DNA of 35,448 nucleotides from a virus: the IMG/VR virus record IMGVR_UViG_3300021371_000051, positions 1 to 35,448 of that record; one strand, 5' to 3'. Every line of letters starts with the position of its first letter. Position 1 is the stretch's first letter. The position numbers and the translations under genes are program-made. The notes below the pieces were generated by a model, which was not told where the DNA came from, did no database searches, and saw only the letters and a list, made by a program, of their open reading frames with translations. Shown here piece after piece: positions 1 to 35,448 of this stretch.

Positions 1-7
1 GAAACTA

Positions 8-454
8 ATGCATACTTCAGACGAAGGCTTCGAGCTTATAAAAAAATTTGAAGGCTGTGAGCTTGAGGCATATAAATGTGCTGCGGGGGTTTGGACTATA
101 GGATATGGCCATACCAAAGATGTACAAGAAGGTGATAAGTGGACTGAAGAAAAAGCAGACTTTATGTTATGGCGTGAGCTTGATGACGAGTATGAACATT
201 ATGTTAATTCATTAGTAACTGTTCCGATGAATCAATCCCAATTCGATGCTTTGGTTTCTTGGACATACAACTTAGGACCAAATAATTTAAAAAAATCTAG
301 CATGCTTAGAGTTTTAAATGAAGGTAAATATGATGAGGTTCCTGCTCAAATGAAAAGGTGGAACAAAGCAAAAGGCAAAGTTTTAGCTGGTCTTACAAGA
401 AGAAGAGAGGCTGAAGCTTTGATGTTTGAGGGTAAAAGCTGGGAACACATATAA
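8..454 (+). CDS. Endolysin: GH24 (T4/P22-type) lysozyme
   Basis: A 148-residue muramidase that hydrolyses the glycan strands of host peptidoglycan at lysis. The GH24 active-site pattern E-x8-(D/C)-x5-T is present: E15 in the KKFEG motif, C24 and T30 in the WTIGYGHT motif. Cys takes the place of the usual Asp, a known variation in this family. The C-terminal half has the family helix pattern (FDALVSWTYNLG, GLTRRREAE). The full length matches the P22/lambdoid endolysin size. There is no signal peptide or signal-anchor segment, so a holin should be needed for export; none is adjacent. The next gene starts two bases after this stop. The ATG at 8 lies against the window edge, so anything upstream, including its RBS, is only partly visible. 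Confidence 0.95.
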   Translation: MHTSDEGFELIKKFEGCELEAYKCAAGVWTIGYGHTKDVQEGDKWTEEKADFMLWRELDDEYEHYVNSLVTVPMNQSQFDALVSWTYNLGPNNLKKSSMLRVLNEGKYDEVPAQMKRWNKAKGKVLAGLTRRREAEALMFEGKSWEHI

Positions 455-455
455 A

Positions 456-2336
456 ATGGGTTTACAAAAAACATTATTCAAACCAGGCATCAACAGAGAA
501 GGAACTGACTATAGTAATGAAGGCGGTTGGTTTGATTCTAACTTAGTAAGATTTAGACAAGGCCTTCCTGAAAAATTTGGCGGCTGGGCAAAAGAAAACC
601 TTAATACTTTTTTAGGAACTTGTAGAGCTTTGCATTCTTGGGTTTCTTTGGGTGGAACTAAATATTTAGGACTCGGTACAACTTGGAAATATTATATAGA
701 AGAAGGCTCTACTTTTAATGATGTTACACCAATAAGATCTACAACAAGCGCTGGAGATGTTACCTTTGCTAAAGTTGGCAACGGAGACGCGACAATTACT
801 GTCGCTGATACAGCTCATGGGGCTGTAGCAAATGACTTTGTAACTTTTTCTGGAGCAGCGTCTCTTGGCGGTAATATTACTGCTACAGTTCTTAATCAAG
901 AATATCAAATAGCTACAATAGTAAATGCTAACTCTTATACAATAGAAGCCAAAGACACTAACGGCGATCCAGTATTGGCTGCGGCTGGAGATAGCGGTAA
1001 TGGTGGAGGTTCTACGGTTGGAACTTACCAAATAAATGTAGGTCTTGATGTTTACGTTCCTGGAACTGGGTGGGGGCTAAATGGATGGGGCGAAGGAACT
1101 TTTGGTTCTGTTACTGCTTTATCTGTTACCAATCAGTTAAGACTTTGGACTCATGACAACTTCGGCGAAAACTTAATTATGAATGTTAGGGGTGGCGGCA
1201 TTTATCAGTGGACTGAAAACAATGGCGTTACAACAAGAGCCGTTGACATGTCTGGAATATCTGGTGCTAATTTAGTGCCTACGGTTGGTTTGCAGGTGAT
1301 TACTTCAGAAATTGACAGACATTTAATTGTTTTGGGCGCTGACCCAATTAATGATGCAGGCTCAGCTAGAACAGGAACAGTTGACCCTATGCTAATTGCT
1401 TTTTCCGATCAAGAAAACAATTTAGACTTTGAGCCAACAATTACTAATACTGCTGGATCTTTAAGATTATCTTCTGGTTCTTCTATTATTGGAGCTGTTA
1501 AATCAAGACAAGAGGTATTGGTTTGGACTGATACTGCTTTATACAGCATGCAGTTTGTTGGACCACCTTTTACATTCTCGGTTAACTTAATTAACGAGGG
1601 TACTGGCTTGGTAGGGCCAAAAGCCGCAACAACAGCTACTTCTGCTGTTTACTGGATGGGATACAACAACTTTTACGCTTATAACGGTAGCGTGCAAACT
1701 TTGCCTTGCAGCGTTCATAATTACGTATTCAACGATATTAACCTTACGCAATCTTTTAAAGTTAACGCTTTTACAATTGCTGATAAAAACGAAGTGGGTT
1801 GGTTCTATTGCTCTGCTTCAAGCAACGAAATAGACAGATATGTTATTTATAATTATGCAGAACAAACTTGGGTGTATGGCCAATTAAGCAGAACTGCTTG
1901 GCTAGATGCTGGGATAGAAAATTTTCCTAGAGCAGTTAGTAATGGGTACTTGTATCAACAAGAACTAGGCTTTGACGATGATGGCTCGCCGATGACAAAT
2001 GTGTTTATTGAAAGTTCTGATTTTGATATAGGTGATGGCGAACAGTTTACTTTTATTAGAAGAATCATACCCGACTTTAAATTTATCCAAAATGCCAACG
2101 AAAATGGCTCAGTCAATATTGTTGTAAAAACAAGAAATTTTCCTGGAGATTCTTTAACAACCAACTCTACTAGCGCTATACAAGCCAATACTCAACAAGC
2201 TTACGTTAGAGGCCGAGCAAGACAAATGGTTCTTAGGTTTGAATCAGATGATGATGCTGAAAATAACGGTAATTTAGGAATTGGCTGGAGACTCGGCGCA
2301 ACAAGAATAGATATCAGAACTGACGGAAGGAGATGA
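456..2336 (+). CDS. Large virion structural protein, probably tail-associated (propeller-like)
   Basis: A 626-residue protein. I chose the ATG at 456 over an in-frame TTG at 426, which would sit inside the lysozyme gene. The N-terminus (EGGWFDSNLVRFRQG, PEKFGGW) and the DNFGENLIMNVRGGGIYQW block near residue 240 match a structural protein I recall from many podovirus-like phages, located with the tail or head-tail genes. Between them, at about residues 95-190, is a Gly/Thr-rich beta insertion with an AHGAVANDFVTFSG motif, similar to the FCCH-like beta domain found in phage tail proteins. No catalytic motif is seen. P22 gp10-like tail accessory factor is one alternative. The structural assignment is good; the exact role is inference. 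Confidence 0.72.
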   Translation: MGLQKTLFKPGINREGTDYSNEGGWFDSNLVRFRQGLPEKFGGWAKENLNTFLGTCRALHSWVSLGGTKYLGLGTTWKYYIEEGSTFNDVTPIRSTTSAGDVTFAKVGNGDATITVADTAHGAVANDFVTFSGAASLGGNITATVLNQEYQIATIVNANSYTIEAKDTNGDPVLAAAGDSGNGGGSTVGTYQINVGLDVYVPGTGWGLNGWGEGTFGSVTALSVTNQLRLWTHDNFGENLIMNVRGGGIYQWTENNGVTTRAVDMSGISGANLVPTVGLQVITSEIDRHLIVLGADPINDAGSARTGTVDPMLIAFSDQENNLDFEPTITNTAGSLRLSSGSSIIGAVKSRQEVLVWTDTALYSMQFVGPPFTFSVNLINEGTGLVGPKAATTATSAVYWMGYNNFYAYNGSVQTLPCSVHNYVFNDINLTQSFKVNAFTIADKNEVGWFYCSASSNEIDRYVIYNYAEQTWVYGQLSRTAWLDAGIENFPRAVSNGYLYQQELGFDDDGSPMTNVFIESSDFDIGDGEQFTFIRRIIPDFKFIQNANENGSVNIVVKTRNFPGDSLTTNSTSAIQANTQQAYVRGRARQMVLRFESDDDAENNGNLGIGWRLGATRIDIRTDGRR

Positions 2337-2662
2337 GCAAGCTACTTCCAACTCAGCTCCCGCAAGCGCAAGGAGAGGGCGTTACTTCTTCTACTTTTAA
2401 TAGACTTATAAGAATTTTAGAGATAAACTTAGGAGCAGTAGACCCTGATAATACTTTGCAATTATCAACTACTCAACGTGATAAGTTAAATTTTAATCTT
2501 GGCACGCTAATCTTTAATACAACAACCCAAGTGTTGCAAGTATTTAACGGGACTGAGTTTATTGATTTAATGGATGAACCCAACCCTCAAGGATACGAAG
2601 CCCAAGGTTTACTGGGTAGTATTTCGGTAAAAACAAACGGAAATATTACAATAACCTTGTAA
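2333..2662 (+). CDS. Small virion-associated protein, unknown function
   Basis: A 109-residue protein whose ATG overlaps the stop of the structural gene before it (ATGA), with GGAAGGAG just upstream. The middle part (GTLIFNTTTQVLQVFNGTEF, residues about 57-76) resembles the short beta repeat seen in phage tail-fibre and appendage proteins, of the type G-x-I-x-NTT-x-LQ-x-(Y/F)NG-x-W. The N-terminus is Gln/Ser/Thr-rich and probably flexible. It is coupled to a tail-type gene, so an accessory role in the virion is likely. I do not recognise a named family. Confidence 0.62.
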   Translation: MSKLLPTQLPQAQGEGVTSSTFNRLIRILEINLGAVDPDNTLQLSTTQRDKLNFNLGTLIFNTTTQVLQVFNGTEFIDLMDEPNPQGYEAQGLLGSISVKTNGNITITL

Positions 2663-2678
2663 AATAATAATATAACAT

Positions 2679-3410
2679 ATGGAACAAGGTATGCTTGCAG
2701 AACAATTAGAACAAGATTATCAACTAAAAAATCTTCTTTTAGCCTATCCTAATGATTGGTTTATTGAGCCAAGAACTCTAGACAAAACCAAAGTTTCTCT
2801 TCCAAGCTTATTAAATTTTTACAAATCAGAGGGTACTCAAGACTTAGCGCCAGTACCAATACAAGAAATTATCAAAGAAACGCTTAAAGATGTTTATACC
2901 ATTCCTTTATTTTCTAAAACATTCTGCGATTTATTAGTAGATGAAATGAAAAGTTTAGAGTCTTTTTACGGCTTTGAACCCAATCCTGGCGAAGATAAAT
3001 TAAGACAAATACCAGAAATAGTATTGCAAGAACGCTGTCCTGATATATACAATTCTTTATTAGAAATAGTTTTTTCAGTTGTTAATCCTATTTTATTAAG
3101 CATTTGGAATCGTCACGTAACAGGCGGAGGCATCCAAATAGCAAACTATAATTTAAAAGATAAAAAACAAGGTGCTTGGCATCACGACGCTAGCGCAGAT
3201 ATAAGTATTGTTGTTCCTTTAAATACAGGTGAATATGAAGGTGGTGGAACAGAATTTTTAAACCGAGGCATTGTTGATCCCATCCCAACAGGAAATGCTT
3301 TGATATTTCCAAGCTTTACGCATATGCACCGAGGCTTACCAGTAAAAAGTGGCAATCGCTATTTATTAGTTTTTTGGTTAACATGTGATGAAGAAGAGAG
3401 TAAAATTTAA
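2679..3410 (+). CDS. 2-oxoglutarate/Fe(II)-dependent dioxygenase (prolyl/lysyl hydroxylase-like)
   Basis: A 243-residue protein with the complete double-stranded beta-helix iron site: H168-x-D170 (AWHHDAS) and distal H217 (HMHRGLPV), followed by R227 (SGNRYLLVFW) exactly ten residues later, the expected 2-oxoglutarate carboxylate ligand. The spacing and the TEFLNRG and PTGNALIFPS connectors resemble the P4H/PLOD type. The family oxidises protein or small-molecule substrates with O2, 2-oxoglutarate and Fe(II). N-terminal residues 1-60 are extra and unassigned. It lies between virion genes in the same operon, so modification of a virion or cell-surface protein is possible, but the substrate cannot be told. 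No clear RBS precedes the ATG at 2679; the next in-frame ATG (2691) has AAGG too close. I kept the first. Confidence 0.88.
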   Translation: MEQGMLAEQLEQDYQLKNLLLAYPNDWFIEPRTLDKTKVSLPSLLNFYKSEGTQDLAPVPIQEIIKETLKDVYTIPLFSKTFCDLLVDEMKSLESFYGFEPNPGEDKLRQIPEIVLQERCPDIYNSLLEIVFSVVNPILLSIWNRHVTGGGIQIANYNLKDKKQGAWHHDASADISIVVPLNTGEYEGGGTEFLNRGIVDPIPTGNALIFPSFTHMHRGLPVKSGNRYLLVFWLTCDEEESKI

Positions 3411-3412
3411 AT

Positions 3413-4738
3413 ATGATTATTGATAATTCAGGAACAGGTATAGCAAGTTTAGGTAGGGATGAAGATCGCTTTGTAGCACACGTTGCTCCAGGCGAAAGGG
3501 TTGTCCCTCCAGTAATAAGCGCTGATACGCAAGCAAGATTAAGCAGAGAAATGATGGCGGCTGGATTAGATCCAGATGAGTATATTGTAGGTCCGAATAT
3601 GAGTATCAACCCGATTACAGGGCACCCTGAGTTTGGTTGGTTCAAGAAAACTTTTAAATCCTTAAAAAAAGTAGCTAAAAAAGTTGCTCCTGTAGCGATG
3701 TTTATTCCTGGCGTAGGTCAGGCTTTAGGCGCTGTAGGCGGATCTTTGTTAGGTAAAGTTGGTCTAGGCAACGTAGCCAGCGGTATTGGTAGTTTAGCTT
3801 CTAAGGTAGGTCTTAGCGGAGTTGGAAATGCTATTACAGCAGGTTCTGGTGGAACTTTAGGACAAGCTCTTACGTTTGGTAAAGGCGCAATTAAATCTGG
3901 AATAGGAAGTTTATTTACTCCTAAAGGTATGATGGGCCAAGCGATGCAGGGCGGTATGATGCCTCCGCAACAAATGCCAGGTGGTTACATGCCTCAACAA
4001 CAACAATATTACGGTGGCGGATTTATGCCGACTTTTGGCTATTCTCCTGGTTATCAACAACAACAGCCTCAACAACAGGGAGGTAGTTTTTTTAGAGATA
4101 AGATAATGGACGACATACTAGGATTTGATCCTGGTGGACCAGCGGGCGGAAAAGGTATTTATGGAATTTTTGGAAACAGAGACAAAGAAGGAGGTTTGTT
4201 TACCAGAGAAGGTGGCGGACTTAATGCTTTAGGCGCAGGTGGGCTTGGAGCTTTATTAGCTAAAATGACTTATGACTCAGCCAAAGGCAGAATGGGTGGT
4301 TTAGCTGAAACTCCAGCAGTAACAATGGATCAATTAGGTAGATACCAATTATCTAAAGCTTTAGGTACAGGTGGAAGCAGAGAAGAGTTTGGACTTGCTC
4401 CAGCCCCAGAAGCGTTAGACTTTAGCCGAGTAGGAGCAGCAAACGGCGGTCCTATGGAAAGACAATATTTTAATCAAGGCGGTTTGGCTATGATTGGCGA
4501 GCTTGATATGCGCGAAGGTGGCGAATCAGAAGGACCAGGGACTGGAACTTCAGACGATATACCAGCGATGTTAAGTGATGGTGAGTTTGTAATGACAGCC
4601 AAAGCCACACGTGGCGCAGGCGCATTTGATCTTAACAAAACCCCATCTGGTATTGAACTTGTTAAAAGCGGTGATGCTTCGCGTGAAGAAGGCGTGAAAA
4701 ATATGCGAGAATTAATGAATATTTTTGAGGCAATATAA
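3413..4738 (+). CDS. Internal virion / ejection-type protein with GTSDDIPAMLSDGEF motif
   Basis: A 441-residue, Gly-, Gln- and Met-rich protein. After an N-terminal module (residues 1-75, RFVAHVAPGERVVPP) comes a basic amphipathic segment (FKKTFKSLKKVAKKVAP) followed by a Gly/Ala/Val hydrophobic stretch (about 95-170), which could meet membrane or DNA. A low-complexity Q/P/Y/G section covers about 175-225. The C-terminal part, about residues 376-400, carries a GTSDDIPAMLSDGEFVMTAKA motif that I recall as common in marine phage virion genes. Its position just before three more large internal-type genes fits a DNA-ejection or internal-core protein. The function is inferred from composition and context only. 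It overlaps the next gene by one base (TAATG). Confidence 0.68.
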   Translation: MIIDNSGTGIASLGRDEDRFVAHVAPGERVVPPVISADTQARLSREMMAAGLDPDEYIVGPNMSINPITGHPEFGWFKKTFKSLKKVAKKVAPVAMFIPGVGQALGAVGGSLLGKVGLGNVASGIGSLASKVGLSGVGNAITAGSGGTLGQALTFGKGAIKSGIGSLFTPKGMMGQAMQGGMMPPQQMPGGYMPQQQQYYGGGFMPTFGYSPGYQQQQPQQQGGSFFRDKIMDDILGFDPGGPAGGKGIYGIFGNRDKEGGLFTREGGGLNALGAGGLGALLAKMTYDSAKGRMGGLAETPAVTMDQLGRYQLSKALGTGGSREEFGLAPAPEALDFSRVGAANGGPMERQYFNQGGLAMIGELDMREGGESEGPGTGTSDDIPAMLSDGEFVMTAKATRGAGAFDLNKTPSGIELVKSGDASREEGVKNMRELMNIFEAI

Positions 4739-6177
4739 TGGCTGAACAAATATTACCAGTTCTTTCTAATTTAAAAAGACAAGAAGTTATTTCTGATCCA
4801 GCGGTTAGAGAGCTTTATTTTGGCTCTACCGATACTCCAGGATTAATCGCTCAAGCAACCGCGGCGGCTCAAAAATCATTTTTAGACCAACCTGCAATTT
4901 TACAACAAACAGCAGGATTAACAGGTAACGAACAAAGGGCAAGACAACTTGCTCAGTCTGGTATTGGGTCTTATCAACCATTTTTAGATAGGCAAGAAAG
5001 CTTAATTGGTCAAGGAATATCTGATTTAGGACAACAAAGAGGTTTATTAGGCGAAGCTTTGGGTGGATATAGATCTGCTTACGGCATGCAACAACCCTAC
5101 TTTGGACAAGCCGAAGGACAATTAGGTTCAGGTTTAACCAATCTTTTTGGTAGTTTGGGATACGGCGGGCCATCAGCTAGACAGCTTCTTGGTCAATCTT
5201 TACAAGGCTACGATCCAAGAATGGCAGGCCAGTTTTACAATCCATTTGAACAACAAGTGGTTGACCAAACAATTCAAGACGTTTTAAAAGCTGGGGAAAT
5301 GCAGGACATCCAACAAAGGGCATCCGACATTTCTCGAGGTGGCGAATCAGCGTTTGGTTCAAGAGCTAGATTAACAGCGCAAGAAAGACAAGAATCTTTA
5401 GGCAGAGGTCTAGGTGACGTTTTAAGCAAAATTAGATCTGGCGGATTTAATACTGCTCAACAAAGAGCTTTGCAAGAACTTGAAAACAGGAGAGCTGGCG
5501 CAAGATCTGGAGCTCAGCTAGAAGCTGGGTTTGGCGGAACTCAATCAGCGGCTCAAAGACAATATGCTCAAGACTTGATGGGGCTAGGTCAAGGTAGATC
5601 AGCCGCAGCTAGACAGCTAGCTGGCGATATAACAGGTGTAGGCTCTGGCATTGCTGGGATTGGTTCTAACTTAGCAGGATATGGATCTCAGCTAGGTCAA
5701 CTAGGAGCAACTCAACAACAATTAAGAGGTCAAGATATTGGAACTCTAAATACTCTTGGAGCAACAGAAAGAGGAATTGAAGAGCAAAGACTTGCTAGAC
5801 AATACGCTCAACAACAGCAAACAAGAATGGCTCCGACCCAAGCAACATCTTATTTACAAAGTTTTGCTCCTAAATATCAAGGAAGTCAAACTCAAATTGG
5901 TAAAACTTATTCAGAGCCTAGAGATCCATTTGCGATGGGTCTGGGAACATTTATGAGCACTTATGCTGCTTTAAACCCAAACCAACCGCAAGGAGCTCCG
6001 CAAACAAATATATATAATGCTCCTCCGAATAATCAAGCAACAAATCAAAATGTAGGAATGATGCCAACATATGGTTATCAACAACCTGCATATGGAGGAT
6101 ACCCTCAACAACCATATGGATACCCGCAACAACCCCAGGGAGGCTACCCACCTCCGCAAGGCGGCGGATACATTTAA
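4738..6177 (+). CDS. Gln/Gly-rich internal virion protein, unknown function
   Basis: A 479-residue protein that starts on the last base of the previous stop. It is dominated by Gln, Gly, Ala and Arg with long predicted helices (residues 20-350, with repeated AQSG, GLGQG, RAR and ARQL words). A Pro/Tyr/Gln/Gly tail begins near residue 420 and contains repeats of the YGYPQQP type. There is no signal peptide or enzyme motif. The position (third of five consecutive large virion genes) and the low-complexity tail suggest an internal or ejected virion protein. The tail is compositionally like prion or condensate-forming segments, an observation rather than a function. Confidence 0.62.
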   Translation: MAEQILPVLSNLKRQEVISDPAVRELYFGSTDTPGLIAQATAAAQKSFLDQPAILQQTAGLTGNEQRARQLAQSGIGSYQPFLDRQESLIGQGISDLGQQRGLLGEALGGYRSAYGMQQPYFGQAEGQLGSGLTNLFGSLGYGGPSARQLLGQSLQGYDPRMAGQFYNPFEQQVVDQTIQDVLKAGEMQDIQQRASDISRGGESAFGSRARLTAQERQESLGRGLGDVLSKIRSGGFNTAQQRALQELENRRAGARSGAQLEAGFGGTQSAAQRQYAQDLMGLGQGRSAAARQLAGDITGVGSGIAGIGSNLAGYGSQLGQLGATQQQLRGQDIGTLNTLGATERGIEEQRLARQYAQQQQTRMAPTQATSYLQSFAPKYQGSQTQIGKTYSEPRDPFAMGLGTFMSTYAALNPNQPQGAPQTNIYNAPPNNQATNQNVGMMPTYGYQQPAYGGYPQQPYGYPQQPQGGYPPPQGGGYI

Positions 6178-6186
6178 GGAGAAACT

Positions 6187-8553
6187 ATGAATGTTCTTCA
6201 AAGAAAAATGTTTGCAAATGGCAACGTAGCTACTAGCAATCCAGTAGAGGGAGATCCAGTAAACCAAAATTCTAATTTAATACCCATTATCGAAAGTTTA
6301 ATTTCTCAAGGGTACAATCCAGCTCAAATAAAAAACGCTTACCCAGCTGCTTCTTACGGATTAATTGAGCAAATTGCTCAACAAATGGGTGGACTTATAA
6401 ATCCAGGGGTAGAGAATAGACCTACAAGGACAGCTCCCCAAGCTGTAACAGAAAGTCAGGTTGGACAATTTTTAAATCAATTACCAATAGACGAAACAAT
6501 TGTTACTGGATCTGGTCAAGGCTTATCTTTTAATCAACCAGATTCAACAATTTCTGATTTAAGCATTCCAACAGGCGTAACATCTTCTCAAGAAATATCT
6601 GCAATTGCTCAACAAATTCAAGATTTAAAATCTGAAAGAGAAAGAATTGCAACAATACCTGGGTTTGAAAAAATTGGTAGAACGATACGAGGCTCCCTGG
6701 GAATGGATGTTTCTGATGACAGAAGAACTAATATTTTAAGTCAAATCGACCAACAAATAGCTTCTTTGTCAAATCAATTACAAGAAAGTATGCAACAACC
6801 AATTAGAACAGAAGAGGTTAGCCCAAGCTTAGATATGAAGCCTGAAGTTTCAATTCCAGGTTTACCGAGCGATCAAGAAATTACAGGTTCAGAAACAGTA
6901 GCAACAGTTAGCGAAAGTGGGTTGAAACCAAATCAATATAGAAATAGTCAAGGCAAGATTATTAATATTGACCCAGCAAAATTTGCAAATCAACTAGAAT
7001 CAGAAGATTCCAGAATAATAGGTGGATTATTGTTGAATCCAAATGTTGAGTATGGTTCAAACCTTGCTGCAATTGTTGAAAAAATAGCTAGAAGAAGATC
7101 TTCTACACTTGTTCCAGAAGAGCAAATAGGTATAGGGCAAGACATTCAAGGTTTAAATCCAGCAGATGTTTTGCAATCTGGAGCAAAGTTTGGAGTAGAT
7201 GTTGCTAAAGAAGGAATAGAATCTTTGTTTAATATTGCCAGGGCTCCATTTACAGATCCTACCATTGCAGGATTTTTTTCTAGAGACAGAGCCAAAGAGT
7301 TAAGAGAGTCAGGAGCTGGCGATAGGGTTAATTTATTTGAAACTGGTTTAGATGAAGTAAATTTAAACAACCCATTTAGAGCGGGGCAAGCCCTTGTTAC
7401 GGGGGGTTTTGACGAATATTTTAAAACTGGGGGAGAAAGGCCAGAAACTTTAGATGAAATTGTTGCTGAATCATCAACAGGAGTCGATGATCCAATACAA
7501 AAAGAATTAGATGAAGCTGCTCAAACAAGCGGCAAAGGAACAGAGGTTATAACTGATGAAACCAAAGAAGGCGAAAGTGGCGATGCTGGAGAACCAGCTG
7601 ATAGTGCGGATGTAGCCTCAGCCACAGCCAATAAAGAAGGCGGAGCTGGTATTGCTCAAGGCGATGTCGAAGGCGATATCGGAACATCTTTAGACGATGA
7701 TGATGCTGCGGCAACTTCTGTTGCGATATATAACGATCCAGATGTAATTAGATTGATGAGAAATCTTGCTAAAGGAATAGCTGTTAAAGGTAATGTAGGC
7801 GAAGGATTTGAAATTGGTGCAGCAGGAGCTGCGGCTGAAAGAGAAGCCGAGGCTGTATTAGAAAAAGAAAGAGAAGCAAAAATAGATGCAGAAAATATTA
7901 AAGCTTCTGGCCCAAGAAAACCCGAAACAATAAAACTGGTTAAAGATGCTAAAACTAATATTGTTAAACAATATAACCAATATAGAGAAGCTGATTCTAC
8001 AGTTAGACTAGCAGAATCTGTAAAAGATTACATTCAAAATGGCGATATACAAAGCATGGCAGCAAGACTGGGTGTTGCAAAAGATAGGCTATACACTCTT
8101 GCTGGACTAGGCCCAGATGTAAATGAAGTAGATCCAAGGGAAAGAGCTCAAATTGCTTTAACAATTTTAAGACAAAAAAACATTAAACAAATATTAAATG
8201 AAGGCGGAAAAAATATTTCAAATGTTGACAGACAGGTTGCAAAAGATATTGCTGGTAATTTAGATGATCTTGATCTTCAGCAAACACCTGGCGGTTTAAT
8301 TATAAGAATGGAAGAAACCATTCGCTCTGCTTCAGGCAAAAGAAATGATGCTAGGGCAATAGCGATTGGAGAGTATGATGCCTTACAAGAAACATCTCAA
8401 GGTGGATTATACGCAAGCGATTTAAATTTAGGGCAAGAGCTAATTGATTTTTTAGCAATGAGCAACCCCTTAACTTCAAGTTATTCAGGATCAGCAAGAC
8501 CTTCTGGAGTTCCAGCTGGAGCCAATATTATAGATTTAAGACCGTCTCAGTAA
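6187..8553 (+). CDS. Large internal virion protein with C-terminal helical domain
   Basis: A 788-residue protein with GGAG in its RBS. Residues 1-140 are polar with predicted helices; residues about 420-510 are Ser/Asp/Glu/Gly-rich and probably disordered. A charged helical region (AEREAEAVLEKEREAK, about 548-575) opens a C-terminal helical domain of about 210 residues with a RQKNIKQILNEGGKNIS segment, which I recall from internal proteins of marine podovirus-like phages. A similar QEILNEGGRTIS segment occurs in the virion-associated gene at 30278-31675, suggesting a shared motif. No catalytic site is recognised. A virion inner-core or ejection role is inferred from context. Confidence 0.62.
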   Translation: MNVLQRKMFANGNVATSNPVEGDPVNQNSNLIPIIESLISQGYNPAQIKNAYPAASYGLIEQIAQQMGGLINPGVENRPTRTAPQAVTESQVGQFLNQLPIDETIVTGSGQGLSFNQPDSTISDLSIPTGVTSSQEISAIAQQIQDLKSERERIATIPGFEKIGRTIRGSLGMDVSDDRRTNILSQIDQQIASLSNQLQESMQQPIRTEEVSPSLDMKPEVSIPGLPSDQEITGSETVATVSESGLKPNQYRNSQGKIINIDPAKFANQLESEDSRIIGGLLLNPNVEYGSNLAAIVEKIARRRSSTLVPEEQIGIGQDIQGLNPADVLQSGAKFGVDVAKEGIESLFNIARAPFTDPTIAGFFSRDRAKELRESGAGDRVNLFETGLDEVNLNNPFRAGQALVTGGFDEYFKTGGERPETLDEIVAESSTGVDDPIQKELDEAAQTSGKGTEVITDETKEGESGDAGEPADSADVASATANKEGGAGIAQGDVEGDIGTSLDDDDAAATSVAIYNDPDVIRLMRNLAKGIAVKGNVGEGFEIGAAGAAAEREAEAVLEKEREAKIDAENIKASGPRKPETIKLVKDAKTNIVKQYNQYREADSTVRLAESVKDYIQNGDIQSMAARLGVAKDRLYTLAGLGPDVNEVDPRERAQIALTILRQKNIKQILNEGGKNISNVDRQVAKDIAGNLDDLDLQQTPGGLIIRMEETIRSASGKRNDARAIAIGEYDALQETSQGGLYASDLNLGQELIDFLAMSNPLTSSYSGSARPSGVPAGANIIDLRPSQ

Positions 8554-8557
8554 AAAT

Positions 8558-11500
8558 ATGCAAGATTTTACAATTAAAGTTTCACCCGATACATTTGTTC
8601 GAGTTCAAGCGGAAAATGAAAAAGATGCTAGAGCTATTGTATTAGCTGAAATTGCAAAAAGAGAAGGATCAAAAGTTCACGATCAAGTTTTTTTTGATTA
8701 CGATACTGGAATTAAAAATAAAACTTTAAGGGCAGAACTATCTACTGCTGAAATATTTAAAGATAAAGACGGCAAAATAGTTGACGAAAGAGAACACGTG
8801 CTAGAAAGACTGGTTGGGTCTAACGGTTTTACCAGAGATTCATCTGGGAAGCTGGCAATCACGCCAGAAGGTCAAAAAAGACTTGAGCTAAAACCTTCTG
8901 TTAAAAATATTGTTATTGACGAAAGAGCAGCAGGAACTGCTGGAGATTACGCCGACTTAACTGGATATGCAGGGCCTGTTTTCGGAGCTATTGCTTCTCT
9001 TGATCCAAGACTCAGACTTGCAAAATGGTTACAGCCATATGCTTTAAACAGCATTAGGGTAGCCAGATCTTTAATTGCTGGAGCTGGTACAGCTGCTGGT
9101 AAAGGAGTCGAAGAGGCTACTGAAATAGCCAGAGGCACTCAATTACAAAACGAACAAGAAATTGCAAAACTTCTTAAAGATGAATTTTTGCTTGGAGCAG
9201 CAGCTCAAGGTGTTGGAGAAACTTTGGGTGGAGTTTTTCAAGCTTACTTTGGCAAAACTGCAACCGTTGGAAATCAAAGAGACGCTAATCTTTTGACCAG
9301 AGGTTTTGATTTAAAATATGTTAGACCTATTGATAGAGAAATAGCAAAAGCAAAAAACATTGTTGACCCAAATTATAAAGCACCTTTAAAAGATGTATTA
9401 AAAGCTTTAAAGAAAAAAAATATAAAACCAACTTTACCCAAAGGTGTTGTATCTCAAGCAGCGCTTGGATCATCTATTCGTTCTAGGGGTCAACAAATTG
9501 CAGAAATGGTGGGTGGCCCAGCAGCAAGAGAAAGCAAATCTAAAGCAAATTTACTAGCTTCAATCAGAGGTTTGTTTGAGGATATAGGCGCCAAAGGCGC
9601 AAGCATTGAAGACTTTATTGACAGTTCAGCAGCAGGCCAATTAGCAGCCAGCGAATTAAAAATTGTTAGAAATAATTTAGATAAAAATTTATTAGATGTA
9701 GATTTAAAAATAGATAAACTGCTTAGAACATTGGTTCAAGAAATGAACGGAGCAAAAAACTTGCCACCTGTTCAACGAAAAGCAATAGAAAAAGATTTGC
9801 AAGAATCTTTAAAAACTGTTTACGACACCTGGAGAACATCTAATAACAAAATGTATAACGCTGCTGAAAATGCAATAAACAAAGCAGACTTAGATCCAGC
9901 GTTAAGAAGAGCCAATAGAGCCTTTTCTCAAAAATTTAAAGAAGCATTAGATCAAGCTGAGCTTGACCACCCAACAATTAAAGCATCTGGTAGACCTTAT
10001 ACCCTGCTTAGAGAGTTGGTTAAAAAATCTGATGAGCCGACAAGAACCGTAGGTGGTAGAAAAGTTTTAGACAGAGTTGACGCAGAAACAGCCGAAAGAG
10101 CAGGCGGTCAACAAATTGATGAGTTTGCTGGTTTTCAAGAAGGTCAATTTGCAAGAGAAACAAAAAATGTTTTTGAAGATGTAGAAGGCGGAGTAGAATT
10201 TTTAAAACAACTACGATCAATTAGATACGATCTTAAAGCTCAACAAAACACGATGATTGCAGAGGGAAAAGCCAACACAGCAGCTTATAGCACGCTTAGA
10301 TCTTTAACAAAAGATATAGATGATTATTTTACAGATCTTGGAAAGGGAAATGTTTTATTAGATGACGCTATAAAAAAAATAGGAAGAGGCAAACAAGCTA
10401 CTTTTACAGTAGACGCTAAAGGAAATGCAAGATCTAAAAGGCTTGGCAGGGCTGCTATAACAGCCCTTAGCAAAGCAAATGATGATTACGCAAAAAATAT
10501 TGGAAGATTTGATTCTGCAATTTTAAAAAGAATTACTGATGATGTTAAATTTAATGAAGGCCAAGGTAATATTGATGAATTGTTTGGTTTAGCTGTTAAA
10601 GAAAATAACGGACCAGAACTTAAAATGATATTAGACGCTGTTAATCCGAATCAAAGAGAAAAGTTTAGAGCTTACATGCAACAAGACTTGATGAAAAGAT
10701 TATTTAACGAAAGTTTAACTGAAACAAAAATGTTAAATCCAGTTAAGTTTTCTCAAAATTTAAAAAGATATGGAAGCACTTTAAAGGTTTTGTTCGGTAA
10801 TAAGTATGATACAAACATGGCTATATTGAGAGATATACAAGTATTAAAACCAAAACTTAGCAAAACAGATTTAAATAACTTTCTTAAAGCTGTAGATGAA
10901 AGGCCTGGAGATTTTACAATAACTAGACAGCCAAAAGAAAGAACCAGAATAAAAGGTCTAGGCCCTAACGTAGAGCCAGAACTTTTCCCAGGAGAAGAAG
11001 GTTTTGAAGAGTATGCAAAAGCTTATAACAAAAAATTGCAAGCTTCTAAAAGAGTTGAAACATATACTACCGAGCCTCAACTAGCGCCAGCTAATAAAAT
11101 TTTAGAAGAAATGAAAGTTAAAGCTCAGCTTTTAGATGAAAAAGATTTTCTTGATAAGGCTAAATTTATGCAAGCTGTTGAGAATGAAACGCCAGAAACA
11201 ATAGTAAAAAATATATTTAGGCCAAACTCAGCAGAAGAAATTAATTTGGTGAAAAATGAACTTCTAAGTCCAGAGGCTTTTGCTGCTGTTCAAGAAAACG
11301 CATTAGGGCAAATGATTTCAGAGGCTGTTAGCGTTGGTCAGTTAAGATCAACTGCAAGATTAACAGACATTTTCAAACCAGGAGTTTTATCTTCTGCTTT
11401 AGAATCTTACGGCGATGATACTTTGATAGCCATGTTTGGGAAAGAAACCCTGGATGGCTGGAAAGCTATTACCCAAAGTTTAGATCTTCAGGTTACTGCC

Positions 11501-12004
11501 ACTAAAGGCGGCGCAGCTGGTGGTATTGTTGCAGGATTAATTGGTGCAAACGCATTAGATTTAGCTTTGATGCCTACAATTATAGGATTAAAAGTATTTT
11601 CTAACATTTTAGCAAACCCAACAGTTGTTAGGCTTTTATCAAGAACAGAGCCTGGTCCCATAATGCAAGTAGTAGACGCTTTTGAAAAATCTTTAAGATT
11701 TACTTTAGCTCAAGACTTTGCAAATGTTTCTGAAGAAACTGAAAGAAGAGCTTTTAAAGAATTGCAAAAAGTTAGAGAAGAGGTTGAATCAGAAGATAAC
11801 AGCGAAGAGATGAATGCTTTAAAAGACCAAATACAACAAATACAAAGCATGACTCCACAACCGCCGAGAATAACATCAGCCAGCATACCAATACCAGAAG
11901 TTCAACCAGTTACACCAAGAACATCTGGAGTAATGAGTCAAAGTTTAGTAGGAACCAATCCTGCAAATATGGATATTGCTCAAAGACTAGCAAATTTAAG
12001 CTAA
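8558..12004 (+). CDS. Very large internal virion / ejection protein (1148 aa)
   Basis: The largest gene in the window. A short N-terminal beta/alpha module (residues 1-45, FTIKVSPDTFVRVQAENEKDA) precedes a Gly/Ala-rich hydrophobic region (about 130-225) and a long helical body with many Lys/Glu/Leu heptads. A second hydrophobic segment lies at about 987-1027 (GGIVAGLIGANALDLALMP). The tail is Pro/Gln-rich. Long, mostly helical proteins with hydrophobic patches at the end of a structural operon are typical of podovirus ejection proteins that form a trans-envelope conduit, which is the best guess here. No transglycosylase motif was found. Its last four bases overlap the stop of the convergent nuclease gene on the other strand. 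Confidence 0.65.
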   Translation: MQDFTIKVSPDTFVRVQAENEKDARAIVLAEIAKREGSKVHDQVFFDYDTGIKNKTLRAELSTAEIFKDKDGKIVDEREHVLERLVGSNGFTRDSSGKLAITPEGQKRLELKPSVKNIVIDERAAGTAGDYADLTGYAGPVFGAIASLDPRLRLAKWLQPYALNSIRVARSLIAGAGTAAGKGVEEATEIARGTQLQNEQEIAKLLKDEFLLGAAAQGVGETLGGVFQAYFGKTATVGNQRDANLLTRGFDLKYVRPIDREIAKAKNIVDPNYKAPLKDVLKALKKKNIKPTLPKGVVSQAALGSSIRSRGQQIAEMVGGPAARESKSKANLLASIRGLFEDIGAKGASIEDFIDSSAAGQLAASELKIVRNNLDKNLLDVDLKIDKLLRTLVQEMNGAKNLPPVQRKAIEKDLQESLKTVYDTWRTSNNKMYNAAENAINKADLDPALRRANRAFSQKFKEALDQAELDHPTIKASGRPYTLLRELVKKSDEPTRTVGGRKVLDRVDAETAERAGGQQIDEFAGFQEGQFARETKNVFEDVEGGVEFLKQLRSIRYDLKAQQNTMIAEGKANTAAYSTLRSLTKDIDDYFTDLGKGNVLLDDAIKKIGRGKQATFTVDAKGNARSKRLGRAAITALSKANDDYAKNIGRFDSAILKRITDDVKFNEGQGNIDELFGLAVKENNGPELKMILDAVNPNQREKFRAYMQQDLMKRLFNESLTETKMLNPVKFSQNLKRYGSTLKVLFGNKYDTNMAILRDIQVLKPKLSKTDLNNFLKAVDERPGDFTITRQPKERTRIKGLGPNVEPELFPGEEGFEEYAKAYNKKLQASKRVETYTTEPQLAPANKILEEMKVKAQLLDEKDFLDKAKFMQAVENETPETIVKNIFRPNSAEEINLVKNELLSPEAFAAVQENALGQMISEAVSVGQLRSTARLTDIFKPGVLSSALESYGDDTLIAMFGKETLDGWKAITQSLDLQVTATKGGAAGGIVAGLIGANALDLALMPTIIGLKVFSNILANPTVVRLLSRTEPGPIMQVVDAFEKSLRFTLAQDFANVSEETERRAFKELQKVREEVESEDNSEEMNALKDQIQQIQSMTPQPPRITSASIPIPEVQPVTPRTSGVMSQSLVGTNPANMDIAQRLANLS

Positions 12005-12414
12005 CCCTTAATTAAATAAAGATCCCAGTTATTTCTTAACACTTCCAGCCATTCTTCAATTGGCATAACTGTTACCTTGTCGTTATCTTCATCCCACTCA
12101 GGATTAATTGCATACAAAGGTACGCATACCCGAATAGGTTTACGATTGTATTTAAAAATTAAAACGGGGATACGGCCGTCCGTCGATTTACAGACTTGAT
12201 CCCACCATCCTTGTTGATACCAATCCCCTTCTTTATAAAACTTGCACTCTACAGCGTGATGAGGAATATTTATATCGCAAAGATCTTTAGATTGGTATTG
12301 GTCTAGATTACGCTTACAAACGTAGTCAATACCTTCAGATTTAAAAAATTCGTTTAATATTTTAGCAACGTCTCTTTCAAACGTCGCTCCTTTGGTTCTT
12401 GAGTTGATCGGCAT
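12001..12414 (-). CDS. PDDEXK nuclease, Holliday-junction-resolvase-like
   Basis: A 137-residue protein with a PDDEXK nuclease core: E13 (GATFERDVAKIL), the acidic D44/D47 pair (KDLCDI) and E56-x-K58 (VECKFY). The N-terminal helix followed by D-x(9-12)-ExK is the arrangement of Hjc/archaeal-type resolvases and related phage nucleases. Such enzymes cut branched DNA during recombination or before packaging. A strong RBS (AAGGAG) precedes the ATG and lies inside the short gene upstream. It is the last gene of the minus-strand replication operon and its stop overlaps the stop of the large virion gene. A different PDDEXK subfamily is possible. Confidence 0.72.
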   Translation of the reverse strand: MPINSRTKGATFERDVAKILNEFFKSEGIDYVCKRNLDQYQSKDLCDINIPHHAVECKFYKEGDWYQQGWWDQVCKSTDGRIPVLIFKYNRKPIRVCVPLYAINPEWDEDNDKVTVMPIEEWLEVLRNNWDLYLIKG

Positions 12415-12541
12415 TCTTCTTCTCCTTTAAGGTTCTTTCTTTCATTAGTAACTCTAGCTCATGCCAGCGATACATTCTTTTATTTATATGGTCCCAAAAC
12501 CACCCTTTATGGTCATAAAGTTTTTTTGTTGGGTCTTCCAT
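12377..12541 (-). CDS. Short hypothetical protein (54 aa)
   Basis: An open frame of 54 codons that fills the gap between two nuclease genes. Its ATG shares a base with the stop of the upstream gene (TAATG) and its 3' end overlaps the resolvase-like gene by 38 bases. The translation is basic and helical with an aromatic core (KGWFWDHINKRMYRWHELE) and a Lys/Glu-rich C-terminus. The overlap pattern matches verified neighbours, which supports it being real, but the RBS is weak and I recognise no family. Confidence 0.45.
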   Translation of the reverse strand: MEDPTKKLYDHKGWFWDHINKRMYRWHELELLMKERTLKEKKNADQLKNQRSDV

Positions 12542-13032
12542 TATTTATCTTTTTTATAATTGTTTACTAGCCCCATTTCCTCTCTATCAAAACCTAACGG
12601 ATGAGGGGATAAACACTCTAACTCATCCTTACTAAAGTGAATGTAAGGTTCTGAATCTTCTTCATAAATAGGTTCTGCAATTGTACCAAACCTTACATCG
12701 TATATGTGATCCCTTTTCCAAGTATGACTGTAAACGCTGTCCGTCATTGCATAAACAATTACAAACGGTTGATTGGTTGCTAAAGATAAGGCCGAGCCCA
12801 TCCTTAACTTGCTGGCAGAAAGTAATAAGGTGTCATACTTTGTAATACCGAAAGTTCTGCATTTAACCTCCAGCCAAAAAGAAACTTCTTTTGATTCGCA
12901 CCAATAATCTAGACCATAACTAACTGGTAGTTTATGGCATCTAACATTCCAAAGGCCCTCTATAAAACCAGCTACACGTTCTTCGCGTTTCTGGTCATTA
13001 ATGTTTTCCATTTTTGGTTTTGGTTTATCCAT
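12541..13032 (-). CDS. PDDEXK-like nuclease domain protein
   Basis: A 163-residue protein. I use the ATG at 13032, which has the RBS AAGGGAG, rather than an upstream in-frame start at 13089. A compact nuclease-like core is visible: D42 (YGLDYWCE), E55-x-K57 (WLEVKCR) and K75 in the following helix (LLSASKLRM), the expected order of a PDDEXK fold. The C-terminal half (residues 80-160) is beta-rich and acidic. It sits in the replication/recombination operon, so a DNA-processing role is plausible. The fold call is from motif spacing only; a catalytically inactive relative is possible. It overlaps the membrane-protein gene by eight bases. Confidence 0.58.
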   Translation of the reverse strand: MDKPKPKMENINDQKREERVAGFIEGLWNVRCHKLPVSYGLDYWCESKEVSFWLEVKCRTFGITKYDTLLLSASKLRMGSALSLATNQPFVIVYAMTDSVYSHTWKRDHIYDVRFGTIAEPIYEEDSEPYIHFSKDELECLSPHPLGFDREEMGLVNNYKKDK

Positions 13033-13246
13033 TAAGCTCTCCCTTTTTAAATACAATACGAACACAATATTTGCGAATAATTGCAACAAGTGTAAATACT
13101 GTTGTTTGAATAATAGAGGTTGTTAACAAGCTGGCATTAAAATAATTGCACATGTTAAGAACAAAAAAAGATAAAGGCAAAGCTATTACCACACCAACAG
13201 CTACATCGCTGAGACTTTCTCTTAAAGCCAGCCTATCAATCTTCAT
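13025..13246 (-). CDS. Small two-helix membrane protein (DUF7220-like)
   Basis: A 73-residue protein starting at the ATG 13246, overlapping the end of the primase gene by 11 bases. Two hydrophobic segments are clear: residues about 12-33 (VAVGVVIALPLSFFVLNMC) and about 40-59 (LTTSIIQTTVFTLVAIIRKY), followed by a basic end. The RESLSDVAVG...IIRKYCVR pattern matches a widespread phage family of unknown function that I associate with DUF7220. With no holin gene next to the lysozyme, it could be considered as a holin, but it lies in the replication operon, which argues against that. Confidence 0.66.
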   Translation of the reverse strand: MKIDRLALRESLSDVAVGVVIALPLSFFVLNMCNYFNASLLTTSIIQTTVFTLVAIIRKYCVRIVFKKGELNG

Positions 13247-15359
13247 TGAAAAATTCTGGATCAATCGCAACAATACGTTTGGTTGGCCGTCCAGTTCCTT
13301 TTGCTCTTAAATCTTTTTCTTGTATCTCCCCTGAGTTTTTTAATCTTTCGATAATTTCTTTTACTTCGTATGACTTCATTGATCTAAATATTTCACGTCT
13401 ATCAATATCACGTTTGCTTATACCCCATTCTCCTTGCGATCTAATAAAGCTAAGTATTTGTTTAATACGCCCTTCCATTTCAGAACCTGCAACTTTATCT
13501 TTACAGCTTTCAATTAACACTTGATCGTAGTAATAAACATAATCAATAGCCCATTGAGTAATATCGCCTTTAATAGTTTTGGCTTTGCGATCATCTGCCA
13601 AGGCTCCAATCAAAGCTAGTCGCATAGCCTTTTCTCTTGTTCTTGATAACAAAACTTCTAAACCTTCTTTCTCTAAAGCATTTTGTTGGTCCACTAATCT
13701 GTAAGCCAAACTATCAAGCAAAGCATTTGAATCATCGTCAAACTTCAGCACTCTTTGTTTAAAATCTAGCTCAGCATTGTCTCTAGATATTTGCTCCATT
13801 TCATTGTCAACCTGTCTTACATGCGAAACCCAATCGTAGGTCGATTGCGGAGGCTCAACAAAAGAAACCATTTTGCCAACGGTTCTTGGCACGTGAGACT
13901 CAACGACAATAAATCTATTTAAGAAACCGTCTACAATACGACCTGTTGATAAAGCACCATAAAAGTTTTTAGGCACACTCATACCGACCAAGGTAATCGC
14001 AGGTTTAATCGTTGACCTATCCAACACTTCTTTTTGTTGTTTGTTGGTTAGAGTCATCATTGAATAATTATCTGGTCTTAAAACACCATGACATCTTCCC
14101 CAAGTCTCCATAAGTATTTGTAATGCGTCTTCTTTGTTTGAGTTAGAAGATTTAGATATGCTTTCTAATCTTTTACCAAACTCATCCATTACAGTTATGT
14201 GGGTTGGTTTATATCTAAGTAAACTATAAATAGCACCACTTGATGTATAGCCGTCTCCTGCCATTAAATCGCTGTACTCTGCATGATCTAAAATAGTTTC
14301 AATAACCGTCTTAACATTTTCTTTGCCTTGCCCAGACTTAGCGATACACATAAAAAATAAAGACGCAAAGTTATTCATATTGGTTCTATACATTCTGCCC
14401 AAGGCTACTGAACCCAAAGACAAAGCTGCTTGCATGCTGATAGCTGGTTGAGATATATGCGCTATCTGTTCAGAGTATTCGTAGATATCTTTTAATACCC
14501 CTGGAGGAGAGAAAAGATTGACAGGCTCATTTACATTCTTGGTTGTTGATATATAAGCTGGAGCTTGTTGGTTTTTTCTGTCATGAGTTTTTTGTATTGA
14601 ATTAACTGTTGTAGATATTTCACTTGCTGATAAGGGAGGGGTATTTTGTTCGTTCCAAGACTGAACAAAAAACTCTGTAAACTCTGTATTTAAACCTTTA
14701 GCTATTAAATAGCCAGCTAATCTAGCGGCTTGGTCATTTCTACCACCTTCTGATATACCATCGATAGATAAAGGCGCAGCTATTGGTTTGCCGTTAACCT
14801 TTTCAACTCCAGTTATTTTTACCCATAACTCTTGAGTTAGATTTGGCAAGTCATCAATATCGTTTAGATCCCAATCATCAATTCTTGTAGGGGTATAGAT
14901 AGCACCTGTTGCATGAATATTATGCGGAGCAACAATCAAACCCCCGACACCCCTAATATCAATTAGCTTGGCTGGGTCATAGCCTTCAGTTCTTTTGGCT
15001 ACCCAAGTAGTAAAGTTTTCTGGATTGTTGTAATAGTAATGAACCCCTTTTCCTGTCGCTACTTTAAAAGGTGTTACTGGTAAGTTGGCCTCACACCAAT
15101 TTACCGCTTCAGGTGTATCTGCATCTATAACAATAAACTTGCCACAGACTAAAGCGACGACTAAATCATCTCGCCCTTTAAACCATTTCTCTATTTCTTC
15201 CGTCGTCGGCTGTCGCTCTTGGAATTTTTGCCACCCCCCTAATTCTTTGGGCGGAACTTTATTATGTCTATGGAGTGGTACTACACTTATTCCATATTCT
15301 GCATAAGCCAGAGCTAAGTCCAACGCAGAGTCTTGCGCTGTTACTTGTAAATTGAACAC
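13236..15359 (-). CDS. Primase-polymerase / helicase fusion (AEP Prim-Pol, PriCT, DUF3987-type ATPase)
   Basis: A 707-residue replication protein. Residues about 10-175 form an archaeo-eukaryotic-type primase-polymerase: D79-x-D81 (VIDADT), H107 in GKGVHYYY and D134 (IDIRG). Residues about 205-262 resemble the primase C-terminal PriCT domain (GRNDQAARLAGYLIAKG). The ATPase part has a Walker A-like loop (A340-K-S-G-Q-G-K346) and Walker B D392-E393 (ITVMDEFGK), as in DUF3987 phage replicative helicases. Residues about 640-700 look like a winged helix. It should unwind and prime phage DNA, and could recruit host polymerase. The start is GTG, two bases after the HTH gene, so it is probably translationally coupled. 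No separate DNA polymerase is seen in the window. Confidence 0.88.
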   Translation of the reverse strand: MFNLQVTAQDSALDLALAYAEYGISVVPLHRHNKVPPKELGGWQKFQERQPTTEEIEKWFKGRDDLVVALVCGKFIVIDADTPEAVNWCEANLPVTPFKVATGKGVHYYYNNPENFTTWVAKRTEGYDPAKLIDIRGVGGLIVAPHNIHATGAIYTPTRIDDWDLNDIDDLPNLTQELWVKITGVEKVNGKPIAAPLSIDGISEGGRNDQAARLAGYLIAKGLNTEFTEFFVQSWNEQNTPPLSASEISTTVNSIQKTHDRKNQQAPAYISTTKNVNEPVNLFSPPGVLKDIYEYSEQIAHISQPAISMQAALSLGSVALGRMYRTNMNNFASLFFMCIAKSGQGKENVKTVIETILDHAEYSDLMAGDGYTSSGAIYSLLRYKPTHITVMDEFGKRLESISKSSNSNKEDALQILMETWGRCHGVLRPDNYSMMTLTNKQQKEVLDRSTIKPAITLVGMSVPKNFYGALSTGRIVDGFLNRFIVVESHVPRTVGKMVSFVEPPQSTYDWVSHVRQVDNEMEQISRDNAELDFKQRVLKFDDDSNALLDSLAYRLVDQQNALEKEGLEVLLSRTREKAMRLALIGALADDRKAKTIKGDITQWAIDYVYYYDQVLIESCKDKVAGSEMEGRIKQILSFIRSQGEWGISKRDIDRREIFRSMKSYEVKEIIERLKNSGEIQEKDLRAKGTGRPTKRIVAIDPEFFNED

Positions 15360-15361
15360 TC

Positions 15362-15697
15362 TTAACTTTCACTACTTTCTTCAATAGGACCAAAGATAGA
15401 CTCGAAGTCTAGCTTACCGCCAGATGCTTTAATAATTTTTTTAGCTTGTTTAATTGAAGGTTGTCTTAAACCATACCTCCAAGCTTTGGTTGATGCTGCT
15501 GAGCAGTCAAATAATTCTGCCGCAGGCTCTGTTCCAATAAATTCTATATACTTTTTTAAAGTTATTCTTTGCACTTCCCTCTCCTTATGTTCAGGTTCTA
15601 GATTTTTCTGTTTAAATGATTTAAGCTCTTCATTGGTTAGGTTTTTCAACCTCCAGAGATAATTCACTCTCCATTGATTTTGGTCTACTTCTCTCAT
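15362..15697 (-). CDS. HTH DNA-binding regulator (Cro/YdaS-like)
   Basis: A 111-residue protein when started at ATG 15697 (an alternative GTG is at 15727). Residues about 45-105 form a helix-turn-helix of the Cro/XRE or YdaS kind: LKKYIEFIGTEPAAELFDCSAASTKAWRYGLRQPS, given here as its start (LKKYIEF) and its recognition part (CSAASTKAWRYG). The N-terminal 40 residues are basic and helical. It is first in the minus operon and next to a divergent promoter region with two perfect short palindromes, so autoregulation and control of the Sak4 operon are likely. Which promoter it represses cannot be told from sequence. Confidence 0.72.
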   Translation of the reverse strand: MREVDQNQWRVNYLWRLKNLTNEELKSFKQKNLEPEHKEREVQRITLKKYIEFIGTEPAAELFDCSAASTKAWRYGLRQPSIKQAKKIIKASGGKLDFESIFGPIEESSES

Positions 15698-15708
15698 TTT
15701 ACATTCCG

Positions 15709-15732
15709 TTAAATATTTAATGTTCACACATT
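15709..15732. promoter_or_regulatory. Candidate operator: two adjacent palindromes
   Basis: TTAAATATTTAA (15709-15720) is a perfect 12-base palindrome and AATGT-TCAC-ACATT (15719-15732) is an inverted repeat with 5-base arms. They lie just upstream of the HTH gene and next to the predicted promoter of the divergent operon, the usual place for an autoregulated phage operator. AT-rich palindromes arise easily by chance, so this is a candidate only. Confidence 0.4.
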
Positions 15733-15759
15733 GTAATTCATATTAAAATAAATTAAAAT
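15731..15759 (+). promoter_or_regulatory. Sigma70-like promoter for the Sak4/SSB operon
   Basis: TTGTAA (15731-15736), a 17-base spacer and TAAAAT (15754-15759) match the bacterial consensus at 4/6 and 5/6 positions. The start codon follows at 15790 with the RBS ACGGAGAAG. The -35 overlaps the AATGTTCACACATT inverted repeat, so binding there should block this promoter. Confidence 0.5.
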
Positions 15760-15789
15760 AGTATTTTTAAATAAAACGGAGAAGATTAA

Positions 15790-16500
15790 ATGTCTGATAT
15801 TTTAAGTAGAATTGTAAGTCCTAGCGAATTGGTAGAAAACCAAGGCGCTAAGATTTTAATGTATGGTGCATCTGGAGCTGGTAAAACAACGACATGTGCA
15901 ACTGCTCCTGGAAAAACTTTAATCATTAGTATGGAAGCTGGTTTATTATCTATTAAAGATGCAAACAATGTTACTGCTATTGAAGTTAAAGAAGCTTCAG
16001 AGATTGAGGAGATTGCTGCAATGCTTGAAAGCGGACAGCTTGATTACGATACTGTCTGTTTGGACAGCGTAACCGAGATGTCTGAGCTTTTACTAGCACA
16101 AGAAAAAGCAAGGTCCAAAGATCCTCGACAAGCATATGGTGAGGTCATTACTGTAATGACAAGAACCATGCGTAGATTTAGAGATCTTAAAATGCACGTT
16201 ATCTTTGTTGCTAAAGAAGATAAATTACGCGACGAATCAACAGGTATGTTTCATTATCAACCTATGATGGTTGGTGCTAAACTACCTACCCAAATTCCTT
16301 ACTTCTTTGATGAAGTGTTATGTCTTAGGACTTTCACCGAAGAAAATGATGAAGGGAAAAAAGTAACCAATCGTTGGTTGCAAACAGTTCTTGGCGATAA
16401 CTATATTGCTAAGGATAGGAGTGGCAAGCTAGATTCTTTTGAAGAGCCTAACTTGACATATATTATTAATAAACTTGGATTTTCAAAAGGAGAAAAATAA
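15790..16500 (+). CDS. Sak4-like RecA-fold ATPase (phage recombinase)
   Basis: A 236-residue P-loop ATPase. Walker A is G26-ASGAGK-T33 and the Walker B strand ends at D92 (DTVCLDSVTE). The core organisation, length and the downstream IFVAKEDK strand fit the AAA_24/Sak4 group, a short RecA relative that works in single-strand annealing or recombination with a phage SSB. The next gene, overlapping by one base (TAATG), encodes a DUF669-type ssDNA-binding protein, the usual partner. An exonuclease that could make its ssDNA substrate is encoded on the opposite strand at 17582-18412. RBS ACGGAG. Confidence 0.88.
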   Translation: MSDILSRIVSPSELVENQGAKILMYGASGAGKTTTCATAPGKTLIISMEAGLLSIKDANNVTAIEVKEASEIEEIAAMLESGQLDYDTVCLDSVTEMSELLLAQEKARSKDPRQAYGEVITVMTRTMRRFRDLKMHVIFVAKEDKLRDESTGMFHYQPMMVGAKLPTQIPYFFDEVLCLRTFTEENDEGKKVTNRWLQTVLGDNYIAKDRSGKLDSFEEPNLTYIINKLGFSKGEK

Positions 16501-17015
16501 TGAGCGATTTTGCAGACGTCAAGTTTGATTTTGAAGCGAGTAGTAGTAACGATTCACCTACTATTCCAGAAGGGGACTATCTAACAGAGATAAGCGCATG
16601 CGAGAAGACAACTTCCGCCGCTGGCAATGAGTATCTTAAGTTAGAAGTCAAAGTATGCGGCGATAAGTACAAAGGCTGGATTGCTAGAGACAATCTAAAC
16701 CTTTGGTACACTAACTCTGATTCTGAGAAACAGGAGATGGTTAGAGAGATAGCCTCTAGAAAGTTTTCTAGTTTGGTTAAAGCTGTAGGAAGAAAAGACA
16801 ACCCGCCTGCTAACGCTGGCGAACTGGTTGGTAATAAAGTGATATGTGCTTTTGGTATTGAAAAAAGCAAAAATCCTGATTACCCTGATGATAAAAATAT
16901 TATCAAGGCTTTTAAACCATTGGAAAAGATGTCGCCTAAACAAGCAGACGACACTCCAGCTTGGGTAACAGAAGGAACTTCTGAAGCCAAAGCTCCAGCT
17001 AAACCGAGCTTGTAA
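16500..17015 (+). CDS. ssDNA-binding protein, DUF669 family
   Basis: A 171-residue protein with an OB-like N-terminal domain: IPEGDYLTEISACEKT (about 21-36), a LKLEVKV strand (about 46-52) and the FSSLVKAVGR and NAGELVGNKV segments that mark DUF669. The C-terminal 30 residues are Pro/Ala/Lys/Glu-rich and flexible, as in SSBs that contact partners through their tail. It is co-transcribed with the Sak4-like ATPase and probably coats ssDNA during recombination-dependent replication. The operon appears to end here; a convergent operon follows. Confidence 0.82.
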   Translation: MSDFADVKFDFEASSSNDSPTIPEGDYLTEISACEKTTSAAGNEYLKLEVKVCGDKYKGWIARDNLNLWYTNSDSEKQEMVREIASRKFSSLVKAVGRKDNPPANAGELVGNKVICAFGIEKSKNPDYPDDKNIIKAFKPLEKMSPKQADDTPAWVTEGTSEAKAPAKPSL

Positions 17016-17027
17016 TTATAGGGTGTT

Positions 17028-17086
17028 GCTAGGGCGCCTAAAGGGTATTATCTCCCCCCATTTAGATACTTATATACCTACCTAGC
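17028..17086. terminator. Possible intergenic terminator/structure between convergent genes
   Basis: The short gap between two convergent operons holds nested inverted repeats: outer GCTAGG (17028-17033) with CCTAGC (17081-17086), and inner CTAAAGGG (17038-17045) with CCC-A-TTTAG (17057-17065). There is no T-run after either side, so factor-independent termination is uncertain. The outer arms use the same GCTAGG word as the hairpin at 17283-17316. Confidence 0.35.
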
Positions 17087-17089
17087 ACT

Positions 17090-17299
17090 TTAATGAATGG
17101 TTAGACTAATGTGATGAGAAGGATCTATCTCGCTAACATCTAGAATTTTTCCAAATGTATAATCAGAGCTTTCTTCCATAGAGCGCAGCAAAGCAAATAG
17201 CTCTGCGGTATCAGAGTTTCTGGCCTGTAAAACAACCATATGAAGGTTGCTGTCTATTTCATAAACGCACAGGTATTGAGGAATGCTAGGAAATAACAT
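17090..17299 (-). CDS. Hypothetical protein (69 aa)
   Basis: Last gene of the minus-strand operon. The ATG at 17299 gives 69 residues; an upstream TTG at 17347 would overlap the DUF3310 gene. The protein is a mixed alpha/beta sequence with no motif I recognise. The start codon lies inside the loop of a perfect 8-base-pair hairpin (17283-17316), which may control translation. Confidence 0.55.
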   Translation of the reverse strand: MLFPSIPQYLCVYEIDSNLHMVVLQARNSDTAELFALLRSMEESSDYTFGKILDVSEIDPSHHISLTIH

Positions 17300-17316
17300 A
17301 CCTATAATCCTAGCAT
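17283..17316 (-). promoter_or_regulatory. Hairpin with the start codon in its loop (putative translational operator)
   Basis: In the minus-strand mRNA, ATGCTAGG pairs perfectly with CCTAGCAT (17309-17316 and 17283-17290), leaving an 18-base loop that contains both the weak RBS (ATAGG) and the ATG at 17299. This layout resembles phage translational operators where a protein binds a start-site hairpin. No binding protein is identified. Confidence 0.5.
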
Positions 17317-17321
17317 AATTT

Positions 17322-17579
17322 TTATTGATCGTTGACGTACAGAGCAATCATTGCATAGTGAATGATTTTAAGAAGCTCCTTTTTCTTATCGTCTTTTTTG
17401 CCATAGCGCATGGCATACTTCATTATATTGCCAATACAAAAACCTTCGCCAAAACCAGCATCTACAATCATATCTGTTGCTTGATACTTACCTTTGGCAT
17501 AGTGCTGATCGTAGGTGCTGTCTATATAATCTTTTAGCTCAGCAAGAGATACGTCTTCTCTAAATTTGTAAGCTGGCAC
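17322..17579 (-). CDS. DUF3310-like protein (85 aa)
   Basis: Starts at GTG 17579, one of several GTG starts here. Residues about 26-85 match the DUF3310 pattern: HYAKGKYQATDMI, then FCIGNIMKYAMRYGKK and a following KELLKIIHYAMIAL helix. The family is common in phages; it has been called SaV-like or nucleotide-kinase-like, but its activity is uncertain. It follows the exonuclease gene by two bases with no visible RBS, so translational coupling is likely. Confidence 0.7.
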   Translation of the reverse strand: MPAYKFREDVSLAELKDYIDSTYDQHYAKGKYQATDMIVDAGFGEGFCIGNIMKYAMRYGKKDDKKKELLKIIHYAMIALYVNDQ

Positions 17580-17581
17580 GA

Positions 17582-18412
17582 TTATAAAGTTAGGGTAACG
17601 ATATTCGGCGAGTTATAAACGGATAGATGGCCACCTTCTGAATGATTTTTGTACAGCTCCAAGAAGCCTTCCATCTTTTCCCAGCCAAGATTCATTTGTT
17701 CTTCTGAGATAATAAATACTTTAGATGCGTATGGGTAGACCTTCTCTTGCGCTACAAAAACAAACTCATCTAATTTAAAGCCAGCTTTCTCCATACCTCT
17801 GCGATACCAAGCAGCCTGCATATCATAGCCATACTTTTTAACCGAATAAGCAAACTCTACTGGATCACATGATTGGGTGGTCTTGTAGTCCACTACACAT
17901 ATGGCGTTGTCTGGGTATGGGCTTTGGACTGGCGGACAGATAACATCTGGTCGGCACTTACAAAGAACCTCGCCTTCATACCAATAGAAGCTAGCCTCTG
18001 CTACCTTGCCTTCAGCGTTAAGGTAGATGTTGCCTTCTTCAATCATATGCTCCTTCATACCTTTAATTGCTGTCATTTCAGCTTCTTTAATAACTGTTAG
18101 GCCGCGCTCCTCATACTCTTTTTTCAGTTCTTTGTTGGCATTGGTATATGGAGAACCCATAACAACTGCGACTGTTTGGTTGAAAGCTTCTTCACCCTCT
18201 ACCAGTAAAGCATGGGCCGCTGTACCAAAGTTCATTGCAGGGGTTGTCTCTTGTACCCTCTCTATTGCATGCAGTTGCGATTTGCCAAAGGCTCTAATCT
18301 TACTGCTACTAATTCCAACACCCGCATGGTAAACAGGGTTAGGTATATCTGAGAACACCAGGGTGTCGCCCTTTTGCTCAGACTCAAACTCTTTTAGTTC
18401 TTCTATTATCAT
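17582..18412 (-). CDS. PDDEXK exonuclease, RecE/Cas4-like (DUF3799 type)
   Basis: A 276-residue nuclease. The ATG at 18412 has GGAG seven bases upstream; another ATG two codons earlier is too close to that RBS. Motifs of the RecB/Cas4-like family occur in order: H67 (GTAAHALL), E139 (AEASFYW), D156 (CRPDVI), D175-x-K177 (VVDYKTT) and a Q-x3-Y helix (YDMQAAWY). Such phage exonucleases resect double-stranded ends to make 3' ssDNA for annealing proteins. Together with the Sak4-like ATPase and the SSB it would form a recombination unit. It overlaps the upstream gene by 29 bases. Confidence 0.86.
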   Translation of the reverse strand: MIIEELKEFESEQKGDTLVFSDIPNPVYHAGVGISSSKIRAFGKSQLHAIERVQETTPAMNFGTAAHALLVEGEEAFNQTVAVVMGSPYTNANKELKKEYEERGLTVIKEAEMTAIKGMKEHMIEEGNIYLNAEGKVAEASFYWYEGEVLCKCRPDVICPPVQSPYPDNAICVVDYKTTQSCDPVEFAYSVKKYGYDMQAAWYRRGMEKAGFKLDEFVFVAQEKVYPYASKVFIISEEQMNLGWEKMEGFLELYKNHSEGGHLSVYNSPNIVTLTL

Positions 18413-18638
18413 ATTCATACTCCAAAATCATCGTTTGCACGACACTATCATTTAGCATTGGCTTTGGCCAATACCGCAACTTGTTGTATAAGTTTAGCAT
18501 GTTGTCTTCAAAAGACAGTCGCTTGTTATACACAGGGTTTCCTATCGAATCCCAAAAATCTTCTATTTGTTCTAAGGTATCTCTACCACCGCCAACATAT
18601 TTTAATTCTGCTTCTGTATAGTCATAAGGTATAAACAT
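18384..18638 (-). CDS. Hypothetical protein (84 aa)
   Basis: The ATG at 18638 has a strong GGGAG RBS; an in-frame ATG at 18695 lies inside the helicase gene. The protein is acidic and aromatic (YDYTEAELKYVGGG, NKLRYWPKPM) without a recognised family. It lies between the helicase and the exonuclease in the same operon and overlaps the latter, so a role in DNA metabolism is possible. Confidence 0.6.
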   Translation of the reverse strand: MFIPYDYTEAELKYVGGGRDTLEQIEDFWDSIGNPVYNKRLSFEDNMLNLYNKLRYWPKPMLNDSVVQTMILEYEYDNRRTKRV

Positions 18639-18681
18639 AAAATCTCCCGTCTCTTTCCTAAATGGGTAACAACGTGTTGGC

Positions 18682-20295
18682 TTACCTATCTGCATAAATA
18701 TGATTGACGATATTAGGGAACTTACCCGAATAATCGACTTTAATTAAATCTGGCTTGTTAACTTCCGTTTGTCTAAACAAAGCCTCATCTACTGTAGAAG
18801 GTGGGGATCTTCGCAAACTATCACCACTTACCATTTTGTTCCACCAAGCCACAGCTTTCTCTCTTGCATAACCCGAATGCTCAAAGCAGATGTACTCACT
18901 AATAATCTTATTGGGCGTCTTGTAGCTGACCTTTAATACAGGCAACGGCTTGCCTTGTTTCTGATGATTACCAAACCACATGTTGATAACCTTGGTATCG
19001 TAGCGTTCTTTCTTGGCTGTTTTAGAAATAATATCTAACTTAGATGCGACCAGCTCTAGCTCTAGCTTACGCATAGGATAGACATACCCACAATCTGGAC
19101 AGGTAGTTACAGCTTTAGGTACATATGACTTACACTCTGGACAGCTCTTGACCAGGGCTTCACCTGTCTTTTTGCGCTTGCCTTTTTGGTTGGGCGCTAT
19201 TTGATTGATAGGACCATGACGCTCAATATTCTTGGCAAAGTCTAAAATCAAACAATCTTTCTTGCCCTCTGCTATACGCATGCCCCTACCCATCATTTGC
19301 ACATATAAGCCTGGTGAATGTGTAGGTCGAAGCATTATAATTAAATCTGTATTTGGCGCATCAAAACCTGTTGTTAAAACATCGCAATTAACCAAAGCTC
19401 TAATCTCTCCCTTTTTATAATCAGCTATTAACTTATCTCTTTGCAGTTGATTGGTATCTCCCGTCACCACTCGAGAGGCTATATTGTTAGCGTTCAAAAT
19501 GCCGCTAACCATTTCTGCATGATTGATACCAGCACAAAAGATTAACCATTGTTTTCTGTTTGCGCCTTTAATTAAAACTTCTTGTATGGCTTTATTGGTT
19601 CTACCACTATCGTTCATCTTGGCTTGCAAATCTGTTTGAATAAATTCTCCACCTCTCAAACCTATATCATCAATCTCGTACTCAGTATCCATACATTTAG
19701 TTACCAGGGGTGATAAATAACCATCATCAATCAAACGAATAAAGTTATCACCGCTACCAAAGTCTATTGCGACATCATCAAAGATAGATCCCTCACCTTC
19801 AGTCAACATACCAGAGTTAAGTCTGTATGGAGTAGCGGTAAAGCCAACCACACGTAAATTTGAGTTGCGTTCTTTAAGGGCGACAACGAGGGAGCGGTAC
19901 ATTCCCTCGCCGTCTTTTGGAACAAGATGCGCTTCATCAATAGCGAGAAGATCGAATAAGGGCAGTTGATCTACCTTGTTCCAAACTGATTGAAGCTGAG
20001 CATAGATAATATCGTTATCTGTATCTCTGCTTCCTAAACTGTTGCCATATAACCCTATATCTCCATAAGGCCAAGCGTCTTGTAGCTTTTCATAATTTTG
20101 AAAAAGTATTTCTTTAACATGCGAAACAATTAAAGTTTTTTGTTTCTTTTGTTCATTCATATGCAGCACAAAGTCTGCAATTACATGAGACTTACCAGAG
20201 CCTGTTGGCATAACAACCAAAGGATTGCCGTCCTCTATAGCAATATAGTTTTCCAGCGCATCTAAAGCTTCTTGTTGGTAATCTCTTAACGGCAT
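18682..20295 (-). CDS. SF2 DEAH-type helicase with zinc ribbon
   Basis: A 537-residue superfamily 2 helicase. Motif Q/N-terminus is RDYQQEAL, Walker A is T31-GSGKS36, Walker B is D120-EAH123 and motif III is T153-AT. Motif VI is QMMGRGMR (333-340). A four-cysteine zinc ribbon follows (C385-x2-C388 and C399-x2-C402), and the C-terminal 130 residues are unassigned. This arrangement is that of ResIII/RecG-like phage helicases, which unwind branched DNA or remodel protein-DNA complexes. A strong coding sequence with AAAAGAAG as RBS; it begins right after a 35-residue basic peptide gene. Confidence 0.88.
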   Translation of the reverse strand: MPLRDYQQEALDALENYIAIEDGNPLVVMPTGSGKSHVIADFVLHMNEQKKQKTLIVSHVKEILFQNYEKLQDAWPYGDIGLYGNSLGSRDTDNDIIYAQLQSVWNKVDQLPLFDLLAIDEAHLVPKDGEGMYRSLVVALKERNSNLRVVGFTATPYRLNSGMLTEGEGSIFDDVAIDFGSGDNFIRLIDDGYLSPLVTKCMDTEYEIDDIGLRGGEFIQTDLQAKMNDSGRTNKAIQEVLIKGANRKQWLIFCAGINHAEMVSGILNANNIASRVVTGDTNQLQRDKLIADYKKGEIRALVNCDVLTTGFDAPNTDLIIMLRPTHSPGLYVQMMGRGMRIAEGKKDCLILDFAKNIERHGPINQIAPNQKGKRKKTGEALVKSCPECKSYVPKAVTTCPDCGYVYPMRKLELELVASKLDIISKTAKKERYDTKVINMWFGNHQKQGKPLPVLKVSYKTPNKIISEYICFEHSGYAREKAVAWWNKMVSGDSLRRSPPSTVDEALFRQTEVNKPDLIKVDYSGKFPNIVNHIYADR

Positions 20296-20403
20296 TTACT
20301 TCTTTTTCTTTTTAGGAAAAACTTTCTTTACAACTTTAGATAATTTGCCAGACTTCATAATTCGATCAAGCCTGTTGATTGTTTTAGCTTTTTTATTTTT
20401 CAT
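20296..20403 (-). CDS. Short highly basic peptide (35 aa)
   Basis: Starts at ATG 20403, overlapping the end of the previous gene by 11 bases, and stops directly before the helicase start. The translation is mostly Lys with a helix (INRLDRIMKSGKLSKVVKKV) and a KKKKK end, so it could bind nucleic acid. The overlap pattern is that of its neighbours. It is short, so the call is moderate. Confidence 0.45.
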   Translation of the reverse strand: MKNKKAKTINRLDRIMKSGKLSKVVKKVFPKKKKK

Positions 20404-20569
20404 CTTTATTTGCAAAATCAGTTTTAGTTTCTTTACCGCTTGCATATTTAATTTTTCTAAAATGTTCTCCAGCGCCTTTTTGATATTCATACCAAACTAT
20501 TTTTTTATCATCTTCTTCGGCTTGAAGTTTCTTTCTTTGTTTCTCTACACTTTTTTTATACTGAGTCAT
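20393..20569 (-). CDS. Hypothetical charged protein (58 aa)
   Basis: ATG 20569 is preceded by AAGAGAAA. The protein is Lys/Glu-rich and helical, with a YEYQKGAGEHFRKIKYA middle part. It overlaps a still shorter upstream frame and the basic peptide downstream. No family recognised. Confidence 0.5.
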   Translation of the reverse strand: MTQYKKSVEKQRKKLQAEEDDKKIVWYEYQKGAGEHFRKIKYASGKETKTDFANKDEK

Positions 20570-20636
20570 TTTCTCTTGATCCCCCTGGTAATTGTTCAAC
20601 GTCAAACCAACCGCACGGATAATTTACACCTCTCAT
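20556..20636 (-). CDS. Possible micro-ORF (26 aa)
   Basis: A 26-codon frame whose ATG overlaps the upstream stop (ATGA). It starts RGVNYPCGWFDVEQLPGG. Its placement in a run of gene overlaps is the only support; no RBS and no family are seen. Confidence 0.3.
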   Translation of the reverse strand: MRGVNYPCGWFDVEQLPGGSRENDSV

Positions 20637-20767
20637 TTGCCTTGACCTCGATATTTTTTACGCGTCTTGCGTTTGTTAGTTCCAGCGCCTCGGCTAAGCC
20701 TTGAGTCGCCAATAGATGTTTTCTTTTTAATACTTTGTATTTTTTCTTTAACCCACGTTTTTGCCAT
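20633..20767 (-). CDS. Conserved small basic phage protein (44 aa)
   Basis: The ATG lies inside the 3' end of the HNH gene. The translation MAKTWVKEKIQSIKKKTS continues with GDSRLSRG and KRKTRKKYRGQG. This short Lys/Arg-rich protein resembles small proteins I recall from many podovirus-like phages. The function is unknown, though a nucleic-acid contact is likely from its charge. It ends with ATGA overlapping the following micro-ORF. Confidence 0.62.
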   Translation of the reverse strand: MAKTWVKEKIQSIKKKTSIGDSRLSRGAGTNKRKTRKKYRGQGK

Positions 20768-21224
20768 TGTCTTTTTCCTCTAAATGTTTATAAAATTCTG
20801 CAACTGCCATTATCTCCTGCCAAGTGCCGTCGTTTTTAATACAGTTGGCCCGATGAGAAACAACAAGAATGTTGCCTATAACGTAACCTTTGCTGTTGTC
20901 TATTCTTTCTAGCGTTGGAGAGCTGTATCTGTCTTCATATCCATGCACAAGCTCAATACCAAGAACTGGGCACTTAAAATCTTCTGGCCATACATCCCAA
21001 ATGTCTTGGGGTTTAAGAGTACAGGGCGGCCATCCTCTTTCCAAAGTTCTGCGCCTTGCTCCAGATAACATCTTATGCGCCCAATAAGAAGGTTTGTTTC
21101 TTTTGTTTTCGTTGTAGCAAGATCGACACTCCCACCTAAAAGGCGGAGCTTTCTTTAGTTTTCTATTGGGAAAGTTTACTGAGTTCAATTCTTTTGTTTC
21201 CTTGCATATAGGACATTTTCTCAC
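20748..21224 (-). CDS. HNH-type endonuclease with zinc finger
   Basis: A 158-residue protein starting at GTG 21224 that overlaps the upstream stop (GTGA). A CxxC pair at C4/C7 and another at C33/C36 suggest an N-terminal zinc site; a second domain has CPVLGIEL (85-92), a TLERIDN core (104-110), N118 and SHRANCIK (123-130), a common pattern in phage HNH endonucleases related to recombination endonuclease VII and intron-type enzymes. It could cut DNA as part of replication/recombination or be a free-standing homing endonuclease. It is in frame with the operon and overlaps both neighbours, which favours a resident role. Confidence 0.75.
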   Translation of the reverse strand: MRKCPICKETKELNSVNFPNRKLKKAPPFRWECRSCYNENKRNKPSYWAHKMLSGARRRTLERGWPPCTLKPQDIWDVWPEDFKCPVLGIELVHGYEDRYSSPTLERIDNSKGYVIGNILVVSHRANCIKNDGTWQEIMAVAEFYKHLEEKDNGKNVG

Positions 21225-21487
21225 CTTGGGTCAATAGCCTTTAAATATAGTTCTTGCCAAAACTTAACTTGATGTCTTAAGTCGTTGTTTTCTTCTGCTA
21301 GTTTTTCTAAATCTATTTGATTGTTATCGCCTGGAATACAAATGCTAAAAAATATTTTGTTTCTATCAACCTCTTGTTCAAACTTATCTCTTAATAAGTC
21401 TGGCAAGTTTTCAGCGTTAGGGTCTACCTTGTCAACATAGAAAGTCGCTCCAACTAAAACCTCTCGTTCTTTTCTTAGCTCTTTCAT
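21221..21487 (-). CDS. Hypothetical protein (88 aa)
   Basis: The start overlaps the stop of the small membrane peptide upstream (ATGA). Residues 5-50 are alpha/beta and 60-85 form a helix with coiled-coil character (LAEENNDLRHQVKFWQELYL). It precedes the HNH gene, overlapping by four bases. No family recognised. Confidence 0.58.
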   Translation of the reverse strand: MKELRKEREVLVGATFYVDKVDPNAENLPDLLRDKFEQEVDRNKIFFSICIPGDNNQIDLEKLAEENNDLRHQVKFWQELYLKAIDPR

Positions 21488-21579
21488 AGATTTCTATTCA
21501 TCCACCAAAGCAAATAAAGTAAGCCGCCCCCAGCGTAAGCGGCTATTATTCCTAAAACCCATAAAAGAAACTCAAGCAT
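21484..21579 (-). CDS. Micro-membrane protein (31 aa)
   Basis: A 31-codon frame with one strong transmembrane helix (FLLWVLGIIAAYAGGGLLYL, then LWWMNRNL). Its stop overlaps the next start (ATGA) and its ATG overlaps the 49-residue gene upstream, so the chain is unbroken. Such peptides can be holin- or antiholin-like, or membrane stress proteins; nothing in the sequence decides which. Confidence 0.55.
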   Translation of the reverse strand: MLEFLLWVLGIIAAYAGGGLLYLLWWMNRNL

Positions 21580-21721
21580 CGTTTGTAAATAAAGTTTCTT
21601 CAGTATTTCTCCAAATATCAATAAATTCTGGAGCCGCGCTTGAGTGCTCTACATATATAGTTATATCTCCTACCTTTATATAAGCAGAAACTTCAGATCT
21701 TTGATCTATTTCAATACTCAT
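21572..21721 (-). CDS. Hypothetical protein (49 aa)
   Basis: A 49-codon frame whose ATG overlaps the upstream stop (ATGA). The product is mildly acidic with beta strands (SAYIKVGDITIYVEH) and a helix (PEFIDIWRNTEE). The pattern looks like a small conserved phage protein that I do not identify. Confidence 0.5.
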   Translation of the reverse strand: MSIEIDQRSEVSAYIKVGDITIYVEHSSAAPEFIDIWRNTEETLFTNDA

Positions 21722-21909
21722 TTGGATGCCTCTTTATAAGCATGCTCAAATAAAGCTGGGTGATGTTGACGAATGTACTCAACAAACTTGCTCAACCTTT
21801 CGGTTGATTGCATGTCTTCTTCTACATCCGCAGTATGTTTGGGAGCTGGCAATCCTGGTTGTAAAGCTTTCATACCTTCTCTTATAAAATCTATTTCTGT
21901 CATTGACAT
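21718..21909 (-). CDS. Hypothetical protein (63 aa), first gene of minus operon
   Basis: The ATG at 21909 has the strongest RBS of this operon (AGGAGAAG). The product is helical and charged; its C-terminal part is FVEYIRQHHPALFEHAYKE. It is the first gene after the divergent control region 21910-22010. No family recognised. Confidence 0.6.
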   Translation of the reverse strand: MSMTEIDFIREGMKALQPGLPAPKHTADVEEDMQSTERLSKFVEYIRQHHPALFEHAYKEASK

Positions 21910-21975
21910 AATCTTCTCCTGATTAATTGTTTCACTAATAGTATAAAATTTCAGTTGCTTTGTAAACACCTTTTG

Positions 21976-21993
21976 ATATACTAAGGGTATATT
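21976..21993. promoter_or_regulatory. Palindromic -10 region for the plus operon
   Basis: ATATAC-TAAGG-GTATAT (21976-21992) is a 6-base-arm inverted repeat that includes a good -10 (TATACT, 21977-21982). A matching -35 (TTGCTT, 16 bases upstream) is weak. A similar element, TATAC-TAG-GTATA, lies over the -10 of the promoter at 27528-27556. It could be a shared operator. On the other strand TATACT with a TTTACA at 15 bases is a possible minus promoter. Confidence 0.4.
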
Positions 21994-22010
21994 TATTTTG
22001 GAGAGCATAA

Positions 22011-22229
22011 ATGACGATAGATAAAAAGATGTCAGATTACGTAGACCACACCAGAGATTACTTACAACAACTGGTATGCCAGATCATTAAAGTTTATTTA
22101 CAATCAGGCGGGGTAGAGACAACCAGCTCGGATGCAAACTTGCAGCAGATAGAAAATGATAGGGATCGTTTGATTGATATGGTTAACAATCTAGCTGAAG
22201 TCGAGAAAAGAAAGGTTAAAACGCATTAA
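22011..22229 (+). CDS. Hypothetical protein (72 aa)
   Basis: Starts with a good RBS (TTGGAGAG). The product is helical and acidic to neutral: a first helix around residues 8-33 (YVDHTRDYLQQLVCQIIKVYL) and a second at 45-65 (QQIENDRDRLIDMVNNLAE). It is the first gene of the plus-strand early block. Family not recognised. Confidence 0.6.
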   Translation: MTIDKKMSDYVDHTRDYLQQLVCQIIKVYLQSGGVETTSSDANLQQIENDRDRLIDMVNNLAEVEKRKVKTH

Positions 22230-22230
22230 C

Positions 22231-22485
22231 ATGGTTGAGTACCAAGGCAAAAAAGTTACAGTTAGAACCAAAGTCAAACATGAATTGTCTGACGTGGTTA
22301 TTGCTTGGGTCAATCAAGTTGTTAAGAATCCAGAGGATGTCATTGTTGATTGGAATCAGATGACAGCAAAGGAACAAGAGGAGTTTGAAAGACAAGCTTT
22401 CTTGTTAGAGGGTAAACTCCACAAAGTTATCGGCGTGCAGTTTGCAGAGATAATTAGTAGCAACAGCTACACTAAAAAAATATAG
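22231..22485 (+). CDS. Hypothetical protein (84 aa)
   Basis: Starts one base after the previous stop with no clear RBS, so it is probably coupled. The product is a mixed alpha/beta protein (KKVTVRTKVKHELSDVVIAW). Unknown family. Confidence 0.56.
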   Translation: MVEYQGKKVTVRTKVKHELSDVVIAWVNQVVKNPEDVIVDWNQMTAKEQEEFERQAFLLEGKLHKVIGVQFAEIISSNSYTKKI

Positions 22486-22493
22486 GAGAAGGT

Positions 22494-22673
22494 ATGAGTA
22501 AAATTGGAGATTTATTAATAGGTATGCAAGAGGACGCTGAATGTGTTTCAGCTTCTTGCGAATCTTTTGAAAAGTTTGTAAAGGAGATGCGAAAGCTAAA
22601 TATTTTATACACGCCAAGTTTATTAGAGGATTATTGGGATGGTTATATCCATTCTCAAGAACCCCCTTGCTAA
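22494..22673 (+). CDS. Hypothetical protein (59 aa)
   Basis: A strong RBS (TAGGAGAAGG) precedes the ATG. The acidic helical product (GDLLIGMQEDAECVSASC, KLNILYTPSLLEDYWDGY) has no recognised family. It is followed by about 135 bases without a gene that contain a stem-loop. Confidence 0.58.
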   Translation: MSKIGDLLIGMQEDAECVSASCESFEKFVKEMRKLNILYTPSLLEDYWDGYIHSQEPPC

Positions 22674-22758
22674 TCGCGAACAGGCAATTCATTCGGCTTG
22701 TATAAACAATAGAAGTGCAGTTGCGGCGAGGTTTATTCATTCTCGTCTCCAGGGACTT

Positions 22759-22797
22759 TGAGGTGTAGTCTTGCAACGATACACACCTCACCTTTTA
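22759..22797 (+). terminator. Stem-loop with T-rich tail, terminator or attenuator
   Basis: TGAGGTGT (22759-22766) pairs perfectly with ACACCTCA (22783-22790) across a 16-base loop and is followed by CCTTTTATT. It lies between the gene ending at 22673 and the gene starting at 22809. The large loop and interrupted T-run make it a weak terminator or an attenuator. Confidence 0.5.
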
Positions 22798-22808
22798 TTG
22801 GAGAGCAT

Positions 22809-23033
22809 ATGTTAAAAGCAGACGGATTTGACGAGGCCATTATTGGCATGGCTGACGATATCGCAACCAGCGGCCAAAGATTAATCTACGACGCCAATAA
22901 GTGCATTGATATTCTTATCAAAGATCACGACATGAGCGAGATGGAAGCTATCGAATATTTTGAATTTAACGTCTCTGGCGCTTACGTTGGCGAGAACACC
23001 CCCATCTGGTTATACCCATACGAAGATTTATAA
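22809..23033 (+). CDS. Conserved phage protein of unknown function (74 aa)
   Basis: The ATG at 22809 follows TTGGAGAG. The product (ADGFDEAIIGM, LIYDANKCIDILI, MEAIEYFEFNVSGAYVGENTP) matches a very widespread uncharacterised phage family that I recall, in which the DGFD...AIIG and NVSGAYVGE...TP parts are conserved. No function is established. Confidence 0.72.
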   Translation: MLKADGFDEAIIGMADDIATSGQRLIYDANKCIDILIKDHDMSEMEAIEYFEFNVSGAYVGENTPIWLYPYEDL

Positions 23034-23047
23034 GCTACACTTTAGAT

Positions 23048-23323
23048 ATGAAGATAGTAAAAATGGAAAAAGGCCCACCCACCATCGAAGAAGGTCGACG
23101 CAGACTCGATACCCTCTTTGAAGATTTTATTTCTAGAGGAGCTGACGCAGAGTTTGTTGCCTTACTTATCTTTACTTACGGCGTAACTGAAACTCTCAAT
23201 TACGCGCAATCGGTCGAAGAAGGCGTGAGAAAAATAGATGATATACTCAACGCAGAGTTTGGCCTAGAAAAAGAAATCGTTTTTACCCCCGAGTTCTTAA
23301 CAGAAGAAAAAGATCCCGAATAG
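23048..23323 (+). CDS. Hypothetical acidic protein (91 aa)
   Basis: An alpha-helical acidic protein (RRRLDTLFEDFISRGADAEF, VEEGVRKIDDILNAEFGLE). No RBS is visible at the first ATG. It is the last gene before the repeat-rich noncoding region at 23324-23665. Family not recognised. Confidence 0.55.
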   Translation: MKIVKMEKGPPTIEEGRRRLDTLFEDFISRGADAEFVALLIFTYGVTETLNYAQSVEEGVRKIDDILNAEFGLEKEIVFTPEFLTEEKDPE

Positions 23324-23653
23324 TTTTGTCACACTTTTCTGACAAAAGTACCCCCTTTTGGGTCGATTTTGGCTATATTTGGCTTAGTTTTGTCAGAGTG
23401 TCAGAAGTATCTGACAGCTAAAAACGTGATAAGAATGCACTTTAGGCGTTTTGTCATATTGTCAGGATACCCTTAAAATAACCCTCATATTTACCTCATA
23501 ATCGTAAAAGAAAAGGGTAGGTAAAGAAAAGTATGACAAAAGTATATATATAGGTATAAATATAATAATATATATATAATTATTTATTGTATTAGTAGTA
23601 CTTAGAGAGGTATTGATAGTTTTGTCAGAGTTTTGTCAAGAGCTCTGACAAAA
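23321..23653. repeat. TTTTGTCA iteron-like array in a 340-base gene-free region (candidate origin or operator cluster)
   Basis: Eight perfect copies of TTTTGTCA or its complement occur between the stop at 23323 and the start at 23666: 23324, 23388, 23449, 23620 and 23631 (+), 23340, 23534 and 23646 (-). Three are TAGTTTTGTCA and three TGACAAAAGTA. Partial TGTCA/TGACA copies lie at 23399, 23411 and 23459. Copies 23324/23340 and 23631/23646 form inverted repeats. An AT-only tract of about 50 bases (23541-23590) sits between clusters, like a DNA-unwinding element. This looks like a replication origin or a multi-site operator; the region is otherwise free of genes. Confidence 0.8.
23451..23479 (+). 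promoter_or_regulatory. Sigma70-like promoter inside the repeat array
   Basis: TTGTCA (23451-23456), spacer of 17, TAAAAT (23474-23479); each hexamer matches the consensus at 5/6. It uses part of one TTTTGTCA repeat as its -35, so a protein binding the repeats would block it. It would drive the small gene at 23666 and terS. Confidence 0.5.
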
Positions 23654-23665
23654 GTAGGAGAAGAT

Positions 23666-23836
23666 ATGTATAAATTAGTAAAAAAATGTCGGGAGGTTTT
23701 GCCTCAAGAAGTTATAGATTTGCTTGAAAGACCAGATGTAGTAGAATTAGTCAGGTATTTTAACGGACGATTAATTAGCTATAAGGTGAGAGATGAGCAA
23801 GGACGAATCGAGGATCAGACAGAAAGTGAAGATTGA
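23666..23836 (+). CDS. Hypothetical protein (56 aa)
   Basis: The ATG at 23666 follows TAGGAGAAG; an upstream in-frame start at 23633 would lie in the repeat array. The product is helical and charged (KCREVLPQEVIDLLERPDVV, ELVRYFNGRLISYKV). The gene overlaps terS by 44 bases. Being directly next to the array it may be a repeat-associated partner, but no DNA-binding motif is visible. Confidence 0.58.
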   Translation: MYKLVKKCREVLPQEVIDLLERPDVVELVRYFNGRLISYKVRDEQGRIEDQTESED

Positions 23837-24461
23837 ACCTACACTTGCAGATGCAGAAGATATGCCTGTTGAGTATATGAATCATAACGAAAAGAATCTA
23901 ACCAAGCGACAGCGTTTGTTAGTCTGGAATGCAGTCAACGATCCTACTCTTACTTTTGCAGAAGCGGCTAAGAAGGCAGGCTTTAAGAATCCAAAGGTTG
24001 TTAGTCGGTATATGGGGCCCAACGGGAAGTATCAGCACGTGTATAGAGAATATGAAAGATTGATGGCGGAAGCGAAAAAGAAGTTTGAGCTTACGCATGA
24101 TAACGCAGTCGAGGATTTGTATAAGCTGAGGGATGACGCCTGGAGTGCAGGTAATTTTACAGCGGCGATTAACGCGCAGAATTTACTTTTGAAAGTCGGG
24201 GGCCTTATTGTTGATAGGCGGGAAGTCTTGCATGGGAAAGTAGATCAAATGAGTCGGGGTGAGGTAGAAAGACGTCTTGCTGATTTACTCGGGAAGCAAG
24301 CTATAGAACATAAATCGGGAGTCGAGATTGAAGATAAATCGGGATTCAAAGATAAATCGGGATCTGAAGAAATCGGGGAGATTATCAAAGAAGAGGTTGT
24401 TAAGAAATCTAGTAGGGCTAGACCTATACCAGAGGAAGGGGAGAAAGAGGACGAAGATTAG
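23793..24461 (+). CDS. terS: Terminase small subunit (TerS)
   Basis: A 222-residue protein. Residues about 36-75 have a HTH-like pattern (LTKRQRLLVWNAV, FAEAAKKAGFKNP); residues about 95-165 form helices with VEDLYKLRDDAWSAGNFTAAINAQN and VDQMSRGEVERRLADLL, as in phage small terminases that oligomerise and recognise the packaging site. It normally pairs with TerL, here found 7.7 kb away at 32116. The C-terminal tail is charged and has a repeated K-S-G with a 6-residue period whose DNA contains AAATCGGG four times. The start at 23793 overlaps the previous gene. Confidence 0.8.
   Translation: MSKDESRIRQKVKIEPTLADAEDMPVEYMNHNEKNLTKRQRLLVWNAVNDPTLTFAEAAKKAGFKNPKVVSRYMGPNGKYQHVYREYERLMAEAKKKFELTHDNAVEDLYKLRDDAWSAGNFTAAINAQNLLLKVGGLIVDRREVLHGKVDQMSRGEVERRLADLLGKQAIEHKSGVEIEDKSGFKDKSGSEEIGEIIKEEVVKKSSRARPIPEEGEKEDED
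24310..24378 (+). repeat. Four AAATCGGG repeats inside terS, candidate pac/TerS-binding array
   Basis: ATAAATCGGGA occurs at 24310, 24334 and 24352, with AAATCGGGG at 24370. The last three are 18 bases apart. In protein they give H/D-K-S-G repeats. Pac sites lie inside terS in several headful phages, which makes this a reasonable candidate. Repeats in a disordered coding tail are an alternative. Confidence 0.5.
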
Positions 24462-24476
24462 TCCTCGTCATAACAC

Positions 24477-24569
24477 TCATACTATCCATCCTATTACAGT
24501 AGACCAAAAAATAAGACCAAAGGCTAACATTAAAGTCCAACTAAAAATTATAAATAATCTATCTTTCAT
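24477..24569 (-). CDS. Micro-membrane protein (30 aa)
   Basis: A 30-codon frame with a strong AGGAG RBS seven bases from the ATG, overlapping the stop of the upstream gene. One transmembrane helix covers most of it (RLFIIFSWTLMLAFGLIFW). Convergent with terS, ending 15 bases from its stop. It could be holin-like, but the size is below the usual holin length. Confidence 0.55.
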   Translation of the reverse strand: MKDRLFIIFSWTLMLAFGLIFWSTVIGWIV

Positions 24570-24759
24570 CTTCGGTCTCCTGTTTTTTATAGGCACATAC
24601 TACAAAGTTATATCCCTCTGCATCTGTATCTAAATCTAATAAATCTGTAAGAATATTAAGGACATTTACTTTATGGCTTTCTGCAAAGTCCACTCCAAAC
24701 CAGACACCTTTTGGTACTACAGTCCAATCATTTTTTTCTAATTCTTCTTTAGTTATCAT
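24559..24759 (-). CDS. Hypothetical acidic protein (66 aa)
   Basis: Starts with an AGGAGAAAG RBS and overlaps the end of the upstream gene. The acidic product (KNDWTVVPKGVWFGVDFAE, DLLDLDTDAEGYNF) has no recognised family. Confidence 0.58.
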   Translation of the reverse strand: MITKEELEKNDWTVVPKGVWFGVDFAESHKVNVLNILTDLLDLDTDAEGYNFVVCAYKKQETEDER

Positions 24760-25030
24760 CTTTCTCCTTTTTTCTTTTTACTATTTTTAATCCATTCATG
24801 TCTAACATCTTCTCTTTAACAAAATCGTCAAAGCCAAGTAATTTGTCGGGGTTGCCTACATCATCATCTTCATAGAGTACAGTCCAGACTTCTAATCTAA
24901 GTTTGTCATGGGGAATATCATCGACCTCGTTAGTTACTCGCACTTCAAACTCTGTTCCTTGCCAGACAAAGTGGAGGCAATCAAAGTATTCGCCTTTACC
25001 ATCAAAAACTTGTTTATTCTTCTTCATCAT
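24749..25030 (-). CDS. Hypothetical protein (93 aa)
   Basis: Preceded by ACAGGAGTAG; the second ATG at 25027 is spaced better. The product is acidic with beta-rich sections (FDCLHFVWQGTEFEVRV, KLRLEVWTVLYEDDD). Family not recognised. A small hydrophobic frame overlaps its start. Confidence 0.58.
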   Translation of the reverse strand: MMKKNKQVFDGKGEYFDCLHFVWQGTEFEVRVTNEVDDIPHDKLRLEVWTVLYEDDDVGNPDKLLGFDDFVKEKMLDMNGLKIVKRKKEKDDN

Positions 25031-25097
25031 CTACTCCTGTTTTACTATCAATTAAAAAACTTGTTACTAAAAAAAATAAAGCCAAGAACTCTAACAA
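25014..25097 (-). CDS. Possible TTG-started membrane peptide (27 aa)
   Basis: A 27-codon frame begins with TTG at 25097 inside the end of one gene and ends inside the next. The translation is a transmembrane-like LLEFLALFFLVTSFLI followed by an acidic DDEEE end. It fills the only gap in this operon, but the TTG start and weak RBS leave it uncertain. Confidence 0.3.
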   Translation of the reverse strand: MLEFLALFFLVTSFLIDSKTGVDDEEE

Positions 25098-25300
25098 TCT
25101 TCTGACCTTTTAAGATTGACTTCATAGGTTGCTAAAGATACAGAAGTATCTGTTTCTAAGAATCCTTTTTGATTTTTTGTAGTCGGGTAGAAAGAAATAT
25201 ATTGGCGTCCAGAGACATCACACGTCCAGAGGTTAGCGTCTACCAATTCTCCCTCTTCGGTTTCAAAGTTTGTCCAGTTATCGTCTTGCCAATATTTCAT
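25091..25300 (-). CDS. Hypothetical protein (69 aa), first in minus operon
   Basis: AAAAGGAGAAAC lies just before the ATG. The product is beta-rich and acidic (YWQDDNWTNFETEEGEL, RQYISFYPTTKNQKGF). Family not recognised. It is the first gene left of the divergent noncoding region at 25301-25636. Confidence 0.6.
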   Translation of the reverse strand: MKYWQDDNWTNFETEEGELVDANLWTCDVSGRQYISFYPTTKNQKGFLETDTSVSLATYEVNLKRSEDC

Positions 25301-25636
25301 TTTTGTTTCTCCTTTTAAAATTAGGTGGTAGTTTTTTAAGCAGACCTGCCAACTACTCCCTATCCTAGCTTTATACTCACACTCTAAGGTCTGGTGAGTG
25401 TTTGTAGTTAGTGCATGGTGGTTTAGTTCTCATTTACTTTTATCCTTAACACGCACTTAAGACATATAAGACCAGTGGGATTTTACAAAGGCTCACTCCT
25501 AACTACAAAACAGATACTAACATTAATAATTAATTATTGTCTACTGTTTGTTGAAAAATAAATTATACAAATTGTTTGCAATTAGAATTAATTACAGGCA
25601 TTATAAGAGAGTAATAAATTTTAGGAGATAGAAATT
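25301..25636. other. Gene-free divergent region with several inverted repeats (possible structured leader or ncRNA)
   Basis: A 336-base gap between divergent operons. It holds TTTGTAGTTAG (25401-25411) perfectly inverted as CTAACTACAAA (25499-25509), which would close an 87-base domain. Smaller hairpins are GTAGTT/AACTAC (25328-25333, 25351-25356), ACTCAC/GTGAGT (25375-25380, 25394-25399) and CTTAA/TTAAG (25445-25461). A candidate promoter for the right-hand operon has TTGCAA with a poor CATTAT at 17 bases. The 11-base perfect arms are unlikely by chance and suggest a structured RNA, an operator or an origin. Confidence 0.5.
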
Positions 25637-25927
25637 ATGAATAAAGATAACAAAAAAGTCGGTTCAATTATAGGTGAATCATTAGAGCGTTTAAATAAAA
25701 AAGCGAATCCAGTTGATATAGCTGGAATAGGCGTGTCTGATCCTTACCCAAAGATAGACCACGATAAACTTGACGCTTTGCTTCTCTGGGCAGAAAAGAA
25801 CCTTAAAAATGATATGAATGTTTTCGCAACCTATTTAGAGAAGCTTGAAGATTTATCTGGGGCAGAGTTGAGAGTGTTCAATAAAAAAATGATTGGCTTG
25901 GGTCTAAAAATAGACTGGGAGGTTTAA
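25637..25927 (+). CDS. Hypothetical protein (96 aa), start of accessory block
   Basis: RBS TTAGGAGATAG. The product is helical (KIDHDKLDALLLWAEKNL, VFATYLEKLEDLSGAELRV). Family not recognised. First of five tightly packed genes (25637-27541). Confidence 0.58.
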   Translation: MNKDNKKVGSIIGESLERLNKKANPVDIAGIGVSDPYPKIDHDKLDALLLWAEKNLKNDMNVFATYLEKLEDLSGAELRVFNKKMIGLGLKIDWEV

Positions 25928-26425
25928 ATGAAATCATTACTTAGAACAATCTTAGACGAGTGTGAGAAAAATAAACTCATGTATCGAGCGAATGCTTACG
26001 ATCTCTGGAACAATGGGTGTGAAGATATGATTGTCCCTTGGGGATATGACTTTGAAGCTTTAACTGAAACTATGAAAGCTTTTGAGTTAGATGAACGCAT
26101 AGGCAACATTCAGATTCTCCCCGAGAGCAAAGTTAAGACTCATGCAGAATTAATAGATTCTATCAGATCAGATTTATTAGAATATTCTTTTGAAGATGAA
26201 GAAAGAAGTTTAATTGAAAATTTGACTGATGAGCAAATTATCAGCGAACAACCAGATGAATATTACTCTGGATACTATTGGATTATGTGGACGAATTACG
26301 GGGGCAATGAACACCTTGATTGTTTCACCGACTATACAACAAGCTTAGATAAATACTTTGATGTAAGTGAGTTGACCAATGATTGGGAAGATCAGTACAA
26401 CGAATTTAAATTGGGATTGATCTAA
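25928..26425 (+). CDS. Very acidic hypothetical protein (165 aa)
   Basis: RBS GGGAGG. By hand count about 37 acidic against 13 basic residues, with many aromatics (YYSGYYWIMWTNYGGNEHLD). Such strongly acidic phage proteins can mimic DNA, as ArdA and Ocr do, but no family motif is recognised. The mimic idea rests on composition only. It overlaps the next gene by one base. Confidence 0.55.
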   Translation: MKSLLRTILDECEKNKLMYRANAYDLWNNGCEDMIVPWGYDFEALTETMKAFELDERIGNIQILPESKVKTHAELIDSIRSDLLEYSFEDEERSLIENLTDEQIISEQPDEYYSGYYWIMWTNYGGNEHLDCFTDYTTSLDKYFDVSELTNDWEDQYNEFKLGLI

Positions 26426-26673
26426 TGAAGCTTAAAACAGTGAGAATTACAGCGATTATGGAAACTCATTTAGAGTATGTATGCAACATACCAAAAGATA
26501 TGTCTCTGGAAGATTTTAAAGACTATTGCAAAAATGAAGATATTGCTGGTGGTATGTGGGAACAAGGGGAAAGTATGTTTTCTGGTTCTTGGAGTTGGGG
26601 AGAAGTGCAAGAATTAGATTTTGATAAAGACGCCATATTAGAAATGGGGGAGAACTTAATATGTGCCAAGTAA
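26425..26673 (+). CDS. Acidic hypothetical protein (82 aa)
   Basis: Starts with a one-base TAATG overlap. Acidic with a Trp-rich segment (GGMWEQGESMFSGSWSWGEV). Family not recognised. It overlaps the following gene by 13 bases. Confidence 0.55.
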   Translation: MKLKTVRITAIMETHLEYVCNIPKDMSLEDFKDYCKNEDIAGGMWEQGESMFSGSWSWGEVQELDFDKDAILEMGENLICAK

Positions 26674-27200
26674 TAGAAACAATAAAAACCAAGAACTATG
26701 TTGCAGAAATTATCAATGACGAGGACTGCTATAACCCTAGAACAGATTACAGTCTAGGAACGCTAATAGCATTTCATTCTCGTTATGATCTATCCGACAA
26801 CGATAATTGGGATAAGAAAGAATTAATATCTTATGTAGAGCAAGAGGATGTCTTGGCCTTGCCCGTATATATGTATGAACATTCTGGAATTGCTCTTTCA
26901 ACAAGTGCATTTTCTTGCAAATGGGATAGTGGTCAAATAGGTTATATCTTTGTTTCTTACGAAGATATTATCAAAGAATACGGGAAGCTAGATGTTGAAA
27001 CTGCTACTAAGGTTCTTGAACAAGAAGTTAAAGAATATTCCCAATATGTTAACGGGGAATGTTATGGCTACATCATTTATGAAAAGGACAAAGATCCCCA
27101 AGATCATTCAGAGTCTTGTTTTGGATTTATAGGCTATGACTATATAGAAGAAGAAGTTAAATCCATTCTTAAAGATTTAGAACAACAGGAGATAGCCTAA
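26661..27200 (+). CDS. Conserved phage protein of unknown function (179 aa)
   Basis: Matches a family I recall in many phages: VYMYEHSGIALSTSAFSC, a CKWDSGQIGYIFVS block and VNGECYGYIIYE near residues 130-141, followed by SCFGFIGYDY. The aromatic, acidic mixed sequence has no known function. The family is widely distributed, so it is probably not host-specific. It overlaps the next gene (TAATG). Confidence 0.7.
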   Translation: MCQVIETIKTKNYVAEIINDEDCYNPRTDYSLGTLIAFHSRYDLSDNDNWDKKELISYVEQEDVLALPVYMYEHSGIALSTSAFSCKWDSGQIGYIFVSYEDIIKEYGKLDVETATKVLEQEVKEYSQYVNGECYGYIIYEKDKDPQDHSESCFGFIGYDYIEEEVKSILKDLEQQEIA

Positions 27201-27541
27201 TGGATATCGGGGACAAATGTGTTTGTTGTTGTCGGGATACTTCATTCGGAACGGGGCTATTCGTTAATAGAATCCCAGCGGATGCTGATTATCATTCTGA
27301 GTATAACGGGGCGATAGTTTTTTCTGAGGGTGAATATCGGGAGGGATATTTATGCCCAGAGTGTTCTGCATTACCTTGTGATAGGTGTAATGAAATGGTT
27401 CTTTTGGATGAAGATATAACTCCGATTGATTTATATGGAATTGAAGATTCTAGAAGCGAACATAATTTTTCTGACGGCTCTTATAGAGTGCATTATAAAT
27501 GTCTTAATAAAGAGGAAAAAAAAGTATTCGACAATTTGTAG
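27200..27541 (+). CDS. Cys-rich zinc-binding-type protein (113 aa)
   Basis: Several CxxC pairs are visible: C7 and C9-C11 (KCVCCC), C52-x2-C55 (CPEC) and C60-x2-C63 (CDRC), with another Cys near the end (HYKC). This looks like two treble-clef or zinc-ribbon knuckles. The acidic linker and small size suggest a protein-interaction or RNA/DNA-binding adaptor. Function unknown. Its 3' end contains the -35 of the next promoter. Confidence 0.62.
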   Translation: MDIGDKCVCCCRDTSFGTGLFVNRIPADADYHSEYNGAIVFSEGEYREGYLCPECSALPCDRCNEMVLLDEDITPIDLYGIEDSRSEHNFSDGSYRVHYKCLNKEEKKVFDNL

Positions 27542-27556
27542 AATAACTTTTATACT
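27528..27556 (+). promoter_or_regulatory. Sigma70-like promoter with palindromic -10
   Basis: TCGACA (27528-27533), 17 bases, TATACT (27551-27556); both hexamers 5/6 to consensus. TATAC-TAG-GTATA spans the -10, and GGTATACC (27558-27565) is a perfect palindrome right after it. This arrangement resembles that at 21976-21993. Confidence 0.6.
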
Positions 27557-27592
27557 AGGTATACCCGCAAGGGCATTTATAGGAAAAAAAAT

Positions 27593-27862
27593 ATGAATAA
27601 CTTAAATGATACTTTTGAAGCTTCTAGAATTTACAGGGGCAATCGACACATTATTAAAGACCAAATTATCCAAGGCGACGATTATGTCGTTGACGGGGTA
27701 AGGAGATCATTCTGGAGTAATCCAGATAAGTCTCATTCATGCCATTTATTTAAAATGGTTAGGGGCGAGATCATCGACCGCATAACAGTTGATTCATTCG
27801 AGGGCGAGACGCTTAACGAATTTATCCAGAGAACTGAAACTATTTTATTAGGGGGTAAATAA
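27593..27862 (+). CDS. Hypothetical protein (89 aa)
   Basis: RBS AGGA is some distance from the ATG. The product is basic to neutral and beta-rich (YRGNRHIIKDQIIQGDDYV, VDGVRRSFWSNPDKSHSC). Family not recognised. First gene of a three-gene unit. Confidence 0.56.
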   Translation: MNNLNDTFEASRIYRGNRHIIKDQIIQGDDYVVDGVRRSFWSNPDKSHSCHLFKMVRGEIIDRITVDSFEGETLNEFIQRTETILLGGK

Positions 27863-28197
27863 TGAGTTTAATTGTAGACTTTACTAAAATTGATGAGGTT
27901 GCCAAGAAGGAACTAAATCAATATCAAGAAATGATCGGCTATTATATGATGGCAATCGGCATGGGTGAGATTACCGAAAAAAATCATCTTGAAGTGTATG
28001 CTCGTTTAGTCTTGCTACAAGCTAGCACGCTGGACAGCAGTAAGCCTTGGATAACTCTAAGAATGGTTAAGGGTTTAATCAACGCTAGATTTAATATTGC
28101 CTTTGAGAGCAAAGCCAAATTCTCAACGAGAATGATGAAGGCTACGCTCAGAGAAGTCGAGAGACTGGAAGCTAAAGAATCTAAAGAGGTGGCTTAG
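27862..28197 (+). CDS. Hypothetical helical protein (111 aa)
   Basis: Overlaps the previous gene by one base (TAATG). Helical (VAKKELNQYQEMIGYYMMAIG) with a basic C-terminal helix (RMMKATLREVERLEAK). Family not recognised. Confidence 0.55.
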   Translation: MSLIVDFTKIDEVAKKELNQYQEMIGYYMMAIGMGEITEKNHLEVYARLVLLQASTLDSSKPWITLRMVKGLINARFNIAFESKAKFSTRMMKATLREVERLEAKESKEVA

Positions 28198-28497
28198 ATG
28201 ATTAGTACAATTAGCCAATATGATTTTGTCGACGCTTTTAGAAGCTTGCGTCCTAACAACTTCTCTTACGAGGGGTTGTTAGCTTTGTTCGATTGGTTTG
28301 AAATGTTAGAAGAAGATTGCGACCAAAAAATAGAATTAGATGTTATTGCGATCTGTTGCGATTTTTCTGAATATGAAAATTTAAAAGAGTTCCAAAATGA
28401 TTACGGGGATGAATATGAATCTCTGGAAGATATAGAGAATACTACAACTTTAATTAGAATTGAGGATGAGGATGGATTTATTATTCAGCAATTTTAA
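28198..28497 (+). CDS. Conserved acidic phage protein of unknown function (99 aa)
   Basis: Matches a very widespread phage family that I recall: DFVDAFR near the N-terminus, NFSYEGLLALFDWFE, IELDVIAICCDFSEY near the middle and an acidic C-terminal part with DGFIIQQF. By hand count 26 acidic against 5 basic residues. The function is not known. It is the last gene before a strong terminator. Confidence 0.74.
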   Translation: MISTISQYDFVDAFRSLRPNNFSYEGLLALFDWFEMLEEDCDQKIELDVIAICCDFSEYENLKEFQNDYGDEYESLEDIENTTTLIRIEDEDGFIIQQF

Positions 28498-28516
28498 AAA
28501 CTATCTCCAATAGTTT

Positions 28517-28542
28517 AAAGGGTCTTTTTAGACCCTTTTTTT
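28517..28542 (+). terminator. Factor-independent terminator
   Basis: AAAGGGTC (28517-28524), a six-base loop, GACCCTTT (28531-28538), then more T. Perfect eight-pair stem with a U-tract, 20 bases after the stop at 28497. Confidence 0.9.
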
Positions 28543-28873
28543 ATACCCGCAGTAATCGGTCATATATCTGCCTATTCTATAGGCGGGTATGTATGCGTAA
28601 ATTAATAGCATTTTCCTTGCTTCCCAGCCTTTCCTTTTAAAAGTTTCAGAGAAATCAATCGGGAATCAATCGGGAGGTGATCGGGGAGACCTAGCGAAGC
28701 CCCAGAGTTATTATTTACTTTTATATTTACATATATATTTAAGATCATTTTAAGAATAGAGGATATTTTGAGGGCGGTTAGAAGTGGTCAAAAAATGATC
28801 AATTCATTTTGACTATTAAGGGCGGAAAAAACCAATTTTAAAAAGTGCTGCTTTTTAATCAAAAAGATCAAGT
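28543..28873. other. Gene-free spacer with repeats
   Basis: No gene seen. It holds ATACCCGC (28543-28550) inverted as GCGGGTAT (28583-28590), and a tandem pair ATCAATCGGGA (28654-28664, 28665-28675) followed by the related GTGATCGGGGA (28677-28687). Two GAGGGCGG/AAGGGCGG words lie near 28770 and 28818. The AT-rich stem TTAAAAAG/CTTTTTAA at 28838-28858 may be a weak terminator. Confidence 0.6.
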
Positions 28874-28901
28874 TTTACATTTTGTCTCCAGTTGCTATAA
28901 T
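28874..28901 (+). promoter_or_regulatory. Strong sigma70-like promoter of a three-gene unit
   Basis: TTTACA (28874-28879, 5/6), a 16-base spacer and a perfect TATAAT (28896-28901). It drives genes at 28951-29644 that end at a terminator at 29701, the arrangement expected for a moron. Confidence 0.75.
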
Positions 28902-28950
28902 TCTCTCAAGGCGGACAATTTCGCGAGCCTGTTTTTTGGAGATAGAAAAT

Positions 28951-29109
28951 ATGGATAAACAAAAATCCAATTTAGAAGTGGTCAAGTTCAAACTTGAATT
29001 CACTTGGTTAATGATCGTGACTGGCAGAGACGAGGAAGCGAGTGCAAATTTTAATGAAGCGCTCACGCTCTTAGATGCTGAGATCGAAAATCAAAAAAAG
29101 GTGGCGTAA
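28951..29109 (+). CDS. Hypothetical protein (52 aa)
   Basis: RBS TTTGGAGATAG before the ATG at 28951; an upstream in-frame start lies between the promoter hexamers and is unlikely. Helical (NLEVVKFKLEFTWLMIVTG, EASANFNEALTLLDAEI), like a small TPR-type or coiled helix pair. It ends with TAATG into the next gene. Confidence 0.6.
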   Translation: MDKQKSNLEVVKFKLEFTWLMIVTGRDEEASANFNEALTLLDAEIENQKKVA

Positions 29110-29429
29110 TGAGAGAGCAATTATTAGACACTTTAAATTTAAGTATCAGAAATACTCCGCTAACTGGCGGAGGCATTTCCGAGAATCCTTATATTGCTTT
29201 GTCCTTGATTGATCGAGGGCTAGCAGATACAAGAGCTTACGCAATCGGCAGAGCCTTGGAGAATAGAGACCTTAGCAAATTGGCTTCCGCTATCTGCGAG
29301 TGCGATAGCTCAAACTTTCCTAGGCTCGTTAGATTAGAGCCAAGGTTGTTCGAGCTTCTCCTCTCTGACGAAAGCGTCAAGGGTTATTGGGGAGTCCTGA
29401 GCGAGCGACTAGAAGAGGTGATGAAATGA
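29109..29429 (+). CDS. Hypothetical protein (106 aa)
   Basis: Second gene of the moron-like unit. An alpha-helical protein rich in Leu, Arg and Glu (LALSLIDRGLAD would be the wrong reading; the segment is IALSLIDRGLADTRAY, then IGRALENRDLSKLASAIC). By eye its DNA is richer in G and C than its neighbours. No family recognised. Confidence 0.58.
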   Translation: MREQLLDTLNLSIRNTPLTGGGISENPYIALSLIDRGLADTRAYAIGRALENRDLSKLASAICECDSSNFPRLVRLEPRLFELLLSDESVKGYWGVLSERLEEVMK

Positions 29430-29644
29430 GTTTATCAAAAAGACATTTTGAAGAATTAGCAAAAGATATTAGAACTTTGACAAATTCTGATATGAGATTT
29501 CAAGAGCAAAGAAATGAAGCGTTCTCTCTTTTTATTGATGGTCTTTGTTATTACTTCCGCCAAGAAAATCCGAGATTCGATAGAGATAAATTTATCAAGG
29601 CTTGCGGATTTATTGACGGATTATATCCCGATGAAAATGAATGA
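29426..29644 (+). CDS. Conserved small phage protein (72 aa)
   Basis: Starts at ATG 29426 with an ATGA overlap. The C-terminal part (FIDGLCYYFRQENPRFDRDKF, quoted to 20 residues) resembles a small family I recall in phages, with a conserved NPRFDR motif and a final A-C-G. The function is unknown. Confidence 0.66.
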   Translation: MSLSKRHFEELAKDIRTLTNSDMRFQEQRNEAFSLFIDGLCYYFRQENPRFDRDKFIKACGFIDGLYPDENE

Positions 29645-29700
29645 TTGAGGTAATATTATTAGCCTTGATAGTAATTAATAAACTGATTGACTGAGGAACT

Positions 29701-29726
29701 TGGGCGGACTTATCCGCCCATTTTTG
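29701..29726 (+). terminator. Factor-independent terminator
   Basis: TGGGCGGA (29701-29708), loop CTTA, TCCGCCCA (29713-29720), then TTTTTG. Eight perfect GC-rich pairs with a T-run; ends the unit 28951-29644. Confidence 0.93.
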
Positions 29727-30277
29727 TTATTTTTTATAAATTTACAGATATTTTTGGGAGGAGGGCGGTCAAAAAAAAAATTTTGCGCTTCGCGTAATAT
29801 AATCAGCGCAAGCGCTGTTATAAGAATTAACACGCTTCGCTTAGTTAAGTGCCTGCGCAAGCGCAGATAAACTCTTTATACGGGACTCTATTGACTTCGG
29901 TATCTCGGTACAATCGTACAGCTTTGTTTGAGGGTAACCCCCTGGATGGTGTGGGTGTATGTAGTATAGGCTACAGGACAATAATATGAATACTCAAACT
30001 CTCATATCTAAAGATTGCCTTTTTGAATCTTGTCGGATATGATTCGTATGCAGGTAAGGTATTTTTGCACTTCGTTCAATCTATCTTCTCCAAGATCTTT
30101 ACTTTGCCTGCCCCTAAAAAAATTTTTTCCAGCCAAAAAAAATCCTGAGACGAAAAAGTTATCCACATTTTTTCCCCAAAACAAAACCAAATAAACAAAA
30201 GGGTACCCATACCCCCCAAAATTTTTCTATACTTTTTAAACTTTTGAATGTTAGAATAAGTCAACCGAGGAAACGAT
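29727..30277. other. Gene-free region with palindromes and a DnaA box
   Basis: About 550 bases without a convincing gene. GCGCAAGCGC occurs twice within perfect palindromes: CAGCGCAAGCGCTG (29804-29817) and CTGCGCAAGCGCAG (29853-29866). GTAC-AATC-GTAC (29908-29919) and TGTAG/CTACA (29960-29975) are small hairpins. TTATCCACA (30159-30167) is a perfect bacterial DnaA-box sequence. A TATACT lies at 30228-30233 upstream of the next gene, but no -35 fits. Together it might be an origin or a control region. Confidence 0.55.
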
Positions 30278-31675
30278 ATGGGATTTTTAAGTAAAATAAG
30301 AAATAGAGTTAAGAAACAAATACAGCCTAGTATAGGATCTATTCGTACCCCAGATAATTTTGTACCTCCTCCTCCTCCTATGGATTTAGATAGGATAATG
30401 AGAGGTCCTGGATTAAATCCGAGAAATAAATTTGATGGGGTTTTTATATCAAAGCCGAAGATTATTGATCGTATTCCAGGCAAAAGACCTAGCTCACCTC
30501 GTCCGCGCCAAACAATTGAAGAATTGTTAGCAAGCAGACCTGGAATAAAAAAAGTAGAAAAACGTGGCGGTTTTGGATTCGGATTAGGCGAAGCTATCCG
30601 TAGGTTAAACCAACAACAAGGTATGAGACCTCAACCTATATCAGACAGAATGCCCGATCAAGAAACTTTGGATAAGTTTAGACAGATGGCAAGCAGGTCA
30701 AATCCTTTTGTTAGAGATATGATTACGGATGATGGCAGGATGTACGCGGGAGGATCTCCTGGTCTTTATAAGCCAGGTGGAAGATTTTATAATCCAAGTG
30801 CTCGTTTACAAAGGCCTAATTTTGATATGGAACAGATAAGAGTAGCCAGAAGAGATCCTTCAGCTTTAGAGTCTTTACCGATGGGCGACATGCCGATGGC
30901 TCAAGATCTTCCAGAAGTTTCACCTGTTGGAATGATGCCTCAAATGCGTATGGACGGCATGCAAGATATGCAACCACGTATGATGATGGCAGAAGGGGAT
31001 GAAGTAATTGACCGCTCGCCCGAGCAAGAATTATTTAGCTTGCAAGCGCAACTTGAAAATTTGCAAAAACAATTGCGTTTAGACAGATCCTACAACGACG
31101 ATCAAGCCGTTATCAATACATCTGCTGAAATGTCTGCAATTCAAAGAAGAATGCAAGAAATATTAAATGAAGGTGGCCGTACTATATCTGAAAAAGCTAG
31201 AAGAGCAATAGAGGCTGGAAAAGGAAGCGCCATATCAAATTTAGATAGAGAAATATTAAAAAATAGCAGACCCCAACTAGCAGGCGGCGGAGACTTCCCC
31301 GACCTAACAGGCGATGGCAAAGTAACTCAAGCAGATATATTAAAAGGCCGAGGCGTTTACGCAGAAGGCGATGAGGTAATTATGGAAGAAAATGAAATAG
31401 ACGCCATGTTAGGCGGTATGGATTCTGAAGAAGCTGGAGCTATGGAAGACCTAGAGCAGATGGCTCCAGAAATGGAGATGATCGATCAGCTTGTAACAAT
31501 GGTTGTTCAAATGATTCAGCAAGGCGCAAGTGAAGAAGAGGTAATGATGTTCCTCAGAGAGCAAGGGCTCGACGATGAAGATATTGGTACTGTCCTTCAA
31601 CTTGTAGCTGAAATGGCAGAAGCCGAAGCGATGCCTCAAGATGGTATCGGAGCAGAACTAGAACAGCTAGTCTAA
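30278..31675 (+). CDS. Virion-associated protein with EF-hand-like loop (465 aa)
   Basis: RBS GAGGAAACG. N-terminal basic helix (FLSKIRNRVKKQIQ), a Pro-rich section (VPPPPPMDLDR), Met/Gly-rich low-complexity middle and a very acidic C-terminus. Residues 342-353 (DLTGDGKVTQAD) fit the EF-hand calcium loop, as in dockerins. AEGDEV occurs twice (238-243 and 362-367), and a QEILNEGGRTIS segment echoes the internal virion gene at 6187. It is upstream of terL in the same operon; a virion or scaffold-type role is likely. No enzyme motif. Confidence 0.6.
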   Translation: MGFLSKIRNRVKKQIQPSIGSIRTPDNFVPPPPPMDLDRIMRGPGLNPRNKFDGVFISKPKIIDRIPGKRPSSPRPRQTIEELLASRPGIKKVEKRGGFGFGLGEAIRRLNQQQGMRPQPISDRMPDQETLDKFRQMASRSNPFVRDMITDDGRMYAGGSPGLYKPGGRFYNPSARLQRPNFDMEQIRVARRDPSALESLPMGDMPMAQDLPEVSPVGMMPQMRMDGMQDMQPRMMMAEGDEVIDRSPEQELFSLQAQLENLQKQLRLDRSYNDDQAVINTSAEMSAIQRRMQEILNEGGRTISEKARRAIEAGKGSAISNLDREILKNSRPQLAGGGDFPDLTGDGKVTQADILKGRGVYAEGDEVIMEENEIDAMLGGMDSEEAGAMEDLEQMAPEMEMIDQLVTMVVQMIQQGASEEEVMMFLREQGLDDEDIGTVLQLVAEMAEAEAMPQDGIGAELEQLV

Positions 31676-31677
31676 CG

Positions 31678-32115
31678 ATGGCCAACGAGCCAACCAATAT
31701 AGAAAATCTTTTACAGATGCTGAATCAATCAGCACCTGTAACTGAGGCTCCTCCAGGAACTTTCGACGTCGGTTCAATCGAACCATTCAATCCGATAATG
31801 GATAGGTATAAACCTAATCCGTTGGATGAGTTTGCGATGATGATGGCTGACCCAACCAAAAAATTAAAAGTTATTTCTACTCCAGTTAAAATGCAACTCA
31901 AACCTTTGTTTGCTAAAAGAAATAAATTCAAACAATTAATAGATAAACAAAAATTTAATTACGAGCGCGGTCAAGACTTAGCATCTAAGACCGATCCCGA
32001 CGCTATTGACCAAGGCACTTATATGATGAATGCTGCGATTAAAAGCGGCAAAAGATTTCAGCAACAGCTGAATGATGTAGAAGAAAAAATTAGAAAAATA
32101 TACCAAAGTAAATAA
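31678..32115 (+). CDS. Hypothetical protein upstream of terL (145 aa)
   Basis: Disordered N-terminus (residues 1-50, Pro-rich) followed by a basic helical half (KPLFAKRNKFKQLIDKQKF and DVEEKIRKIYQSK). It starts two bases after the previous stop and ends directly before terL. No family recognised. Confidence 0.58.
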   Translation: MANEPTNIENLLQMLNQSAPVTEAPPGTFDVGSIEPFNPIMDRYKPNPLDEFAMMMADPTKKLKVISTPVKMQLKPLFAKRNKFKQLIDKQKFNYERGQDLASKTDPDAIDQGTYMMNAAIKSGKRFQQQLNDVEEKIRKIYQSK

Positions 32116-33576
32116 ATGGATTTTTCCAAACTTACAGAGGCTGAACTCAAAGAAGCCCTGCTGCTTTTAGAAAAGCAAGACGGTTACTCAACGCAAGATG
32201 AGTGTCAAGAATCTTTTTTGAGTTACGTCAACCACATGTGGCCAGAATTTGTCTGCGGTCGTCATCATCAGATATTTGCCGAAAAGCTAGAACAAGTTGC
32301 TAAGGGTGAGATCAATCGTTTGATTGTTAACATGCCGCCTCGACATACTAAGTCTGAGTTTGCCTCGACCTTCTTTCCGTCTTGGGTGATGGGACTCAAA
32401 CCGAAAATGAAAATAATGGAGACGACCCATACGGGTGAACTCGCCGTTAGGTTCGGTCGTAAAGTGCGTAACTTGATGGATCAAAAAGAATACAAACAAG
32501 TTTTTCCCGACGTCAGTTTGCAGGCTGATAATAAATCAGCAGGGCGTTGGGAAACAAATAAGGGTGGAGAGTATTTTGCAGCGGGTGTGGGTGGTGCTGT
32601 AACTGGTCGGGGTGCGGATCTACTAATCATCGACGATCCGCATTCTGAACAGGATGCACTTTCGCCAAATGCGTTAGAGTCTGCCTACGAGTGGTACACC
32701 TCTGGACCTCGCCAGCGTTTGCAACCTAAAGGTGCAATTGTAATAGTGATGACGCGTTGGTCTTCGATTGACTTGACAGCCAAGTTGCTAGAAGCGCAGA
32801 AAGAACCTTTGGCTGACCAATGGGAAGTAATAGAGTTCCCTGCTATTTTCCCAGATACTGAAAAGCCTCTTTGGCCCGAGTATTGGGCGTTAGAAGAATT
32901 GCAAAAAGTTAAAGCGTCTTTGCCTGGAATGAAGTGGAATGCTCAATGGATGCAAACGCCGACCGCTGAAGAGGGGTCAATTATCAAACGCGACTGGTGG
33001 CAAAGATGGAAACATGATTCTTTACCCTCCGTTCAATATATTATGCAGTCTTACGATACAGCGTTTTCTAAAAAAGAAACGGCTGACTTCTCGGCCATCT
33101 CAACTTGGGGTGTATTTAGACCCAGCGAAGATTCGCCCGATTGCGTCATATTACTGGATTGTCAAAAAGGCAGGTGGGACTTCCCTGAACTCAAAGAAAT
33201 AGCCATGCGCGAGTATCAATACTGGGAAACCGATATGGTGTTGATTGAAGCCAAAGCAAGTGGTACGCCACTCACCCATGAACTTAGAAGAATGGGCATA
33301 CCTGTGGTAAATTATTCGCCGACCAGAGGCCATGATAAAACAACTAGAATGCACTCGGTTGCTCCTATCTTTGAATCTGGTATGGTGTATGCCCCGAACA
33401 TGGCATTTGCCGAAGATATGATTGAAGAATGTGCATCATTTCCGTTTGGAGCTCACGATGATTTATGTGATACTATGACTCAAGCGTTGATGCGATTCCG
33501 CGAAGGCGGTTTTGTAAACTTAGATAGTGATTACGAGGACGAAGAACGCGAACCTAGACAGAGAGTTTATTACTGA
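32116..33576 (+). CDS. terL: Terminase large subunit (TerL)
   Basis: A 486-residue packaging motor and nuclease. ATPase: Walker A-like P74-P-R-H-T-K-S80 and Walker B LLIID173-D174; a coupling TRW motif is at 213-215. RNase H-like nuclease: D314 (SYDTAFSK), E378 (LIEAKASG) and D448/D449/D452 (AHDDLCDT). Order, spacing and length match full-length phage TerL. It uses ATP to move DNA into the prohead and cuts the concatemer. It is followed by the portal gene with a one-base overlap. TerS is 7.7 kb upstream. Confidence 0.95.
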   Translation: MDFSKLTEAELKEALLLLEKQDGYSTQDECQESFLSYVNHMWPEFVCGRHHQIFAEKLEQVAKGEINRLIVNMPPRHTKSEFASTFFPSWVMGLKPKMKIMETTHTGELAVRFGRKVRNLMDQKEYKQVFPDVSLQADNKSAGRWETNKGGEYFAAGVGGAVTGRGADLLIIDDPHSEQDALSPNALESAYEWYTSGPRQRLQPKGAIVIVMTRWSSIDLTAKLLEAQKEPLADQWEVIEFPAIFPDTEKPLWPEYWALEELQKVKASLPGMKWNAQWMQTPTAEEGSIIKRDWWQRWKHDSLPSVQYIMQSYDTAFSKKETADFSAISTWGVFRPSEDSPDCVILLDCQKGRWDFPELKEIAMREYQYWETDMVLIEAKASGTPLTHELRRMGIPVVNYSPTRGHDKTTRMHSVAPIFESGMVYAPNMAFAEDMIEECASFPFGAHDDLCDTMTQALMRFREGGFVNLDSDYEDEEREPRQRVYY

Positions 33577-35448
33577 TGGCAATAGAAAGACAAACACCCG
33601 ATCCTGCTCAAGAAGTAGAAGACATGCAAGATATGACAACTGAAAGACCTTTTGATGAGGTTGATGAGCAAATCATTCAAGTTTTAGAAGGTTTAGATGA
33701 AGAGGGGGTTCAGTATCAAGACGATGGCTCAGTTATTTTGGGAGAAATGGAAGAAGAAATGGGCGACGTTGGTTTTAGCGAAAACTTAGCAGAAGTTGTT
33801 TCTCAGTCTGAGCTTAGTAAAATTTATATTGAACTAACAGCTGCAATAGAAAATGATAAAGCGGCTAGAAAAGATTGGGAAAAAACTTATACCGATGGCT
33901 TGAAATATTTAGGTATGAAGTTTGATGATGCTAGGTCTGAACCTTTCGAGGGTGCGAGTGGTGTTATTCATCCGTTGCTTGGCGAAAGTGTGACTCAATT
34001 CCAAGCGCAAGCTTACAAAGAATTATTACCAGCTCAAGGCCCAGTTAAAACTCAAGTCGTTGGCGAATACAGCGCAGCTTCAGAAGAACAAGCTCAACGC
34101 GTTAAAGAGTTTATGAATTATCAAATCATTCACGTAATGGAAGAGTACGATGAAGATTTAGACCAAATGTTATTTTATCTTCCGTTAGCGGGTTCTGCTT
34201 TTAAGAAAGTTTATTACGATGAAAACTTACAAAGAGCTGTTTCAAAATTTGTTGCGCCCGAAGATTTAATTGTTCCTTACTATACAACCGATTTAGAATC
34301 TTGCCCAAGAATTACTCACGTAATCAAGATGCCAGAAAATGAAGTTAAAAAACTTCAAGCAATTGGTTTTTATAGAGACGTAAGAGTAAGTGATGGCAGC
34401 GATCTATCAAACGCATCTGGCGTTAAAGAAGAAATAGAAAAGCTAGAAGGAATGGAACCATCTTACGATACAGGTGAAGTTTCTAATCTTTACGAAGTTC
34501 ATTGTAATTTAGACCTAGAAGGGTTTGAAGACGTAAATGCAGAGGGTGAATATACAGAAGTTAAGTTGCCTTATATCGTAACGATTGACAGCAACAGCGA
34601 AAACATTTTAGCGATTCGTAGAAACTTTGAAGAAGACGACCCGATGAAAAATAAAATCGAATACTTCGTTCACTTTAAATTTTTGCCTGGTTTAGGTTTT
34701 TACGGATTTGGTTTAACTCATATGATTGGTGGTTTATCCAAAGCCTCAACGTCAATTGTTAGACAATTAATTGATGCTGGGACTTTGGCTAATTTGCCAG
34801 CTGGTTTTAAAACCAGAGGTATTAGAATTAGAGATGAAGATTCTCCAATTCAACCAGGTGAGTTTAGAGATGTGGATGCACCCGCAGGATCTTTACGAGA
34901 TGCGATTCAACCTTTGCCATTTAAAGAACCAAGCCAAACCTTGCTATCCTTGTTAGGTCTATTGGTTCAAAGCGGCCAAAGATTTGCCTCTATTGCAGAA
35001 ATTAATATAGGCGAAGGTAACTCGCAAGCACCTGTAGGAACGACGGTTGCTTTGTTAGAAAAATCTACCAAGGTTTTATCTGCCATTCATAAGCGTTTGC
35101 ATGCAGGTCAAAAGAAAGAGTTTAATTTGTTAGCAAATATTTTTGCTAAAAGTTTGCCCGAGTCTTATCCATACGCTGTAGCAGGCGGACAGATGGAAAT
35201 CAAGCAAGCTGACTTTGATGATAGGGTAGATGTATTTCCTGTCTCTAATCCAGATATATTTTCTACTAGCCAAAGAATTATAATGGCTCAAGAAATGATG
35301 CAATTGGTTCAATCGAATCCGCAGATTCATGGTCCAAATGGCATGTATGAAGCTTATCGCAGAATGTATGCTGCGTTAGGAACTGACAATATTGATGCGT
35401 TATTAATTCCACCCCCAGACACCCAACCTAAACCGATTGAGTCTGGAA
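33576..35448 (+). CDS. Portal protein, P22-type (3' end outside window)
   Basis: The frame stays open from the ATG at 33576 to the right edge: 624 complete codons are visible and the end is missing. The start overlaps the terL stop by one base (TGATG). Residues about 119-140 carry the P22-type signature RSEPFEGASGVIHPL, followed by FQAQAYKELLPA. Later segments (LPLAGSAFKKVYYDE, LVPYYTTDLESCPR and GFGLTHMIGGLSKA) are characteristic of this portal family. It forms the dodecameric ring that TerL docks to and through which DNA passes. Relatives are often somewhat longer, so the missing part is probably short. Confidence 0.92.
   Translation, partial: MAIERQTPDPAQEVEDMQDMTTERPFDEVDEQIIQVLEGLDEEGVQYQDDGSVILGEMEEEMGDVGFSENLAEVVSQSELSKIYIELTAAIENDKAARKDWEKTYTDGLKYLGMKFDDARSEPFEGASGVIHPLLGESVTQFQAQAYKELLPAQGPVKTQVVGEYSAASEEQAQRVKEFMNYQIIHVMEEYDEDLDQMLFYLPLAGSAFKKVYYDENLQRAVSKFVAPEDLIVPYYTTDLESCPRITHVIKMPENEVKKLQAIGFYRDVRVSDGSDLSNASGVKEEIEKLEGMEPSYDTGEVSNLYEVHCNLDLEGFEDVNAEGEYTEVKLPYIVTIDSNSENILAIRRNFEEDDPMKNKIEYFVHFKFLPGLGFYGFGLTHMIGGLSKASTSIVRQLIDAGTLANLPAGFKTRGIRIRDEDSPIQPGEFRDVDAPAGSLRDAIQPLPFKEPSQTLLSLLGLLVQSGQRFASIAEINIGEGNSQAPVGTTVALLEKSTKVLSAIHKRLHAGQKKEFNLLANIFAKSLPESYPYAVAGGQMEIKQADFDDRVDVFPVSNPDIFSTSQRIIMAQEMMQLVQSNPQIHGPNGMYEAYRRMYAALGTDNIDALLIPPPDTQPKPIESG

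Follow-up and report, generated by a model that had tools for sequence, protein, structure and literature searches.

A conserved octamer array upstream of a small-terminase-like gene in uncultured marine phages, a candidate packaging-initiation site

In the window analyzed here, a 35,448-base viral contig from IMG/VR whose ends are open, eight exact copies of the octamer TTTTGTCA are packed upstream of a gene for a small terminase (TerS)-like protein. Comparison of sequences gives good support to the view that this array is a real, conserved, multi-site platform for protein binding. The reading that fits best, to which we would give a probability of about 45%, is a pac site, at which TerS would bind to initiate headful packaging. 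The earlier note on this DNA, which offered a replication origin or a multi-site operator, had listed TerS as a possible binder but had named no packaging site. Array-bearing relatives reach 53 kb, and the window is thus a fragment.

All eight copies lie within 23324-23653, and there is no ninth in the 35,448 bases, a length for which the chance mean is 3.1. Five are on the plus strand (R1, TAGTTTTGTCA, 23324..23331; R3, TAGTTTTGTCAGA, 23388..23395; R4, 23449..23456; R6, TAGTTTTGTCAGA, 23620..23627; R7, 23631..23638) and three on the minus strand (R2, TGACAAAAGTA, 23340..23347; R5, TATGACAAAAGTA, 23534..23541; R8, TGACAAAAGTA, 23646..23653). In none of 20,000 sequences made by dinucleotide shuffling of the 342-base gap did TTTTGTCA occur more than twice, and none of 3,000 shuffles held any octamer more than four times. 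The clustering is confirmed as real and far from chance; the earlier note had asked whether shuffled gaps of this composition might yield eight copies as readily, a number that was never approached. R1 and R2 form an inverted pair with a gap of 8 bases and R7 and R8 another with a gap of 7, whereas R7 stands 11 bp from R6 in a direct pair with a gap of 3. Additional TGTCA half-sites lie at 23399, 23412 (inverted), and 23460. The earlier description of eight perfect words, five direct and three inverted, in a gene-free stretch, with inverted pairs 7-8 bases apart, close direct pairs, and partial copies, is therefore borne out. Its 50-base AT-only tract, on the other hand, shrinks to 34 bases (23555-23588), the longest such run in the window, which sits between R5 and R6 in a 68-base stretch that is 85% AT.

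The first two half-sites make up a conserved TGTCA-N8-TGACA pair (23399..23416) that has identical geometry in phages with a second type of TerS (type 2, described below), and the conserved 21-bp non-repeat element GCTAAAAACGTGATAAGAATG (23417..23437, plus strand) is also common to those phages. The third half-site (23460-23464) follows R4, and several relatives have a full copy there. Upstream, a 91-aa ORF (23048..23323, plus strand), with homologues at the same place in relatives, stops right before R1. Downstream, R8 ends ∼12 bp before the start of a weakly conserved 56-aa ORF without a family match (23666..23836, plus strand), which lies between the array and the 222-aa TerS-like ORF (23793..24461, plus strand). 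Within the region coding for the C terminus of the TerS-like protein there are also three 18-base direct repeats (24307-24366), which encode DKSG-type repeats, and relatives have comparable clusters close to TerS.

Of 80 loci gathered with the 222-aa ORF as query, all those that extend far enough upstream have 7-11 copies at this position; loci truncated within the array have fewer, and copies elsewhere are scattered. The array lies upstream of the TerS-like gene in 89 distinct upstream sequences, in which the octamer columns are 99% identical, versus 76% (clade A) and 69% (clade B) for the spacers and 66-77% for the neighboring coding sequence. The check in related genomes that the earlier note had proposed thus finds the array preserved. 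The consensus box across relatives is TAGTTTTGTCAGA. There are two main layouts, with the terminal R6-R7-R8 trio (+11+15−) inverted in clade B. The R5-R6 interval is AT-rich in relatives as well (mean 76%, versus 58% in other long intervals). The array outranks every other local repeat cluster in two of three long contigs (50-53 kb), and in the third it is equaled only by clusters in probably coding sequence. The carriers form a family of uncultured marine bacteriophages. A DNA search for the array among isolate phages gave no matches, and a TTTTGTCA cluster is absent from the Prim-Pol-bearing isolates C7, H40/1, pCB2051-A, CRP-901/902, the Vibrio phages, and Mcat11. No clear octamer array precedes TerS in HTVC027P, 023Pt_psg01, or DSL-LC04. 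A weak parallel is seen in the cultured pelagiphage HTVC023P, where five copies of CTAGGAAA occupy ∼90 bp just before the annotated TerS (L197, 5776-5867). Our literature searches found no earlier description of the repeat.

The spacing of the boxes appears to be constrained as well. Homologous intervals take the values 48/57-59/69, 64/74/85-86, 78/86-88, and 73-74/84-85 bp among relatives, and the steps between them average 10.5 bp, or one helical turn. Were five steps drawn independently and uniformly from the range 5.25-15.75 bp, all would lie within 1 bp of 10.5 with a probability of ∼0.0002, a figure that is indicative and not a formal test, as neighboring spacing values were grouped by hand and some steps are off by the full 1 bp. 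The pattern suggests a need for the boxes to face the same side of the helix and points to a multi-site nucleoprotein platform assembled on that side.

Which protein reads this platform is best approached through phages that have exchanged parts. A search with a divergent Prim-Pol, 56% identical to that of the window, returned 80 loci, and where TerS is visible in them it is of type 2, 46-53% identical to the window's type-1 protein, and accompanied by one to three copies of TTTTGTCA. All type-1 loci that include the region have at least seven copies and all type-2 loci at most three, many of the loci being repeat fetches of one contig. The earlier note had held that relatives with the same gene order and no repeats would refute its proposal; this is half the case, in that type-2 phages share the gene order and have so few copies yet retain a shorter TGTCA cluster, with three to six TGTCA cores upstream of TerS. 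Most also retain, ahead of GCTAAAAACRTGATAAGAATG, the TGTCA-N8-TGACA pair in exact or closely similar form. From these shared features, the type-1 and type-2 sites are likely forms of one ancestral element, and a protein that reads TGTCA alone could use both. Five type-2 phages (L301, L315, L326, L343, and L359) have, in addition, an inverted repeat of the ATACTTGA/TCAAGTAT type and a CACTTTA-GGG-TAAAGTG-type hairpin, together some 110-50 bp before TerS.

Several contigs combine the two types. L295 (the same as L106) has the full eight-copy array and is 99.8% identical in DNA to the type-1 phage L220 over its first 3 kb. Its replication genes are 99.2% identical in DNA, and its Prim-Pol 100% identical in protein, to those of L301, a type-2 phage whose TerS is 49% identical to that of the window and whose shorter TGTCA cluster holds one TTTTGTCA. 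The two parts of L295 (1-2983 and 2918-7432) look like the product of recombination between phages, in which a replication module was joined to the array and TerS of the other type, with 99% identity on each side. L102 shares this junction at 95% identity and carries a type-1 TerS, which makes an assembly chimera unlikely, and L126, from another metagenome, joins the array and a type-1 TerS to type-2 replication DNA at 99.4%. The same replication proteins thus occur with either type of site. Across these contigs, the type of array tracks the type of the neighboring TerS and not the Prim-Pol or HTH gene. Because the array adjoins TerS, however, joint inheritance would be expected from linkage alone, whatever binds.

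These observations are what a pac site would lead one to expect, namely a site at or next to the TerS gene whose type is inherited with TerS type across module swaps, although linkage could yield the latter. At every type-1 TerS locus that includes the region, there is an array of at least seven copies, and beyond it only scattered ones; against a pac site, four unrelated TGACA arrays adjoin primase/helicase genes. The TerS-like protein is one of three candidate binders with conserved putative DNA-binding parts, the others being Prim-Pol and a small HTH protein, and is the one we favor. Homologues of its gene (∼33%) carry the annotation TerS in pelagiphages HTVC027P and HTVC023P, and its profile weakly matches the Pam5 small terminase (E 0.009). 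It has no Pfam match, and the best match to its low-confidence model (mean 57), the phage protein 2ao9, is not significant (E 1.4). Its HTH-like N-terminal region is nearly invariant among array-bearing phages.

If TerS is the binder, as we infer, several subunits would bind TTTTGTCA boxes kept in helical phase, wrap the 330-bp stretch across the flexible AT-rich interval, and bring in the large terminase (32116-33576) to make the concatemer's first cut, with headful packaging to follow. As R8 ends so close to the start of the 56-aa ORF, binding may also autoregulate the TerS transcript. A more specific version seems doubtful to us: that the pac site consists of one invariant octamer, helically phased and in both orientations, that a TerS ring wraps its 330 bp, and that it passes from phage to phage together with TerS, as a cassette separate from the replication module. 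If that version were true, TGTCA-core arrays could be a shared code, used for packaging here and for replication in other families. A cos site was dropped on an indirect test, as contigs run through the array and their ends are scattered. No single fixed end position occurs near the array, which disfavors cleavage at a cos site there and weighs neither for nor against pac; the diffuse ends could also be explained by a variable region.

A replication origin is possible, if on the whole unlikely. Here the boxes would be initiator sites, like DnaA boxes of mixed orientation, the AT-rich interval would unwind, and the predicted C-terminal winged helix of the Prim-Pol/DUF3987 protein (13236..15359, minus strand), or another replication protein, would bind and load. 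The mixed orientations and the position of the window's longest AT-only run between clusters are what such a multi-box, AT-rich origin would have. All array contigs of sufficient length to judge contain Prim-Pol; among the long array contigs searched, almost all have both Prim-Pol and the HTH protein, and the others are truncated. The C-terminal Prim-Pol segment FRSMKSYEVKEIIERLKN does not vary among array-bearing phages, even where overall identity falls to 56%, and is modeled, with low confidence (model mean 41), as a helix-helix-helix-strand-strand winged helix; fold comparison of the low-confidence TerS and Prim-Pol models returned nothing significant. Moreover, four unrelated contigs have dense TGACA/TTTTGTCA arrays adjoining replication genes: Prim-Pol in L103 (2694-3010), for which no relatives were found, Prim-Pol plus D5 in L163 (3647-4062), AAA_25 in L171 (695-1014), and a TOPRIM-AAA_25 helicase in L090 (6760-6880).

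In the window, however, 8 kb separate the array from the Prim-Pol gene, and isolates with related Prim-Pol lack the array. Identical Prim-Pol and HTH proteins accompany both the eight-copy array and the TGTCA cluster with a single TTTTGTCA, even if TGTCA cores persist in the latter. The GC-skew check proposed in the earlier note gave no origin signature, as coding-strand skew is uniform (∼0.12-0.16) on both sides and both strands, with no switch at the array; in phages this test carries little weight. Pseudoalteromonas phages C7 and H40/1 have four copies of CTTTTTAC near the Prim-Pol gene (L198, ∼25591; L199, ∼24630), which may be origin repeats of their own.

A multi-site operator seems unlikely. 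In this case, the HTH protein (15362..15727, minus strand), TerS, or a neighboring protein would repress or activate the 56-aa/TerS operon by cooperative, looped binding. Helical phasing would suit looping, R6-R8 end ∼12 bp before the next start codon, and the HTH protein has a weak match to a PHROG transcriptional repressor family. One TTTTGTCA copy does overlap the −35 of a σ70-like promoter, TTGTCA-17-TAAAAT (23451-23479), as the earlier note had reported, but promoter-like matches are at the shuffled level (3 versus 2.8), and the element is not conserved in relatives, its second hexamer included. The promoter region of the HTH gene itself (15728-15789) has no TTTTGTCA site, the same HTH protein, encoded in an identical replication module, is found both in phages that have the array and in phages that lack it, and 8-11 sites over 330 bp are many for a single operator. 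What stands of the original proposal of an origin or operator is a conserved multi-site binding element; neither function is established, and the array follows TerS type and shows no skew switch.

Use of the TGTCA boxes by a host or other phage protein for partition, recombination, DNA bending, or the like is very improbable. Although TTTTGTCA pairs do lie by integrase genes in some unrelated contigs, the subset of window proteins that was scanned yielded no recognizable integrase or partition gene, and 82 of 89 arrays have no match to the strict IHF consensus, for which reason an IHF site was also set aside. Sparser TTTTGTCA repeats, possibly arm-type sites, occur near tyrosine-integrase or integrase-like genes in L120, L158, L168, L137, and L096.

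Returning to the packaging site, how TerS chooses phage DNA is an unsettled question, partly because model pac sites are weak in sequence specificity. The natural variants described here, with 7-11 copies, an inverted trio, helical-turn steps, and swapped TerS types, make the matching of site to protein, and wrapping, directly testable. The array also marks uncultured marine phages whose terminase relates them to the pelagiphages.

The array resembles several known systems in part. Like DnaA-box and iteron origins, it combines multiple short boxes with an AT-rich stretch; unlike them, it has no adjacent initiator gene or skew switch and is not tied to the type of replication module. In phage λ, the R-sites of cosB bind TerS and lie in both orientations upstream of the TerS gene, as the boxes do here, but they number about three and accompany a fixed cos cut, whereas no fixed contig end is seen in our phages. 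In the P1 pac site, by the small-terminase gene, a short word recurs several times in two groups and is a methylatable hexamer inside the TerS gene; our octamer is likewise a short word repeated beside a small-terminase gene, but it contains no GATC and lies in a gap, not inside TerS. Another analogy is to SPP1 and SF6. The pac repeats of SPP1 are located at the start of the TerS gene (PMC4737164), and both systems share with ours repeat boxes at the promoter and start of the TerS gene, a TerS or, here, TerS-like protein of HTH type, and flexible DNA (PMC4737164). There, the repeats are three sets of direct repeats, and the TerS DNA-binding domain, as measured for SF6, shows little specificity for them, so that they may matter little for TerS binding (PMC4737164). 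The array described here, in contrast, consists of one invariant octamer in both orientations, keeps helical phase, and lies wholly upstream of TerS.
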